Below are positions 1 to 64,000 of a stretch of 64,000 bases of DNA, one piece after another (positions within the stretch are counted from its first letter, which is position 1; each line of letters begins with the position of its first letter). The notes beneath the pieces are model-generated. The model saw only the letters and a program-made list of their open reading frames with translations. It made no database searches and was not told the DNA's origin. This stretch comes from Bdellovibrionales bacterium (GTDB lineage: Bacteria > Myxococcota > XYA12-FULL-58-9 > SYDY01): positions 33,765 to 97,764 of the forward strand of contig SYDY01000019.1 of the NCBI GenBank assembly GCA_005801425.1, in the 5' to 3' direction. The translations under genes were made by a program, and so were the position numbers.

Positions 1-63
1 ATCGATTCAATTTTTATGATGAATATGCAGCTTGTTCGATGTGTGACCGCGTAAGGTCAGTGA

Positions 64-675
64 TTAAGGCGCTTCATCATCTGCTTTGGGTTTTATCTTG
101 GCCAGTTGTTCGACCATTTGAAGCAACGCTTTGCCCATCAGTTTGGATATGGCCTGTGCTGCATGGCCAGAACTTGCATCAGTAAGTTTTTCACGCTGAT
201 CAAACGTATATCGAAATAAGACGTTTCGTGTGTGAAAATCGATCATGACAATCGATATGGCCAAATGAGCTTGCGGCGTCATTGCGAAGGATTCGACATC
301 AAGGGCGATCAACTCACCATGCATTTCATAGGTGGGCTGTTTGTCTGCGAGGTGTGATGTCGCTGTGTCAAAGAGACCGCTTTGTGTAAGTTTGTCTGCG
401 ATGATGTTGGGGAGCAAACGTTTGGGTCTTGCAACCCAAAGTTCGTGTGCACGGTAATCCAGCTCAAAGCGGCCTTGGCGAACAACAATTTGGCTGCGTT
501 CATAGGCATCGGGTACGGAAAATTCGCGGACATAAAGGACCCCTCCGAGCCGTTTTTCTGTCTTGGGGAATGCGACTTCAGGATCGATGATAAATACCCG
601 TGTGTTGGGCGAACGTCCCCCAATGCAGCCGATCATAAAAAAAACGACGAGCAATGCAAATGCGCGTATTACCAT
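64..675 (-). CDS. ABC-type transport auxiliary lipoprotein (Mla/Pqi-like system)
   Basis: A 203-residue protein with an N-terminal hydrophobic segment ending in a lipobox-like FMIGC (Cys near residue 17), so it is probably an outer-membrane or periplasmic lipoprotein. The body resembles the ABC-type transport auxiliary component family (PqiC-like), which begins with a 'YVL/FIIDP' strand and handles substrate beside MCE proteins. It is the last gene of the operon, 2 bp after the MCE gene. An AGGAG sits 5 bp before the ATG, which supports this start. The role in retrograde or anterograde phospholipid transport is inferred from the operon, and the family call is moderately firm. Confidence 0.75.
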   Translation of the reverse strand: MVIRAFALLVVFFMIGCIGGRSPNTRVFIIDPEVAFPKTEKRLGGVLYVREFSVPDAYERSQIVVRQGRFELDYRAHELWVARPKRLLPNIIADKLTQSGLFDTATSHLADKQPTYEMHGELIALDVESFAMTPQAHLAISIVMIDFHTRNVLFRYTFDQREKLTDASSGHAAQAISKLMGKALLQMVEQLAKIKPKADDEAP

Positions 676-677
676 GT

Positions 678-1682
678 TTACTCCTGGCCTCGGATGAGGG
701 CACCGGGATCTTGGGCGATAATTCTTCCAAATTCTTCCATATCTTCTGCAGCTTTGCGTAGGCTTTGCATGGTCGCAGTGAGGTCTTCTTGACCCGTTCG
801 AACCGTGACTTCAACGCTCGACAATGTTCGATTAAGCGTTCTCATGGTGTTTTTTAGCTCACTGATGGCAATGCCCGCTTCTTCCTCGGAAAATCGTCGT
901 TCAACGTGTCGGCCTGCATCGCGCACTGCGATGACCGCGTTCCTCAATTCTCCAGGCTCAAGATCTGTTAAAGGATCTCGAATTGCTTTGAGTGTTTTTT
1001 CAAAAGAGGCAGAGGAGCTATCGATGGCATTTTGTAATTTTTGTGAGAGTGCAGGGATCTCGCCACGGGTTGCACCAATAGCATCTAGGGCACGTTGCGT
1101 GGGAAGGCGATTTGTATTGAGAAACGCATTGGCTGTGTTGGCCAGCTGTGTTGTGGCATCAATCATATTTTCTGCGCGTACTCTGTTTGCGGCACTGGAC
1201 CACTGCGCAAATTGATTGAGCACCATCTCTGCTTTGATAGCGATATCTTCGGCGCGTCCCGTGATGCGATCAATAAAAGATGCACCTGCGGGAATAAGTG
1301 ATCCCGGTTTGATGCGCGGCCGATCGGGATCGCCTCCCGTTAAGTTGACGGTACGTACGCCTGTTATGCCGCTGGTATCGAGTACTGCGCGAATGCCTTC
1401 ATACAACGGTAAATCTTTTTCGACGGCGATGGTAATTTCGACGGTACCGCCTCCATCCTCTAGGACTTGCATGTCTTCAACACGACCGACGGGAACCCCC
1501 CAGTGCTTAACCGGCGCACTTGCTGAAAGTCCACCGACACTTTCTTGAAATCTGATCCTGTAGCGATCTCTCGGTGAAAAGATATTAAGACCTGTCAGTG
1601 TAAGCATGGTGAGCAGTAAGATCAACAAGCCACCGAGAAAAAATAATCCAAGACGGATTTTTTGTGCATGGGATAATTTCAT
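678..1682 (-). CDS. mlaD: MCE-domain protein MlaD-like, lipid-transport periplasmic component
   Basis: A 334-residue protein with one N-terminal membrane helix (about residues 10-32). An MCE/MlaD domain follows (about 38-120), with the family pattern of 'RIRFQESVGGLSASAPV' then 'GVPVGRVEDM'. The rest is a long, mostly helical C-terminal part, longer than E. coli MlaD and typical of MCE proteins in non-enteric Gram-negatives. Its ATG overlaps the stop of the ATPase gene (ATGA), which indicates translational coupling. In known systems such proteins form hexameric rings in the periplasm that bind phospholipid and pass it to the permease. Confidence 0.9.
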   Translation of the reverse strand: MKLSHAQKIRLGLFFLGGLLILLLTMLTLTGLNIFSPRDRYRIRFQESVGGLSASAPVKHWGVPVGRVEDMQVLEDGGGTVEITIAVEKDLPLYEGIRAVLDTSGITGVRTVNLTGGDPDRPRIKPGSLIPAGASFIDRITGRAEDIAIKAEMVLNQFAQWSSAANRVRAENMIDATTQLANTANAFLNTNRLPTQRALDAIGATRGEIPALSQKLQNAIDSSSASFEKTLKAIRDPLTDLEPGELRNAVIAVRDAGRHVERRFSEEEAGIAISELKNTMRTLNRTLSSVEVTVRTGQEDLTATMQSLRKAAEDMEEFGRIIAQDPGALIRGQE

Positions 1683-2476
1683 GATGCTTTCCCCCGCATG
1701 ATCTCTGCGAAAATTGAATTTGTATGTGTTTGTTGGGCAGGGATGCGATCAAAAAATGCCCTAACTTCAGGAATTGTAGAGGCCTGCACCTGCTTTGGTG
1801 TCCCGTCAAAAATAATATTTCCAGAATGTAACATGGTGATGGTATCGGCGATGGCTTCGATGCTGGATAATTCGTGGGTGATGATCAAAACAGTCATGCC
1901 GAATCGATCACGTAAGTTGATGATGAGTTGGTCAATGCCCGCAGCGGTGATGGGATCGAGGCCTGCAGAGGGTTCGTCGCAGATCAACAATTCAGGACCC
2001 ATCACCATCGCACGGGCTAGGGCTGCTCGTTTGCGCATGCCTCCAGAAAGTTCTTCGGGCAACATACGATGTGCGTCGTGGAGTCCAACCACAGCAAGCA
2101 TGCTTCCTACCACATCACTGATCAGTTCTTCGGTGAGATTGGTGTGTTCTCGCAGAGGGAGTGCTACATTGTCGTAAATATCAAGACTCCCCAGAAGTGC
2201 GCCGCCTTGAAAAAGAATGCCGATACGTTGAGATAGGAGATGTGCTGATTCGTTATTGATGGAACTTGTTTCTTCACCGAGTACCGTAATTATTCCTGCC
2301 ATCGGCTGGGCGAGGCCGATAATATTTTTGAGAAGTGTGCTTTTACCGCAACCCGAACCACCGACGAGAACATGCACTTGCCCGCGCATAACACGCATGC
2401 TTACGTCACAGAGAACAATACGTTCGCCATATCCTACTGTGACATTGTCTACATTGATGACCATTTCTTCGACCAT
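1679..2476 (-). CDS. mlaF: ABC transporter ATP-binding protein, MlaF-like
   Basis: A 265-residue ATPase. It has Walker A 'GGSGCGKST' near residue 38, the ABC signature 'LSGGMRKRAALARA' near residue 143, Walker B 'LLICDEPSAGLDP' and the switch His in 'IITHE'. The signature with 'GGM' is typical of MlaF/Ttg2A/MKL-type lipid ABC ATPases. It starts directly after the permease stop (no gap), with GGAG 5-6 bp upstream of the ATG at 2476. A second in-frame ATG lies at 2464. It energises the cytoplasmic side of the transporter. Confidence 0.93.
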   Translation of the reverse strand: MVEEMVINVDNVTVGYGERIVLCDVSMRVMRGQVHVLVGGSGCGKSTLLKNIIGLAQPMAGIITVLGEETSSINNESAHLLSQRIGILFQGGALLGSLDIYDNVALPLREHTNLTEELISDVVGSMLAVVGLHDAHRMLPEELSGGMRKRAALARAMVMGPELLICDEPSAGLDPITAAGIDQLIINLRDRFGMTVLIITHELSSIEAIADTITMLHSGNIIFDGTPKQVQASTIPEVRAFFDRIPAQQTHTNSIFAEIMRGKAS

Positions 2477-3538
2477 CTAAGCTCCAAAATAAAACAGCAA
2501 ACTGCATATTGCGTCCGCTACAATGACGCCACTGATACTAGCTACCACACTTTTGGTTGTATTGTTGCCCACTGCCTCGGTACCACCATAGGTAGATAAT
2601 CCAATATAGGCGCTGACAGAAACAATGATGTTTGCAAATAGGACGCTTTTGATAAGTCCTGTGACCATATCCTTAAGATAAAGCGATTCGTACAATCGTG
2701 AGACGAATGCTTCAGGTCCAATATCGAGATAAAGAATCGACATCACAAATCCGCCGATCATGGCGAAAGTTTCGGTGAGAACGGTGAGTAGGGGTTGCAC
2801 CAAAATAAGCGCAATGGCGCGAGGTGTGACAAGAAATCGGATAGGGCCCAATCCCATGGCGCGCAGGGCATCCACTTCTTCTGAAATGACCATCGCACCA
2901 AGTTGTGCCGCGACCGCAGATCCGGATCGGCCAGCGATGAGAATGGCAGTGATGAGTGGTCCCAGTTCTCGGGTAATAGACACCGTGAGAAGGTCGACCA
3001 CAAAGACGCTCGCGCCAAATTGGCGCAGTTGTGCGACGGCTTGAAGGGCCAGTGTTCCGCCGATGAGAAATGCAATCAGGGCGATGATAGGGAATGCACG
3101 CGCTCCCATCAGCGATGCTTGATACAAAATCAGATCCCATCGCATACGACGAGGACGCGTGAATTCGCGAAGGATATACCAAAGGAGATCTGCTGCAAAC
3201 GTGGCATAGCCAAACATGTAGCGAGCGCTTTGGTAGGTCGAAAGGCCCAAATGATCGATATAGGGCAGGAAAGGACGCATGATAGGCTTGGCCGGTGGCG
3301 CAGGAAGCGCGTTTAAAACGCCGCGCATTTCATCGTTTAATCCTAGGAAGGCGAGTGGTGATCCTGCTTCTTTGGCATTGCGTGCGCATTGCAATAATAC
3401 TGCTGCACCAATGTGATCGATACGTTGTACTTGGCTAAGATCGACAATGGTCGCACCATCGTGCAAGGCTTGGGTGACGATGCCGAGAGTGCTCACCGCC
3501 GTGGATGCATCAAGGTTACCTGCCAATGCGATGGTCAT
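2477..3538 (-). CDS. mlaE: MlaE-type ABC permease with N-terminal STAS domain
   Basis: A 353-residue protein with two parts. Residues 1-85 look like a STAS domain ('ATIVDLSQVQRIDHIGAAVL'). Residues 130-353 are the MlaE/YrbE permease with the conserved 'FGASVFVVDLLTVSITRELGPLITAILIAGRSGSA' region (quoted in part) and several membrane helices. In E. coli the STAS protein is the separate MlaB, so here STAS and permease are fused. It is the first Mla gene, 21 bp after queG, and probably belongs to one minus-strand transcript with rlmN and queG. Confidence 0.92.
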   Translation of the reverse strand: MTIALAGNLDASTAVSTLGIVTQALHDGATIVDLSQVQRIDHIGAAVLLQCARNAKEAGSPLAFLGLNDEMRGVLNALPAPPAKPIMRPFLPYIDHLGLSTYQSARYMFGYATFAADLLWYILREFTRPRRMRWDLILYQASLMGARAFPIIALIAFLIGGTLALQAVAQLRQFGASVFVVDLLTVSITRELGPLITAILIAGRSGSAVAAQLGAMVISEEVDALRAMGLGPIRFLVTPRAIALILVQPLLTVLTETFAMIGGFVMSILYLDIGPEAFVSRLYESLYLKDMVTGLIKSVLFANIIVSVSAYIGLSTYGGTEAVGNNTTKSVVASISGVIVADAICSLLFYFGA

Positions 3539-3559
3539 GGGATCCGATATTACCCCTGT

Positions 3560-4693
3560 TCATGGTAACCGGTTAAGTGGCTTCGATGTATTTTTTTGTT
3601 GTGCACATGAAAGCTCCTCGCGAACCCAGTGATCTTCCTCGTGCAGTTCAGCATCGGCCAGCGCTTGTAAGGCGCTTGGTGTTTGGATTTGGCCCAATGC
3701 CCATGCAGCATGGCCTCGAATCAATGGATAAATGCTGCCAAGTGCCGAAATAAGCACATCGGTAAAAATAGGATCACGCGTATTGCCGAGCACAACGGCT
3801 GCATTTCTTCCCAGTTGTGCACGATTTGCCCGCGCAAGTGCACTGCCTTTGACGAGTTTCCGATAACCACTTGCGGTAAGAGTTAAAAGTTGTGTCGCGG
3901 TGATGGCTTGGGTGCTTGCGCGTGCTTTTAGTCGTGGCTCTATGGCTCGTTCTTGTTTGGATGCGTTAAACGGACAAACCGATTGGCATATGTCGCATCC
4001 AAAGAGATGTTGTCCAATAAGCGGTCGAAGATCGCGCGGGATGGGGCCTTGATTTTCGATGGTGAGATAAGAAATGCAGCGTTTGGCGTCTAACTGCCTC
4101 GGTCCTACGAATGCACCGGTTGGGCAGGCAATCAAACAAAGTTTGCAACTGCCGCACCGCTCTCGTGCTGGGGGGTCGGGTTCTAGCGCAAGTGTTGTGA
4201 TGAGACTTCCTAGCAATACGTAACTTCCGAGTCCTGGCACGATGGCCATGCACGATTTGCCGATGAAGGCCACGCCAGCGCGCGCGGCCGCTTCACGTTC
4301 AAGAATGGGTGCTGTGTCGACGCATGCCCGAAAACGGGCTTCGGGAACGCGCGTTTCAATGCGTGCTGCAAGTTCTCTCAGTTTTTCCTTGATCACCTGA
4401 TGGTAGTCATCGCCTTGTGCATAGGCTGCGATGGTTTGAGTATTCTGTGCATTTGGACGTGGGTGGGGAATAGCCACCACAATCATGCTGAGTGCACCCT
4501 CTAACAAGGCTGTGGGATCTGCTCTGTCTGAATGCTGTAACATGAAATCCATGTCGGCGTGGTGACCCTGTAGGATCCACTGTTTGAATCGTTCAGCAGC
4601 TTCGGTGAAGTATTCAGTGGTTGTAACGCCCCAGCGCGTGAAGCCCAATTCAGTGGCAATCGCGTCAAGTTGTTGCCTTGGTAGCGTTGGCAT
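3560..4693 (-). CDS. queG: Epoxyqueuosine reductase QueG
   Basis: Catalyses the last step of queuosine synthesis in tRNA, reducing epoxyqueuosine with cobalamin and two [4Fe-4S] clusters. The sequence shows the ferredoxin motifs CGSCKLCLIACP and CDICQSVCPFN, the N-terminal cobalamin-binding DUF1730-type region, and a C-terminal HEAT-like repeat ('IRGHAAWALGQIQTPSAL'). I chose the ATG at 4693, giving 377 residues from MPTLPRQ. The longer frame up to 4756 would add 21 residues overlapping the end of rlmN and lacks family support. It starts 2 bp after the rlmN stop, so the two RNA-modification genes are coupled. Confidence 0.93.
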   Translation of the reverse strand: MPTLPRQQLDAIATELGFTRWGVTTTEYFTEAAERFKQWILQGHHADMDFMLQHSDRADPTALLEGALSMIVVAIPHPRPNAQNTQTIAAYAQGDDYHQVIKEKLRELAARIETRVPEARFRACVDTAPILEREAAARAGVAFIGKSCMAIVPGLGSYVLLGSLITTLALEPDPPARERCGSCKLCLIACPTGAFVGPRQLDAKRCISYLTIENQGPIPRDLRPLIGQHLFGCDICQSVCPFNASKQERAIEPRLKARASTQAITATQLLTLTASGYRKLVKGSALARANRAQLGRNAAVVLGNTRDPIFTDVLISALGSIYPLIRGHAAWALGQIQTPSALQALADAELHEEDHWVREELSCAQQKNTSKPLNRLP

Positions 4694-4695
4694 AC

Positions 4696-5778
4696 TCAAG
4701 CGGCAGGAAGGGTTTGCAATACGGTGGGTAGTACGGCCTCGCCCAGTTGGCCGCATGCAGCGGCAATGTCTTGCCCGCGCGGGGTACGAAGCCAGGCACC
4801 ATAGCCGCGTTTGCGCAATTCTTCTTGAAAGCGCGCGACCGTAGCGCGGCTCGGCGTTTCAAACGGGGTTTTATTGTGGGCATTCAAGGGAAGAAGATTA
4901 ATTTTTACTGGAATACCATCAAGTAGTTTGGCGAGACGTTGGGCATCTTCAACACTATCGTTGATGTCCTTAAGTAACACGTATTCAATGGTAAATCGTC
5001 GTCTTGGTGCCAGTGGATACCTGCGAAGTGCGCCCAACAATTCGGCAATGGGCCATTTCTTGTTGATTGGCATGATTTTGGTTCTGATTTCGTCGGTGGT
5101 GGCATTGAGTGAAATGGCCAATTGCGTATTGACGGCGCGTCCCAAGTCATCAATGCGGGGGACGATACCCGAGGTGCTCACGGTGATCCGACGGGTTGAA
5201 AACGAGAGTCCCATGGGTTCGAGCATCACTTTGCAGGCTTGCACCACGTTATCAAAGTTAAGCAGAGGTTCGCCCATGCCCATAAACACAATGTTGGTTA
5301 TTTGCGCACCAGGGCCTTGAGGGAGCAGATCGGCCCTTACTGCAAGAACTTGGCCGATAATCTCACCCGCTGTAAGATCACGATGTCGTTTGATGCTGGC
5401 GGTGAAGCAAAATTTGCATCCGACTGCGCAGCCTGTCTGGCTTGAGACGCACAGGGTATTGGTACCACGGCCTGCTGCAACCTCAGGGATGTAAACAGCC
5501 TCGTAGGCGCCGACTGCACCGTCTGAGAATTGATATTTGCGCGTGCCATCGGTTGAAACCTGAACTTGAGCTGGGGGTACAGGGGTAATCGGCATTTCTG
5601 CGTCTATTTTTGCGCGCAGTTCATGGGCCAATGTCGAAATTTCGCTGGCGTGGCCAATACCTTTTCGAAAGACGGCCTCAAAGACTTGGTCACCACGAAA
5701 CTTTGAATGTCCCCATGTGGCCACAAGTTCCCGCCACGCCTCTCGCGTGAGTCCTAGGCCCATACATCGATTGTCCAT
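4696..5778 (-). CDS. rlmN: Dual-specificity 23S rRNA/tRNA adenine C2-methyltransferase RlmN
   Basis: A radical SAM enzyme that methylates A2503 of 23S rRNA and A37 of some tRNAs. The 360-residue protein carries the cluster motif CAVGCKFC, the SAM-binding 'GMGEPLLN' segment and the C-terminal catalytic Cys in 'IAAACGQL', which forms the methylated Cys intermediate. Length matches the family. The ATG at 5778 is used here; another Met lies five residues later. It is the first gene of the rlmN-queG-mla string, with an AT-rich divergent intergenic region upstream. Confidence 0.95.
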   Translation of the reverse strand: MDNRCMGLGLTREAWRELVATWGHSKFRGDQVFEAVFRKGIGHASEISTLAHELRAKIDAEMPITPVPPAQVQVSTDGTRKYQFSDGAVGAYEAVYIPEVAAGRGTNTLCVSSQTGCAVGCKFCFTASIKRHRDLTAGEIIGQVLAVRADLLPQGPGAQITNIVFMGMGEPLLNFDNVVQACKVMLEPMGLSFSTRRITVSTSGIVPRIDDLGRAVNTQLAISLNATTDEIRTKIMPINKKWPIAELLGALRRYPLAPRRRFTIEYVLLKDINDSVEDAQRLAKLLDGIPVKINLLPLNAHNKTPFETPSRATVARFQEELRKRGYGAWLRTPRGQDIAAACGQLGEAVLPTVLQTLPAA

Positions 5779-5898
5779 GGCGCAAAATACCCTATGGGCC
5801 GTCTGTATTCAATATGTGGTTATGTGGTTTTTTTATTACATTATGTTGACATTTTTACTAGGTATATCGTTGTATTCTATTGGCTTTTTGTGTGGGTA

Positions 5899-5928
5899 TT
5901 GACAACTGATAGGGTCCCTATGTAATGT
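5899..5928 (+). promoter_or_regulatory. Predicted sigma70-type promoter overlapped by a 13 bp palindrome
   Basis: TTGACA at 5899-5904 and TAATGT at 5923-5928 are separated by 18 bp. The spacer contains the perfect palindrome ATAGGGTCCCTAT (5909-5921). A related pair of GGTCC half-sites (AGGGTCC at 6001 and GGTCCCT near 6013) lies shortly before the first small gene. The arrangement suggests a promoter for the two small genes with an operator between -35 and -10. No binding protein is known from the sequence. Confidence 0.5.
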
Positions 5929-6043
5929 CACTGTGCTTATTTAGTATAGAAGTAACCCTGTAATCGAATTTTGTACCGTTACTTGAGGTATCCTAGTAGA
6001 AGGGTCCATAACGGTCCCTGATTCGTTACCACGGAGCCGCATC

Positions 6044-6238
6044 ATGAAGCGCACAGATAAGCGTAAACAAAGTTTGTATTTTCCAGAAGAAATGCTGAAA
6101 GAAATCCAGCATGAGGCCAATCGTCAAGATCGGTCTTTGTCGTGGATCGTCCAGCAGGCTTGGCGTATTGCCCGCGAGGAAATTAAACGTTTTCCTTCCG
6201 TTAACGACGTCGTAGGCGACGATGATGTCGAGGAATAA
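6044..6238 (+). CDS. Small ribbon-helix-helix-like protein (TIGR04563-like), copy 1
   Basis: A 64-residue basic-then-acidic protein. The pattern 'KRKQSLYFPEEMLKEIQHEA' then 'SLSWIVQQAWRIA' recalls ribbon-helix-helix proteins: a short strand, then two helices. From memory it matches the small TIGR04563 family common in myxobacteria, whose function is unknown. The tail is acidic (DDDVEE). A GGAG lies 8 bp before the ATG. It is followed after 2 bp by a paralogue. DNA binding is inferred from fold resemblance only. Confidence 0.72.
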   Translation: MKRTDKRKQSLYFPEEMLKEIQHEANRQDRSLSWIVQQAWRIAREEIKRFPSVNDVVGDDDVEE

Positions 6239-6240
6239 TC

Positions 6241-6456
6241 GTGGAAAAAGGGAAAACGCGTAGGCAAGCTCTCTACTTTCCTTCTGACATGCTTGATGAA
6301 CTTCAAGTTGAAGCCGAGCGGCTCGATCGCTCTTTCAGCTGGTTGATTCAGCAGGCATGGCGGTTGGCACGTACTGAAATGGCCAAAGTGCCAAGCACCA
6401 CCGACTACTTGCCCGATCTTAACGACGACGACGAAGAAGAACTTAGATCAGCCTGA
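6241..6456 (+). CDS. Small ribbon-helix-helix-like protein (TIGR04563-like), copy 2
   Basis: A 71-residue paralogue of the preceding gene. It shares 'RQALYFPSDMLDELQVEAER' and 'SFSWLIQQAWRLARTEM' and again ends in an acidic tail (DLNDDDEEE). It starts with GTG 2 bp after the stop of copy 1, so the two are co-translated. The first 45 residues align clearly between the copies, which points to a tandem duplication. The pair may form a heterodimer, but nothing in the sequence proves this. Confidence 0.72.
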   Translation: MEKGKTRRQALYFPSDMLDELQVEAERLDRSFSWLIQQAWRLARTEMAKVPSTTDYLPDLNDDDEEELRSA

Positions 6457-6486
6457 TTTAGGTTTGTACGCGTGCCTCGCTGTTAT

Positions 6487-6999
6487 TTATGGCAGTGTAA
6501 TATCGCCATTTATGGGGATCTCCATCATTTCTCCCGAAACGCTGGCCTCTGCTGTCAGCGTGTATGGGATTTTTCCCGCCTTCAATCTTTTAAACAATCC
6601 CGCGTGTGTGCTTTTACTTATATGACTCTGTACGTCGACGTACAAGGTGGCATAGCCCGTAAGCTGGGGATCCCATGATAGCCTGTGGCTTTCTATGGCT
6701 TTTGCATCGATCTGTACGTGGATAATCAAATTTTTGATCGCAACGGGAAACGGATTGCTGTTGTAAAGCGCAATTTCTGTAGAAAACTCCAGATCATCAT
6801 CGCGTGTGCGCCAAAGTTGAGATCTGGCGCTGAGAGTGGGCTTGCTTGGGGTTTGTATTTTGACCGGCTGTTTTGGAGCTATGGATACTTGGAACGAGGG
6901 GCTGATGATGGATGTCTTGCGCGTATGAATCGCCGGACTGCATCCATGGAACACCGAAAGTACACCGAGAATAAGAAGACTGCGCGGTGGCAAGACCAT
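6487..6999 (-). CDS. Predicted lipoprotein with LEA/WHy-like beta domain
   Basis: About 170 residues with a hydrophobic start and a lipobox-like 'VFHGC' near residue 20. The body has the alternating-strand pattern of LEA type 2/WHy domains ('FSTEIALYNSNPFPVAIKNL' followed by later strands), a fold often found in bacterial envelope lipoproteins. A GTG at 7008 is an alternative start three codons earlier. It lies downstream of the PfkB-family gene on the same strand and converges with the small-protein pair. Function unknown. Confidence 0.65.
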   Translation of the reverse strand: MVLPPRSLLILGVLSVFHGCSPAIHTRKTSIISPSFQVSIAPKQPVKIQTPSKPTLSARSQLWRTRDDDLEFSTEIALYNSNPFPVAIKNLIIHVQIDAKAIESHRLSWDPQLTGYATLYVDVQSHISKSTHAGLFKRLKAGKIPYTLTAEASVSGEMMEIPINGDITLP

Positions 7000-7047
7000 G
7001 CAAGTCACATGGTATGTTACTTGGGGGTCGTGATCAAAATACGTGGT

Positions 7048-7995
7048 TTAAATGGCGCGGTGGGACATGGCATGCGCGGGTGGTTTTGCTGAGAGGTGTT
7101 CGAGTCCACCCTCAAGCTGCGCCAAACGTTTTTCGATGCTGTGGGTGTTGGCCATGCGAAGTCCCTCAACACCAAATTGTTCGACGGTAAACGATGCCAC
7201 AACGCTACCGCGTAGCAACGCACCACGCCACGCAGGCTCCGCCAAATTATCGCAACTGGCGAGGTAACCCATCATGGCACCTGCAAATGAATCACCCGCA
7301 CCCGTGGGATCACGTACAAGGGGCACACGGTATGCGGGAACTTGGATGATCCCATCGTGAAGGTACATGCAGGCCCCATCGGCAGCCTGCTTGATCACCA
7401 ACACTTGGGGCCCCATACCGAAGATAACCTCGGCTGCGCGCGCAAGATCGGTTTCTTTGGATAGCAACCGTGCTTCTGTTTCGTTGATGCACAACATATC
7501 AACGAGTTCCAGTGTATGAATAAGTTCTTCACGGGCGCTGTTGATCCAATAATTCATGGTATCGAGAGCGACCCATTTTGGAGGATCCAGCTGCTCAAGT
7601 ACTTTGCGTTGAATACTTGGTTGAATATTTCCTAAAACCACGTAGGGGGTTTTGCGCCAATCTTCTGGAATAGTGCCATCGAATGTTTTAAATACGCCGA
7701 GCTGTGTTTCAAGGGTTTCGGCGTTGCTCAGATCACCGTCGTACTTCCCATCCCAACGAAATGTTCGACCATTCGGATTGATGACGATCCCCGCCGTATC
7801 GATACCATGGCGATGAAACATGGCGAGATGTTCGTTCGGAAAATCATTGCCAACCACACCCACCATACGAGGTGTGGCCCAGTGACATGCGGCAAGGCTC
7901 AAATAACTGGCTGCTCCTCCAAGCATCTCAGTTCGCTTGCCTGACGGTGTTTCAACGCTATCGAACGCAATACTACCCACTACGAGGATGCTCAT
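7048..7995 (-). CDS. PfkB-family carbohydrate/nucleoside kinase
   Basis: A 315-residue ribokinase-fold enzyme. It has the N-terminal 'GSIAFD...GGAASYLSLAACHWA' substrate lid region and the C-terminal PfkB signature 'DPTGAGDSFAGAMMGYLA', with the catalytic Asp in GAGD. The start at 7995 (MSILVVGS) fits the family; a longer frame to 8028 adds 11 unlikely residues. The substrate cannot be told from sequence; adenosine kinase-like or sugar kinase are both possible. It follows ndk, so a nucleotide-related role is conceivable but unproven. Confidence 0.85.
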   Translation of the reverse strand: MSILVVGSIAFDSVETPSGKRTEMLGGAASYLSLAACHWATPRMVGVVGNDFPNEHLAMFHRHGIDTAGIVINPNGRTFRWDGKYDGDLSNAETLETQLGVFKTFDGTIPEDWRKTPYVVLGNIQPSIQRKVLEQLDPPKWVALDTMNYWINSAREELIHTLELVDMLCINETEARLLSKETDLARAAEVIFGMGPQVLVIKQAADGACMYLHDGIIQVPAYRVPLVRDPTGAGDSFAGAMMGYLASCDNLAEPAWRGALLRGSVVASFTVEQFGVEGLRMANTHSIEKRLAQLEGGLEHLSAKPPAHAMSHRAI

Positions 7996-8034
7996 CAGTG
8001 CAGATCTCCAAGATAAGGGAGGGATCAAATGAAC

Positions 8035-8463
8035 TTATTGGCGACTGTAGTTGTTGAGGTCAAGCGACGCGAAAAATTGTGATATTTCGATCGCGGCATT
8101 TTCGGCACTGTCGGAACCATGGACCGCATTATTTCCGATGCTTTGGGCATACTTGGCACGGATGGTGCCAGCGTCGGCCTGTGCTGGATTGGTTGCACCC
8201 ATCAAAGTACGATAGCGACTGACTGCATTTTCGCCTTCGATACAGCTTACAACGACTGGGCCGCTGATCATGAACTCAACCAATTCGCCAAAAAATGGTC
8301 GGGCGCTGTGCACCGCATAAAATGCTTCGGCTTGGCGTTTTGTGAGCCACTGCATGCGCGTGGCCAAGATCTTAAATCCAGCGCCTTCAAGCATTGCAAG
8401 GATATTGCCGACATTGCCTGCGGCTACTGCATCGGGTTTGATAATTGAAAATGTGCGTTCCAT
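8035..8463 (-). CDS. ndk: Nucleoside diphosphate kinase
   Basis: A 142-residue enzyme that exchanges the gamma phosphate between nucleoside tri- and diphosphates. It shows 'FSIIKPDAV' at the N-terminus and the phosphorylated His in 'NAVHGSDS', both family hallmarks, and has normal length. It sits 9 bp downstream of sucD, so succinyl-CoA synthetase and Ndk are probably co-expressed. The two enzymes are known to associate functionally in several bacteria through their nucleotide products. Confidence 0.97.
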
Positions 8464-8472
8464 AATAATACC

Positions 8473-9345
8473 TCAGGCCATAGCCAATTTAAGTGTTGCA
8501 GCGATCATGGATGGATCATGTGTGATGTGGATGCCAGCGGCTTTCATGGCTGCGAATTTTGCAGCCGCAGTGCCTTTGCCACCTGCGATAATAGCGCCTG
8601 CGTGTCCCATCCGTTTGCCGGCCGGGGCTGTGGCGCCTGCAATAAACCCTGCGATGGGCTTGGTCATATTGCTTTGGGCCCACTCGGCCGCTTCTTCTTC
8701 GGCACTGCCACCTATTTCGCCAATCATGATGATCCCATGGGTATTGGGATCTTGATTGAAGAGATCGAGGCAATCGATGAAGTTGGTGCCGTTGATGGGA
8801 TCACCGCCAATACCGATGCAGGTACTTTGTCCAATGCCGAGGGCAGTGAGCTGGCCCACGGCTTCGTACGTCAGTGTGCCCGAACGCGATACCACGCCCA
8901 CATGCCCAGGAAGATGAATGTGTCCTGGCATGATGCCAATTTTGCATTCACCTGGCGTGATCACGCCGGGGCAGTTGGGTCCAATAAGGCGCGTCTTCGA
9001 GCCTTTGAGTGCATGCTTGACCGTTACCATATCCAAGATAGGAATACCCTCGGTGATGCACACCACAAGCGGTAAGCCTGCATCGGCTGCTTCAAGGATC
9101 GCATCGGCAGCAAATGCGGGGGGGACGTAAATAACACTGGCGTTGGCGCCTGTGGCACGTACGGCTTCTGCGACGGTATCAAAGACAGGCACTTTGTCGG
9201 CAAAGAGGGTGCCACCACGTCCTGGTGTGACACCTGCGACGACCTGTGTGCCATATTCCATCATCAACTTGGCGTGGAAGGATCCTGCGCCGCCGGTGAT
9301 GCCTTGAATGATCAATTTCGTGTTTTTATTGACGAGAACGCTCAT
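8473..9345 (-). CDS. sucD: Succinyl-CoA synthetase subunit alpha
   Basis: A 290-residue alpha subunit of the TCA-cycle ligase that converts succinyl-CoA to succinate with ATP/GTP formation. It has the CoA-binding Rossmann part ('[15 protein letters not shown]') and the phosphohistidine loop '[11 protein letters not shown]'. Its ATG overlaps the end of sucC by 4 bp, the usual coupled arrangement. Confidence 0.97.
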
Positions 9346-10538
9346 GAAACGCTCCTCCCTGTTGCAGCGGCAACAACTTTCTTTGCCGCATCATGCATAT
9401 CTCCCGCAGGGGTGATCGCAAGTCCGCTTTCGGCCAGAATTTTTTTACCGAGATCGACATTGGTGCCTTCAAGTCGAACAACCAAAGGAACCGCGAGGCC
9501 TACTTCGCGCGCGGCACCCACAACACCATTGGCGATGACGTCACATTTTGCGATACCCGCAAAAATATTGACCAAAATCGCTTTGACGTTGGGATCGGCC
9601 AAAATGATTTTAAAGGCTTGGGTGACTTGGGCTTCCGTCGCTCCGCCGCCCACATCGAGGAAATTTGAAGGCGATCCACCCGCATTTTTGATGCTGTCCA
9701 TGGTGGCCATGGCAAGTCCTGCACCATTCACCAAACACCCGATGCTGCCTTCAAGGGCTACATAGGACAAACCGGCGTCGTGGGCTTCGGTTTCTTTGGG
9801 ATCTTCTTCGTCGATGTCGCGAAGCTCTTGGATCTCGGGATGACGAAAGAGGGCATTCGCGTCAAAAGTGACCTTTGCATCCAACGCTTTGACTTCGCCT
9901 TCGGCGGTGATCACCAACGGATTCACCTCAACGAGCGACGCATCGGTGGCTGTAAACATCGTGTACAAGCCCGCAAATAGTTTTGCGGCCTGAGACGCTG
10001 TTTGGCCTTCGAGCCCCAGGGCCTTGGCGATTTTTCTGCCATGATAGGGCTTCATGCCGGTGGCAGGATCGATACGCTCTGTCATGATGAGCTCGGGTGT
10101 TTCTTCTGCCACCTTTTCGATGTCCATACCGCCTTCGGTACTTACGATGAACGCAACACGGCTGGTGTCGCGATCCAAAACCACACCAGCGTACAGTTCG
10201 GTTGCTATATTGCTCGCTTCTTCAACGAGAATTTGCTTGACCTGCTGCCCCTCGGGGCCTGTCTGATGGGTGATTAGGTGATTGCCTAAGAGGCTTGCTG
10301 CAAATGCAGCAGCATCCTCAGGCGTTTTGACGACTTTGACACCGTGGACGGAGGGATTTTCCCGAAGGGAACCCTTACCACGACCGCCTGCATGAATTTG
10401 CGCTTTCACAACAACGGTGCCGCCTATTTTTAAGGCTGCGTCGCGCGCTTCATCCGGGGTTTTGGCGATGATCCCACGGGGTACGGGAATACCGTATTTC
10501 CGAAATAGTGCCTTGGCTTGAAATTCGTGGATTTTCAC
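9342..10538 (-). CDS. sucC: Succinyl-CoA synthetase subunit beta
   Basis: An ATP-grasp beta subunit with the N-terminal '[19 protein letters not shown]', the nucleotide loop '[12 protein letters not shown]' and the C-terminal CoA-ligase region '[15 protein letters not shown]'. I start it at the GTG at 10538 (398 residues). The frame stays open to an ATG at 10610, but those 24 extra residues are Cys-rich and do not resemble the family. It is divergent from greA across about 145 bp that must hold both promoters. Confidence 0.95.
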
Positions 10539-10682
10539 AGGGGTCTCACAGGAAAAAGGGAAACATGTGCTTGTGCGGCGCTTGTAACAGTCCATGAGGT
10601 GGGTGTGCAAGATCGAGTGATGCCACTTTGAGATGGCTCTTTGCTCTTGCTACGACGCTTGTCCGTTGCATATCAAACGCCT

Positions 10683-11156
10683 ATGTCTACATTCCCTCTG
10701 ACCCCCGAAGGCCATGAACGACTCAAGGAAGAGCTGAAAAGGCTTAAAACGGTTGACCGACCTCGGATCAGCCAAGAAATAGGGACGGCCCGTGAGCTGG
10801 GGGATTTGTCTGAAAACTTTGAGTACCATGCGGCCAAAGATCGACAGGGCCTTATTGAAGCTAAAATTCGTATGCTTGAAGATCAGATGTCTCGGGCTGA
10901 AGTGATTGACCCACGCACGTTTTCGGGTGACCGTGTGGTGTTTGGTGCGACAGTAACTATCTTGGACATCGAAACAGACGACGAAAAAACCTATCGCATC
11001 GTGGGTGAATACGAAGCCGATCTGACCCAAGGCAGTATTTCGATCACATCACCCTTGGCCCGCGCACTTATTGGTCGCGAAGTGGGCGATGAAGTACAGA
11101 TCCCTGGGAAAGCAGGAAAACGTACTGTGGAAATTTCGGATGTTATTTTCAAGTGA
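10683..11156 (+). CDS. greA: Transcription elongation factor GreA
   Basis: A 157-residue factor that rescues backtracked RNA polymerase by stimulating transcript cleavage. The N-terminal coiled coil begins 'PLTPEGHERLKEELKRLK' and carries the acidic tip ('GDLSENFEYHAAK'). The C-terminal FKBP-like domain ends in 'PGKAGKRTVEI'. The ATG at 10683 gives the normal GreA length; an upstream frame extension of 14 residues is unlikely. Its stop overlaps the GTG of recG (GTGA). Confidence 0.96.
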   Translation: MSTFPLTPEGHERLKEELKRLKTVDRPRISQEIGTARELGDLSENFEYHAAKDRQGLIEAKIRMLEDQMSRAEVIDPRTFSGDRVVFGATVTILDIETDDEKTYRIVGEYEADLTQGSISITSPLARALIGREVGDEVQIPGKAGKRTVEISDVIFK

Positions 11157-13570
11157 GTGTTTTTTTAGATCTTCTCGATATTCTTGAAGCGCCGTTGCGT
11201 ATTGCCAAACAAGGCCCCGAACAATTTTTACGCATTGCGGACTTGGGCCCTACGCTTATTCGGATGCTTGATCGCGTGGACGCACATGGGTTGTTAGAAC
11301 CGCAAAAAATGTGGGTAAAAACGTTTCGTGAACGTTGTGCGCATATTTCTACGGAAGCGCGTTCGGGTCATCGTGAGGCGATCGCTCTTTGGGGCTTGAT
11401 TCAAGCAGCGCGAGTCGTGCCTGTTGTCGCAACTAAAGTCGTTGCATCTGCGAATGCACTCGCACCGGATGCATTGGTGCAATACGTGAAAGGTGTTGGT
11501 CCGAAGCTTGCAACATCATTGAATGAACATGGGATCCTCACTGTTGCAGATCTGCTTTGTTATTTTCCACGACGCTTTGAAGGGCATCAGGGGACTTCTG
11601 TTGCGCAATTGATGCCCGAGATGACAGCCTCTGTTTTTGTCACAGTGGCGCGTGTGCCACAATTGCGTGGCTTTGGTGGCAAAACATCGCTTTCTGTATT
11701 GGTGCGCGATGATTCTGGATTTGTGCAATTGAAATGGTTTCGTGTCCCGGGTGGAAAAACGTTTGCCGATAAATTCCAGATGGGTCGCAAGCTGCGTGCC
11801 ACAGGAAAAACAAGCAGCTTCGGCAATCAAATGCAAATGGTTCACCCTACGGTTGTCTTTGATGGTGACGCCGAAATCCAAGCGCCATCGGATGCCATTG
11901 TTTCGTGGTATTCTGAGATCCCAGGCGTACGTCAGCAGCATCTTCGAAAAATAATTGTTGCAGCTTCTGGAAGTATTGCCGCACTCCATGATCCGTTGCC
12001 TGTGACGCTGCGGAAAATGCGAGGTCTTCCTGCTTTGCGTGATTGTGCGCAGGCATTGCATTTTCCCGAAGATCTTAAAGCCGTGGATACGCTCAATGAA
12101 CGCAAAACACCATGGCAACGTCGTTTGGCCTATGAAGAATTTTTACTGCTGCAACTTGCCATGCTTCGAAGAAAACAAGTGGGGACAAAATCGTCTGGCC
12201 TTGCATTGTCGAAACTTAAATTGACAGAACGTGCAGCGCGTTTGTTTCCGTTTCCACTCACAGGTGCGCAAAAACGTGTGCTCGATATTCTTGAGCGCGA
12301 TATGGGTTCAGGACATGCCATGCAGCGTTTATTGCAAGGCGATGTGGGCAGTGGAAAAACAGCGGTAGCATTATCGGCCGCAGCGGGTGTGGTGAGCTCG
12401 GGATATCAAGCGGCGATCATGGTTCCTACGGAAGTTCTGGCCGACCAGCATTTTCGAGGTGCGAAAAAATGGCTTGAGCCTCAAGGGATCCGTGTGGCGT
12501 TGCTGACGGGTGGAATGCGAACGGCTGGGCGTCGTGCGGTGTTGGAAGAATTGGCATCCGGTCAGTTGGATGTGGTGATTGGAACCCATGCGCTGATCCA
12601 AGACGGGGTACAATTTAAATGTCTTGGTCTTGCGGTCATCGACGAACAGCATCGTTTTGGTGTTTTACAGCGGGCGAGCTTGGCATCGTTTGATCGATCA
12701 GGATCTCATGTGCTTCCTCACACGTTGGTAATGACTGCAACACCTATTCCACGCACGCTTGCCATGACGGTGTATGGTGATTTGGATGTGGCTATTCTTG
12801 ATGAATTGCCGCCAGGACGAACGCCGATCAAGACCTATTTGTGTCGCGAGAAAGAGCGTGAAGATGTTTACGCGAAAGTGCGTGTGGCAATCACCGAAGG
12901 GCGGCAAGCCTATGTTGTTCTTCCGTTGGTGGAAGATTCGGACAAAGAAGGTGTTGAGCATTTGCGATCGGCCACAGAAACTGCAGAAGAACTTTCCGGT
13001 GGTTTTTTGCATGGCTTGCGTGTTGGTCTTTTGCACGGCCGTATGAGCAGCTACGACAAAGATACGGCTTTGCGTGATTTTGCAGCCGGTGAGATCCAAG
13101 TGCTTGTTTCTACCACGGTGATTGAAGTCGGTATCGATGTGGCCAATGCCACGGTGATGGTCATCGAAAATGCAGAACGTTTTGGTTTAAGCCAATTGCA
13201 TCAATTGCGTGGACGCGTGGGGCGCGGTGCACACGCGAGTACGTGTTATTTGGTGCCAGGTTTCACCCGTTCAGAAGATGCATGGCAACGACTTTCTGTC
13301 ATGACAAAAACATCCGATGGATTTGTGATTGCCGAAGAAGATCTAGCGATCCGAGGTCCGGGTGATTTTGTGGGGATCCGTCAGGCGGGTGTACCGCTTC
13401 TTAGTTATGCCAATCTTGCCCGCGATGGTGATTTGTTGGAAGTTGCCCGTGATGATGCCCGTGCTATTTTGCAAGAAGATCCTGAACTTACCCATGACGT
13501 TCATCAAGCGCTAAGGCTGACACTTGAGGAGCGCTGGGAGAAACGTTTGGGGCTTGCGGCGGTGGCTTAG
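11153..13570 (+). CDS. recG: ATP-dependent DNA helicase RecG
   Basis: An 805-residue branch-migration helicase that processes stalled forks and Holliday junctions. After an extra N-terminal region of about 115 residues it has the OB-fold wedge domain, Walker A 'LQGDVGSGKTAVAL', the DEQHRFGVLQR box, motif III 'TATPIPRT', and motif VI region 'QLRGRVGRG'. The GTG start overlaps the greA stop. It is longer than E. coli RecG (693), the surplus being at the N-terminus before the wedge. Confidence 0.96.
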   Translation: MSVFLDLLDILEAPLRIAKQGPEQFLRIADLGPTLIRMLDRVDAHGLLEPQKMWVKTFRERCAHISTEARSGHREAIALWGLIQAARVVPVVATKVVASANALAPDALVQYVKGVGPKLATSLNEHGILTVADLLCYFPRRFEGHQGTSVAQLMPEMTASVFVTVARVPQLRGFGGKTSLSVLVRDDSGFVQLKWFRVPGGKTFADKFQMGRKLRATGKTSSFGNQMQMVHPTVVFDGDAEIQAPSDAIVSWYSEIPGVRQQHLRKIIVAASGSIAALHDPLPVTLRKMRGLPALRDCAQALHFPEDLKAVDTLNERKTPWQRRLAYEEFLLLQLAMLRRKQVGTKSSGLALSKLKLTERAARLFPFPLTGAQKRVLDILERDMGSGHAMQRLLQGDVGSGKTAVALSAAAGVVSSGYQAAIMVPTEVLADQHFRGAKKWLEPQGIRVALLTGGMRTAGRRAVLEELASGQLDVVIGTHALIQDGVQFKCLGLAVIDEQHRFGVLQRASLASFDRSGSHVLPHTLVMTATPIPRTLAMTVYGDLDVAILDELPPGRTPIKTYLCREKEREDVYAKVRVAITEGRQAYVVLPLVEDSDKEGVEHLRSATETAEELSGGFLHGLRVGLLHGRMSSYDKDTALRDFAAGEIQVLVSTTVIEVGIDVANATVMVIENAERFGLSQLHQLRGRVGRGAHASTCYLVPGFTRSEDAWQRLSVMTKTSDGFVIAEEDLAIRGPGDFVGIRQAGVPLLSYANLARDGDLLEVARDDARAILQEDPELTHDVHQALRLTLEERWEKRLGLAAVA

Positions 13571-13659
13571 AGCTATCTTCGATTGCCAAGATCCTTGGCG
13601 GTTTCAATAATTCGAGGTATTTACATAGATAGGGGTGGGAGCAACGCGAGGTGGTAGTT

Positions 13660-14997
13660 ATGAACCCAGGAAAGTCCTCCCATCGACCTTTGTCCGATAC
13701 AACGCGGCTTGGTTTGATAGGTCTCGGCACTGTGGGGGGGGGCGTTGCGGAGATCCTCGCTAAGCATCAAGATCTCATTGTTGCGCGTTCAGGTGCGAGT
13801 ATGGAAATTGTACGTGCCGCCGTGCGTGATGTTGATCGCGTGCGAGAAGGTGCGGCGCACCACGTTCGGTTGACGACTAAGATCGAAGATATTGTGTCGG
13901 CACCTGATGTCGACATTGTGGTGGAGCTGATGGGCGGTGTTGACGCAGCCTATAAACATATTAGGCGTGCACTTGAGAACGGTAAGCCTGTGGTGACCGC
14001 AAACAAGGCGGTATTGGCGCAACATGGTCCGGAGCTTTATGCTATTGCAGCGGCACATGGTGTTGACGTTTATTTTGAAGCGGCTGTGGCGGGTGGGATC
14101 CCGATCATTCGTACGATGCGTGAAGGATTGGCGGCAGATAGGATCACGGCAGTGCGTGGGATCCTTAATGGCACGACCAATTTTGTTTTAGGGCTCATGG
14201 GTGAAGGGCAAAGTTACGGTGAAGCACTGGCGGAAGCGCAACGTCGTGGTTATGCCGAGTCAGATCCTACTATCGATGTGAATGGTCGCGATGCGGCTGA
14301 TAAGCTGACGATATTGGCCCATCTTGCGTATGGCGTTGAAGTGCGACCTCAGGATTTTCCTGTGGTAGGGATAGAGTCGCTTACGCCGGAAGTTTTGCGC
14401 GATGCCCATGATCTGGGTTTTGCGGTTAAGCTTTTGGGGATTGCAAAGCGTGTGGGTTCAAGTCGTGCCATGCGTTTGGACTTGCGTGTTCACCCTACGT
14501 TTGTACCCCTAGAACACCAATTGGCGTCTGTGCCTGGCGCACAAAATGCTATTTCGGTCGTAAGTGATGCACTTGGGCAAACGTTGTACCAAGGTCCAGG
14601 TGCGGGTGGCATGCCTACAGGCAGCGCTGTGGTATCCGATCTTATCGAGGCTGCGCGCAGTTTGCGATTGGGCGTATCTGGGCGGGTTAAGGCGAGCCGC
14701 AAAGCAGCCATGGCCCTTGTGGATCCTGCAGATGCGCGTGCCTGTTTTTATTTGCGTTTTCTCGTAGACGACAAACCAGGCGTTCTTGCAGCGATCACAC
14801 GCATTCTTGCCGATCATAAAATCAGTCTTGAGACGGTACTTCAACGCAGCCGTTGTAAAATCGATGGTGATGTTCCGTTGCTTCTTGTGACCCACGAAAC
14901 AACCCAAGGTGCTGTGGACGCTGCGATCCAAGAAGTTAAAAAACTACGTACAGTGCGCAACGGGCATCATCATGTGCCGATCATGGAGGTCATGTAG
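13660..14997 (+). CDS. hom: Homoserine dehydrogenase
   Basis: A 445-residue enzyme reducing aspartate semialdehyde to homoserine, the branch point to Met and Thr. It has the NAD(P)-binding 'LIGLGTVGGGVAEIL', the substrate region 'GILNGTTNFVL', the catalytic Lys region 'GRDAADKL', and a C-terminal ACT domain ('RFLVDDKPGVLAAITRILA') that usually binds the feedback amino acid. The ATG at 13660 has a GAGGTGG about 6 bp upstream; GTG at 13651 is an alternative. There is no ThrA-type kinase fusion. Confidence 0.96.
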   Translation: MNPGKSSHRPLSDTTRLGLIGLGTVGGGVAEILAKHQDLIVARSGASMEIVRAAVRDVDRVREGAAHHVRLTTKIEDIVSAPDVDIVVELMGGVDAAYKHIRRALENGKPVVTANKAVLAQHGPELYAIAAAHGVDVYFEAAVAGGIPIIRTMREGLAADRITAVRGILNGTTNFVLGLMGEGQSYGEALAEAQRRGYAESDPTIDVNGRDAADKLTILAHLAYGVEVRPQDFPVVGIESLTPEVLRDAHDLGFAVKLLGIAKRVGSSRAMRLDLRVHPTFVPLEHQLASVPGAQNAISVVSDALGQTLYQGPGAGGMPTGSAVVSDLIEAARSLRLGVSGRVKASRKAAMALVDPADARACFYLRFLVDDKPGVLAAITRILADHKISLETVLQRSRCKIDGDVPLLLVTHETTQGAVDAAIQEVKKLRTVRNGHHHVPIMEVM

Positions 14998-15051
14998 GGC
15001 GAATTTCTAAAAATAAATGAAAATAAACCTTGTTCTGTTCTTAAGTTGTCC

Positions 15052-15089
15052 CTACCTTTTAGGTAGAGCCCGCAATCACCTTAGGGTGA
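15052..15089 (+). other. Two small hairpins before a GTG-start small gene
   Basis: CTACCT-TTT-AGGTAG (15052-15066) and TCACC-TTAG-GGTGA (15076-15089) are adjacent short stem-loops between hom and the next small gene. Neither is followed by a T-run, so they are not obvious terminators. They could be part of a leader or chance pairs. Confidence 0.35.
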
Positions 15090-15106
15090 AGAAAGGACAA
15101 AGCATC

Positions 15107-15301
15107 GTGCTCACCGCCTTGATCATTGAGCAGGTTAAACGGCGTGAACGTGAGAAAGCTTATCAAAAGGAACGTCCTTTTCTGGAAGTTCCAAGACCCC
15201 ATCCCGACGATGAACGTCGTCAGGAACGAAATGGGGGATTTCAAAAACAAAACAATAACGATGAAACGGCACCGCGTGGGGTGATTGTCATTCAGTTGTA
15301 A
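15107..15301 (+). CDS. Small conserved-type hypothetical protein
   Basis: A 64-residue protein rich in Arg, Glu and Pro: 'LIIEQVKRREREKA', then Pro-containing 'LEVPRPHP', and a hydrophobic C-terminus 'RGVIVIQL'. I recall similar short proteins, with a charged middle and an 'RGV.VI.L' end, in other deltaproteobacteria, but cannot name a family. The GTG at 15107 is chosen because AAAGGA lies about 10 bp upstream. The open frame extends to an ATG at 15017, but that part reads like leader. Its last 14 bp overlap the end of trpD on the other strand. Confidence 0.5.
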   Translation: MLTALIIEQVKRREREKAYQKERPFLEVPRPHPDDERRQERNGGFQKQNNNDETAPRGVIVIQL

Positions 15302-16304
15302 TAGCGATCAGCGCATCGAGGCGCCCAAGGGCTTCTCCTGAACTGAGGATCTCGTGGGCGCGCTCTGTTCCTTGTTTGAGATCGCGGGCTTTGCCTGCAA
15401 TGCAAATCGCTGCTCCTGCGTTGATTGCCACGGCATCGCGCATTGCACCTTTGTTTTTTCCACGCAAAATTTCGCGCATGATCTCTGCATTTCTTTTGGC
15501 GTCCCCACCTGCAAGATCGTCAATGTTTGCACGGGCAATGCCTACGTCTTCAGGGCGGATTGTAAATTCGCGTACTCCAGTGCCTGTCCATTCTGCCACA
15601 TGGGTATCAGCACAAACGCTGATTTCATCCAGTCCATCATCGCTATGAACAACCCAGGCTCGCAATGTGCCGAGTCTACCGAGTGCTCCGGCAAGTGGAA
15701 CAAGAAAATGCTTGCTGAATACGCCCATCAATTGGTGCGTCGCATGGGCTGGGTTGGTAAGAGGCCCAAGTAAATTAAAGAGTGTGCGTACGCCCAATGT
15801 TTGTCGCACGGTGGCGGCATGTCGCATGGCAGGATGAAATTCTGGCGCGAACAAAAATCCGATCCCTGCTTCGCGAATACATCGCTGCACAACATCGAGA
15901 GGCGCTGCAATATTAACACCGGAAGCAACCAGTACATCGGCGCTGCCCGATTTGCTGCTGATGGCGCGATTGCCGTGTTTGGCAACGGTGATGCCTGCTG
16001 CGGCCACCACAAAAGAAACCGCCGTAGATATGTTGAATGTGTGCGCGCCGTCGCCTCCCGTGCCACATGTGTCAAAAATGGGCGTGTCGGCTTTGATGTG
16101 TATGGCAGACATACGTGAGCGCATGGCCTCTGCGGCGCCAGTGATCTCATCAACGGTTTCGCCTTTGCAGCGAAGTGCAATCAAAAACCCGGCAATCTGA
16201 ATTTCATGAACTTTACCATCCATGATCTCACCCATCGTACGTCGCATCACATCTTGGGGGAGATGTTTTCCATCGATGAGTGTTTTGATTTGATCGGTTA
16301 ACAC
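15288..16304 (-). CDS. trpD: Anthranilate phosphoribosyltransferase
   Basis: A 338-residue enzyme transferring the PRPP ribose-phosphate to anthranilate in tryptophan synthesis. It shows the PRPP/anthranilate motif '[17 protein letters not shown]', then '[17 protein letters not shown]' and '[20 protein letters not shown]' (part), all diagnostic. It overlaps trpG by 7 bp. No trpC, trpF, trpB or trpA is nearby, so the pathway is split across the genome. Confidence 0.96.
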
Positions 16305-16867
16305 GCGAGAAACCCTTCCAGAAGCTTTTTGCCGTGTTCTGTGAGAATCGATTCCGGATGAAACTGCACACCTTCCGCGCCGGTGGGTTGGTGTCTTATT
16401 CCCATGATTTCTTTCGGATTGTTGTGCACGGTGGCACTTATTTTAAAATCACGGGGAAGAGAGTTTTTATCGACAATCAACGAATGATAGCGGGTGGCCG
16501 CAAAGGGCTGTGGCATAAAACGAAAAATCGTTTTTCCATCATGGGCAATCTGCGATGTTTTTCCATGCATAATACGATCGGCACGAACGACGCGCCCCCC
16601 GAAGGCTTGCGCAAGCGCCTGATGGCCCAGACAAACACCGAGCAAAGGGATTCGTCCTGCAAAATAGCGAATAGCATCCAGTGAAATGCCTGCACTGTCG
16701 GGATTTCCGGGGCCTGGTGAAATAAGAATACGCGCTGGTTTCATATCAGCGATTTCTTGCACGGAGGCGGCATCATTGCGCACGACATGAACCTCGGCGC
16801 CAAGCTCACAGAGGTATTGATAAATGTTGTAGGTAAACGAATCATAGTTATCGATAATGACTATCAT
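16298..16867 (-). CDS. trpG: Anthranilate/aminodeoxychorismate synthase glutamine amidotransferase
   Basis: A 189-residue class I glutaminase with the catalytic Cys in '[15 protein letters not shown]' and the His/Glu of '[10 protein letters not shown]'. It supplies ammonia to TrpE. Such subunits often also serve PabB in folate synthesis. Its closeness to folC fits a shared TrpG/PabA, though no pabB is seen here. It overlaps trpE by 4 bp. Confidence 0.95.
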
Positions 16868-18267
16868 CTTTTACACCCCGATGCTGCCCATTCTGCGGCA
16901 CGAAAGACTGCGCGGGCTTTGTGTTCTGTTTCATCGGCTTCTTTGACAGGATCGCTGTCATCGACAATGCCTGCACCGGCTTGCATCACAAAAGTATGAT
17001 CTATTTTTGTGAGCGTACGAATGGCAATGCCAAAGTTTGCATCGCCATTGGGGCAAAAATATCCGACTGCGCCGCCATAAATACCCCGCCTGCGATTTTC
17101 TAGTTCGTCGATAATTTGCATGGCGCGAACTTTTGGGGCGCCGCTGAGTGTGCCTGCGGGAAATGCGGCACGCAGTGCATCAAAAGCCGTAAATGAAGGG
17201 TCGAGCATGCCATCTACTTGGCTTACGATGTGCATGACATGTGAATAGTTTTCGACGACCATGAGTTCGCTCACTTGTACAGAACCTGGGACAGCAACGC
17301 GCCCAATATCGTTTCGGCCCAGATCGACAAGCATGATATGTTCGGCGATTTCTTTGGGATCCGATAAAAGATCGCGTGCATGTTGCGCATCTTTTTCTTT
17401 ATTGTGGCTGCGTGGCCTTGTCCCTGCAATGGGACGCACGGTGATCTTTCTTTCCTGAACACGCACCATTACTTCGGGCGATGCACCTGATATTTGTAGA
17501 TTGGGCACGTCAAAATGAAACATGTAGGGCGATGGATTGATCATGCGAAGACCACGATACACATCAAATGCGTGGCTTGTTGCGGGCAATTCAAATCGGC
17601 GTGACAAAACAACTTGGATGATGTCGCCTTGCTTGATGTGTTGTTTTGCCATTTTCACCCTTTCAATGAACGCTTCACGACTGTCGATGGCAATAGGTTC
17701 ATGCCATTCGGAAATTTTCGGAAGTTCATGAGGCAATCCTTCTGCCAGCGCTGCCATACTTTTTCCAAGGATCTCCTGATTCGATGCATAGAGGGTGAGG
17801 GTGTGTTCGTGATTGTTAAAGGCAGCCAATAATTCGGGTTCAAAAAAATAAAGATCGGGAACTTCGGCTTTCCCAGGGGGCGTGCCTTTTTGGAGAATAG
17901 GCTCAAAACCGCGAACGGCATCGTAAGCGACGTAACCGAATATCCCGCCCACAAAGGGCGGCGTGCCTGGCGCATGTTGAAGCGGATTTTTTAACAGACA
18001 TTCTTCGAGCGCTGTTAACGGATCACTGCAGGCAATGTGTTGTATGCCGGAGGTATTTGTGACTGTAAGCGTGTTCTCGCCCACATGAAACACACGTTTT
18101 GCTCCAAAACCTAGGACCGAATTTGCCGACCATTGCCGTGGTCCTTCAACACTCTCGAGAAGAAAACTGTGGGACCATCCCATACGCCGCAATTTTAAAT
18201 ACGTACTGACAGGGGTATCCAAATCAGCATGCAGGCATTGAATTGCATATTTTTCATTTATGGTCAT
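16864..18267 (-). CDS. trpE: Anthranilate synthase component I
   Basis: A 467-residue chorismate-using enzyme. The N-terminal 'SFLLESVEG' contains the LLES element that forms part of the tryptophan feedback site, favouring TrpE over PabB. The chorismate-binding domain shows 'RPIAGTRPR', '[16 protein letters not shown]' and '[15 protein letters not shown]'. It opens the trpE-trpG-trpD run, each gene overlapping the next. No leader peptide with Trp codons was recognised upstream. Confidence 0.96.
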
Positions 18268-18283
18268 GTATGTCGATATTTAG

Positions 18284-18727
18284 TCAGTTGTGGTGTGCAA
18301 AGTCCATGGTGATGAGCTCGTCTCGCTGATCATGGGTGAAGGGGAGATCAGGGGCTTTTAGAAAGATGTCGATCCATACGGTGGGGCTTTGTGCGGTGGT
18401 GTGTTGCGGCGCTATCCAGAGAACCGAGCTATCGAAATAACGGGTGTCGAGAGGTCGCCTGTCGTTGGCGATCGGGATTGTTCCGTTGGGCAGTGTGATC
18501 CTTACAATATCGGGCGCGATGCGTTTGATTTCAGGCGTACAATGCCCATGGGTCGCAATGAATATGCGCGAGGCTTCTTGGTAATGCTGAAAGCCGATCC
18601 GCTTGACGTCACAGTCATTGTTGAAAAGTTGGGATTGTCCAAAAAGCAGAAATACCCAAAAAGCCATGAATGTGATTTTAGTGGGAATGGCGTGATGTTG
18701 CCAATTAACCGTCAACAGGTGGATCAC
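18284..18727 (-). CDS. Hypothetical protein with AMIN-like domain
   Basis: A 147-residue protein with a hydrophobic segment near residues 20-35 (signal or anchor). The following region has the AMIN-domain rhythm 'ASRIFIATHGHCTPEIKRI' then 'DIVRITLPN'. AMIN domains target periplasmic proteins to the cell wall or to secretin pores. The start at 18727 overlaps the end of folC by 23 bp; an internal Met at 18667 is possible. It lies between folC and trpE, with no obvious link to either. The domain call is tentative. Confidence 0.5.
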   Translation of the reverse strand: MIHLLTVNWQHHAIPTKITFMAFWVFLLFGQSQLFNNDCDVKRIGFQHYQEASRIFIATHGHCTPEIKRIAPDIVRITLPNGTIPIANDRRPLDTRYFDSSVLWIAPQHTTAQSPTVWIDIFLKAPDLPFTHDQRDELITMDFAHHN

Positions 18728-19949
18728 GTGCTATCCCGCACAGCAATGCCAACGCATCGGCAACGAGAAACAGGGATCCTGTGATAACGACGAGGTTATT
18801 TGGGGAGTGCTTTGTTGTTTCAAGGGCAGCGTGGAGCGATGGGTGGATCTTGGCTTTTATTCCTAGTTTGTAGGCGGTTTTGGCCAATTCTTCAGATGTT
18901 CTCGACCGCCCGGATGTACATGGGCAAAGGTGGATTTCATGTGCGCGTGTTTTCCATGGCCGCAAAATCTCGCCGATGTCTTTGTCGTGTAGGCTTGAGA
19001 GGATAAGCGAGATCGGACGGTTTTGAGCACGTGGATCTTGTGCGAGGGCATCGATGAGCGCGTGAGCTCCAGCTGGATTGTGTGCGCCGTCAAGGAGCGT
19101 CCGATCGTCAATCCATTGGTATCTTCCAGGATTCAAATAACGGTGCAATGCCCGATCCATGGTTGCGTTTGAAGTTTCATCGGCATCGCCTGTGAGGGTT
19201 TGGTATGCCGCCATTGCCGTTGCCAGATTGTCGATTTGATATGCTGCAAGTTGATGTTTATTGACCAAAGCTGTGGCACATATGCGGGTGCACGAGGCGT
19301 CAATGATCGGGCATGCGAGATCTTGTGCACGGTTTTCGATCACAGATCGGGCTTGAACGTTTTGCTGTGCAATAACAACCGGAATACCTTTTTCTAAAAT
19401 CCCAGCTTTCTCTTGGGCGATTTCCTCGATGGAATGGCCAAGATACATCTGATGATCGAGATCGATAGGCGTTATGACCGTGAGACATTTTTGTGCCACA
19501 TTGGTTGCATCAAGGCGACCACCCAGGCCAACTTCCATGATCCTCCACTTTGTGTTTGCGCGCTTAAATTCTAAAAATGCTATGGCGGTGATGCATTCAA
19601 AAAATGTAGGCAATTCGTTGCAAGCAAGTTTGATTGATTCATAGTGGGAGACGGCGTGATCTTGTGTTATTTCTTCGCCATTCACCCGAATGCGTTCTGT
19701 GAATCGTAAAAGATGGGGTGATGTGAACAATCCCACCGAATCGCCGTGTTCTAAAAGAGCGGCTTCTAAGAAACGCGACGTGGAGCCTTTTCCGTTGGTT
19801 CCCGCGACTACAATTGTTTTTGAATGGTGTTCGGGATGTTCCAAACGCCCAAGCAGATCGCGCATACGCTCTAACCCGAGGGTAAATCTCCCTGTGCCCC
19901 TGGGATAGATGGATTGAAGCATGGCGATGTAGGCGGCTGAGGACTCCAT
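18705..19949 (-). CDS. folC: Dihydrofolate/folylpolyglutamate synthase FolC
   Basis: A Mur-ligase-fold enzyme that adds glutamate to dihydropteroate or folates. It has the ATP loop 'IVVAGTNGKGSTSRFLE', 'GLFTSPHLLRFTERIRVNGEEI' (part), and the 'LGGRLDATNV' segment. The ATG at 19949 (MESSAAY, 414 residues) fits the family; the frame is open a further 30 codons. It precedes the trpE-G-D run on the same strand. Confidence 0.94.
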   Translation of the reverse strand: MESSAAYIAMLQSIYPRGTGRFTLGLERMRDLLGRLEHPEHHSKTIVVAGTNGKGSTSRFLEAALLEHGDSVGLFTSPHLLRFTERIRVNGEEITQDHAVSHYESIKLACNELPTFFECITAIAFLEFKRANTKWRIMEVGLGGRLDATNVAQKCLTVITPIDLDHQMYLGHSIEEIAQEKAGILEKGIPVVIAQQNVQARSVIENRAQDLACPIIDASCTRICATALVNKHQLAAYQIDNLATAMAAYQTLTGDADETSNATMDRALHRYLNPGRYQWIDDRTLLDGAHNPAGAHALIDALAQDPRAQNRPISLILSSLHDKDIGEILRPWKTRAHEIHLCPCTSGRSRTSEELAKTAYKLGIKAKIHPSLHAALETTKHSPNNLVVITGSLFLVADALALLCGIARDPPVDG

Positions 19950-20005
19950 AGGGCCATCATAATACGTTAATATGGTTATTGTATCTGATTTTTTGCAGTG
20001 TCTCG

Positions 20006-20037
20006 GCCATCCGTGTGAGGACCTGCACACGGATGGC
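20006..20037 (-). other. Perfect 12 bp stem-loop upstream of folC
   Basis: GCCATCCGTGTG (20006-20017) and CACACGGATGGC (20026-20037) form a perfect 12 bp stem with an 8 nt loop, between the cyclase stop and the folC start. On the minus strand no T-run follows directly (the sequence is CGAGACACTGC before an A-run), so it is not a textbook terminator. It could be an attenuator, a processing site, an operator or a small repeat element. Confidence 0.55.
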
Positions 20038-20106
20038 AAGGCAATGATAACGAGACGCTTAAATATGATCGATAAATGACGCTGCGTGGCTAAATGATGA
20101 CACGCC

Positions 20107-22395
20107 CTATTTCGCAGTCATATTCCACACACCATCCCATGGTATTTCGGGGGGTGTGGTGAGCATCGTTTTGCATCGCGTCAGGAACATATCGGAGACA
20201 GGGTCGTTGGGTATGTGCTGGTTTCTTATTTCGGCAAATAGCGTGGAGGCTTCATTCCATTGCATGGCGCGGTACATGGCCAAGGCTTGGGCAAAGAGTG
20301 CCATGGCGTGGGTTTCTTGTTCGTTTGGTGTGCCCCTGCCTCGGATCTCATAAATTTTGACAGGTTCATGCCGTCCTACCACGCGAACGATATCTATTTC
20401 GCGTCCATAGATCGCATGTTTGGATGCTTCATACGTATCGGAAGATACCACGATATGCGTTCCGTAAACTTTGTTGATTCCTTCGAGCCGTGAGGCCAAA
20501 TTGACGTGATCGCCCATCGCCGTATAGGCGAATCGAACATGTGAACCCATGTTGCCAATACTCATGGGGCCGGTCGACAAGCCGATCCCAATATCTATAT
20601 GCGGCAAATTAAATTTCGTCCATTTTGATCGCAGATCTTTGAGTGCATCAAGCATATCCAATGCGACCAGACATCCTCGCTCAGCGTGATTGTCATAGAT
20701 TGCAGGTGCACCAAAAATCGCCATGATGGCATCGCCAACATACTTGTCTAGGGTACCATCGTAGCGAAGAATAATATCGGTCATGGGGGTTAGGTAGCTG
20801 TTGAGGAGCTGTACAAGCTGTTCTGGAGAAAGTTGCTCACTGATGGTTGTGAAGCCGCGTATGTCGCTGAAAAGAACGGTACACACACGCCTTTCCCCAC
20901 CCAGCTTTAATTTCGAAGTGTCCCGTAACATTTCTTCGATCACGTTTTTATTAAGATAAAGTTGAAATGCAGAACGGATTTGGGCCTTTTCTTTCCCTTC
21001 GGTCATGTATCCGTAAATGGAAAGTGCAATAAATGTAATGATGATTTGAAGCGTTGGGATCACCGATAAAATCCAAATACCGCGAGGAAACAAAAACCCG
21101 AGATCGATGGTATAAAACAGTGCAAGTGCACATATGACGGCCATCGTTGCAGGCAGAGCACTCATGCGAGGGATTAAATATCCCATGGCAATGGCTGCGG
21201 CGAGGTAGGCCAGTGCTTCAATTAACGCAATGCCAAACCAACGATCCAGATGATGGCCATCCAAAATATTTTGAATGGCGGTGGCGTGGACGTAGACACC
21301 GGGTGTTCCTGATGAGAATGCGGTGGGTACAAGATCAATATTGAGTCCTGCAGCAGTGAAACCGAACAAAATAATTTTGTTGTTAAGAAACCCTTTGGGA
21401 ATATGCTCATCCACAATATCTGCAATGCTGATGCTTTCAAAAATTTCTTCAGGGGGTCCGTAATGGCGTAAAAGAAGTCGTCCATGGCGATCCAATGGGA
21501 TGTGACCGGTCTCTTGTCCAAGGAGTGATGCGACACCGACCAATGTTTCTGTTCCCGCAAGCATTTCAACGATGGGTTTAATGGTGGCATTCGTGGCTAC
21601 TGCGGATGTTAAAAGGGCGAGTGACGGAAAAAGTAAATTGTCATACTGAGAAAACAGGTTGAGGCGTCGTACAACACCATCGCGGTCACGTGGTGCATTG
21701 ATAAATGCAAAATGTTTGGCTTCTTGCACAAGGGCAGCGAGAGGTGCTTGTACGCCGACGGTTTTGGATACAGGGAGATCTTGAATATGTCCGTGGTTTG
21801 CGGGCTGCAGCACGCTCATTGTTTCCCCGTCATGGGTGCTTACCACGTGTTCATATAATGTGTTGATCCCCGAAGGACGAATGCTTTGTTGATCACGCAG
21901 AATTTCGTTGGGATCGATCCCTGCCATATCACTTTTACGGAAAAAATTGATGTAACCTAAAATCGTCCTCTCTTGATATTCAGCAATCGCTTCAGCCAGC
22001 ACAGTCTCCTGATGTTGATCTCTATTTTGTGCGTGATCACTGAAAACGGCATCAAAGCTGATAGCCAGGGGCTCATGTGCTGTCGCATGGGTGATAAATG
22101 CTGCGATCACCTCTCTGTTCCATGGCCATAGCCCAAATCGTGCGATGGCCTGCTCATCGATGGCAGCAATGACAACATCGGCCCCTTGTTGAGGTCTTTC
22201 GGTGCCTCGCGCGATCAATTTTTGATCTAACGTTTTAAGTTCGAGCAAATGTATGAAACCCGAATGTGAGAGAATGCCTTCGTTTGTGATATTGAGTTCG
22301 ATGGTGAGGTGCAACGAGACAGCTGCGATCCCGATGCTTAGAGCGATAAGCCATGGGATGAGCCGCATTCGAGTCTTTTTTTCTTGGTCCGTCAC
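20107..22395 (-). CDS. CHASE2-domain class III adenylate/guanylate cyclase
   Basis: A 762-residue membrane sensor. A first membrane helix (about residues 12-30) is followed by a periplasmic CHASE2 domain ('DVVIAAIDEQAIARFGLWPW' at its start), then about three membrane helices near residues 345-450. The cytoplasmic cyclase domain (about 490-670) has the metal-binding Asp residues in 'LFSDIRGF' and 'VGDAIMAIFG' and the Lys of 'DKYVGD', which favours ATP as substrate. The C-terminal 70 residues look helical and TPR-like. It is divergent from the small secreted protein gene at 22460. Confidence 0.9.
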   Translation of the reverse strand: MTDQEKKTRMRLIPWLIALSIGIAAVSLHLTIELNITNEGILSHSGFIHLLELKTLDQKLIARGTERPQQGADVVIAAIDEQAIARFGLWPWNREVIAAFITHATAHEPLAISFDAVFSDHAQNRDQHQETVLAEAIAEYQERTILGYINFFRKSDMAGIDPNEILRDQQSIRPSGINTLYEHVVSTHDGETMSVLQPANHGHIQDLPVSKTVGVQAPLAALVQEAKHFAFINAPRDRDGVVRRLNLFSQYDNLLFPSLALLTSAVATNATIKPIVEMLAGTETLVGVASLLGQETGHIPLDRHGRLLLRHYGPPEEIFESISIADIVDEHIPKGFLNNKIILFGFTAAGLNIDLVPTAFSSGTPGVYVHATAIQNILDGHHLDRWFGIALIEALAYLAAAIAMGYLIPRMSALPATMAVICALALFYTIDLGFLFPRGIWILSVIPTLQIIITFIALSIYGYMTEGKEKAQIRSAFQLYLNKNVIEEMLRDTSKLKLGGERRVCTVLFSDIRGFTTISEQLSPEQLVQLLNSYLTPMTDIILRYDGTLDKYVGDAIMAIFGAPAIYDNHAERGCLVALDMLDALKDLRSKWTKFNLPHIDIGIGLSTGPMSIGNMGSHVRFAYTAMGDHVNLASRLEGINKVYGTHIVVSSDTYEASKHAIYGREIDIVRVVGRHEPVKIYEIRGRGTPNEQETHAMALFAQALAMYRAMQWNEASTLFAEIRNQHIPNDPVSDMFLTRCKTMLTTPPEIPWDGVWNMTAK

Positions 22396-22459
22396 TTTCC
22401 ATAATATAGCCGATTCTTTGGGCTACATCGAATTACCTGTGTATTATGGGGGCGTGCGA

Positions 22460-22843
22460 ATGGCCTTGGTATTTGCTTTTTCGTTGTTTGCTCATGCATG
22501 CAGTGCTGCTCATCCTTATTTTTCCAGGACGAAATTATTGTCTGATACAACGGATACCCAGGGGCCATATCCTATTGAGGTGCGACTTGTTTCCGAAAGC
22601 GGTATTCGTGATGCCCGAACGTATGTTCGTCTGCGGGGCTCCAGCAGTTTTTCGCCGTTGCCCATGACACGTATTTCCGGTGATGCACATGATGGACTTT
22701 GGAATGTCACGTTGGCTGGTGCGCCTGTTGATACGGTGTATGAGTATTATCTTGAAGCTTCAGATCGCGATGATAGTATTGTGAGGCTTCCAAGCGATGC
22801 ACCGACGACGTGGTACACGTTTCGTGTGATGAGCAGTCTCTAA
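22460..22843 (+). CDS. Predicted secreted/lipoprotein with Ig- or FnIII-like fold
   Basis: A 127-residue protein with a short hydrophobic leader ('LVFAFSLFAHACS'); the Cys could be a non-canonical lipidation site. The rest is beta-rich ('PYPIEVRLVSESG', 'DGLWNVTLAGAPVDTVYEYY'), like the carbohydrate-binding or FnIII-type modules that follow 'ARTYVRLRG' strands. Start at ATG 22460 or GTG 22454; the longer open frame overlaps the cyclase gene on the other strand. Function unknown. Confidence 0.6.
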   Translation: MALVFAFSLFAHACSAAHPYFSRTKLLSDTTDTQGPYPIEVRLVSESGIRDARTYVRLRGSSSFSPLPMTRISGDAHDGLWNVTLAGAPVDTVYEYYLEASDRDDSIVRLPSDAPTTWYTFRVMSSL

Positions 22844-23539
22844 CTAACTAAAAAACCCGATGGCCATGCCCAAGCTTGTCGCGACGTTGTCTTGTGCGTT
22901 GACCATCAACCACCATTGGACATCGGCAAAGATACGCAGTGCAATGTCTCGTTTTACAAACCATTCAAAGCCGGGTGTAATATGTAGGGCGGGAATATTC
23001 ACGTGTGGCATGAAATCTGTACTGCCGTTTGGGGCATCGCATAGTGCAGTGTTTGTGCACTTAGACTCTGAAGGCGAAGAAAAAATTCGCTGATAAGACA
23101 CCCCCAATTGAATATAGGGCCTATAACGATCGGTTAGGATCATCCACCGCACAGCAGCGCCTGCTTGCAAGCCCAGTAGGGTGCCTTGTACTTTGGAGGC
23201 CAGCTTATCATAGGCCTGCTCAGAAGCGTTTCCAGAGGGGGAACCATACGCATACACGTTGATTGCCGCAAAGGGGACGAGCCAGAAGTGATCGGACATC
23301 ATTTTGAATGCGCCATCAAAACCCAATCGAAAGCCTGTTCGATAGCGAAAGGGCCTGTCGCTGGCTGCAAGCTGTTGATCTCCCGAGCCAACAGCAGGGG
23401 GCCGGCTGATAACCCAACCCCCCATGTCAAAGGCAAAACTGGTGTTTTTGTATTGAGCCTCGGCAGTGCCTGATGTGGCAATACTGGCCATAAAGATTGC
23501 TGCAAGGACAAGAAGACGTGTATTTATGTTAGGAGGCAT
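22844..23539 (-). CDS. Predicted outer-membrane beta-barrel protein
   Basis: About 231 residues with a signal peptide ending near 'SGTAEAQ'. The rest has alternating hydrophobic strands rich in Gly, Tyr and Trp and ends with 'ATSLGMAIGFFS', like an outer-membrane barrel C-terminus with a terminal aromatic before Ser. One Cys pair ('SKCTNTALCDA') lies in a probable loop. It abuts the convergent gene at 22843 with no gap. The exact family was not recognised. Confidence 0.7.
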   Translation of the reverse strand: MPPNINTRLLVLAAIFMASIATSGTAEAQYKNTSFAFDMGGWVISRPPAVGSGDQQLAASDRPFRYRTGFRLGFDGAFKMMSDHFWLVPFAAINVYAYGSPSGNASEQAYDKLASKVQGTLLGLQAGAAVRWMILTDRYRPYIQLGVSYQRIFSSPSESKCTNTALCDAPNGSTDFMPHVNIPALHITPGFEWFVKRDIALRIFADVQWWLMVNAQDNVATSLGMAIGFFS

Positions 23540-23662
23540 ACGCTTTGTGGTAAGCGCCAGATCGATAAAAGTCAATTCTCATGCAGTTCTCGTGCAGTTG
23601 CGAATGTGCTTTGTTTCCGGTTACGTTAGAAAGTGTGCATGTAAGTAAGAAAGGGGTCCCCC

Positions 23663-24733
23663 GTGCGTTATGTGGTACGTTTTATCGGCATTTTTGTTCT
23701 TGGGTGTCTCCCCGCGGCTTGTGCTTTTTGCATAGATAAAGTGGTTCCGCAGCCTGCCATTGAGCATACGACGTTCTGTGCGCAATATTTACAAGAGGGT
23801 AAATTGGCCGAGGCAGAATCTCGCTGCCGATTGGCCATTGAGTATGCGCCAACCTATGCGGAGCCTTACAATTTGCTTGGCGCTCTCGAATACACACGGG
23901 GTCGCAAAGATCTCGCCCGCGATTACTATAAAAAGGCATTGGCGCTGCGCAATGATTTTGCCGAGGCGCACAACAATATGGGCGTTCTTATCTTGGAAGA
24001 CGGCGAAACGGGTTTTGCCTGTGATCAGTTTCGTGCGGCCCTTGAAATTGATCCTGGCTATATGGACGCGCGTATTAATCTCGCTCGTTGCTATTATTCA
24101 AGCAAGGAAATCGAACGTTCACGCAATGAATACATGAAATGCATGGAAATTGATCCAAGATCGTGTGATTGCCGCATGGGCTTGGGGGTTGTGGCATTGC
24201 AACAAGAACGTTTTCAGGAAGCAAAAACGCAATTCCAGAGCCTTGTTGAGATTTGTCCCAATTCGGCAGAAGGATTTTTTAACTTATGTGTCACGTACCA
24301 TCGCTTAAATCGGTGCGGCGATGCAGTGGGCGCTTGTATGAGTGCATTGGCCATCAAACCTGATTATGCAGAAGCGCGTGCCAATCTGACTGCGGCGTAT
24401 GAGTGTTCGGCACTTGAAGACAAAGCAGTTGCGGGTTACGTGCGCCGGCTTATTGCCGATCCGGGCAATCCAGAGCTTCATTTTAATCTTGCAGCGGCAT
24501 ACGAAGAGAAGGGGCTTCTTGATCGAGCACTCACCGAATATCTCAACGCGATCAAGCTCGATCCCAACCATGTTTTGGCATATTACCGCGCAGCGCGTTT
24601 GTATGATCAGCAACTTCGCTCTGCCGAAACCGTTGAAGCGTGTAAAGGTTTTGTTGACAGGGTTCGTGGTGATGAGTTTTCTGAAGAGAAGCGTTGGTGT
24701 ACCGGACGTATTCAGGAACTTCAGTACAAGTAG
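23663..24733 (+). CDS. TPR-repeat protein, secreted or lipid-anchored
   Basis: A 356-residue protein with a hydrophobic leader (lipobox-like 'LPAAC' or 'VLGC') followed by about eight tetratricopeptide repeats, recognisable by 'AEPYNLLGALEYTRGRKDLA', 'AEAHNNMGVLILEDGE' and 'PELHFNLAAAYEEKGLLDRA'. It is unusually rich in Cys for a TPR protein. GTG start with an AAGGGG just upstream. It is followed after 12 bp by the FHA protein, so both may form one envelope assembly or signalling unit. A role such as pilus biogenesis is possible but not shown. Confidence 0.85.
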   Translation: MRYVVRFIGIFVLGCLPAACAFCIDKVVPQPAIEHTTFCAQYLQEGKLAEAESRCRLAIEYAPTYAEPYNLLGALEYTRGRKDLARDYYKKALALRNDFAEAHNNMGVLILEDGETGFACDQFRAALEIDPGYMDARINLARCYYSSKEIERSRNEYMKCMEIDPRSCDCRMGLGVVALQQERFQEAKTQFQSLVEICPNSAEGFFNLCVTYHRLNRCGDAVGACMSALAIKPDYAEARANLTAAYECSALEDKAVAGYVRRLIADPGNPELHFNLAAAYEEKGLLDRALTEYLNAIKLDPNHVLAYYRAARLYDQQLRSAETVEACKGFVDRVRGDEFSEEKRWCTGRIQELQYK

Positions 24734-24745
24734 GGCATTTCATCA

Positions 24746-25762
24746 ATGATAAGGTTAACTGCGGTTATAGAGCTAGAAGGTCAGGCGCCGCGCGCTTTGA
24801 CGTATGAGTCCAACGCGACGTCGATCATCTTAGGTCGTGACGAGAGCGCCGACTTTCGCATCCCATTATCGACGGTATCTAGGCAACATATTCGTATTAC
24901 CGAAACGGATGGCGTGCACTTCATCGAAGATCTTGGTTCTACCCATGGCACGATGCTTAATGGAATCAAGCTTCGCGCCCATGACAAGGCCATTCTTAAC
25001 GATGCTGCAATCATCGAAGTTACTCGCGCGAAGATCACATGCAGCATTGCGCGTACACGTGTGGCCGTGGCCGATGGTGCTGAAGGTACGCAAGTGATTG
25101 CAGCGCGTGCCGTGGAAGGAATTTTGGGTCGACTTGGTGAAGCGCATGGCGAAGGACCTTTTTTGCGTGTTGTGGCTGGGCCTGACGAAGGTCGGCGCTT
25201 GGTGCTCTCGGGCACGGGTTCCGAATGGAGTATTGGACGATCGCGTGATTGCGAATTCATGTTTGACGATCAAAATATTTCGCGCAAGCATGCAATCATC
25301 CGCAAGGATTGGCATGGTTTTTTGATCGAAGATGCGGGATCGCGCAATGGTGTGTTGATTGCAGGCAGGCGCATTACGCAGCCGCGTCGTATGCGTGATC
25401 GCGATGAAATTACCGTGGGTCCTCTGCGCTTGCTTTTTATTGATCCCGACGCCGAGCTTCTTGAGGCGCTCAAAGAGGTTCCAGGTTTTGAAGTGAATGA
25501 TCCACCCTCTGAACTCGAGCCTGATCTGTCTGTGATGGGATCACCGGGATCTGATCAGGTTTCATCTTCTGCATTGAACCCCGTGAGCTCAGCGCAGTCC
25601 CCTGTACCTCTCGCCGAAGAGGCATCGAAATCGGACAGTGCGAATGTTTCTTCAACATCGATGGCGAAACGTTTCAATATCCCTGTCGAATGGATCATCG
25701 CAGGGGTTGTGGGCATTGTGACGATTGTGCTCGCCATGTTTATTTTGGCGGTTGTGGTTTAG
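24746..25762 (+). CDS. Double FHA-domain protein with C-terminal membrane anchor
   Basis: A 338-residue protein with two forkhead-associated domains. The first (about residues 25-95) shows 'ILGRDESADFRIP', 'SRQHIRI' and 'GSTHGTMLNG'. The second (about 150-220) shows 'IGRSRDCEFMF', 'SRKHAII' and 'GSRNGVLI'. FHA domains bind phosphothreonine peptides, so it is probably partnered by a Ser/Thr kinase elsewhere. A Ser/Pro-rich linker leads to a C-terminal membrane helix ('IIAGVVGIVTIVLAMFIL'). Its last 4 bp overlap the convergent PLP enzyme gene. Confidence 0.92.
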   Translation: MIRLTAVIELEGQAPRALTYESNATSIILGRDESADFRIPLSTVSRQHIRITETDGVHFIEDLGSTHGTMLNGIKLRAHDKAILNDAAIIEVTRAKITCSIARTRVAVADGAEGTQVIAARAVEGILGRLGEAHGEGPFLRVVAGPDEGRRLVLSGTGSEWSIGRSRDCEFMFDDQNISRKHAIIRKDWHGFLIEDAGSRNGVLIAGRRITQPRRMRDRDEITVGPLRLLFIDPDAELLEALKEVPGFEVNDPPSELEPDLSVMGSPGSDQVSSSALNPVSSAQSPVPLAEEASKSDSANVSSTSMAKRFNIPVEWIIAGVVGIVTIVLAMFILAVVV

Positions 25763-26898
25763 ATACTCAACGCCTGATCTAAATCTTCAAGCAAGTCGTT
25801 GACATCTTCAATACCGACGGAGATGCGGATCAGACCATCATTGATGCCAAGCTGGGCACGGATGTGCGCGGGGATCGACGCGTGGGTCATGAGTGCAGGA
25901 TGCTCAATCAACGATTCAACACCACCCAGTGATTCGGCAAGCGCAAATATTTTAACACTTTTAAGAAAACGCTCGGCTTGGGGGAGACCGCCTTCGAGAA
26001 TAAAAGTGATCATGCCCCCAAACGCACTCATTTGGGATGCAGCGATGGCATGACCCGGATGTGTTTTAAGGCCAGGATACATCACGCGTTCAATACGTTT
26101 ATGCTCCACAAGATAGGCCGCGATGCGCGATGCATTTTCGCAATGGGCCTTCATGCGCAAAGGAAGGGTTTTCATACCGCGCAGGACAAGCCATGCATCC
26201 CAAGGTCCTGGAACATTGCCCAAAGAATTGCGCAAAAATCCGAGACGTTTGGCATGGGTATCGTTGTTGGTGCATGCAGCGCCGCCGATGACGTCGGAAT
26301 GTCCACCCATGTATTTGGTGGTAGAATGCACCACGATGTCACAACCAAGCTCAAGCGGTCGTTGTAGGATGGGTGTTGCAAACGTGTTGTCGCAGATCAC
26401 CACCAATTCATGCGCGTGGGCTTTGGTGCTTAACGCTTTAAGATCGATAATTTTAAGCAACGGATTGGACGGTGTTTCAAGCCACAAGGCTTTGGTGTTG
26501 GGCCGCAGGGCACCCTCCAGTGCGTTGACATCACCGAGATCTACAAACGTAAATTCGAGCCCATGGGTGGCCATCACTTGAGTGAAAAGACGATGGGTTC
26601 CACCGTACACATCGTCATTGCATACGATATGGTCGCCCGCTTTAAAAAGATGCATGACGGTGGCAGCCGCCGCACATCCGCTTGCAAATGCAAAGGCATG
26701 GCTGGCACTTTCTAAATCGGCGATATTGCGCTCAAGGGCTTCGCGGGTTGGATTTTGTGTACGCGAATATTCGTAGCCTGTATGTTCACCCGGACCGTGC
26801 TGAACATAGGTGGACGTTTGAAACACCGGTGTCATGATAGCACCGGTGATGGCCTCTGGATGTTGTCCTGCATGGATGGCACGTGTTGCAATGCGCAT
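25759..26898 (-). CDS. Cys/Met-metabolism PLP enzyme (cystathionine gamma-synthase/lyase)
   Basis: A 379-residue enzyme. The PLP Lys is in 'VVHSTTKYMGGHSDVIGG'; 'TPVFQTSTYV', 'YEYSRTQNPTREALE' and 'ESLGGVESLIEHPALMTH' are family hallmarks. It could be MetB (cystathionine gamma-synthase) or a gamma-lyase; the sequence alone does not separate them. The ATG at 26898 (MRIATRAIHAGQ) fits the family better than the upstream Met at 26934. Confidence 0.93.
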   Translation of the reverse strand: MRIATRAIHAGQHPEAITGAIMTPVFQTSTYVQHGPGEHTGYEYSRTQNPTREALERNIADLESASHAFAFASGCAAAATVMHLFKAGDHIVCNDDVYGGTHRLFTQVMATHGLEFTFVDLGDVNALEGALRPNTKALWLETPSNPLLKIIDLKALSTKAHAHELVVICDNTFATPILQRPLELGCDIVVHSTTKYMGGHSDVIGGAACTNNDTHAKRLGFLRNSLGNVPGPWDAWLVLRGMKTLPLRMKAHCENASRIAAYLVEHKRIERVMYPGLKTHPGHAIAASQMSAFGGMITFILEGGLPQAERFLKSVKIFALAESLGGVESLIEHPALMTHASIPAHIRAQLGINDGLIRISVGIEDVNDLLEDLDQALSI

Positions 26899-26945
26899 GT
26901 ATGGAGATGTAACGCGTGTGTGGCGTTGGTTCAATACCGGAGGAA

Positions 26946-28139
26946 TTACAGGCGGGTGGTTCCTTCCGCAAAGTCAATTTCAGCCATTTTGGCCATGACT
27001 TGCGCAGAGCCAACTTGTCCCGCAGGGTAAAAATGGAATCGATTATTTTCCTGGGGTGTAAGTTTCGATGCAATTTTTTTAGGGAGTTTCTTTTCGGCCC
27101 CGTCGTAGCACGAAATGATAACGGCCTTGGTTGTTAATTGTTGTTTGGCGACCGCTTGGGCCCAGGTCATTATTTTGACCCGATTTTCATCGGTGATGCG
27201 TTGTTTGCTGGATACCCATTTTACGAGTTTAAGGGCCGCAGTGTAGGAGGTGGCGGGGCCGCCATCGATGAGGCGTGCGATTTGTTGATAGATTTCGAGA
27301 TCGGCCTCTTTGCTATCACCCCAAAATGCGATTTCTGATTTTTTGGGCGCGTTCAGCAGTACCCACAACATATGTTCGACTTTGGTGGCTACCCGATTGC
27401 CCAAGAAATTGTCTCCCCATGATCGCAGGTGGACGCCTAAGTCGGGGATGACCATGGCATCATTTGTAGCGGCTTCTTGGAGTCCTTTTGTAATTTCTCT
27501 TTGAAATACCCATGGACTTGAAGAAACAGCGGCGACATGGGTGCCCTTCTCACGGATCGCCGTGATGACATCTTGGGTTCCGGGGACCCATGTAAATATT
27601 TGTTTGGTCTTGGATTTTAGGCCTTGCCAGAGAAAAGCGATTTTATTCTTAGGCCATTGCCGTAGGGTATAGTCGATATCTGAGAAAAGTATCTTGGACG
27701 GTCCGGGTCCGAGACGTGTGATGGATACATGTTTTAGGTGTGTTGGATCGCTGCCTGGTGGACCAATGCGCAATGTTTCATGGGGGCGGGGTGTGGGGAT
27801 GTTGGCCTGCAAGCTGAAGGCACCGTCGTGTTGTCTTACGGGGGTAAGGCTTGCTGTGACTGCTCTTCCGTTGACAGTAAGTTCAATGAACTTAGGAGGA
27901 TTGAGCGGGTGCTTAAGCTCTGGTTTGGCCCAATCATTCCAGCGCTGTAAAATGCTTTTTGGGCTGCGTATGCGTATTGAGGCTCTACGACGTGGCGAGT
28001 GTTCTCCAGGTTGTCGATGGCTTCGGCCTTGGCAGGAAAATGTAGAGGAGCCATCGCCGTTGTCTCTAAGTACAGCCTGTGTTGCGGTGGCGCTTGCCCC
28101 CCACGAAGCAACGCGACTTAAACTTTGATATGGTGCCAT
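26946..28139 (-). CDS. App1-like phosphatidate phosphatase domain (DUF2183) protein
   Basis: A 397-residue protein. Residues 170-330 match the App1 catalytic domain: 'ILFSDIDYTLR' holds the HAD-type DxDxT nucleophile motif, followed by 'VAAVSSSPWVF' and 'IAFWGDSKEADLEIY'. In yeast App1 this domain dephosphorylates phosphatidate; bacterial members are poorly studied. The N-terminal 165 residues look beta-rich. A long basic C-terminal tail (about residues 335-397) contains a conserved-looking 'AVIISCYDGAEKKLP'. AAGGAG lies 5 bp before the ATG. Confidence 0.85.
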   Translation of the reverse strand: MAPYQSLSRVASWGASATATQAVLRDNGDGSSTFSCQGRSHRQPGEHSPRRRASIRIRSPKSILQRWNDWAKPELKHPLNPPKFIELTVNGRAVTASLTPVRQHDGAFSLQANIPTPRPHETLRIGPPGSDPTHLKHVSITRLGPGPSKILFSDIDYTLRQWPKNKIAFLWQGLKSKTKQIFTWVPGTQDVITAIREKGTHVAAVSSSPWVFQREITKGLQEAATNDAMVIPDLGVHLRSWGDNFLGNRVATKVEHMLWVLLNAPKKSEIAFWGDSKEADLEIYQQIARLIDGGPATSYTAALKLVKWVSSKQRITDENRVKIMTWAQAVAKQQLTTKAVIISCYDGAEKKLPKKIASKLTPQENNRFHFYPAGQVGSAQVMAKMAEIDFAEGTTRL

Positions 28140-28252
28140 GACTTCTCCTTATGACATAAAACGCAGAGTCAGAGGTGGACCATAGCGCAATCCCAGGAAA
28201 GATCCAGGGATGGTGCGTCATAAAGGATTATTTGATGTATTTTTATTAGGCG

Positions 28253-28804
28253 CTAAAAAGGAAGGTAATCAGAGCCGTAAACCATGACGCCACCCAAGTG
28301 AGCGCCATACGTCATGATGCCGATGCAGATGAGGCTCATGAATAAGATCGCGTAGCGGTTCATCTTTTTCAGTCGGAGTACGAGGCCTATAAGCGCTATG
28401 GCTGCCGCAATAAACATCACATTGCGGTGAACAATTGCCTCATCGATAGCTTCCGTGGCGCCTGCATATTCTTGAAAGCGCAAAAGACCGCTGCCTATGG
28501 CGGGAAGAAAACTTAAAACCGTGCCGATGTGAAGGATTTTAAGCGCTTTTTCGAGGCCCCCAATAGCAAATAGGATCACCAGTATATCGGCCAGGGCAAG
28601 GGCGGTTGCCCATCCAATGGGCAAATGCACCAGGGGTGGATGGAAGCGTCCAATCAGCATAAGCGGCGTAAGTTCTTCGCTGGGCACGGGGGTATCAATC
28701 ATTTCCCCATCGTCGATCACTTCGATTTGCTCTTCTTGATCCGCCACTGCGGGTGCAGCGAAGAATAAGGATGTGATTAAAAATAGCGCGTTAAAACGAT
28801 TCAT
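28253..28804 (-). CDS. DUF2231-type membrane protein
   Basis: A 183-residue protein with a signal peptide ('FLITSLFFAAPAVAD') and four membrane helices. 'RFHPPLVHLPIGWATALALA' and 'GAHLGGVMVYG' fit DUF2231, whose conserved His residues may bind metal or heme. It starts 10 bp after the Rieske gene. DUF2231 and Rieske domains are found fused in other bacteria, so the two are probably partners in a membrane redox unit. That partnership is inference. Confidence 0.78.
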   Translation of the reverse strand: MNRFNALFLITSLFFAAPAVADQEEQIEVIDDGEMIDTPVPSEELTPLMLIGRFHPPLVHLPIGWATALALADILVILFAIGGLEKALKILHIGTVLSFLPAIGSGLLRFQEYAGATEAIDEAIVHRNVMFIAAAIALIGLVLRLKKMNRYAILFMSLICIGIMTYGAHLGGVMVYGSDYLPF

Positions 28805-28813
28805 GGTTTTGCC

Positions 28814-29278
28814 TCAATCTGGAAGGGTTAAAATAATGCGGTCGCCATCAATTTTTGCTTCGTAGACTTCAAGATCTATTTTGGCAGGGCCGCCCATGAC
28901 TTTGCCTTCTAGGGTAAAGGCCGACTTGTGGCATTTACAATGAAAGTCTCCTGAATCACTGACAAATCTGACTTTGCATTTTTTATGGGTGCATTCGGGA
29001 TTGATGGCAACAATGGAGGATTCATCCTTGCGTACAAAAAGCACGTCACGATCTTTGATTTTAAGCATCGCAGACCCGCCGGGTGTGGCCAAGGCGTCTT
29101 TGATCGGAAATGCCACTTTTTTGGCATGGGCAAGTGCGCTTGGAAATGTTGCAAGCAATAAGACTGCACCAGCAAACCATTTCATGAAACCACGTCGGCT
29201 TTCGGCCCACGCTTCTAGTTTGTTGGTGGATGTTAATGTTGCTTGTTCTGAGTGGTCATGATCACACATCTTTTGCAT
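28814..29278 (-). CDS. Rieske [2Fe-2S] protein with Tat-like signal
   Basis: A protein of about 154 residues. 'ESRRGFMKWFAGAVLLL' is a Tat-type export signal or anchor, fitting a folded Fe-S protein. The cluster ligands appear in 'CTHKKC' (C-x-H) and 'CKCHKSAF' (C-x-x-H). It lacks the disulfide-forming extra Cys pattern of bc1 Rieske proteins ('CTHLGC...CPCHGS' type) except the 'C' after KK. Start uncertain: ATGs at 29311, 29278 and 29269. Upstream of the DUF2231 gene. Confidence 0.85.
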   Translation of the reverse strand: MQKMCDHDHSEQATLTSTNKLEAWAESRRGFMKWFAGAVLLLATFPSALAHAKKVAFPIKDALATPGGSAMLKIKDRDVLFVRKDESSIVAINPECTHKKCKVRFVSDSGDFHCKCHKSAFTLEGKVMGGPAKIDLEVYEAKIDGDRIILTLPD

Positions 29279-29365
29279 CGTAACATTGCTGTGGAGAAAA
29301 TAAAGAGACATCAAACTTTAGCCAAAAAATTGTGAAATACACAGCTACCCCAGAAAGAATAAAAC

Positions 29366-31402
29366 ATGCTGGCATACGCTGTTCTTTTAAGCCTTGCAGG
29401 AATTGTGGCCCTTGCGTCAGGGGCCGGAATTTTAGTCGCGACAAAACTTTTCGTGGTGTTCATGTTCGGGATGCTTGTCCCTATGGCTTGGCTTATGGGT
29501 TGGGATAAGGAGATCGATTTATCACGATCTTTAATTTCATTGACCCTCGGAATTTTACCCATAGGTATGCTGGCTCTCGTATGCGCTAGGATTGGCGTGG
29601 AGATCGGTTACGCTGCTATCATCCTTACAGCGGTAGGTGCTATCATCGCTTTGTCTCGCCCGTTCAATCCAACGAAAATATTGAATATTACGCCATGGAC
29701 GGCACTGTACGGATTGGCATGTGTCGTAGCATTTTCTGGATATTTGCTTAATGCGAGTGGTGGTGCACCTCACATGACGCATATGCCAATGCCAATTTGG
29801 AGCCGGGATCAGCAAGAGCATTTTTTGCATGTGCTGGAATTGGCAACAAGTCGCAAGTTTCCTCCGGTGTCCCTGAATCGACATGGAATGCTAACCTATG
29901 GACATTTGCTTGGCCAAGCATGGAGTGCCGCGATAGCAAATATGTCTCATGCCACGCCGCGTGCTGTCTTTGTTTTGTTGCATCCTCTTCTGACGATTTT
30001 AGGATCCTCATCTGTTTTGTATCTTATCCTTCAACGGTGGAATATTAACAAAAAACTTAGCTGGTGTGTCCCATTGATAGGCTGGTTGTTGCCCATGGAC
30101 ACGTTGCTGTTTATGCGACACGCATCCGTTAACTATTTCACTAAAGGACAGCCTCTGGCGCGTATCGTAAAAGAATCATGGTACATGTTCCACCAATCTT
30201 CTATCAACTTGTACGGTATATTTATCTGTTTGGTGATTGTTCTGGTGCTGGATTATTTCCAAGCGGCACAAACACTGTGGCAACGCTTGAAATGGCTTGG
30301 CGTACTCGTATTTGCCCTTGTGGGACTTGGACTTAGCAAGCAGCCCTATTTTTTAGGGATGCTTGTTGCGCTTGGTCTATGGTCCCTTGTGTATGGGTAC
30401 CAGAATTACACCCAAAACAAATTGTTTCGTATTCTACCAGCCCAGCCTATTTTCGCATGTCTTGGTGCTGTAGTCATCGTGTGGCTCATGACGACCGCGT
30501 TAGGAACCCGAGGGCTACCTCAGGTGCTTTTAGAATTGAAATTTGGATACTATTTGGGATTATTTCACAAACATAGTTTTTCTTCGATGCTTGCGTTCGT
30601 TACAAGTTACGCATTTGTATGGTTGGCCATCGGTGAATGTCTCGTGATGCGTTGGCGAGTCCCAGAACCTCGTTTAGTATTGGTTCTCTGTCTTTTGGTA
30701 TGTCCCATGTTATTCACCAATGCATTCGTGTTAATGGATTATAGATATATACCTCCACAGCCCCATGATGATTTTTTGCAAATCACGCTTCCCGCTTTTC
30801 GTGCGGCATGGCCTCTCTATATTGGATTATTACTTCAGCGTATCGCAAGCGTTCGACGGATGCGACTGTACTATGTTGGCAGCATGGGATTGCTGGCCCT
30901 TTTGACAGCGGGTTTATCACTTCAAGTTCTCGTGCGCAGATATAAATCGGAATCTTCGGAACGATTTGAAAAGTATCATTTTGAGAAAGAGTGCGATATC
31001 TCTTTGGCTCATTTACCGCGTGATAGCGTGATAGCCGTGAATGGGCTTCCATCACGGGTTTTTATTAGTCCAAGTTTTTCATATGGACATAGCATGTTTA
31101 TGGCTAGCGCAGACAGACACCATCATCCAGCCACCGTCCACGCACTTCACTTACAACAACGTGTTTTAAATACAATTGTATGGGAACCATCTATTTTGTG
31201 TTATGCAAAAAAACTTGGTTGGACGCATTATCTCGTTGTTAAAAAAATCCCCCACCCTGCAAATATTCCACTGCTTAAACTCAGTGACACAGAGCGGCTT
31301 GCGATTTATTCATTTGGTGTACCTCCATTACATAATCTTGAGATAGGAGGTGAAGCCCTTGCAAAACGGTTGGCAGGCGCAATCATGGCGTGTGAGGGGT
31401 GA
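29366..31402 (+). CDS. Large polytopic membrane protein, glycosyltransferase-like
   Basis: A 678-residue protein with about twelve or more membrane helices and a C-terminal soluble part of about 150 residues (after residue 530). The layout resembles the GT-C type or the O-antigen ligase/polymerase-type proteins found in surface polysaccharide loci, but no signature motif was recognised. It leads the glycan locus and is divergent from the Rieske gene across about 90 bp. Confidence 0.7.
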   Translation: MLAYAVLLSLAGIVALASGAGILVATKLFVVFMFGMLVPMAWLMGWDKEIDLSRSLISLTLGILPIGMLALVCARIGVEIGYAAIILTAVGAIIALSRPFNPTKILNITPWTALYGLACVVAFSGYLLNASGGAPHMTHMPMPIWSRDQQEHFLHVLELATSRKFPPVSLNRHGMLTYGHLLGQAWSAAIANMSHATPRAVFVLLHPLLTILGSSSVLYLILQRWNINKKLSWCVPLIGWLLPMDTLLFMRHASVNYFTKGQPLARIVKESWYMFHQSSINLYGIFICLVIVLVLDYFQAAQTLWQRLKWLGVLVFALVGLGLSKQPYFLGMLVALGLWSLVYGYQNYTQNKLFRILPAQPIFACLGAVVIVWLMTTALGTRGLPQVLLELKFGYYLGLFHKHSFSSMLAFVTSYAFVWLAIGECLVMRWRVPEPRLVLVLCLLVCPMLFTNAFVLMDYRYIPPQPHDDFLQITLPAFRAAWPLYIGLLLQRIASVRRMRLYYVGSMGLLALLTAGLSLQVLVRRYKSESSERFEKYHFEKECDISLAHLPRDSVIAVNGLPSRVFISPSFSYGHSMFMASADRHHHPATVHALHLQQRVLNTIVWEPSILCYAKKLGWTHYLVVKKIPHPANIPLLKLSDTERLAIYSFGVPPLHNLEIGGEALAKRLAGAIMACEG

Positions 31403-31520
31403 GAAGGTTCCCTGAGGTCACGTCTGGAAAATAGAAAAATATCAAATTTTTGCACAAAAATTGTAATGCTATGGTCTCCTGTGATTGCTATCTGAACGGG
31501 TCGTAAAGGAGATATAAGGC

Positions 31521-32558
31521 ATGGCGACGCAGAAAACGGTTTTGATCACAGGCGGCGCGGGTTTTATTGGCTCTGCACTGGTACGGCATATCTTTGATAA
31601 TTACCCATCGTATCGCATTGTGGTGCTGGATGCATTGACGTATGCAGGCAATCCTCAGAACTGGCCATCATCTCTTTTTTCAAGTGAACGTTTTACATTT
31701 TGGCATGGTGATGTTCAGAATGCGTCGTTGGCGGATATGGCTGTGGCTGGATCTGATATTGTTGTTCATTTGGCGGCGGAAACTCATGTGTCGCGTTCAA
31801 TTTTTGATGACAGTACGTTTTTTAAAACCGATGTACTGGGGACCCAAGCGATTGCCAATGCGGTGATGAAAAATCGTGACAAGGTGGAGCGGTTTATCCA
31901 CGTGTCGACATCAGAAGTGTATGGCACCGCCGAAACACCATTGATGGATGAAAATCATCCACTCAATCCCCGTACACCCTATGCTGCCGCCAAATGTGGT
32001 GCGGATCGGCTTGTGTACTCATACTGCAAGACCTACGATTTCCCCGGTGTGATTTTGCGTCCGTTCAATAATTACGGACCGCGTCAACATTTAGAAAAAG
32101 TAATCCCCCGTTTTATTTCCAGTGCCCTTCGTGGCGAAAAACTCACAGTTCACGGTGACGGAAGTGCGGTGCGTGATTGGATCCATGTGGAAGATACCGC
32201 GCGCGCCATCGATCGCGTCATGCATGCCAAAGCCGAAGAGGTGAACGGCGAAACATTTAATATCGCTTCGGGGACGCCTTTATCTGTGCGCGATATTGCA
32301 ACAAAAATTTTGGAGATCACCAAAGCCGATCCTGATCTTGTGACCTATTGCCTTGATAGGCCGGGTCAAGTGCAGAATCACATTGCTGATATGAACAAGG
32401 CTAAAACGGTATTGGATTTTCAAGCATCTATTGGTTTTGAATCTGGTATTGAGAAAACAGTGTCTTGGTACCGCGACAATCAGGCATGGTGTGAACCTAT
32501 GATGTGGATGAGAGAGGTGAAGCTTACGCTTCCTAGTGGAAAAAGCACAGCATATTAA
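31521..32558 (+). CDS. NAD-dependent sugar nucleotide 4,6-dehydratase/epimerase (SDR)
   Basis: A 345-residue extended SDR. The NAD loop is 'ITGGAGFIGSAL'; the catalytic Tyr-Lys is in 'TPYAAAKCGADRL'; 'LRPFNNYGPRQHLEKVIPRF' is the dTDP-glucose dehydratase-like substrate region. The active-site triplet is 'STSEVYG', where dTDP-glucose 4,6-dehydratase RmlB has 'TDEVYG'. This resembles LegB or UDP-glucuronate decarboxylase types, so the exact reaction is open. AAAGGAG lies 9-10 bp upstream of the ATG. Confidence 0.88.
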   Translation: MATQKTVLITGGAGFIGSALVRHIFDNYPSYRIVVLDALTYAGNPQNWPSSLFSSERFTFWHGDVQNASLADMAVAGSDIVVHLAAETHVSRSIFDDSTFFKTDVLGTQAIANAVMKNRDKVERFIHVSTSEVYGTAETPLMDENHPLNPRTPYAAAKCGADRLVYSYCKTYDFPGVILRPFNNYGPRQHLEKVIPRFISSALRGEKLTVHGDGSAVRDWIHVEDTARAIDRVMHAKAEEVNGETFNIASGTPLSVRDIATKILEITKADPDLVTYCLDRPGQVQNHIADMNKAKTVLDFQASIGFESGIEKTVSWYRDNQAWCEPMMWMREVKLTLPSGKSTAY

Positions 32559-32570
32559 TGGGGGTTATTG

Positions 32571-33398
32571 ATGTTGGGCTCTGCATGTACTGTTAACGAG
32601 CCGCATCACCCATCAATTGCAAAAAAAATCGCGATGGATGGTTACTATGTTGCGGGGTCTGTGCTTGACGACAAGACAGTTCTGTCCCTGAGTGCTGCTT
32701 TGGATCGTGCTCATCGTGCTGTGCTTTCCTCTATGGGTGAGACAAGACTGATAGCTGCGGGAGAGCGTGGGGTTGTTCGGCTTCCTTTGGTGCATGAAAT
32801 GGCATTTATGTCATTGATGCAACATCCGTTGATTGTTGATGTCGTTAATACCGTGTTGCCAGCGAAGCCCATATTGCATCTTCAAAATGGATTTGCGTTG
32901 CCGCCGGAGGCAAGTAACGATGATAATCGCGATGTTTTTCAATATCGATTTCATCAAGATTTCCCCCGTCTTCTCGGCGGAGTGTGTGTCTCTTTGAACG
33001 CCATGGTGACGTTGACACCGTTTACAGAAGAAACAGGTGCAACACGGATTATACCGGGTTCACACCAGAAGGTCGCACCGGGCAATCAATTGGATATGTT
33101 AAAACAGTCCATTCCTGTGGAGTGTGCTTCGGGGTCGATCATTTTCTTTGATTCAACATTATGGCATGCGGCGGGACACAATAAAACGACTTTACCGAGA
33201 AAAGCGGTGAATCATCAGTATACTGTTTCATATATCAAACAGCAGATTGATATATGTCGTGTATTAACGTCAGAAAGCATCGATCTCCAATCAGAGATAG
33301 CAAAACAGTTGCTTGGTTATTTTGCGAGAATTCCGGATTCATTGGATGCCTATTATCAGGCTCCTGAAAAACGGTTGTATCGTTCAGGCCAGGGTTAA
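32571..33398 (+). CDS. Phytanoyl-CoA dioxygenase (PhyH)-family protein
   Basis: A protein of about 275 residues with a double-stranded beta-helix Fe(II)/2-oxoglutarate oxygenase pattern: 'FQYRFHQDFPR' carries the H-x-D metal ligands and 'STLWHAAGHN' the distal His, with 'ETGATRIIPGSHQ' as the usual PhyH loop. Its place between a sugar dehydratase and a GT2 suggests oxidation of a sugar or lipid-linked glycan intermediate; that is inference. ATG at 32571; a TTG at 32568 is directly before it. Confidence 0.85.
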   Translation: MLGSACTVNEPHHPSIAKKIAMDGYYVAGSVLDDKTVLSLSAALDRAHRAVLSSMGETRLIAAGERGVVRLPLVHEMAFMSLMQHPLIVDVVNTVLPAKPILHLQNGFALPPEASNDDNRDVFQYRFHQDFPRLLGGVCVSLNAMVTLTPFTEETGATRIIPGSHQKVAPGNQLDMLKQSIPVECASGSIIFFDSTLWHAAGHNKTTLPRKAVNHQYTVSYIKQQIDICRVLTSESIDLQSEIAKQLLGYFARIPDSLDAYYQAPEKRLYRSGQG

Positions 33399-33410
33399 AG
33401 GAGTTGATGC

Positions 33411-34361
33411 GTGTATGTCTCCGTCATTTTGCCTGTTTTTAATGAAGCCCATACGTTGCGAGAATTGTATACTCGTTTGTGCAATGGACTCGAGGGTCAT
33501 GAGCGACAGCTGATTATTGTTGATGATGGAAGTACCGATAGAACCATTGAGATCCTTCGAGAAATTTCAACGAGCGATGGTTCAGTACATGTTGTTCGGT
33601 TTTCTCGAAACTTTGGTCAACATGCGGCAATTCGTGCTGCAATGGAACGTGTTGCGGGTGATGTGGCGATTTTCATGGATACTGATCTCCAGGACCGACC
33701 TGAAGAAATACCAAAACTTCTTGCAGCATTGAATGATGAGCATGTTGATATTGTATGTGCGCGTTCAGAGATCCCATCGCGTTCTTGGTTCAGAACGATG
33801 ACATCAAAATTGTTTTTGTCACTGGCTGCATTTTTTGTAGGTCGCAGTGTGCGTGATACGGCGATGATGTTTCGTGCGGTAAAACGGCATGTGATTGATT
33901 CTATAAATCGTTCAGAAGAACGTCCCTATCATACGATGTTATTAATGGGATGGATGGGATTTCGTACTGTGCATGTGAATGTTTTTCGCGATAATCGGAA
34001 ATCAGGTGTTTCGCGTTATTCACCCCTTAAGCTATTTGGTCATGCTTTGGACGGACTTTTGACTTTCGAAACTCGTCTTCTTCGCTATGTCATTGCAAGT
34101 GGACTTCTCGTTTCAGCTGTTGCATTTTCGTTCGGATTGTTTTTGACCTTTCGATGGATGTTTCTGGATCGTCCCCCCGCTGGATGGACATCTCTCTCTG
34201 TTCTCATTAGCTGCTTTTCCGGCGTTATTTTATCCGTGGTAGGTGTGATCGGCGAATATATGGGACGTGTTCTTGAAGAAGTGCGAGGGCGCCCAGCCTA
34301 TGTTGTGGCATTTGAACGACCTCTCAAGGATGCCGTTACTAGCAATAGGAGAACCGCATGA
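33411..34361 (+). CDS. GT2 glycosyltransferase, polyprenyl-phosphate sugar type
   Basis: A 316-residue enzyme with an N-terminal GT-A domain ('VILPVFNEAHTLRELY', 'IIVDDGSTDRT', 'FSRNFGQHAAIRAAME', the DxD-like 'FMDTDLQDRPEEIP') and two C-terminal membrane helices. This is the layout of GtrB/ArnC/dolichol-phosphate mannose synthase-like enzymes, which charge a polyprenyl phosphate with a sugar. GTG start with AAAGGAG 7 bp upstream. The last 4 bp overlap the next gene (ATGA). Confidence 0.92.
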   Translation: MYVSVILPVFNEAHTLRELYTRLCNGLEGHERQLIIVDDGSTDRTIEILREISTSDGSVHVVRFSRNFGQHAAIRAAMERVAGDVAIFMDTDLQDRPEEIPKLLAALNDEHVDIVCARSEIPSRSWFRTMTSKLFLSLAAFFVGRSVRDTAMMFRAVKRHVIDSINRSEERPYHTMLLMGWMGFRTVHVNVFRDNRKSGVSRYSPLKLFGHALDGLLTFETRLLRYVIASGLLVSAVAFSFGLFLTFRWMFLDRPPAGWTSLSVLISCFSGVILSVVGVIGEYMGRVLEEVRGRPAYVVAFERPLKDAVTSNRRTA

Positions 34362-35320
34362 CGGGTGCATTGAACATAATGCCTTTGATACATCGTGACA
34401 CATCGCCTTCGCGCCTCACATGGGCAGCGCGAGGGAGATGTCGCGGAACAGAACTTTTTGGTGGTTACGCGGCATCGCCTATTGTTGTTCCTTCAAGTGA
34501 CCCGGATGTTTGTGATGTTTACATCACTGCCCGGAATCGGGAAGGCCGTGGCATGATTGTACGTGGAACTTTGCAATGGTCGAGCAACACATGGCTTGCC
34601 GATCCGTCGGGTGTTGTATTGACGCCCGGTGAGCCAGGTATGTTTGATTTTGATGGTTGCACGGGAAGCTGTATTGTAGAAAACGATGGAAAGTTGTTTC
34701 TCTTTTATACCGGTTGGCTGCGTGGAGGCTCAATCCCTTTTATCATGCAAATAGGAATGGCAGTGAGCGACGATCAGGGGAAAACATTTCATCGATGGTC
34801 ACAAGCTCCTCTGTTTCCGCGGATCCCATCAGATCCTATTGGGAATGCTGCAGCAACCGTGTGGAAGACAGATCTCGGATGGGATGCTATTTATCTTAAA
34901 TATTTTCGTTGGGAATCTCAAGGCGATGCATGGCGCCATCATTATTATTTGGCAACTGCAAAATCATCCGATCTTTTTTCATGGGAAAAACGCGGTGATC
35001 TCTGTGTTCCTGTGCATCCGGATGAGTATGCGATGGGACGCGCATCGCGTATAGAAAATATCATTGATGGACATCAAGAAAGTTTTTTCTTTGCAGCGCG
35101 TGGTGACGCATACTGTTTGGAGTATGCATATCGCGATGATGATGGATTATTGAAAAGAGGAAATCACCACCATCAATGGCCGGAACGTTCGGATTGGGAT
35201 TCACAGATGCAATCGTATCCTTTTGTGTGGCGAGTTGGAAATGAAATTCGCATGATTTACAACGGTAACGGTTATGGGAAGACAGGCATGGGAACGGCGA
35301 GTGCATTGATTGAGGGTTAG
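34358..35320 (+). CDS. Five-bladed beta-propeller glycosidase-like protein
   Basis: A 320-residue protein with the propeller pattern of GH43/GH32/GH130 proteins: 'GTLQWSSNTW', 'GSCIVENDGKLFLFYTG', 'IGMAVSDDQGKTFHRWSQ', 'SDLFSWEKRGD'. No signal peptide is visible, so it is probably cytoplasmic. In a biosynthetic glycan locus such proteins may act on activated or intermediate sugars or be non-catalytic. Translation is coupled to the GT2 gene. The substrate is unknown. Confidence 0.75.
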   Translation: MTGALNIMPLIHRDTSPSRLTWAARGRCRGTELFGGYAASPIVVPSSDPDVCDVYITARNREGRGMIVRGTLQWSSNTWLADPSGVVLTPGEPGMFDFDGCTGSCIVENDGKLFLFYTGWLRGGSIPFIMQIGMAVSDDQGKTFHRWSQAPLFPRIPSDPIGNAAATVWKTDLGWDAIYLKYFRWESQGDAWRHHYYLATAKSSDLFSWEKRGDLCVPVHPDEYAMGRASRIENIIDGHQESFFFAARGDAYCLEYAYRDDDGLLKRGNHHHQWPERSDWDSQMQSYPFVWRVGNEIRMIYNGNGYGKTGMGTASALIEG

Positions 35321-35326
35321 TTGAAG

Positions 35327-36058
35327 ATGCGTGTAGGGATTTTACAACCAGGATTTGTACCTTGGCTTGGCTATTTTGATCTACTGGACTGGTGCGATGT
35401 CTTTGTCATACTGGACCATGTTCAATTTACCGACCGCGATTGGCGAACAAGAAATAAAATTTTGACAGGGACGGGGCCTCAGTGGATTAATGTTCCTGTG
35501 CGTAAACAATATCCAGAGGGTGTTTCTACGCGTCTTCCAATTGATCGTATTGAAATTGCTGTGGATGCACGGTGGCGCGATAAACATTTGGAACTATTGC
35601 GCCATGCGTATGGCCGTGCACCCTATTATGATTGGCTGTTTCCTCAATGGAAGTCCGTGATAACGGACACAACGATGCCTTTGGTCGATTTTTTGCAGCA
35701 AACGACGCATATTTTGAGTAACGCTCTAGGCCTGAATAAAAAAGTGATTTCATCGCGATCGCTCAATATTTCGTCAAACAAAGCCCAGTTGATTATTGAT
35801 CTCTGCGTTGCACTTGGTGCGACAGAATATCTGAGTGGTCCTGCAGCGATGGATTATTTAGATGCTACTGCATTTGAAAATCTGGGGATTGATCTTCAGT
35901 TTCAGAATTACCAGTGTATGCCTTATCAACAAATGCATGATGCACCATTTATTTCTCACCTCTCCGTGTTGGATTTGTTGTTCATGTCCGGTCCTGACGC
36001 GGTCCATGTTTTACGAGAAGGACATCAAGTGCAACGTATACAAAAAATTGCATCATGA
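35327..36058 (+). CDS. WbqC-family protein
   Basis: A protein of about 243 residues starting 'MRVGILQPGFVPWLGYFDLL', with 'VFVILDHVQFTDRDWRTRNKI' (part) and 'WINVPVRK', the hallmark of the WbqC family found in O-antigen clusters; the biochemical role is not firmly known. The ATG at 35327 follows the previous stop by 6 bp; a TTG at 35321 is an alternative start. Confidence 0.9.
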   Translation: MRVGILQPGFVPWLGYFDLLDWCDVFVILDHVQFTDRDWRTRNKILTGTGPQWINVPVRKQYPEGVSTRLPIDRIEIAVDARWRDKHLELLRHAYGRAPYYDWLFPQWKSVITDTTMPLVDFLQQTTHILSNALGLNKKVISSRSLNISSNKAQLIIDLCVALGATEYLSGPAAMDYLDATAFENLGIDLQFQNYQCMPYQQMHDAPFISHLSVLDLLFMSGPDAVHVLREGHQVQRIQKIAS

Positions 36059-36095
36059 ATCATTGATATGAAAATGTTTATGGGGAGGAATGATT

Positions 36096-36752
36096 GTGAA
36101 GAAAATTATATTGTTTGGTTTTGGCGAATACGGCGAAGTTGCGCATTTCTATTTTAAAAAACATAGTGAGAAACAAATAGTTGCCATCACTGCGCATGCC
36201 GCAAATATAACCTCAGATCATGTTTTTGGAACACCTACCGTCGCTTTTGAGGATCTTTCTAAAGAGTTTCCCTCAAGTGACTATGGAATGTTTATTGCTA
36301 TTGGGTACAGTGGACTAAACGGTGTTCGTAAAAAAATATTTTGTGAAGCGAAAGAAAAAGGATATCGGCTTGTAAGCTTCGTGAGTCCTGATGCGACATG
36401 CCATGCCTCGTTTATCGGTGAAAATACATTTATTTTTGAAGACAATACGATTCAGCCATTTACGCATATTGGTAACAATGTTGTCATGTGGAGTGGCAAT
36501 CACATTGGGCATCATAGTCGCATTGGCGATCACACATTCATCACGTCCCATGTTGTTGTTTCGGGTGGTGTTGTTGTTGGCGAACGATGTTTTATTGGCG
36601 TGAACGCATCAATTCGAGATCATGTTAGTATTGGAGAACGCACGATTATAGGCGCAGGTACGCGTATTATGAGAAATACCGAAGAAGGCAGCGTGTATTC
36701 TGAACCCTCAAGCAAAAAATTCTCGGATGATAGTGCTTCTGTGCGCCTGTAA
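36096..36752 (+). CDS. NeuD/PglD-like sugar O/N-acyltransferase
   Basis: About 218 residues. The N-terminal Rossmann-like part ('IILFGFGEYGEVAHFYF') and C-terminal left-handed beta-helix of hexapeptide repeats ('GNHIGHHSRIGDHTFITSH' with the catalytic-type His) fit the NeuD/PglD family, which acetylates sugars such as sialic acid or bacillosamine precursors. I prefer GTG at 36096 because GGAGG lies 7 bp upstream; the ATG at 36090 is almost against that site. Confidence 0.85.
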   Translation: MKKIILFGFGEYGEVAHFYFKKHSEKQIVAITAHAANITSDHVFGTPTVAFEDLSKEFPSSDYGMFIAIGYSGLNGVRKKIFCEAKEKGYRLVSFVSPDATCHASFIGENTFIFEDNTIQPFTHIGNNVVMWSGNHIGHHSRIGDHTFITSHVVVSGGVVVGERCFIGVNASIRDHVSIGERTIIGAGTRIMRNTEEGSVYSEPSSKKFSDDSASVRL

Positions 36753-36753
36753 A

Positions 36754-37713
36754 TTAAGCTGCAGAACGCTGCTCTTGCATGTTTTTTAATTTCCCCCATC
36801 CATTTCCCACAAAGAGAAGTCCTGCAGCACAGAGGCTTGTGCTCGCACGGATGACATATACAGCAAGAGAAAGTGCAATGGCCAATGTGGCGGGAACGCC
36901 GTAGGCTGAAAGTAAGAGGGCCATGGCGCCTTCACGCAAGCCTAAGCCTCCGATGCTCGCAGGGATCACCATAAGCCAGTAGATCCATGGGATGATGGCA
37001 AAATATTCGATGTAGCCCAATTGATGGATGCCAATACCGAGACCAATCACCCAGTATGTTGCGATGTCGATGCATTGTGCGATCAAGCTTAAAACGATTG
37101 CCATAGCGATATGACGTCGTGATTTTGTGTTGACCAATGATTGAAACGTTGCTGATTGCCGAAATTGGATTTGACCACGCTTTTTCCACCAGAGACAAGC
37201 GATGCCCATGGCTACGGTTCCTGCTGCAACCGCGAACAACAAAGTGTTTTTTGGCAATGAAATAGATTCAGGTACAGCATACAAGCCAAGAAGCGTGATG
37301 GCCGCCAAAGCCAATGCACCGAGGACACGGTCGGCGAGCAAAACACCGACCACACGACGTTGAACACCAGGTGCTCCTGAGCGAAGCAACGCAAAGCGTG
37401 CTACATCTTCACCGATTTGTCCGGGCAACACCAAACTGCAGGCGGCTCCCGTATAGGTTGTTCTGAGTGCCATAGAAAGCGTGTGTTTTAATCCAGCGAA
37501 GCGTAGCAGGATGTAAAGTCGTACACCGACCAATGCCAAGGCAATGGCTACAATACCACACGTTGCCAATGCCATGGACAAAGGTATTCTTCGCCAGGTT
37601 TGAAAAACCTGGGACCAATCGACATAGATGACAAGAAGAACAATTAAAACGATGCCAGCACCGGTTTGAAGTGTTCGTGATAAAATTTGTTTCACATGGG
37701 CACCGTAGCTCAA
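36754..37713 (-). CDS. Lysylphosphatidylglycerol synthase TM region / flippase-like protein
   Basis: A 319-residue protein with about eight membrane helices, of the UPF0104/AglD type. 'RTTYTGAACSLVLPGQIGED' and 'IPASIGGLGLREGAMALLL' are the conserved loops of this family, which includes the membrane part of MprF and proteins near glycan loci. A lipid- or polyprenol-linked sugar transfer role is inferred. It converges with the acyltransferase gene, 1 bp apart. Confidence 0.87.
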   Translation of the reverse strand: MSYGAHVKQILSRTLQTGAGIVLIVLLVIYVDWSQVFQTWRRIPLSMALATCGIVAIALALVGVRLYILLRFAGLKHTLSMALRTTYTGAACSLVLPGQIGEDVARFALLRSGAPGVQRRVVGVLLADRVLGALALAAITLLGLYAVPESISLPKNTLLFAVAAGTVAMGIACLWWKKRGQIQFRQSATFQSLVNTKSRRHIAMAIVLSLIAQCIDIATYWVIGLGIGIHQLGYIEYFAIIPWIYWLMVIPASIGGLGLREGAMALLLSAYGVPATLAIALSLAVYVIRASTSLCAAGLLFVGNGWGKLKNMQEQRSAA

Positions 37714-37719
37714 AGTGAT

Positions 37720-38610
37720 CTAGATACCAATTTCACGCGTGATGTTGAAACCGATCACCCACTGTTTATCGCGGTTGCTTCCTGCCACCACACCATCGGA
37801 ACTCATGAGAGGATAGTTGCTTGTGACGATAGCAAACGTGTGGCGGTTGGTTATTAATTTTACACCACCGGCCATGGCAGGCATATCGCCGCGGTAACCC
37901 GCAAAGGGTACGGTGGTTTCCCATGTCAACGCGACCAAGTCGGTGAGACGTATTTCAAATCCACCCGACGCAGCCATGGACCAGTCTGTATCGGACGCAA
38001 GCTTTCGCTTGCCGTTGAAGCTGTTATCGCCTGTGGAGCTGCTGTGATAGAGGAGCCCGCCCGTGAGCTGCAAACGATGCCAGAGCAGTTTGCTTGCCAA
38101 GAGCTGTGCAAAACCACCCGCTGCATCTTTGGCGTTTTTTTGAGAAAACCATGTGACGCCGCTGCGAAGGGCCATATTCACCACGTGTTTTTTCTCGTGG
38201 AGAAATTGTCCGCGCACATCGAATTCATACACGTCTTGGCCGAGACTGGCGTTGGCATTGATTCGATACACGCCGACGTCCAGAAAATCGAAAATGCCGT
38301 AGCGAAGTCCCAAGCCAATGCGCAAAGCGCCTGAATCAAACCCGAGAAAGCTCTGAAAGGCATCTTCGGTAAACGCTTGATTGGTGCGATGGTTGACGAC
38401 CATTTGAAAGGATCGTTTGCGTATCGGTGTTGGTGAATAGAGTGAAAGTAAACGGTCATACACGGCGTAATCTTTGCCGTACCATCCTTCGGATTCGGAG
38501 GTTTCTTCGATCGGCGTTTCTTCGATTTCTTCGATCTCTTCGGTTTTTCCCTCAGCCTCAGAGGGTGCTGTGAGTGCCAAACATAATGCAAAAAATGGGG
38601 TTCCGATCAT
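37720..38610 (-). CDS. Predicted DUF5777-like outer-membrane beta-barrel
   Basis: A 296-residue protein with a short signal ('FFALCLALTAPSEA'), then an acidic stretch (EEIEEIEETPIEETSE), then a beta-barrel pattern with 'SFQMVVNHRTNQAFTED' and 'RIGLGLRYGIFDFLDVGVY', resembling DUF5777 barrels. Such barrels co-occur with small c-type cytochrome-like proteins in other bacteria, and here the neighbour is exactly that kind of protein (4 bp overlap). Function unknown. Confidence 0.68.
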   Translation of the reverse strand: MIGTPFFALCLALTAPSEAEGKTEEIEEIEETPIEETSESEGWYGKDYAVYDRLLSLYSPTPIRKRSFQMVVNHRTNQAFTEDAFQSFLGFDSGALRIGLGLRYGIFDFLDVGVYRINANASLGQDVYEFDVRGQFLHEKKHVVNMALRSGVTWFSQKNAKDAAGGFAQLLASKLLWHRLQLTGGLLYHSSSTGDNSFNGKRKLASDTDWSMAASGGFEIRLTDLVALTWETTVPFAGYRGDMPAMAGGVKLITNRHTFAIVTSNYPLMSSDGVVAGSNRDKQWVIGFNITREIGI

Positions 38611-38966
38611 GGCACCATATCCTTCCAGAAGATGAATATGTCTTTTTCTACGGTGGTGAGCTTGGGTTCAGTTTGAGGCATGCGGTCATTTGCGACCTGG
38701 TCGATGACCCCTGAAATGGCACCGCTAACATCCGCGCATGTTGTGAGTCGTAAAGAAGTTTCATGATACTGGGACACATTATGACACTGGTCAATGCATC
38801 GTTGTTGAACGATGGGCTTGACGTTGGCATCATAATAAGCAAGAGCATCCCCGGCACAAAGTGCTTTGGCCTCCGGGGTATTGCTATTGGAGTCGCTATC
38901 CAATTTCTCGCCACAGGCCATAAGGCTTACGCTTGCAATCAATGTCATCAAAGATAGTCGGATCAT
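38607..38966 (-). CDS. Small lipoprotein resembling planctomycete-type cytochrome c, CxxxCH
   Basis: A protein of about 119 residues with a clear lipobox 'SLMAC' near residue 16. The body shows 'YYDANVKPIVQQRC' then C-IDQ-CH, followed by 'NDRMPQTEPKLTTVEKD' and 'FWKDMVP', the usual end of one-heme cytochrome-like domains (MPP, then W..G/P). The heme motif has three residues between the Cys instead of two. A longer start at 38984 is possible. It overlaps the barrel gene by 4 bp. Confidence 0.62.
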   Translation of the reverse strand: MIRLSLMTLIASVSLMACGEKLDSDSNSNTPEAKALCAGDALAYYDANVKPIVQQRCIDQCHNVSQYHETSLRLTTCADVSGAISGVIDQVANDRMPQTEPKLTTVEKDIFIFWKDMVP

Positions 38967-39067
38967 GGTGTCGTTCTTTGCCATACTCGTAAACATCCGA
39001 CAACCAAAGAAATTACCAAAGAAATTACGCTGGTCATTGAAGATGCACTGATTTAATGTACTGACGC

Positions 39068-40120
39068 ATGTTTCCAATCGGCGATGAACCCAATCCGTCT
39101 GGTACTGCGTGGATCACCTGTACGCTGATCGCAGCGAATGTGTTGATCTTCCTTGGGCTGTCAGTGCCGTTGATGGGTGAAGCGCCCTTGCCACAGGACC
39201 CCGCATTTCTCGAATATGTCCAAATAGTGGCACAGCGTACAGGCATCAGTTTACGCCAAGCAGCAGCCTCGGTGAGTGCCTACGATGTGTTTGTTTTTAC
39301 GCATGGCTTTAAACCAGCCCATCCTGAAATGGTCGATTTATTTGTGTCGCTGTTTTTGCACGGCGGCTGGATGCACCTTTTGGGAAACATGCTGTTTTTG
39401 TGGATTTTCGGCAACAATGTGGAGGCATTCGCGGGGCGTGTGGGTTATTTTTTGATCTATTTTTGTACGGGGATCATCGCCACGCTTTCTTTTGCCGCAT
39501 TTAATTTAGATTCACACATGCCGCTTATTGGTGCTTCTGGGGCCATATCAGGCATTTTAGGCTGTTATTTTCTGTGGTTTCCTCTTAATCGTGTGCGTCT
39601 TCTTGTGGTGTTCTTTTTCTTTATCGATGTCATCATGTTGCCCGCACGTTTGGTTTTGGCACTGTATGTTCTCATTGAAAATCTTGCGCCGTTGTTATTC
39701 GGAAGTATGAGTGGCGTGGCTTATGGTGCGCATCTTGGTGGGTTTGTGAGCGGCTATTTGATTGCCCGCGCGCTTCAGGGGGCGATCATGCGCCGTCAAG
39801 GGGGACGTTGGCGTCCAGCATCGCCTGTGGTGCCGTTGCGTTCCATACCTGCGGTGGATGTATTTGCGAGCGCTGATTTGCTTACCCGTGATGCGCGTTT
39901 TACTGAAGCTCTGGAAATGCTCGCACAGTTTGTTGAAGAGCACCCAGGTGATCTCCGCGTGGCCTCTGCCCATTTGCGCATGGGACTGATTCAACTCAAA
40001 GGGCTGCATCATCTATCGGCGGCACAACATCATTTTCAGCGGGTTTTAGAAAGCAATCCACCACCCGAAGTGGAACATGCGGCGCGGGAGGCGTTGGCGT
40101 CTGTTTTCAAAGTATTGTAG
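39068..40120 (+). CDS. Rhomboid-family intramembrane serine protease with C-terminal repeat region
   Basis: A 350-residue protein. Six or seven membrane helices contain the catalytic Ser in 'LIGASGAISGILG', the His in 'YGAHLGGFVSG' and the 'HGGWMHLLGNMLFLWIFG' loop. An insertion of about 50 residues follows the first helix. After residue 240 a soluble tail with TPR-like helices ('LTRDARFTEALEMLAQFVEE') is fused. Divergent from the cytochrome-like lipoprotein. Confidence 0.93.
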   Translation: MFPIGDEPNPSGTAWITCTLIAANVLIFLGLSVPLMGEAPLPQDPAFLEYVQIVAQRTGISLRQAAASVSAYDVFVFTHGFKPAHPEMVDLFVSLFLHGGWMHLLGNMLFLWIFGNNVEAFAGRVGYFLIYFCTGIIATLSFAAFNLDSHMPLIGASGAISGILGCYFLWFPLNRVRLLVVFFFFIDVIMLPARLVLALYVLIENLAPLLFGSMSGVAYGAHLGGFVSGYLIARALQGAIMRRQGGRWRPASPVVPLRSIPAVDVFASADLLTRDARFTEALEMLAQFVEEHPGDLRVASAHLRMGLIQLKGLHHLSAAQHHFQRVLESNPPPEVEHAAREALASVFKVL

Positions 40121-40121
40121 C

Positions 40122-40139
40122 GGCGGTTCGCGAACCGCC
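40122..40139. repeat. Perfect 18 bp palindrome after the rhomboid gene
   Basis: GGCGGTTCGCGAACCGCC is a perfect palindrome that starts 2 bp after the rhomboid stop codon. Sequences of this kind, with TAG/CTA flanks, recur as dispersed repeats in many bacterial genomes. No T-run follows, so terminator function is not evident. Confidence 0.75.
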
Positions 40140-40175
40140 CTATGTTCTGTCAGACGCTTCGACTAATCATCCCCC

Positions 40176-41318
40176 ATGACACAATGGATCTTAGGTGGTG
40201 CTTTGGTACTGATCGTGGTGGCTTGTCTGGGCTGGATCCGTTCCCTTCAGCGGCAATTTGAGCGTGTGGCGAACGAAAATCAAACGCTTGCAGAACGATC
40301 ACGTGCACTGCAAGCAGAAAAACAAGTCGAACATCTTACGACGCTTCAAGGCCAGATGGCTGTGATGATGCATCAGGTGCAGCAGCGCATGGATGCCATG
40401 GGTGGTGCGGTGGGTGACCGTGTACACCGTGTGCAGGGAACCCTTGATGAACGCCTTGGGATGCAAACCAAATTGATGGGTGAAGTGCAGCAGCAACTTG
40501 GCGCCTTGGGTGAGGCCACCAAAAATTTACAAAATTTGGGACAAGAGGTGGGATCGCTCACCTCACTTCTGCGTGCGCCTAAGCTGCGCGGTAATTTGGG
40601 TGAGCTGTTGCTTGAAGATGTTCTAAGGCAGGTGCTGCCGAGAGAATCGGTGACCATGCAATATCGTTTTCAAGGCGATAGTCGCGGTACGGTGCAGGCG
40701 GTGGATGCCGTGATCCATTTGGGTGATCGTTTGGTGCCTGTGGATGCGAAATTTCCATTGGAATCGTTTGAGCGATTGCTGAATTCAGGCGACGATGCTG
40801 ACAGGCTTGCCGCACGCAAAGCATTTCTTGAGGTGGTGCGCGCGCACATCGATTCCATCGCCGAAAAATATATTCGTCCTGAACAAGGCACCTATGATTT
40901 TGCTCTGATGTATATGCCCGCAGAAAATATGTACTACGAAGCGGTGGTGCGCACCGACGATGCGCCGATTGATATTGTGGCGCATGCCACGAAGAAAAAA
41001 GTCATCCCCGTATCGCCCAATACTTTGTATGCGTATCTCTTGACCGTGGCATATGGCCTTAAAGGCATGCAAATAGAAAAGAAGGCCGAAACCATCCGTG
41101 GTGATTTGGCCGGATTTCAACGTCGTTTTGCCCAAGTGTTTACATCGTTTGAAAAGGTAGGGCGCAATCTTGATCTTGCGTACCGTGGTTATGAAACTGT
41201 GGCCAAAGATGTGAGAAAACTCGACATCTCGGTGGGTAAAATCACCGGAGAATTGCAATTTGATGAAGAAGCGCTTTCATTGCCGGCACCGGATCCTTCC
41301 CTGAACGATGCGGCTTAG
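40176..41318 (+). CDS. rmuC: DNA recombination protein RmuC
   Basis: A 380-residue protein with an N-terminal membrane helix, a long coiled coil (about residues 25-135) and the RmuC nuclease-like core with 'LRGNLGELLLEDVLRQVLP' and 'VPVDAKFPLESFERLL', including the PD-(D/E)xK-like Asp and Lys. It limits DNA inversions at repeats in E. coli; the mechanism is not settled. Followed closely by sixA. Confidence 0.93.
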   Translation: MTQWILGGALVLIVVACLGWIRSLQRQFERVANENQTLAERSRALQAEKQVEHLTTLQGQMAVMMHQVQQRMDAMGGAVGDRVHRVQGTLDERLGMQTKLMGEVQQQLGALGEATKNLQNLGQEVGSLTSLLRAPKLRGNLGELLLEDVLRQVLPRESVTMQYRFQGDSRGTVQAVDAVIHLGDRLVPVDAKFPLESFERLLNSGDDADRLAARKAFLEVVRAHIDSIAEKYIRPEQGTYDFALMYMPAENMYYEAVVRTDDAPIDIVAHATKKKVIPVSPNTLYAYLLTVAYGLKGMQIEKKAETIRGDLAGFQRRFAQVFTSFEKVGRNLDLAYRGYETVAKDVRKLDISVGKITGELQFDEEALSLPAPDPSLNDAA

Positions 41319-41328
41319 GAGGTCTCCC

Positions 41329-41805
41329 ATGGAACCATGTGTTGTGCTTATGAGGCACGCAACCGCCCAGAAACATGGGACAAGCGATTTTTCACGTGAA
41401 CTTGCTCCGGAAGGTCATGGGGAAGCGGTACAGCAGGGAAAGCTTTTGCACGCTCTTGATCTTGGTTTGATTCAAGTGGTTGCAAGCCCGTTGGTTCGTA
41501 CGGAGCAAACCGGGATGCATGTTGCTGAATGTTTGGGGATCTCATGTATCACGGATCCACGTCTTGCGCCCAGCCAAGGGATGGCGGCCATGTTGCAAGC
41601 ATTGCGATCCCACGTGCTTATTGTTGCGCATCAGCCCGATGTGGGCGATTTGCTCGGGTATTTGCTTACCGGTGATGTGCGGGCTGTGGCGGAATTTGCA
41701 CCCGGTACTGTGGCAGTGGTTGGTTTTAAGGGTGCTGTGCGTCCTGGGGGTGGGTTCCTCCGATATCTGTTGCCGCCTACGGGTGCAGTGGTACAAGGTT
41801 GTTGA
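41329..41805 (+). CDS. sixA: SixA-like phosphohistidine phosphatase
   Basis: A 158-residue histidine phosphatase with 'VVLMRHATAQ' (catalytic RH) and the second His in 'VLIVAHQPDVGDLLGYLL'. Length and layout fit SixA, which in E. coli dephosphorylates the His of the ArcB/NPr systems. AGGAGGT lies about 6 bp upstream of the ATG. Its stop overlaps the next ATG (TGATG). Confidence 0.88.
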   Translation: MEPCVVLMRHATAQKHGTSDFSRELAPEGHGEAVQQGKLLHALDLGLIQVVASPLVRTEQTGMHVAECLGISCITDPRLAPSQGMAAMLQALRSHVLIVAHQPDVGDLLGYLLTGDVRAVAEFAPGTVAVVGFKGAVRPGGGFLRYLLPPTGAVVQGC

Positions 41806-42782
41806 TGACACGTCCTAATCTCGCCATTATTTTTACAGGTGGCACGATCAGCATGACCCATGCTGCCCACGATGGCAGTGCTGTGCCTACTTTAGGTCCC
41901 GATGATATTTGCAGTGCGGTCCCGCAGCTGCACGAATTTGATTTGGATGTCATTGAATTTTCACGACTTCCTGGGCCCCATGTCACCCTTGAAACGATGC
42001 TTGCATTGCATCTGGAGATTCAAGCGGCGATTAAGCGCGGTGCACGCGGTGTGGTCGTGACCCATGGTACCGATACCCTTGAAGAAACGGCATTTGTTCT
42101 CGATATTTTGCATCAAGGCCCCGAACCGATTGTGCTCGTGGGCGCCATGCGAACCAAAGATGAGCTGAGTTGGGACGGGCCTGTGAATTTGTACGCAGGA
42201 TGTCTCGTCGCAGCGTGTGAGGATCTGCGCGGACAAGGCGTGGTCGTGGTGATGAACAACACCATCAATGCTGCAGCCGAAGTGACCAAGAGCTATACCG
42301 AGGCGCTCGATACGTTTGTGAGTCCTGAGATGGGGCCTCTCGGCATTGTGGACATGCACCAGGTTGTTTTTTACAGACCACGGTTGCGCAGGTTTCATCT
42401 CCCCATGCCATCGCATACGAATGCGCGTGTTGAAGTGCTGTACACAACCCCAGGATCTGATGACGTCTTGGTTCGTGCGGCCGCTGCGGCAGGCGCACAA
42501 GGGCTTGTGATCATAGGCCTTGGACGTGGCAATTTGCCACCCGCGATGGCGGAAGCGGTCATTGATGTCGCGCGAAGTGGCCTTCCTGTGGTGCTCACCA
42601 CACGGTGTTGGGGTGGCCGTGTGGCGCCCGTTTACGGTTATGCAGGCGCAGGAAGTACATTGCGTGATGCGGGCGTTATTTTATCGCCATGGTTTACACC
42701 TGGAAAAATCAAAATGCTTCTGATGTTGGCGTTGGGGTTGGGATATGATCGGGAGAAGTTGGGGCGTTTGTTCTCTGTGTGA
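41805..42782 (+). CDS. L-asparaginase
   Basis: A 325-residue amidohydrolase with the first Thr motif 'IIFTGGTIS' and the second 'GVVVTHGTDTLEETAF', plus 'LVGAMRTKDELSWDGPVNLY' (part). No signal peptide is visible, so it is probably a cytoplasmic type. It begins in the stop of sixA. Its last 74 bp overlap the convergent gene on the other strand, a long overlap for this window. Confidence 0.92.
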   Translation: MTRPNLAIIFTGGTISMTHAAHDGSAVPTLGPDDICSAVPQLHEFDLDVIEFSRLPGPHVTLETMLALHLEIQAAIKRGARGVVVTHGTDTLEETAFVLDILHQGPEPIVLVGAMRTKDELSWDGPVNLYAGCLVAACEDLRGQGVVVVMNNTINAAAEVTKSYTEALDTFVSPEMGPLGIVDMHQVVFYRPRLRRFHLPMPSHTNARVEVLYTTPGSDDVLVRAAAAAGAQGLVIIGLGRGNLPPAMAEAVIDVARSGLPVVLTTRCWGGRVAPVYGYAGAGSTLRDAGVILSPWFTPGKIKMLLMLALGLGYDREKLGRLFSV

Positions 42783-43818
42783 AGTGTTCATCCACACGTA
42801 CTCTCTGCGAATACACCACCGTCGCCCAATGTTTTCCCCAGAAAATATTGGGAATTTCTATGGCCACTTCTACACGGTAGTTGCCAGGTTGTGGCGACAG
42901 ATAGGTGAGCTTGTTGCCATGTGTACGCATGATTTCGGCACCCCCGCGAAGCAGTGAAATACGTGTACGTTTGGGATCGGAGGTGCTCACATACGCACGT
43001 AATTTTTCATGTTCATGGATAAAGTAGAATTGGGGATCGCCTTGCAATAAGCCTGCGTAGCAATAGAATTTTTGTGCAAGCAGTGAGGTCATGATGTCGG
43101 AGGCTCGAGAAACATCTTCATCGTAGGATTGTGCAGTGGCGATGATCCATTGGCGCAATGAATTTTTCAACCAAAAATGTTCGGGGGGGAGCGTTGGGCA
43201 TATCCCGAGAGCGGGTGTGTCGACCATTTGATCCCATAAATGCAAGACCTCGGGCTGTGCGGTGTACAACTGTGCGGCCAGCAACGTGGGATTGATTTCA
43301 CGAACGATCTGCGAAGGAATAAAAAAGAGTGGGTGATCGGGCCTGGGTTCCAGGATCTCAATGCCTGTCGCGCCATCAAGCCTTCCGGTCCATGGGGTGT
43401 CACCGCTGCGTGGGGTGGTGATGATTGGAAGACCGCCTGCACCTCGGACCTGCTGCGCAGGCTCAATACCCGAGAGCACCATGTGATGCGCGGGTTTTAG
43501 AGAGATCAAATTGCCCACACTGGTGCTGTACAAGGGCGATGGAAATAGGGTGACGCCTTGGATTTCTTTGCTTTCATGTTCCTTGCGAGAAGGATCGGAA
43601 ACGAACAAGAAATCGAGCTTCATGGCTGCTGCGGATTGGGCCAGGGCATCGAGATCGGTGGATTGCAATGCGTAAGCACCCTGCCATGTATCACGTGGTA
43701 CCACAGGCTTGGGACCGAAAGAGGGGATGTGCAGGGTGCGGTTGCGCGCATAGGCCAAGCCCAAAGCGCCGACCAAGAGCACCAAGACCATCAAAAATAC
43801 GTACCGTGGCTTGAGCAT
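42709..43818 (-). CDS. Membrane-anchored protein with degenerate PHP-like domain
   Basis: About 369 residues with an N-terminal membrane helix ('RYVFLMVLVLLVGALGLAYA'). 'LAQSAAAMKLDFLFVSDPS' resembles the PHP-domain start 'A...GLDFLAVTDH', but the metal-binding His is replaced, and other His ligands are hard to place. The C-terminus looks like a small beta sandwich ('PGNYRVEVAIEIP'). Met codons also lie at 43848 and 43869. Function unknown; probably non-catalytic if the PHP reading is right. Confidence 0.55.
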   Translation of the reverse strand: MLKPRYVFLMVLVLLVGALGLAYARNRTLHIPSFGPKPVVPRDTWQGAYALQSTDLDALAQSAAAMKLDFLFVSDPSRKEHESKEIQGVTLFPSPLYSTSVGNLISLKPAHHMVLSGIEPAQQVRGAGGLPIITTPRSGDTPWTGRLDGATGIEILEPRPDHPLFFIPSQIVREINPTLLAAQLYTAQPEVLHLWDQMVDTPALGICPTLPPEHFWLKNSLRQWIIATAQSYDEDVSRASDIMTSLLAQKFYCYAGLLQGDPQFYFIHEHEKLRAYVSTSDPKRTRISLLRGGAEIMRTHGNKLTYLSPQPGNYRVEVAIEIPNIFWGKHWATVVYSQRVRVDEHFTQRTNAPTSPDHIPTPTPTSEAF

Positions 43819-43902
43819 GGGTGACCCTTGTTGATTGGCACCTGGCATACTATCAAACCCGCAGATCACGCCAGCTTCAATATACAGAAAGGCCGCCGAC
43901 CC

Positions 43903-45132
43903 ATGGAAAATCTAAATGACTTGTTTGCGATTGCGAGCGCTTGGCATTTTGGATGGCTTCTTCTCTTTGCAGTGGGCTTGTTTTTTCAATGGCGACGACG
44001 AAAGAGACTGGCATTGCAAACCTTGCCGGTTCCCACGCTATCCTCTCGGGAACCTCAGCCGATCACTGATTTGCCTGGGCTTGGAACAGGTTCTGACGAA
44101 GATGTGGCGCAGACGTTGCGTGATCCGCCCCATATCCAAGACACCGATCCGGATGTGGTTTCGTTTGAGCCTCCTCTCATTGCTGAAGGTGTGGATCCTG
44201 CTTGGCGTCGTGGTCTTGCCAAAACCCATGAATCGATTTTTTCCAAACTGCAGGGGCTTTTTTCTCGTGCAACCGAGATCGATGCAGGGGTGCTTGATGC
44301 ACTTGAAGAAATTTTGCTGACCGCCGACGTGGGTGTACGCCTGTCCATGCGATGGATGGATGATTTGCGGGGTCGTTTATCGCGTGGTGAATTAAAAAAT
44401 GCCGAGGATGTGCGTGCGGCTTTGCGGGCTCTTGTGCTTGCAACGCTTGAGGCGCCGCAGTCCCAAGCCATGGATGTCGAACATTTGATCAAAAGCACCT
44501 TCACGAAACCTTATGTCATTATGTTTGTGGGTGTGAATGGGGTTGGTAAAACAACCACCATTGGCAAAATGGCAAGTAAACTTACGAAGGCAGGCCTTCA
44601 AGTGGTCGTGGGAGCAGGTGATACGTTTCGTGCTGCTGCGGCCGAACAGTTGGCGATTTGGGCTGAGCGTTCGGGAAGTGTCATGATCCGCGGTGAAGAA
44701 GGCACCGATCCTGCGAGTGTTATTTTTAATGCCATAAGCCATGCGCGCACCATCGGTGCTGACGTGGTGTTGGCAGATACCGCAGGTCGTTTGCATACCA
44801 AAACCGAACTTATGGATGAGATCCGCAAGGTCAAAAAGGCTGCAGGCAAAGCCCGCGACAACGCCCCCGACGAGGTATGGCTCGTTGTGGATGGCACCAC
44901 AGGACAAAACGCGCTGCTGCAGGCCAAAGAGTTTCACGATGTCTTGGCACTTTCGGGGATCGTGCTCACCAAATTGGATGGAACAGCCAAAGGCGGCGTG
45001 GTGATTGCCATCGCCGATGCGCTCAATATTCCTGTGCGCTATGTGGGGGTTGGGGAAACAGTGGATGACCTCAAACCGTTTGTGCCGAAAGCATTTGTTG
45101 CGGCATTGTTTGAAGAGGACTCGGATCTTTAG
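43903..45132 (+). CDS. ftsY: Signal recognition particle receptor FtsY
   Basis: A 409-residue SRP receptor. An N-terminal membrane helix ('WHFGWLLLFAVGLFFQW') replaces part of the usual acidic A domain. The NG GTPase follows with 'GVNGVGKTTTIGKMA', 'DTFRAAAAEQL', 'DTAGRLHTKTELMDEIRK' and 'TKLDGTAKGG'. The ATG at 43903 (MENLNDLF) is preferred; the frame is open 25 codons further. It starts the ftsY-zapA-gmk run. Confidence 0.95.
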   Translation: MENLNDLFAIASAWHFGWLLLFAVGLFFQWRRRKRLALQTLPVPTLSSREPQPITDLPGLGTGSDEDVAQTLRDPPHIQDTDPDVVSFEPPLIAEGVDPAWRRGLAKTHESIFSKLQGLFSRATEIDAGVLDALEEILLTADVGVRLSMRWMDDLRGRLSRGELKNAEDVRAALRALVLATLEAPQSQAMDVEHLIKSTFTKPYVIMFVGVNGVGKTTTIGKMASKLTKAGLQVVVGAGDTFRAAAAEQLAIWAERSGSVMIRGEEGTDPASVIFNAISHARTIGADVVLADTAGRLHTKTELMDEIRKVKKAAGKARDNAPDEVWLVVDGTTGQNALLQAKEFHDVLALSGIVLTKLDGTAKGGVVIAIADALNIPVRYVGVGETVDDLKPFVPKAFVAALFEEDSDL

Positions 45133-45144
45133 TAAATAATAAGC

Positions 45145-45477
45145 ATGGCCCCACGTGTGCGAACGCAAGAGACGCCTGCCCGTACGACCGTTGAAGTTCG
45201 TTTGCTCGGCCATCGCTTGGTATTAAAAGGCGATGGCGATCACCACAAATTGCAGCGTTTGGCCGATTATGTCCAAGAAAAGCTTGCCGCGGTGCAAAGC
45301 CATGCGTCGAACAAAACCAACGGGCAACGCCTTGCATTGGTGACAGCGCTTAATATTGCCGAGGAATTTTTGCATATTCAAGATGAGTTTGAAGCGTTTC
45401 GTGCGGAGATCATTGCACGATCCCAGGCCATTTTGCTTGAAATAGATGCAGATGCTGAGGCGACCAAGGTGGCATGA
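45145..45477 (+). CDS. zapA: Cell division protein ZapA
   Basis: A 110-residue FtsZ-associated protein: N-terminal strand region 'TVEVRLLGHRLVLKGDGD', then helical 'KLQRLADYVQEKLAAV' and 'NGQRLALVTALNIAEEFL', the typical ZapA pattern. It follows ftsY by 12 bp and is separated from gmk only by a perfect inverted repeat. Confidence 0.87.
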   Translation: MAPRVRTQETPARTTVEVRLLGHRLVLKGDGDHHKLQRLADYVQEKLAAVQSHASNKTNGQRLALVTALNIAEEFLHIQDEFEAFRAEIIARSQAILLEIDADAEATKVA

Positions 45478-45486
45478 TCGTCGTCG

Positions 45487-45572
45487 TCATAAATGGGGAC
45501 ATGCTACATTAACGCGTCATTTTGCAATGCACTTGTTTATGACGCGTTAATGTAGCATGTCCCCATTTATGA
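45487..45572. repeat. Perfect 34 bp inverted repeat between zapA and gmk
   Basis: Arms at 45487-45520 and 45539-45572 are exact reverse complements, with an 18 nt loop. The element starts 9 bp after the zapA stop and its right arm covers both possible gmk start codons (45557 and 45569). There is no T-run after the stem on either side. It looks like an inserted palindromic element (REP/MITE type). Confidence 0.92.
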
Positions 45573-46174
45573 GACGCGGTATTCCTGTTGTGGTGTCGGC
45601 GCCCAGTGGCACTGGCAAAACCACGTTGTGTCATCGTGTGATTAAAACCTTCGGCGGTGCGGAGTTTTCCGTATCGTATACAACCCGTGCTCCGCGCGGC
45701 CATGAGCGTAATGGATCGTCCTATCATTTTGTGTCTGAAACACATTTTGATGAATTGATTGCATCGGGTGCCATGCTCGAATGGGCGCCTGTTTTTGCGC
45801 ATCGTTATGGTACGGGACGCGATTGGGTGTACGAGCGCTTAAACACTGGTGTTGATGTGCTGTTCGATATCGATGTGCAAGGTGGCATGCAGATCAAGAA
45901 AGCGTTGGGTGAAGCGCTTCTTGTGTTTGTCTTGCCGCCATCCATGCAAGAACTTGAGCACCGTTTGCGGGGACGTGGCACCGATACCGAAGAGCAGTTG
46001 CAGATCCGTTTGGGCAAAGCCCGCGATGAGATCGCACGTTCCAAAGATTACGATGTTTTGATTGTGAACGATACGTTGGATATTGCTGTGCATGAATTGG
46101 GGTCATTACTTGTGGCCGATAGGCTCAAACATGTCGATCGCGATGCATTGATTGCACAGGTCCTAGGCTCATGA
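45569..46174 (+). CDS. gmk: Guanylate kinase
   Basis: A 201-residue kinase converting GMP to GDP, with P-loop 'SAPSGTGKTTLC', 'SVSYTTRAPRGHE' and 'FDIDVQGGMQIKKA'. I use the ATG at 45569 (MRRGIPVVV); an ATG at 45557 adds four residues. Both lie within the right arm of the inverted repeat and neither has a visible Shine-Dalgarno sequence, which is odd for an essential gene. The last 4 bp overlap kynB. Confidence 0.93.
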   Translation: MRRGIPVVVSAPSGTGKTTLCHRVIKTFGGAEFSVSYTTRAPRGHERNGSSYHFVSETHFDELIASGAMLEWAPVFAHRYGTGRDWVYERLNTGVDVLFDIDVQGGMQIKKALGEALLVFVLPPSMQELEHRLRGRGTDTEEQLQIRLGKARDEIARSKDYDVLIVNDTLDIAVHELGSLLVADRLKHVDRDALIAQVLGS

Positions 46175-46818
46175 TCATTGATATTTCACCTTTGGTGAGC
46201 CCCAAGATTGCGGTCTTTCCAGGTGACACACCTTTTAAGCGCGAGATGGTGCGTGGGTTTGATGAAGGGGATGCGTACGAACTTTCGAGCATCAACAGCA
46301 CGGTGCATCTTGGAGCCCATGCCGATGCACCAAGTCATTATGCGCCCGATGCACCTGCGGTGCATGAACTATCGCTTGTTCCTTATTTGGGCATGTGTCA
46401 GGTGATTCAGGTGCATGGTGCGCCTGGTGCACGTATTCAATTGGGTGATTTGGGCGATATCGATATTCAAGCACCGCGTGTTTTGTTTCGGACCGATTCG
46501 TTTTGCGATCCCGATGTTTGGCATGACGATTTTAACAGTTTGAGTCCTTCGGTGATCCACTGGCTGGCTGATCAGGATGTTCTCTTGGTGGGGATCGATA
46601 CACCGTCGGTAGATCCTGCCAATGATCGTCATTTGGAAACCCATGGCGCAATTTTGATTCGTGAGTTGCGTGTACTTGAAGGGCTTGTGCTGTCGCATGT
46701 GATGCCCGGGTTGTACAATCTTATTGCATTGCCGCTTCGGCTTGAAGGCTGTGAAGCATCGCCGGTGCGTGCCGTGCTTTTGCCCATGAAGGGGAATTCT
46801 TTTGGAAACCTGGAATAA
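46171..46818 (+). CDS. kynB: Arylformamidase (kynurenine formamidase), cyclase family
   Basis: A 215-residue enzyme hydrolysing N-formylkynurenine to kynurenine. The metal motif H-x-G-x-H-x-D is in 'HLGAHADAPSHY', and 'IDTPSVDPAND' is typical of KynB. Its ATG overlaps the gmk stop, so a tryptophan catabolic gene is coupled to a housekeeping kinase. Downstream genes act later in the same pathway. Confidence 0.9.
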   Translation: MIIDISPLVSPKIAVFPGDTPFKREMVRGFDEGDAYELSSINSTVHLGAHADAPSHYAPDAPAVHELSLVPYLGMCQVIQVHGAPGARIQLGDLGDIDIQAPRVLFRTDSFCDPDVWHDDFNSLSPSVIHWLADQDVLLVGIDTPSVDPANDRHLETHGAILIRELRVLEGLVLSHVMPGLYNLIALPLRLEGCEASPVRAVLLPMKGNSFGNLE

Positions 46819-48241
46819 TTTTATTGGCGGTGAATTGCGTAAACCACACGATGATGAATACTTGGATGTGATTGCGCCTGCCGAAAATATCACCTACGCG
46901 CGTGTTGCGTCGTCGACACGCGATGATGTTGAAGTTGCCGTTGAAGCAGCGCAAACAGCATTTCCTGCATGGTCTGCATTGAGCGCGCAAGAGCGTGCTG
47001 CATGGTTGCGTCGTATTTCTGATGGCATTGCTTTACGCGTCGATGAGTTTGCACACGCTGAATCGCGCGATACCGGAAAACCGTTGGCTATTGCGAAAAT
47101 GGTGGATATTTCTCGCGCCATTGAAAATTTTAGATTTTTTGCCGATGCATGCACGCAGCAGCAAACAGCATGTTTTTCGGGACATGGGGCGGGTGTTCAT
47201 TATGTGTTGAAGCAACCGCGCGGTGTGGCGGCATGTATCGCACCGTGGAATTTGCCTCTTTATTTGCTCACATGGAAAATTGCACCGGCATTGGCCAGTG
47301 GAAACACGGTGGTGGCAAAACCATCGGAACTGTCGCCCGCAACGGCCCATCTGTTGTGCACTGTGCTTCAGGACATTCAATTTCCGCGCGGCGTGTTGAA
47401 TATCGTTCATGGCACGGGCGATGCGGTGGGTGAACCGCTTGTGACCCATCCCTTGGTGCGTGCGGTGAGTTTTACGGGAAGTACACGCACAGGGCGTCGT
47501 ATCGCTTCGTTGGTGGCGCCTTGCAATAAACCGCTTAGTTTAGAAATGGGCGGAAAAAATTCGGCGTTGGTTTTTGATGACGTGGATCTCACATCTACGA
47601 TCTCGGAACTTATGCGATCGTCGTTGTCCAACAATGGGCAGATTTGTTTGTGTACGTCACGCATTTTGGTGCATCGCCGTATTTATGCTGATTTTCGTGA
47701 GGCATTTGTTGCGCGTGTTCGAGCACGAACCGTAGGAATGCCTGACCAAAAAGTGGATCACGGCAGTTTGATTTCTGCGGTTCATGCCGTCAAAGTCATG
47801 GGTTACATTGATGAGGCCAAAGTCCAAGGTGCCACGGTGTTGTGTGGCGGAGAGGCCATGCCTGATTTGGGTCCTGCGTTTGTACAGCCTACGGTCCTTG
47901 AAGGATTGGGCTCTGATGCACGTATCAACCAAGAGGAAGTGTTTGGACCGGTGGTCACGCTCATACCCTTTGATGACGAGAACGAGGCCATTCGTATGGC
48001 CAATGATACAGCCTATGGACTTGGGGCTTTGGTGCTGACCCGCGATATGGACCGTGCCCATCGTGTGGCCCATTGGTTGGAAGTCGGGATGGTGTGGATC
48101 AATCGTTGGATGTTGCGCGACCTACGCACACCTTTTGGTGGCGTGAAGGCGTCGGGCCTTGGCCGAGAGGGTGGTCAGTGTGGTCTCGATTTCTATTGCG
48201 ACATAAAAAATGTTTGTTTTGAGGTTTGTGGGAGCGCCTAA
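46802..48241 (+). CDS. Aldehyde dehydrogenase, probable 2-aminomuconic semialdehyde dehydrogenase
   Basis: A 479-residue NAD-dependent aldehyde dehydrogenase. The general base Glu is in 'LSLEMGGKNSALVF' and the nucleophilic Cys in 'NNGQICLCTSRILV'; 'PWNLPLYLLTWKIAPALASG' is the NAD-binding start. The neighbours KynB and RidA-type deaminase suggest oxidation of 2-aminomuconate 6-semialdehyde. The start is a TTG at 46802 inside the kynB end; the next Met would remove conserved sequence. Confidence 0.88.
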   Translation: METWNNFIGGELRKPHDDEYLDVIAPAENITYARVASSTRDDVEVAVEAAQTAFPAWSALSAQERAAWLRRISDGIALRVDEFAHAESRDTGKPLAIAKMVDISRAIENFRFFADACTQQQTACFSGHGAGVHYVLKQPRGVAACIAPWNLPLYLLTWKIAPALASGNTVVAKPSELSPATAHLLCTVLQDIQFPRGVLNIVHGTGDAVGEPLVTHPLVRAVSFTGSTRTGRRIASLVAPCNKPLSLEMGGKNSALVFDDVDLTSTISELMRSSLSNNGQICLCTSRILVHRRIYADFREAFVARVRARTVGMPDQKVDHGSLISAVHAVKVMGYIDEAKVQGATVLCGGEAMPDLGPAFVQPTVLEGLGSDARINQEEVFGPVVTLIPFDDENEAIRMANDTAYGLGALVLTRDMDRAHRVAHWLEVGMVWINRWMLRDLRTPFGGVKASGLGREGGQCGLDFYCDIKNVCFEVCGSA

Positions 48242-48242
48242 T

Positions 48243-48626
48243 ATGTCTGACGGAATTATTGCAGATCATGCGCCTGTGGCCGTGGGAGCCTATCCGCACG
48301 CACGCTGGGCCGGGCCATTTTTGTATCTTTCGGGTGTGGGGCCGCGAAGTCCCGTGGACAACAGCATCCCTGAGGGGATCGAAGCCCAATGCCATGCGGT
48401 TTTTGCCAACGTTCGACAAATTATTGAAGCGTCGGGCGCGACGTTTGAAGAACTTATTGATGTGACCGTGTTTCTTACTAATATGAATCGCGATTTTGAA
48501 ATCTACAACCGGATTTATGGTGCCTATTTTGCCCAGGTCATGCCGTGTCGGACCACGGTGGAAATTTCGAGCCTTCCAACACCGATCGATATTGAGCTAA
48601 AGTGTATCGCTTATCGTAAGCTATAG
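48243..48626 (+). CDS. RidA-family protein, probable 2-aminomuconate deaminase
   Basis: A 127-residue YjgF/RidA trimer-type protein: 'AVGAYPHARWAGPFLYLSGVGP', 'ATFEELIDVTVFLTNMNRDF' and 'PTPIDIELKCIAY' (parts). In other bacteria a RidA-like protein deaminates 2-aminomuconate. With kynB and the aldehyde dehydrogenase it completes this branch. Its ATG follows the previous stop by 1 bp, and its stop codon touches the next inverted repeat. Confidence 0.85.
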   Translation: MSDGIIADHAPVAVGAYPHARWAGPFLYLSGVGPRSPVDNSIPEGIEAQCHAVFANVRQIIEASGATFEELIDVTVFLTNMNRDFEIYNRIYGAYFAQVMPCRTTVEISSLPTPIDIELKCIAYRKL

Positions 48627-48713
48627 GTGTCACGTGTTGAATGTTGACGTTTATGTGCTGATGCGTCAATTGACGCGCCAAGACTCAAACGTCAACATTC
48701 AACACGTGACACC
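48626..48713. repeat. Perfect 27 bp inverted repeat with nested palindrome, RidA gene to trkH
   Basis: Arms at 48626-48652 and 48687-48713 are exact reverse complements. Between them lies a second perfect palindrome, GCGTCAATTGACGC (48663-48676). The left arm begins at the last base of the RidA stop codon. It fills the junction almost entirely, like the zapA-gmk element. No T-run follows. Confidence 0.92.
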
Positions 48714-48733
48714 GTATGGCAAAGGAATTTCAC

Positions 48734-50800
48734 GTGAGCGATTCTGATCGAGAGCATGGCAGACGCGGCCCACGGGGTGGATCGCGCTCCAACAGTACCC
48801 TCGGCGGCGCACTTTTGGCGAGTATTGGGATCCCCTTGCTGGTGCTTCACATGGTTTATGGGCCGGGCATCGTTGCGTTGCCTGTTGTGGTGAAAACAGC
48901 CGCGGTGTTTTCGGTTGTAAGTTTTCTTCTTGCGGGTATGGGGATCGATCGTTTTCCGCGCATGGGTCGTATTGCGGGATCACTCGCATTGCTTGCATTG
49001 TTGGGGCTTGGAACGCCGTACTTGCGTGAAGCACCTTTTGTCGCCTTGGTGGCACTTCTCGGGTGCACTGCGATGTTTTCTGTGTTGTGGGATATTGGTC
49101 TTGCGCGGACGCGCAAACGCACGCGTTGGCATATCGTGTACGGCGGGCATACCCGTGGCGCAGCGTTGGTGGCGGCGCCTTTGTGGCTCGCCCTGGTATT
49201 TTCAGGAAGTTACCATCCGCTGGTAAGCATTCTTGTAGTGGGAATTGCGCTGGGTATCGCCAATGCGTTGGTCTTGGTGTGGATGATGCGCATGCGCGTT
49301 TATCACCCCAAACGCGTTCGTGCGCTTGCACTCGCAGCGCTTGTGGCGATGGTACAGATTTTGTTTTTCTGGGGACAGTGGTGGCATATGGCGAGTGCAG
49401 GGATCTGGCTCGCACTGGGTGCCATTCTGATGATCCCCAATCCAAACCGCATTGACTGGGATCAGGCGAGTTGGTGGGAGCTCTTGCTCGATCATCCCGA
49501 ACGTTTGTTTGTGGGAACGTTTGGCGCCATCTGCTTGGCTGGAACACTGCTTTTGCTTTTGCCTCAAAGCACAGTCCACGGTGGAAGCATCACTTTTATT
49601 GATGCATTGTTTACCTCGGTGAGCGCGGTGTGTGTGACGGGCTTGACCGTTCTCGATACACCGAATGTTTTTAACGGTCTTGGGCAGTTTTTTTTGGTGA
49701 TCCTTATTCAGATTGGTGGCCTTGGGATCATGACCTTTTCGACGCTTGCGTTGTGGGCCATGGGGGGGCGCATGAGTTTGCGCCATGAAGGCGCGGTGGC
49801 AAGCCTTATCAGTTCGCAAGATCGTGGAAAACTTTTTGTTTCGGCGCGTCAAATTATTGCGTTTACTTTTGTCATTGAAGCGGTGGGCGCACTGCTATTG
49901 TGGGTGGCGTTTTTGTTGCGTGGTGATGGCGCGATGAAGGGGCTTTGGCGTGCTGTTTTTACCGCGGTGTCAGCGTTTTGCAATGCGGGATTTGCATTGC
50001 AAAGTGATAACTTGCTTGGCTACCAAGACAGTCCATTTATTTTGCATACCGTTGCGATGCTGGTCATTTTGGGTGGTCTTTCACCGATGGCGGTTTTTTC
50101 GTTACCGTTATGGATTGGTCGAAGCAAGCGACCGGTGTCGTTGCAGAGCAAGTTAAGTCTTGTGGCCACGGCTGGTTTATTGGTGGTTGGAACGGTAGGG
50201 ATCGCACTATTTGAGTGGAATGGTGCGCTGCGCGATTTCTCTTTAGGCGACGCAATTCACAATGCATGGTTTCAATCGGTCACTTTGCGCACAGCAGGGT
50301 TTAACTCCATCGATATGACGGGACTTAGCGCGGCCACGCTGACCTTGATGATGCTTTGGATGTTCATCGGTGGAAGTCCGGGAGGCACGTCAGGCGGTAT
50401 TAAAACGACCACTGCGTCGGTGTTATGTTTGTCGGTGGTCCACACGATTATGGGTCGTTGGCCCATGACAGCTTTTGGACGGCGTATTTCGGAACGCACG
50501 TGGCGCAAAGCAGCGGTCACGGTGACATTGGCTTTGCTTACGGTGATGGGTGCTGTGATGGCATTGTTTCTTACGCAGTCGATATCACCGCGTGCGCTGG
50601 TGTTTGAAGTGATTTCGGCCCTTGGTACTGTAGGGCTTTCCATAGGCGCCACGGCGCAATTGGATGGTATCGGAAAAATAATCATCACCTTGTGCATGTT
50701 TGTGGGTCGTGTGGGTGGTCTTACGCTGTTGATGTTTTTGAGTCAGCGCAGACCACCACGCAATATCAATTGGCCAGAAGAAGATGTGAACGTTGGATAA
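48734..50800 (+). CDS. TrkH/KtrB-family potassium uptake channel
   Basis: About 688 residues. After about six extra N-terminal membrane helices (to residue 245), the SKT-family core shows 'SAVCVTGLTVLDT' (first pore loop), 'SAFCNAGFAL', 'VTLRTAGFNSID' and 'GGSPGGTSGGIKTTT'. It transports K+, with KtrA as regulatory subunit. I prefer GTG at 48734 with AAAGGA 7 bp upstream, which leaves the start outside the repeat. An ATG at 48716 is possible. Confidence 0.92.
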   Translation: MSDSDREHGRRGPRGGSRSNSTLGGALLASIGIPLLVLHMVYGPGIVALPVVVKTAAVFSVVSFLLAGMGIDRFPRMGRIAGSLALLALLGLGTPYLREAPFVALVALLGCTAMFSVLWDIGLARTRKRTRWHIVYGGHTRGAALVAAPLWLALVFSGSYHPLVSILVVGIALGIANALVLVWMMRMRVYHPKRVRALALAALVAMVQILFFWGQWWHMASAGIWLALGAILMIPNPNRIDWDQASWWELLLDHPERLFVGTFGAICLAGTLLLLLPQSTVHGGSITFIDALFTSVSAVCVTGLTVLDTPNVFNGLGQFFLVILIQIGGLGIMTFSTLALWAMGGRMSLRHEGAVASLISSQDRGKLFVSARQIIAFTFVIEAVGALLLWVAFLLRGDGAMKGLWRAVFTAVSAFCNAGFALQSDNLLGYQDSPFILHTVAMLVILGGLSPMAVFSLPLWIGRSKRPVSLQSKLSLVATAGLLVVGTVGIALFEWNGALRDFSLGDAIHNAWFQSVTLRTAGFNSIDMTGLSAATLTLMMLWMFIGGSPGGTSGGIKTTTASVLCLSVVHTIMGRWPMTAFGRRISERTWRKAAVTVTLALLTVMGAVMALFLTQSISPRALVFEVISALGTVGLSIGATAQLDGIGKIIITLCMFVGRVGGLTLLMFLSQRRPPRNINWPEEDVNVG

Positions 50801-50850
50801 CCGTTGGTTAATCGTAGCGGCGCTGCTTGCTGCGCCAAGAGGAACAAATT

Positions 50851-51510
50851 ATGAATCGCCAGGCCATTGTGATAGGTCTCGGTCAATTTGGTATGTCGGT
50901 GGCGCGGGCTTTGTCGGAGCGCCATGTGGATGTTTTTGCTGTCGACATCAGCGATGATCGTGTACGGGCAGCGGCCAATTATGTCGCCGAAGCAGCCGCC
51001 TTTGACGCCACCGATGCAGAAGCTTTGGCGCGCACTATGCCAGAGCGGCGCGATGTATGTTTGTGCGCCATTGGTGATGAAGCCAAAGAAGCATCGATCA
51101 TCTGTACCGCGCTTCTGCGCCAAATGGGTGCAAAACGTGTGATTTCCAGAGCCAATGATGATTTGCATGCACGCGTGTTGACGTTGGTGGGCGCGCATCA
51201 AGTGGTCAACCCTGAGCTTGAATTTGGTGAGCGATTTGCCAATCAGATTTTGCACCAAGGCATCAAGGGCGAAATGTTACTCGGTGAAGGCGTGTTGATC
51301 ACGGAAGTGACTGTGCCCTCATCATTTGTAGGGCATACCTTGGGTGATTTGCAGTTGCCACGGCGTTACGGCGTGACTGTGGTGGCCGTACGTCGCGGTC
51401 GCAGCGGTGTGGTGATGTTGCCCGATGCCAAAGCACGTCTTGAAGATGGCGATGGCTTGGTGGTGGTGGCCGAAGAAGGTGCGGTATCTCGGATGGTGGA
51501 GCGGAGTTAA
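50851..51510 (+). CDS. KtrA/TrkA-type potassium regulatory subunit (RCK)
   Basis: A 219-residue protein with the nucleotide-binding RCK_N part 'AIVIGLGQFGMSVARALSE' and the C-terminal RCK_C part after residue 140 ('GHTLGDLQLPRRYGV'). It gates the channel encoded just upstream in response to nucleotides. AAGAGGA lies about 8 bp upstream. A small GC-rich inverted pair (GGCGC/GCGCC) lies between the two genes. Confidence 0.93.
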   Translation: MNRQAIVIGLGQFGMSVARALSERHVDVFAVDISDDRVRAAANYVAEAAAFDATDAEALARTMPERRDVCLCAIGDEAKEASIICTALLRQMGAKRVISRANDDLHARVLTLVGAHQVVNPELEFGERFANQILHQGIKGEMLLGEGVLITEVTVPSSFVGHTLGDLQLPRRYGVTVVAVRRGRSGVVMLPDAKARLEDGDGLVVVAEEGAVSRMVERS

Positions 51511-51515
51511 AAATC

Positions 51516-52445
51516 ATGTTGCTAAGACGCGAATTGCTGATGACCATCGGTTCTTTGGTTTTAATCAACGTCTTGTTCGCGTTTGGTGCCATCGGTTTAT
51601 TTGTTCGTATGGGGCCTGTGTTTGAGCGGATCTCCCGCGACAATGTTTTCTCCATTGTGGCCGGTGAAACAATGCTCATCGAATTGGCCAAAATGGGCGA
51701 CACAGGTCTTCAGGGCAATAGTCGCGAACGGGTGTTGGATGCGCTGCAAGCGGCAAGAAACAACATTACGGAAGAAGCAGAACGTCCCGTTATTTTGGCC
51801 ATGGAGGCCCATTTAAATGCAACGATTGAGGGCGATCCCCAAGCGCGCCAGGAGATGGTATTTCAACTTCAAGAGTTGCTTCGGATCAATCGTATCGCAA
51901 TGGATCGCATTGGCATGGAAGCGGAACAACAAGGCTGGGCAGGCGCATGGGCTGCTGTGCTTGTTGGCTTTTTCTCGTTTGTCATGAGTCTTGTGGTTGT
52001 TGTGCGTTTGCGCAAACGATTGCTTGGGCCCCTTGAAGAGCTTTACGGTGTTTTAGACAGCGTACGCCATGGTGATAGATTCCGCCGCTGTCGTGCCCAG
52101 GATGCACCCTTTGAGGTGCGTCAGGTGGCGGAGGCGGTGAATATTTTGCTCGATGAACGCATCAGCGATCATTTAATTCATCTCAACAAACGCGAACATC
52201 TTGAACGCTTGGCTTTGCGCGAAATGCTCGAACGTCATGAAGAAGGTTGCGCCGTGGTGAATAATCGCGGTGAAATTGTGCATGCGAGTCAACGCATGCT
52301 TGAGCGTTTATCCGCGGATAAAGGCGAGTTGCTGCATGGTCGCATCACGCAAGAACGCAACGCCGATGGTTATGTTGAAATCATTCCTTTGGACGGTGGC
52401 GCTGGGCGTTTGTGCATTTTGCATGGGTCGTTTGCGGGGGGATGA
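51516..52445 (+). CDS. Membrane sensor-like protein, HAMP-like, no kinase domain
   Basis: A 309-residue protein with two membrane helices (about residues 8-30 and 148-168) enclosing a helical extracytoplasmic domain, a HAMP-like segment ('LLGPLEELYGVLDSVRHGD'), a coiled coil and a final PAS-like stretch ('EEGCAVVNNRGEIVHASQRM'). It ends where a kinase, cyclase or sigma54 module would normally start. It follows ktrA by 5 bp, suggesting a K+ or osmotic role. It may be truncated or a stand-alone sensor. Confidence 0.7.
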   Translation: MLLRRELLMTIGSLVLINVLFAFGAIGLFVRMGPVFERISRDNVFSIVAGETMLIELAKMGDTGLQGNSRERVLDALQAARNNITEEAERPVILAMEAHLNATIEGDPQARQEMVFQLQELLRINRIAMDRIGMEAEQQGWAGAWAAVLVGFFSFVMSLVVVVRLRKRLLGPLEELYGVLDSVRHGDRFRRCRAQDAPFEVRQVAEAVNILLDERISDHLIHLNKREHLERLALREMLERHEEGCAVVNNRGEIVHASQRMLERLSADKGELLHGRITQERNADGYVEIIPLDGGAGRLCILHGSFAGG

Positions 52446-52461
52446 GGGACTTCTAAATCTA

Positions 52462-52510
52462 CCAAAAGTCGCAAAAGGACGCTTTTTGTTGCAAAATGCG
52501 ACTTTTTTGG
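52462..52510. other. Imperfect inverted repeat before the toxin-antitoxin pair
   Basis: CCAAAAGTCGCA (52462-52473) pairs with TGCGAC-TTTTTTGG (52497-52510) across a 23 nt loop. It may terminate the sensor transcript (the right arm contains a T-run) or be an operator for the toxin-antitoxin promoter it overlaps. Confidence 0.55.
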
Positions 52511-52517
52511 GTACACT
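52489..52517 (+). promoter_or_regulatory. Predicted promoter of the toxin-antitoxin operon
   Basis: TTGCAA (52489-52494) and TACACT (52512-52517) are 17 bp apart, upstream of an AAGGAG at 52530-52535 and the antitoxin ATG at 52542. The inverted repeat above overlaps the spacer, consistent with autorepression as in other type II systems. Confidence 0.5.
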
Positions 52518-52541
52518 TAGCAAAGTTCCAAGGAGCGGGTC

Positions 52542-52760
52542 ATGGCAATGAGTATTAAGCTATCCGAGGAGCTGGTTTCTGAGGCACGTCGTGCGGGCGT
52601 TGTGTATCATCGCTCTACGCCTAAGCAAATTGAGTATTGGTCTCGTATTGGCAAGATTTCGGAAGAGAATCCCGATCTGACATACCGATTCATTAAGGAT
52701 TTATTGGTAGCGCAGCAGGAAGCTGAGGCTGGCGAAACCGTTCCTTATGAGATGGGTTGA
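52542..52760 (+). CDS. ParD-like type II antitoxin
   Basis: A 72-residue protein matching the ParD-like antitoxin family: 'SIKLSEELVSEARRAGVVYH' is a ribbon-helix-helix-type start, and 'TPKQIEYWSRIGKI' is characteristic. AAGGAG lies 6 bp before the ATG. The stop overlaps the start of the toxin gene, the usual order with the antitoxin first. Confidence 0.85.
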   Translation: MAMSIKLSEELVSEARRAGVVYHRSTPKQIEYWSRIGKISEENPDLTYRFIKDLLVAQQEAEAGETVPYEMG

Positions 52761-53034
52761 CGTGAAAATCGTTCAAACCAAGCAGTTTCATCGTGTCGTC
52801 AAGAAGCTCCATGCAAATCAGAAACGCGATTTGGATTGTGCTGTGAAATCGGTCATTGCCGATGTTTACATCGGAGAGATTAAAGTTGGAGATCTCGCAG
52901 GGATCCGGGTACACAAATTTAATATGGCCGGACAGCACACGCTGCTTGCCTATACCGTAGACGAGAATGTCCTTGTGTTAACTTTGCTTACGCTTGGAAC
53001 CCATGAAAATTTTTATCGGGATCTGAAGCGCTGA
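52747..53034 (+). CDS. RelE/ParE-superfamily toxin
   Basis: A 95-residue basic protein. 'FHRVVKKLHANQKRDLDCAV', 'IGEIKVGDLAGIRVHKFNM' (part) and 'HTLLAYTVDENVLVLTLLTLG' fit the RelE/ParE fold, with the C-terminal 'GTHENFYRDLKR' as in HigB/RelE-like mRNA interferases. Translation is coupled to the antitoxin (14 bp overlap); a GTG at 52762 is an alternative start. The target (mRNA or gyrase) is not decided by the sequence. Confidence 0.85.
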   Translation: MRWVDVKIVQTKQFHRVVKKLHANQKRDLDCAVKSVIADVYIGEIKVGDLAGIRVHKFNMAGQHTLLAYTVDENVLVLTLLTLGTHENFYRDLKR

Positions 53035-53051
53035 GTTCTTTGGAATATGGG

Positions 53052-55940
53052 CTATTGGCAGCCGCTCAGCGTACCGTTGCTCTGATAAACACAACTGTTG
53101 GCAGAAATACCGTCGGCACCTTTCGTGCCAGGAAGGCCTGCAACACCACTCCCTCCGCCAGCTGCACCGGCAGCCCCTCCCACGCTTGCAGCAGGTTTTC
53201 CGCATGCGGAGTTGATGAGCCCTAGGGGCGAACCGTCGGCATCAAGATTGAGTAGGCATATTGCATGACCTGCCGCGCCGCCGCCGCCGCCACTGCCGCC
53301 GCTGCCTTTGCCGCCATTGCCACCCGCGCCGCCGCAGGGGTCGCCCCAAGAGTTGTCCGTATCGACGCACACGCCGCCGATGCCTGAGCCTCCGCTGCCG
53401 CCGCCGCCGCCGTCACCACCCTTGCCACCGGCCTGACCTGCACCACCGCCTTGGCTTACAAAAATATTGCACGACAAGGAAACGCTAGTGCTGGCGGTCG
53501 ATGCCAATGCGATGCTCGAACCTCCGCTTTTACCACCTGTGCCTGCTGTGCCTGCTGCGCCACCACCACCACCTGTGCTGCCTGATGCGGTGTGGTAATT
53601 GTTGTCAGCCCCCGCACCGCCGCCACCATGGCCTCCGTTGCTACCGCTGCTACCGTTTGTGCCCGTGGGTGGGATGCATTGTGAGAGTGGTGATGCCATG
53701 CTGTTGCAGAGGGTATTGCCCGCACCACCCGTTCCAGCCGAAGTCACTGCACTGGCGTTTTGTCCATCACCGCCTTTTGCGGTGGTATAACTGCTACAGG
53801 AACAGCCTCCAACGCAACCATTGCAGTTAATACTTGCACCTGCTGCCCCATCCAGCGCGCCTCCTGCTGTTCCACCAGGCTCAGAACTGCAATGCGCATT
53901 TGCCCCCGCGCCACCATAATTCAAGGATGTTCCACGACAGCCAGTAAATGTAACTTGCGTATTTCTTACGGCATAGTCAGTATCCCAATCATTGCAATAG
54001 CTGTCATTCGCATACGAGCCTCGTAGGCCTGCGCAGCCTCCCAATCCATCAGCACCATTCGTTGCGTTATTGGGTGTTGGCCGGAATCCTGGTGCGGCCA
54101 CAAACACATTGCCTTGCAAACTGATATCGGCAGTGGTGTTGTCAATCAGCGCGGCCACCGCGGTGGGATTGCTTTCGGTGGCTGTGGTCGATTCAAACTG
54201 AAATCCACTGATGGTGAATGACCCTGCTGCGCTAGAACCTGATGTCACGACGTTAAGATGCAATGCTGGAGTTTGCGGGCTTTGACTGGTCGCTACTACT
54301 TTCGAGAGATGACCACTGCTGCGACTTGAAAAATCGCCAGTATATCCACCATACATTGAGACCACGTTTGCAGCGGTGATGGTCAATGACTCTGTGTAGA
54401 GGCAAGGGGTGGTATTGTTATCCTGAAATGCGGCAACATAAATGGCCGATTTATTACTCACGCATCCCGCATTGCCCACACAACTGAGCGCGGCTTGAAT
54501 GCTATTGTAGGGACTTTCTTTGGTGCCAGAACCTGTACCCCCACCACATTGCACAAAAAGCGCTTTTTCTATTTCGCCGTCCACGCCGTCACAATCGAGA
54601 TCGCCATCGTTCACGCCTTGGGCACATGATCCACCTGCGGTTAAAGAATTGTAGTGCGCCTGCAAACTATCGGGGATATCGATGCCATTGGCATTGCAAC
54701 ACAGCTGCGTGCTGGGGTTGAGCACTGCATTGGGAAGCGTGGGGCATGGATCGGTGATGCATGGATCGGTACATGAAAGTGCTGCACAGCCAGTTGCCAG
54801 TGGAGGATAGGTGGCATTGTCTGAGGGACTCGCCCGGCATAGCATACCGCACGGCGTTTGTGTTCCCTGACTGCACCATGGGGTGCATTTCCCCGCTTGG
54901 ATATCCTGCGGACTATCACTTTCGGTGCACATACGCAGGCATTGGCCATCGATGTCGCTATCGCGGATCCTGTCGTCACCTGGACAATGATCGCAGGCAT
55001 TGGATATTGTGTCGCCATCCGTATCAGTAAAAAAGCTTCCATCTGCGCCATTGCAAACATCCAAACCACCCCACTGACTGTTGGGGTTGGATGTCACTGT
55101 ATTGAGTGCTGTGACCGTGCTGGAGGATTCTAAACACCCGACTTGAACTTGCAAATCAGCACATCGTGGTAGGCAGTATGTTGTTTTGTGTCGGTTTGCG
55201 TTGTTGTATGCATCACCGGCATCGGTTTGCGCTTTCGTACAAATGGGTGTGCACAAACCATCGTGATCGGTATCGCGTGTTACATCGCTACCTGGGCACA
55301 TATCACAACCGTCGGGAATGCTATCATTATCGCTGTCTTGGTCGGGGACATGGGCAGACCAAATGCAGTTGTCGTTTGTGTTGGGTGCACTGGCATCGGA
55401 AGGAAAACAAAGATCTGCAGGCCACTGTTGCGGAAGTATTGCATCGCAATCAGGCAAGCATACGCCGAGAACATAGGCACCCGTTCTTAATTGTTCTGTT
55501 GAACAAGACGCTGCACATTTGCCATCATCGTCGGCATCCAAAACAGCATCGTCGCCATCACATACATCGCACGCACCAAAAACACCGTCATGGTCTGGGT
55601 CGTCATTGAGGTCCTGCGGACTTACTTCTTTTATGCAATGGTCGCAGTTTGCAGAGCCCTCTTCACCAATGCCATCGTTGTCGCTATCGACGTAACCACA
55701 GTTTTTACCGCCAGGTTCTTTGAGGGCACCTGTGCACGCGTGTGTTGATACGTCGCAGTAATTGCTGGTGCAATCGCTATCGGTATTGCAACGCTCGACG
55801 CAGGTATTATTGACGCAATCGAATGATGCCCCACACGGGGGAGAACATGCGCCGTCATTGCGTGAAACGGTCCCCTTGGTGCAGCCCGAGACGGCGAGCA
55901 CGACGACCCAAACGAAGACAGAACCCCGTAAAGTACACAT
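53052..55940 (-). CDS. Giant Cys- and Gly-rich lipoprotein with calcium-binding type 3 repeats, A
   Basis: A 962-residue protein with lipobox 'LAVSGC' near residue 20. Residues 25-75 are a Cys-rich EGF-like segment ('NTDSDCTSNYCDVSTHAC'). Residues 80-370 hold many D-x-D-x-D-G loops of the thrombospondin type 3 kind, each near Cys pairs. About 440-660 looks like a beta-helix domain ('ALFVQCGGGTGSG', 'MYGGYTGDFSSRS'). The last 300 residues are Gly-rich with repeated GGGG runs. It is probably a surface protein. It shares the whole layout with the divergent gene at 56272. Confidence 0.85.
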   Translation of the reverse strand: MCTLRGSVFVWVVVLAVSGCTKGTVSRNDGACSPPCGASFDCVNNTCVERCNTDSDCTSNYCDVSTHACTGALKEPGGKNCGYVDSDNDGIGEEGSANCDHCIKEVSPQDLNDDPDHDGVFGACDVCDGDDAVLDADDDGKCAASCSTEQLRTGAYVLGVCLPDCDAILPQQWPADLCFPSDASAPNTNDNCIWSAHVPDQDSDNDSIPDGCDMCPGSDVTRDTDHDGLCTPICTKAQTDAGDAYNNANRHKTTYCLPRCADLQVQVGCLESSSTVTALNTVTSNPNSQWGGLDVCNGADGSFFTDTDGDTISNACDHCPGDDRIRDSDIDGQCLRMCTESDSPQDIQAGKCTPWCSQGTQTPCGMLCRASPSDNATYPPLATGCAALSCTDPCITDPCPTLPNAVLNPSTQLCCNANGIDIPDSLQAHYNSLTAGGSCAQGVNDGDLDCDGVDGEIEKALFVQCGGGTGSGTKESPYNSIQAALSCVGNAGCVSNKSAIYVAAFQDNNTTPCLYTESLTITAANVVSMYGGYTGDFSSRSSGHLSKVVATSQSPQTPALHLNVVTSGSSAAGSFTISGFQFESTTATESNPTAVAALIDNTTADISLQGNVFVAAPGFRPTPNNATNGADGLGGCAGLRGSYANDSYCNDWDTDYAVRNTQVTFTGCRGTSLNYGGAGANAHCSSEPGGTAGGALDGAAGASINCNGCVGGCSCSSYTTAKGGDGQNASAVTSAGTGGAGNTLCNSMASPLSQCIPPTGTNGSSGSNGGHGGGGAGADNNYHTASGSTGGGGGAAGTAGTGGKSGGSSIALASTASTSVSLSCNIFVSQGGGAGQAGGKGGDGGGGGSGGSGIGGVCVDTDNSWGDPCGGAGGNGGKGSGGSGGGGGAAGHAICLLNLDADGSPLGLINSACGKPAASVGGAAGAAGGGSGVAGLPGTKGADGISANSCVYQSNGTLSGCQ

Positions 55941-56271
55941 GCTTTATGGTAGCGTATCTTGAATAGGTGTGATGGGTAAAATGCTCAATTTGCGGGGTCG
56001 TGAGATGTGCGACATCGGTATAAGAACGCAAGTGAGCACTTTCTGCCGGGTCATCACGTCGGTCATCACGCCGAGGTCATCACGCCGGGTGTTGCAATGT
56101 GCATTTCTGCACATCCTACTGCATTTTACCGTTCAACCACTTTCAAACACAGGACATATCCTTTCGCGTATTATCTGCCTCGTCGCATGACCTTTGTCTG
56201 CTGATGTGCAGAAATGCACATTGCAACACCCGGCGTGTTCGGGGTTGTTTGGTTTTGTGATATCATGAACC
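55941..56271. other. Intergenic region between the two giant lipoprotein genes
   Basis: 331 bp without a gene. It holds three near-copies of GGTCATCACG (starting at 56049, 56061 and 56075) and a long inverted repeat (56081-56237). Both divergent promoters must lie here; I could not pick clear -35/-10 pairs. Confidence 0.7.
56081..56237. repeat. Perfect 35 bp inverted repeat, 157 bp element
   Basis: Arms at 56081-56115 and 56203-56237 are exact reverse complements, separated by 87 nt that show no obvious gene or structure. The left arm starts inside the third GGTCATCACG copy. The layout (long perfect terminal inverted repeats and a short core) is that of a miniature inverted-repeat element; no flanking target duplication was confirmed. 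Confidence 0.9.
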
Positions 56272-58887
56272 ATGCAACTTCGTTTCTGGCTGCGTTGTGC
56301 TGGCTTGTTGTGCGCTTCTGCCTCATTGAGCTGTGTTAAGAGTAGCGCGCCGGATGGTGGAGGTAGTCGCTCATGCGATTGTCCTTTATCTCAAGGGTGC
56401 GATGCCGATGGTGTGTGTTGGCCGGCATGCACGAGCACCGCCGATTGTTCTGATCATGAATGCGATACCGATTTAAAAATTTGCAGCAAAACGTGTGTGC
56501 GTTTTGGTGTCGGTTGTGGCTGTGTCGATTCGGATGAGGATTTAAAAGGAGACCTTTGCGATACGTGCAATGCTAATTTGGATGAACTGGATAGCGATGA
56601 TGATGATGCATGTGAAACGTGTGATGTTTCATCGGTCGCATGTACTCTGGATCGATGCCCAAATCGTGTGGGTGGTGAAGGCGACGCGGACAGTGACACG
56701 GTGATTGATTGCAAGGATGCATGTACAGGTGATGATCGGGTGTGTGATGCTGATCACGATGGTTATTGTTTGGTGTCGTTATCATCACCCTCGTGTGCAC
56801 CAATAATTTCGGGAAAGATCGAGGCGTGTCCTGACTTTAATGATGCGCTCGATGACGATAGTGATACGAACCCTAATGGATGTGATCATTGTCCCGGCGA
56901 TGATCGTGTGCGTGATGCCGATGGGGATGGATTTTGCACGCAATGTGATGGCGTGAGTGGTTGCAAGTTAGATCGTTGTCCTGGCGTTAATGATAATACG
57001 TGGGACGATACGTTAAGCTGCTGCCCAAACGTTGCTGCAAACGATTTACCTGATCCCTTGGCGTGGAATATTGATTCTGCACTTTTGAAAAACAATGCAA
57101 ACACATATTATCCAGGATTCAGTGATCAAACATTGCTCACGAATAACAATTGTCCGTCTGCAGCAGCGGAAGGCAGTGCAGGGGATCCTGATTGCGATGG
57201 TGTGGACGGAAAAAAAAGCACGGCTTGGTTTGTGCGTTGTGGTTCTGAGAGTCAAGGAACATTGCCTAGGCTTTTTACATCATTAAATTCAGCATTGGTT
57301 GCTTACAAAAACCCCGAGATCCTACCCAAACCCGATGCAATTTTTGTGGCCTCCGAATGGAACGATTCTGGTACGGTCAAATCGTGCGATTACGAAGAAG
57401 TTCTTGATCTCGATAAAACAGTGCTTGTTCCCATATACGGTGCTTTCCTCCATGATTTCAAAACCCGCGATCCGGCCAAACGAACAAAATTGTATTCTGT
57501 ATCCAATCGCAATCGAGAAATTGTGAAAGTCGATTTGACGGGCACCACAACATCACAACAATTTTTGTTGGATGGATTTTTGATCGTGAGTGAACCTGCG
57601 AGTGATGTATATCCGTCTGCGGTGGCGATGACGGTGACAGGAACGGGTAGCGTAGGAAAATTGAATTTGCAAGACAGCATTGTGGTGGCGACGCCGGGAT
57701 ACGCCGATTCAACGATACCAACGAAACCAACAACAAGTGGTAAGGACGGATGCGCGGGGGGGAAGTTTACACCCAAATCCTCACAGCAACCCGAAAATCC
57801 CTATTATTGTGATACCAATTATCCCCAAGATGAAAATAGGTCACAGCCGTTAGGTGCAACAAACTGCAATCCGGTTACAGGCAATTATGGCGGAACAGGA
57901 TGTTATTCTGATGGTGGTTGCTGTGCGTGGGATTGGAATGACAATCGTTTAGGTACCGATGGATATCCGACGGAAAATGGTGGCACGGCGACGGGAGGTC
58001 AGCCAGGGGGTTCGCAAGGAGGGGATACCTGGCCAACATGTCCCCATGGAGCGGGAGGGGGGAATAGCAGTAGCACTGGTCAAAACAACGGGAATGGCTG
58101 CAACGGAGCTCCAGGACAGCAAGGCCTGAAAGGTTCCAAGGCATCATCGAATGCAACCGATGTGCCTTCGTTGGCATGGCGTGCCTTCGCAGGAAGTGCT
58201 GGAGGGGTTGGCACCGATGGAACTGCAGGAGGCGGGGGTGCAGGAGGATTGGCATCTGGTGGGGGGGCGGATTGGGGTTCTAGTGGGACTTCAGGCGGGG
58301 CGGGTGGTCTCAAGGGTGTGAGCGGTGGTCTTGGAGGAAAGGGTAGCGGAGGAAGCTTTCCTATGATTGCGAATGCGGCTGCTAACGTCGCATTAAGTTG
58401 TACTGCATTAATTTCTCAAGGAGGTGGTGCGGGACAACAGGGTGGAGCAGGCGGTGATGGGGGGAAAGGTGGCGTGGCACCTGAACCTGTTCTTGGCTAC
58501 ATGTTTGGTACTGGGTATTCTAGGCGCAATCCAGGCCGTGGCGGCAACGGCGGCGCAGGCGGCGGCGGCGGTGGTGGTGCGGGGGGTGATGGGGGTCACA
58601 GCGTTTGTCTTTTGTTCACCAATGCAGGCCAAAGCAATACGGCGCAAAGTGCTTTTGACTCAGGGAAGGGCGTGTGTTTGCGTGGTGCGGCGGGTGTGAA
58701 TGAACCGGGCTTGGGTGGCGCAGGTGGTGCAGCGGGTGCGAATGGTTCACCAAACAGTGCAGGCTCAACCGGCGAAACAGGCAGGGGTGGTGTTGGCGCC
58801 GATGTTTGCAGCTTTGATACGACCAGTTCAAAATTTCATAAACTCGATTGTACGTGTAAGGGCATTGGCTGTCTTCTTCATTATTAA
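56272..58887 (+). CDS. Giant Cys- and Gly-rich lipoprotein with calcium-binding type 3 repeats, B
   Basis: An 871-residue paralogue of the divergent protein A. Lipobox 'ASLSC' near residue 21; an EGF-like segment 'TSTADCSDHECDTDLKIC'; a run of D-x-D-x-D-G loops with Cys to about residue 245 ('DDRVRDADGDGFCTQC'); a beta-helix-like middle ('TAWFVRCGSESQGTLP'); and a Gly-rich C-terminal third ending in 'GHSVCLLFTN' and a Cys pair. A and B share 'CDGVDG' before the middle domain and the 'H(A/S)(I/V)CLL' element near the end. Confidence 0.85.
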   Translation: MQLRFWLRCAGLLCASASLSCVKSSAPDGGGSRSCDCPLSQGCDADGVCWPACTSTADCSDHECDTDLKICSKTCVRFGVGCGCVDSDEDLKGDLCDTCNANLDELDSDDDDACETCDVSSVACTLDRCPNRVGGEGDADSDTVIDCKDACTGDDRVCDADHDGYCLVSLSSPSCAPIISGKIEACPDFNDALDDDSDTNPNGCDHCPGDDRVRDADGDGFCTQCDGVSGCKLDRCPGVNDNTWDDTLSCCPNVAANDLPDPLAWNIDSALLKNNANTYYPGFSDQTLLTNNNCPSAAAEGSAGDPDCDGVDGKKSTAWFVRCGSESQGTLPRLFTSLNSALVAYKNPEILPKPDAIFVASEWNDSGTVKSCDYEEVLDLDKTVLVPIYGAFLHDFKTRDPAKRTKLYSVSNRNREIVKVDLTGTTTSQQFLLDGFLIVSEPASDVYPSAVAMTVTGTGSVGKLNLQDSIVVATPGYADSTIPTKPTTSGKDGCAGGKFTPKSSQQPENPYYCDTNYPQDENRSQPLGATNCNPVTGNYGGTGCYSDGGCCAWDWNDNRLGTDGYPTENGGTATGGQPGGSQGGDTWPTCPHGAGGGNSSSTGQNNGNGCNGAPGQQGLKGSKASSNATDVPSLAWRAFAGSAGGVGTDGTAGGGGAGGLASGGGADWGSSGTSGGAGGLKGVSGGLGGKGSGGSFPMIANAAANVALSCTALISQGGGAGQQGGAGGDGGKGGVAPEPVLGYMFGTGYSRRNPGRGGNGGAGGGGGGGAGGDGGHSVCLLFTNAGQSNTAQSAFDSGKGVCLRGAAGVNEPGLGGAGGAAGANGSPNSAGSTGETGRGGVGADVCSFDTTSSKFHKLDCTCKGIGCLLHY

Positions 58888-60047
58888 TCGACCTCTTGTC
58901 TCAATACATCGATATATCGTTGATACGAAAAAATGCGATCACGTTTTCTCCCGCTTGTTTCCACGAGGATCCCAGCATCCATGAGAATGTCGACGGCGCG
59001 TCCTACAGTGGGTTTTGTTGCATGGATCAAAGCGATCCCCGATGCCACGGTGATCAGTGGATGTCTTGGTAGCAACTCAAACAATCGCAACGCAGCGATG
59101 TGAACGTGCTGATGCGCCATCAATCGTATCCGGTCTTCACCCACCAGTGCAAACAACGATCGCGCACATTGGGTGGCTTCGTTGGCCACGGTGATCACGC
59201 CCTCTAAAAAAAATATCAGCCAGCGTTCCCAATCGCCATCGGTACGAGCGATATTTAAGTGTTGGTAATACAATGTTTGGTAGCGTTTGAAATAAAGACT
59301 CAAGTACAACAGTGGCTTTTTGAGCAATCCCCAATGCTCAAGAAGCAAGCTGACCAACAATCGGCCCAATCGACCATTGCCATCCAAATAGGGATGGATG
59401 GTTTCAAATTGCACATGCAAAAGTCCAGCGCGCAGCAATGGATGCAAATCATCGTCGGCATGGAAGTAACGCTCAAAATCACCCATCACGTCATGCAATA
59501 TTTGTGGAGGAGGTGGCACGTACATGGCATTGCCTGGGCGTGTTCCTCCAATCCAATTTTGACTGCGTCGCATCTCGCCTGGAAGTTTATTGGCACCGCG
59601 CACGCCAGCCATCAATCGTTTGTGTGTTTCATTGAGCAAACGGTTGGAGAGTGGCAATCCCGTGGGACTGCTCAATTGCTCGCGCGCATAGGTAAGCGCG
59701 GTGATGTAATTGCAGACCTCTTCTACATCTTGATTAGGTACGGTGTGTGCTGGCTGCGCTTCAAAGGCGATCAAATCCACCAAGGTGGCTTGGGTGCCTT
59801 CTATTTGTGATGACAACACAGCCTCTTTGCGCACGAAAGCATAAAGAAACCAATCCAGTGATGGGACCATATCTCCTGCCAGATCCAACCGGATCAGGGC
59901 TTGCTCTGCTTCGTGCAAGAGTGCTTGTATCTTTGCATTGAGTTGCAAAGGCGGATCCCGGGGCGGCAATGGATACGGAATAAAGGCTTGGACTTGCTCG
60001 TCTGTCGTATTTTGTCGCACATATTGGCCGGTGATTCTTGTCATCAT
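58884..60047 (-). CDS. Fic-domain protein, class II with inhibitory helix and C-terminal wHTH
   Basis: A 387-residue protein. The Fic core motif 'HPYLDGNGRLGR' (near residue 210) is intact, so AMP transfer to a target is likely. The N-terminal inhibitory helix motif (S/T)xxxE(G/N) is present as 'SSQIEGT', marking a class II enzyme whose activity is held back in cis. The C-terminal 80 residues look like a winged helix ('HPLITVASGIALIHATKPTV'). ATGs at 60047 and 60044. It converges with the giant lipoprotein B (4 bp overlap). Confidence 0.9.
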   Translation of the reverse strand: MMTRITGQYVRQNTTDEQVQAFIPYPLPPRDPPLQLNAKIQALLHEAEQALIRLDLAGDMVPSLDWFLYAFVRKEAVLSSQIEGTQATLVDLIAFEAQPAHTVPNQDVEEVCNYITALTYAREQLSSPTGLPLSNRLLNETHKRLMAGVRGANKLPGEMRRSQNWIGGTRPGNAMYVPPPPQILHDVMGDFERYFHADDDLHPLLRAGLLHVQFETIHPYLDGNGRLGRLLVSLLLEHWGLLKKPLLYLSLYFKRYQTLYYQHLNIARTDGDWERWLIFFLEGVITVANEATQCARSLFALVGEDRIRLMAHQHVHIAALRLFELLPRHPLITVASGIALIHATKPTVGRAVDILMDAGILVETSGRKRDRIFSYQRYIDVLRQEVD

Positions 60048-60069
60048 GGCTTCTCGTAGCTCCAAAAAT

Positions 60070-60105
60070 TTTACTAAGATCGTATCTTAGTAAAGAATAC
60101 TTTAC
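60070..60105. promoter_or_regulatory. Two overlapping palindromes upstream of the Fic gene
   Basis: TTTACTAAGAT (60070-60080) and ATCTTAGTAAA (60084-60094) form a perfect 11 bp inverted repeat with a 3 bp spacer. GTAAAG (60090-60095) and CTTTAC (60100-60105) form a second inverted pair overlapping it. They lie 23 bp upstream of the Fic start, a likely operator. The Fic protein's own winged helix is a candidate ligand. Confidence 0.65.
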
Positions 60106-60211
60106 CATGATATTTGTATGGGAAGTAGAGCTTTACATCTTAGCGCATCGGCAACTCTCACCTTTCGACATGTGACCCCACCCCGTGCTATGGCCCAAAT
60201 CCATGCTTCCT

Positions 60212-60709
60212 ATGCCTATCAATTTTACGCGTTGGATCGATGAACACCGTCATTTGTTGAAGCCACCCGTGGGCAACAAAGTCATTTGGGAAAATACGGA
60301 ATTTGTGGTGATGGTTGTTGGGGGACCCAACGCCCGCGCGGATTTCCATATCAACGATGGCGAAGAATTTTTTCATCAAATCGAAGGCGATATGGTGTTA
60401 CGGGTGCTCGAAAACGGCGTGCCCAAAGATATTCCTATTCGCGCGGGTGAAATGTTGTTGTTGCCGGGAGGGGTGCCCCATTCGCCCCAGCGCAATGCCG
60501 ATACCGTGGGCTTGGTGATTGAACGAAAACGCAGACCCGATGAAATCGATGTACTTTTGTGGATCTGTCCCAAATGCAATCGTGAGTTGTATCGTGAGAC
60601 ATTTCGACTCAAAAATATTGAGCGCGATCTGCTCCCTGTCATAGACCGCTTTTACGATCTTGAGACCAATTGCACGTGCACGAAATGCAATTTTAGGATA
60701 ACACGGTGA
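60212..60709 (+). CDS. 3-hydroxyanthranilate 3,4-dioxygenase
   Basis: A 165-residue cupin that opens the ring of 3-hydroxyanthranilate to ACMS. Metal ligands are visible as '[15 protein letters not shown]' (His, Glu) and 'GVPHSPQR' (second His). The C-terminal rubredoxin-like Cys pairs CPKC and CTKC are those of bacterial HAO. The ATG at 60212 (MPINFTRWI) fits the family; the frame is open nine codons further. Its stop overlaps the next gene's GTG. Confidence 0.94.
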
Positions 60710-61676
60710 CCATTGACGTTCATACCCATATTATTCCTCCCGAGTTGCCCGATTTTAACGGCTATCCCCATTTGCGGCATCATACGTGTGGCGCCGATTT
60801 GGTGCGCGAAGATGGAACGGTTTTCGCAAGCTCAAACCCAATTGTTATCAAACCGCTGATAGACTCGCGGATTGCGATCGTGATGGTGTGACACGCCAGG
60901 TTCTCTCGCCCATTCCTGTCTTTTTTGGGTACAGCGTTTCGATCAATCAATGCATGGAAGTGACACGTTATTTAAACGATCACATCGCCGGTCTTATTTC
61001 TGAGCATCCTCAGCGCTTTGAGGGTTTAGGAACAATACCGATGCAAGACGCAGAGGCTGCGTGTCATGAACTTGAACGCTGCATGAACATGGGTTTACGC
61101 GGTGTGGAAATTGGTAGCAACATCGATGGGCGAAATTTAAACCATCCAGATTTTTTCCCGATTTTTGAACATGCGGCCAAACTTGGTGCGGCCATTTTTG
61201 TTCATCCGTGGAACATGATGGGTCAAAATGAAATGCGCGATTACTGGCTGCCATGGCTTGTGGGGATGCCTTCTGAAAGCACACGGGCCATTTGCTCCAT
61301 GATTTTTGGTGGCGTGTTTGAGCGATTGCCTAGCCTTCGCGTGTTGTTTGCCCATGGCGGTGGATCGTTTGCGTTTACCCATGGTCGTATCGCTCATGGG
61401 TTTGATGTACGCCCCGATTTGTGTGCGGTGGACAATGACAAATCACCCCGTGCGTATGTAGGTCGATTTTTTGTGGATTCGCTGGTGCATGATGAACGTG
61501 CCTTACGGTTTTTAATCGATACGTTGGGGATTGATACGGTATGCATGGGTTCGGATTATCCCTTTGTTTTGGGCGAACATCAGCCAGGGAAAATGGTTCG
61601 CGAAACATCGCTTTTAAACGACCATGAACGCGCAGCGATTTTGGAACACAATGCACGGAGATGGTTGGGAAATTAA
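60706..61676 (+). pseudogene. Aminocarboxymuconate-semialdehyde decarboxylase, frameshifted
   Basis: The amidohydrolase ACMSD in two frames. The first frame (GTG 60706 to stop 60891) carries the metal motif 'VHTHIIP' and reads to 'REDGTVF'. The family sequence then continues in the -1 frame ('RKLKPNC') through 'FVHPWNMMG', 'FAHGGG' and 'GSDYPF' to 61676. The switch is at the TTTT run 60821-60824; one extra T would restore a 324-residue ACMSD. It is a real mutation or a homopolymer sequencing error; no slippery heptamer is evident. The enzyme steers ACMS to 2-aminomuconate semialdehyde and away from quinolinate. Confidence 0.88.
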
Positions 61677-61697
61677 TTTGAAATTTTCGTACATAAT

Positions 61698-61760
61698 GTA
61701 GGGGCAGACCCCCGTGTCTGCCCTCGTGCGAACCAGGGCGGACACAGGGGTCCGCCCTAC
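61698..61760. repeat. Imperfect inverted repeat before kynU
   Basis: GTAGGGGCAGACCCCCGTGT at 61698-61717 (continuing to 61724) is mirrored by the reverse complement at 61735-61760 with a few differences. This kind of 'GTAGGG...GTCTGCCC / GGGCGGACAC...CCCTAC' hairpin recurs in many bacterial genomes as a dispersed repeat. It fills the gap between the decarboxylase and kynU. Confidence 0.8.
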
Positions 61761-61778
61761 AGTATGATGAGGACCGCT

Positions 61779-62999
61779 ATGAACAAACCCCAAAGCGCCA
61801 AAGAACTCGAAGCCAAACACTACGATGCATGCCGTCGTGATTTTTTTCATATGCCGGCAGGGATCTACTTGTGTGGGAATTCGCTGGGCCTATGTCCTAA
61901 ACAGGCCCAGGAGAACGTTAACGAAGAATTTACGGCATGGCGCGAACTCGCCGTGCACGCCCATACCGAAGCCAAGCATCCTTGGGTGAGTTATCATGAG
62001 TTGCTCACCGATGGCCTTTCGCGGTTGGTGGGCGGATTTCACGATGAGGTGGTGGCCATGAATGGACTCACCATCAACTTGCATTTGATGCTCGTGAGTT
62101 TTTATCGGCCCAAAGGAAAACGGCGTAAAATTTTAGTGGAACACGGATTGTTTCCATCCGATCGTTACGCCATCGAGTCGCATATCAGGTGGCATGGGAT
62201 GATCCCTGAAGAAGTGCTTGTCTTTTTTGAACCACGCCATCACGAAAGAATATTGCGTGATGAAGACATGCAAAAAACCATCGCGGAACATGGCGATTCC
62301 TTGGCGCTGGTGCTTTTGGGGCAACCCAATTACCTGACAGGCCAGGCCTACGATGTCGAAGCCCTTGCTAGATCAACACACGATGTGGGCGCATTGCTTG
62401 GGCTCGATCTTGCCCATGGTATCGGCAATCTCCCGCTTAAACTCAATGCATGGCAAATCGATTTCGCCGTATGGTGCAGCTACAAGTATTTGAACGCAGG
62501 GCCAGGCGCACTTGCGGGGGCGTTTGTGCATCGCAACCACCACGGTGTTGCGTTGCCTCGTTTGGAAGGCTGGTGGGGCCATCACAAACCTTCGCGTTTT
62601 GATATGCCCGATCGTTTTGTTCCCATCGGTGGCGCAGAAACATGGCAGCTTTCCAATCCTCCGATTTTTCAAGCCGCAAGTTTGCGTGCGTCGCTCTCCG
62701 TTTTTGACAGTGTTGAACAAGATGCCCGTGTGGCGCGCAGCCGTGCACTCACCGATTATTTGGAAGCGCGTTTGCATGGCGTAGGTCTTGGCGTGATCAC
62801 ACCCAAATCGCGCGGTGCCCAACTCTCGGTGCGTGTGGGCGATCATGCAGAAGCCATTGCCAATGCTTTGGCAAAACGTGGTGTGATCGTGGATGTTCGT
62901 CCACCCGATCTGATCCGCATGAGCCCCGTTGCCCTTTACAATACATTTGCCGAAATCGATCAGGCGGCCGAGGTGATGCGCGATGTCCTCGCAAGATAA
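61779..62999 (+). CDS. kynU: Kynureninase
   Basis: A 406-residue PLP enzyme that splits (3-hydroxy)kynurenine to (3-hydroxy)anthranilate and alanine. 'GIYLCGNSLGLCPKQA', 'AVWCSYKYLNAGPGALAGAF' (with the PLP Lys) and 'RGAQLSVRV' are family hallmarks. The ATG at 61779 has GAGGA 6-8 bp upstream; ATGs at 61764 and 61767 lie earlier. It overlaps the kmo start by 17 bp. Confidence 0.95.
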   Translation: MNKPQSAKELEAKHYDACRRDFFHMPAGIYLCGNSLGLCPKQAQENVNEEFTAWRELAVHAHTEAKHPWVSYHELLTDGLSRLVGGFHDEVVAMNGLTINLHLMLVSFYRPKGKRRKILVEHGLFPSDRYAIESHIRWHGMIPEEVLVFFEPRHHERILRDEDMQKTIAEHGDSLALVLLGQPNYLTGQAYDVEALARSTHDVGALLGLDLAHGIGNLPLKLNAWQIDFAVWCSYKYLNAGPGALAGAFVHRNHHGVALPRLEGWWGHHKPSRFDMPDRFVPIGGAETWQLSNPPIFQAASLRASLSVFDSVEQDARVARSRALTDYLEARLHGVGLGVITPKSRGAQLSVRVGDHAEAIANALAKRGVIVDVRPPDLIRMSPVALYNTFAEIDQAAEVMRDVLAR

Positions 63000-64000
63000 G
63001 TCCAAAGTTTGGCACGTATTGGGTGGGGGTCTTGTGGGCTCGCTGGCTGCGGCGGTTCTTGCACAGCGTGGTCATGCGGTAGAATTGTGGGAACGCCGAT
63101 CCGATCCGCGCTTGGGTTTGGTCGAACGCGGCCGTTCTATCAATTTGGCGATTTCAGAGCGTGGGTTTAAGGCGCTTGAATTGATCGGCATGCGAAGCAC
63201 CGTGATGGAGGCGGGGATCCCCATGCGGGGGCGGATGATCCACGGGCTTGATGGAACCACGCGATTTTCATCCTATGACCCCCAAGGAGAACGTGCGATT
63301 TATTCCATCGAGCGGCATCGGCTCAATTGCATGCTTCTGGATGCCGCATCGGCGTTGCCCAACGTGACCATGCATTTTGATCGTAGGCTTACCGATCTCG
63401 ATTTGCATGGTCGTTGTTTGCGCGATCAAAACGATCATGTGTGGCCTATGCGTGGGCCTGTGCTTGCCACCGATGGTGCAGGATCGCTTGTTCGAACGGC
63501 TATAGGGCATGCGCGTGGAACCGCGACAAACATTGCGCCATTAAGTCATAGTTACAAAGAACTGACGCTTTTAGCCGATTGTGGCCTTGAACGCCATGCG
63601 CTGCATATTTGGCCTCGCAAGGCTTTGATGCTGATTGCATTGCCCAACGGGGATGGGACGTTCACGTGTACGCTATTTTTGGCCAATGAAGGGCTGAACA
63701 GTTTTTCGGATCTGGCAGAATCTGGTCGTATGGCGCAGTTTTTTGCATCACAATTTCCGGATTTCCCGCTTGATTTTCAAGAAGCTGAAAAACAACTGAC
63801 TGCCAATCCACTGGGACATCTCGCCACGGTGCGATGTCCATCATGGTCCTTTGAGGATGTGCTTATTCTTGGTGATGCGGCCCATGCGATTGTTCCGTTT
63901 TTTGGACAAGGTATGAATGCGGGGTTTGAAGATGTAAGGTTGTTGGCGGAGATGCTCAAAGAACCCCCCCACCGGCCCCCACCCGGCACTTCGTGCCGAC
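62983..64000 (+). CDS. kmo: Kynurenine 3-monooxygenase, partial (runs off the window)
   Basis: The frame is open from the ATG at 62983 to the edge (339 codons). It is an FAD monooxygenase: 'VLGGGLVGSLAAAVLAQRG' (FAD loop), 'RGRSINLAISERG', 'YSIERHRLNCMLL' and 'GDAAHAIVPFFGQGMNAGFED' are KMO hallmarks. Just after 'VRLLAEML' the frame runs into a C-rich repeat-like sequence (from about 63966) with no family resemblance. Whether the gene continues intact cannot be seen. Confidence 0.9.
   Translation, partial: MSSQDKSKVWHVLGGGLVGSLAAAVLAQRGHAVELWERRSDPRLGLVERGRSINLAISERGFKALELIGMRSTVMEAGIPMRGRMIHGLDGTTRFSSYDPQGERAIYSIERHRLNCMLLDAASALPNVTMHFDRRLTDLDLHGRCLRDQNDHVWPMRGPVLATDGAGSLVRTAIGHARGTATNIAPLSHSYKELTLLADCGLERHALHIWPRKALMLIALPNGDGTFTCTLFLANEGLNSFSDLAESGRMAQFFASQFPDFPLDFQEAEKQLTANPLGHLATVRCPSWSFEDVLILGDAAHAIVPFFGQGMNAGFEDVRLLAEMLKEPPHRPPPGTSCR
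63966..64000. repeat. C-rich palindromic repeat-like sequence inside the kmo frame
   Basis: Runs of C (CCCCCCACCGGCCCCCACCC) are followed by the stem-loop GGCAC-TTC-GTGCC at the window edge. This resembles dispersed C-rich hairpin repeats seen in other genomes and is unlike the surrounding coding sequence. Confidence 0.6.

Follow-up and report, generated by a model that had tools for sequence, protein, structure and literature searches.

The TIRtrons, or TIRYT elements, were described in 2013 as RAYT-like genes between long terminal inverted repeats (TIRs) with the motif GGGGWSAS, and the passages of that description used here report TIR repeats both as scattered singles and as head-to-head dimers (Di Nocera et al., PMC3733652). 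In 2018, most TIRYT were assigned to subclass 2.1 of the TnpA-REP superfamily (PMC6006769). REPINs, the REP doublets of RAYT, also combine two inverted ends and a spacer into a long hairpin and are mobilised in trans by RAYT (Bertels and Rainey, 2011, PMC3116915). A further group that works in a similar way is the CREE/NEMIS elements of Neisseria, which in the passages drawn on here are short, gene-adjacent mobile palindromes that can bring promoters and can serve as RNase III substrates (PMC2649163, PMC5039591).

We compare these systems with a palindrome at the junction of zapA and gmk in a 64,000-nucleotide stretch of DNA (the window), which belongs to a 3.38-Mb draft genome of 121 contigs (G000). 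The palindrome is very probably a TIR dimer of the TIRYT/TIRtron kind. Judged by sequence homology and dispersal, it is a non-autonomous element and a new member of a repeat kind already described; it consists of a pair of terminal inverted repeats, joined head to head, from an HUH transposon of the RAYT/TIRYT type (IS200-like Y1_Tnp). The likeness to the TIRtron dimers lies in the RAYT-like transposase, the long GGGGWSAS-type ends and the dispersal as singles and dimers. Compared with the TIRtron passages cited, the dimers here differ in lying at gene starts and in the sigma-54 box carried by most sister dimers.

Structure of the zapA-gmk junction

The junction comprises the following features, in coordinates of the window.

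45145..45477, + strand: zapA, open reading frame (Pfam ZapA, 1.8e-12), with its stop codon at 45475-45477
45474..45512, + strand: possible 12-codon leader ORF, MIVVVINGDMLH*, read from the sequence only, with its stop inside the left arm
45487..45520, + strand: left arm of the palindrome, composed of the outer TCATAAAT and the inward-reading transposon end GGGGACATGCTACATTAACGCGTCAT
45495..45564, no strand: TIR-dimer core GGGG...CCCC, 70 bp, aligned with the other dimers, outer boundary given to within a few bases
45521..45538, no strand: loop of 18 nt, without a sigma-54 box
45539..45572, - strand: right arm of the palindrome, the same transposon end inverted
45548..45550, + strand: in-frame TAA within the right arm, at which the gmk frame is closed upstream
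45557..46174, + strand: gmk, guanylate kinase (Pfam Guanylate_kin, 2.8e-42)
45557..45559, + strand: candidate gmk start 1, element-derived (ATGTCCCC, MSPFMRRGIP...)
45569..45571, + strand: candidate gmk start 2, at the stem base (MRRGIP...), preferred from N-terminus comparison and the accessibility model

The gene order by Pfam is FtsY (SRP54 domains), ZapA and Guanylate_kin, and gmk is single-copy in the genome. An earlier note on this DNA had described exact 34-bp arms with both gmk starts inside the right one. This is confirmed, as the arms form a perfect inverted repeat with 34 of 34 positions complementary around the 18-nt loop, and both ATG 45557 and ATG 45569 lie within 45539-45572. 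Because the in-frame TAA lies at 45548-45550, any ATG start of gmk must fall in the right arm, i.e., at one of these two codons. After ATG 45569, the next in-frame candidates are GTGs past 45585, within the first beta strand. The note had also seen no Shine-Dalgarno site, and we likewise found no match of at least 4 nt upstream of ATG 45557 or ATG 45569; this is weak evidence since many long ORFs of the window also have none. ATG 45557 is element sequence, while ATG 45569 would give Gmk an N terminus of normal length and may be of native origin.

The RNA from 45474 to 45600 is computed to fold at -73.4 kcal/mol (z = -11.5), with equal stability in 0 of 200 shuffles, and the 86-nt repeat folded alone reaches -61.4 kcal/mol. 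In the modelled free RNA both gmk ATGs are paired (unpaired probability 0.0), which agrees with the earlier proposal that the hairpin would hide the gmk start in mRNA. The gmk copy fails as an intrinsic terminator (GC-rich stem plus T run), its stem being followed by GACGCGG. Searches for a + strand terminator, a sigma-70 promoter on the gmk strand, an Rfam family and a tRNA were all empty. The inner arm TTTATGACGCG (45536-45546) is similar to TTTATGAGACGCGG in the right flank (45566-45579), which includes the gmk start; this likeness may be due to chance or to target preference.

Origin of the palindrome

The earlier note had suggested a mobile hairpin that supplied the gmk start, and named as an observation against it an identical junction in relatives together with a palindrome not repeated elsewhere. 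A degenerate arm pattern has 23 sites in the genome and 0 with the reversed control pattern, so the second part of that objection falls away. Seven further genomes from the order have 0 matches to this arm pattern. These genomes are distant, and their gmk junction differs wherever the upstream region was examined; a search of genome contigs for Gmk gave distant matches only. Among the 23 sites are seven inverted pairs.

gmk junction: inverted pair with a core of 70 bp
contigs C9, C23, C49, C56 and C97: five dimers, core length 132-147 bp
contig C1: inverted pair with a core of 989 bp

The arms fall into subtype A (GGGGACATTCCAGAATTACGCGTCA...), found in the five long dimers and at C1, and subtype B (GGGGACATGCTACNTTNNCGCGTCA), found in the gmk palindrome and most single ends. 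Beside the single ends, no decayed second arm clearly exceeded background. The C1 pair encloses a transposase gene that a different insertion has cut in two, and the two halves match Y1_Tnp and the NCBIfam family 'REP-associated tyrosine transposase', each half scoring under the full-length cut-off of the latter. The C1 ends belong to subtype A. The gmk arm belongs to the related subtype B, for which no intact transposase was found in the assembly. The end motif of the gmk arm, GGGGACA (GGGGACAT), agrees with GGGGWSAS at 7 of 8 positions, the last base being T and not S. Since the arm is repeated in inverted pairs, one of which flanks the split RAYT gene, the gmk palindrome is best read as a head-to-head dimer of transposon ends. 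Its identity comes from homology and dispersal, and we infer that it moved into the zapA-gmk junction.

An assembly artefact in the form of a fold-back chimera could be suspected in a draft genome of 121 contigs. This is scarcely credible here, as the site lies in the interior of a 97.8-kb contig with intact genes on either side and the arms are members of a dispersed repeat family. Compared with REPINs, the ends are not GTAG-tagged REP hairpins and the copy number in this genome is far lower. The arm does contain GTAG, but not as the end tag of a small hairpin, and membership of the REPINs was rejected. The ends of the Neisseria CREE/NEMIS elements are unrelated to these arms, and sigma-54 is unmentioned in the passages of PMC2649163 and PMC5039591 used here.

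Related ends occur in a second genome of the phylum that belongs to a different family (G168). Here, GGGGACAGGCTACTTTTCTGCGC has 123 matches, many of them 71-bp dimers, and 0 in the control. The G168 end GGGGACAG agrees with GGGGWSAS at 8 of 8 positions, and the G168 arm shares 20 of the first 22 bases with the B-type arm of contig C77 in our genome and 17 of 24 with the gmk arm. One G168 dimer lies 64 bp upstream of a RAYT gene, so that in G168 a transposase gene stands beside ends similar to B-type. The G168 dimers fall in discrete sizes of 71, 84 and ~100 bp, and the 70-bp gmk palindrome fits the 71-bp class. Another G168 TIR dimer precedes a hemC-like gene.

The flanks of the G168 dimers frequently read GCGCAATAAA-GGGG...CCCC-TTTATTGCGC, which means that part of the outer stretch (ATAAA) may be element and not host. 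The extent of the element at gmk is thus fixed only to within a few bases, which leaves the origin of ATG 45569, native or from the element, equally in doubt. It is likely, taken together with the TIR-dimer identity, that the gmk start lies within the element or right at its border. Of the proposed mobile hairpin that supplied the start, the mobile part is thus borne out by the dispersed paired arms and by ends common to a RAYT-carrying element. Supply of the start is possible only, ATG 45557 being element-derived and ATG 45569 perhaps native.

Pairing extends outward past the GGGG core by 8 bp in the gmk palindrome and by 5 bp in the dimers of C49 and C56. In four of the five A-type dimers, arm positions 26-43 are identical between the dimer's own arms (18/18), whereas between copies a mean of 12.6 of these 18 positions is identical. 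This identity within dimers despite the difference between copies indicates that arm pairing is kept, be it through hairpin selection, fold-back correction or dimer youth.

Every core ends in ATGTCCCC. The gene that follows has the same reading frame as the ATG of this motif at gmk, on C9 (a thrB-like gene), at C56 (+) and at C97, where a signal-peptide gene has its sole available start inside the element (genes beside the C9, C56 and C97 dimers were named by eye from translations). At C23 (+) and C49 the ATG is out of frame, and the genes begin ~2 and 13-25 nt past the core. Unlike REPs, which the passages of PMC3733652 report chiefly downstream of genes, the TIR dimers here sit at gene starts. 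With six copies, this location may reflect tolerance and not targeting.

Translation of gmk

On the folding model, coupling from zapA is our tentative choice for the main route to Gmk. A ribosome ending zapA at 45477 would reach 3-4 bp into the stem and, by opening the stem base, would free ATG 45569. The remaining stem would loop out ~78 nt, which would keep the zapA stop and the gmk start close. When 45460-45490 is masked as the assumed footprint of a terminating ribosome, ATG 45569 becomes ~0.9 unpaired in the model and the upper stem is still closed. The hairpin would then be tolerated at gmk because translation is coupled, with no need for a switch.

The main rival to coupling is processing by RNase III, which we regard as reasonable but less likely. 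Cutting of the stem would separate zapA and gmk and yield a short-leader or leaderless gmk mRNA translated from ATG 45557 or 45569. The stem is perfect over more than 20 bp, the genome encodes an RNase III gene (C97:2158-2541), and the Neisseria CREE/NEMIS palindromes are cut by this enzyme according to the passages of PMC2649163 cited above. However, cutting would leave the gmk mRNA open to decay.

Less probable again is a route through the leader ORF, in which initiation at ATG 45474 and translation of MIVVVINGDMLH would open the left arm, with reinitiation at 45557 or 45569. The leader ATG shares the sequence ATGA with the zapA stop, and the hypothetical empty site TCATGA reads in frame into gmk (MIVVVMRRGIP); in a possible variant, ATG 45474 was the original gmk start before the insertion. 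In the folding model, however, a ribosome at the leader stop leaves ATG 45569 paired. Control of gmk by a regulated translational switch selected for that role, the other reading offered in the earlier note, would make use of the predicted sequestration of both ATGs in free RNA. Such a switch is very improbable, since the same kind of repeat lies beside many unrelated genes and a search for an alternative fold, a ligand site or an Rfam family found none.

The gmk palindrome suggests that an essential gene can tolerate a mobile hairpin across its start codon, and it makes stem-bridged translational coupling directly testable.

Promoter-like boxes in the sister dimers

The gmk copy, including its loop, has no sigma-54 box of the GG-N10-GC form TGGCAY-N5-TTGC, and a scan of the window placed none there either. 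In the A-type arms (those of the five long dimers and of C1, plus one single end), GCAY-N5-TTGC stands at a fixed offset from GGGG in 13 of 13. The full GGCAY-N5-TTGC is present in 11 of these, the remaining two having TGCAY or AGCAY. This -24/-12 box is the innermost conserved block of the A-type arm, and conservation drops to ~0.1-0.5 bit just beyond it. The C1 transposase gene is preceded by a sigma-54-like box, and sigma-54 is encoded in the genome. Each A-type dimer has the box in both arms, and the boxes of C9, C23, C49, C56, C97 and C1 point inward, reading out through the opposite end toward the flanking gene.

In G168, NGGCAY-N5-TTGC is found in the loop at offset 27, on one strand, in 16 of 17 sampled 71-bp dimers and in both of two 84-bp dimers, a count that excludes one region not recognised by the script (L172); three of the 71-mers have the box on the other strand when unrotated. 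One G168 dimer (L160) has GTGC instead of TTGC, and no box was found in the ~100-bp G168 dimers. A scan of 195 genomes of the phylum with the box pattern gave 8 matches in our genome, 8 elsewhere and 2 in the control. With 2 control matches, the single ones in G044, G111, G086 and G100 were not counted as evidence, nor were weak sigma-54 matches close to RAYT genes elsewhere in the phylum.

Copies in the same genome share descent and are therefore not independent. The stronger argument for conservation of the box is that two genomes carry it at different offsets and in different geometry. We put forward, with reserve, that the TIR-dimer palindromes may be mobile sigma-54 promoters that wire host genes to sigma-54. 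Transcription would begin in the dimer's own loop, so the mRNA would escape the hairpin, and the dimer would land just 5' of start codons, sometimes supplying a new start (ATGTCCCC, 'MSP...'). The gmk copy would have lost its promoter or never had one. Alternatively, the box could be a feature recognised by the transposase instead of a promoter.

In open-access papers, we found no description of TIR dimers that combine a conserved sigma-54 box with overlap of start codons, and no literature linking RAYT-related palindromes to sigma-54 control. Should the conserved -24/-12 boxes work as promoters, sigma-54 control would have a route to new genes through RAYT-related palindromes.

Other repeats beside the arms

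The insertion that splits the C1 transposase gene is another inverted repeat, with ends like GGGCTCGTGCAACAATAATCTGTTC, between contig positions 4867 and 5027, and it is absent from the window. Two single TIR ends (C34 and C77:1547) adjoin a GTAG-type REP hairpin, GTAGCGGCGCAGCTTGCTGCGCC, which suggests mosaic repeats. Within the window, the first 13 bases of this hairpin have a single match with one mismatch, at 50814.
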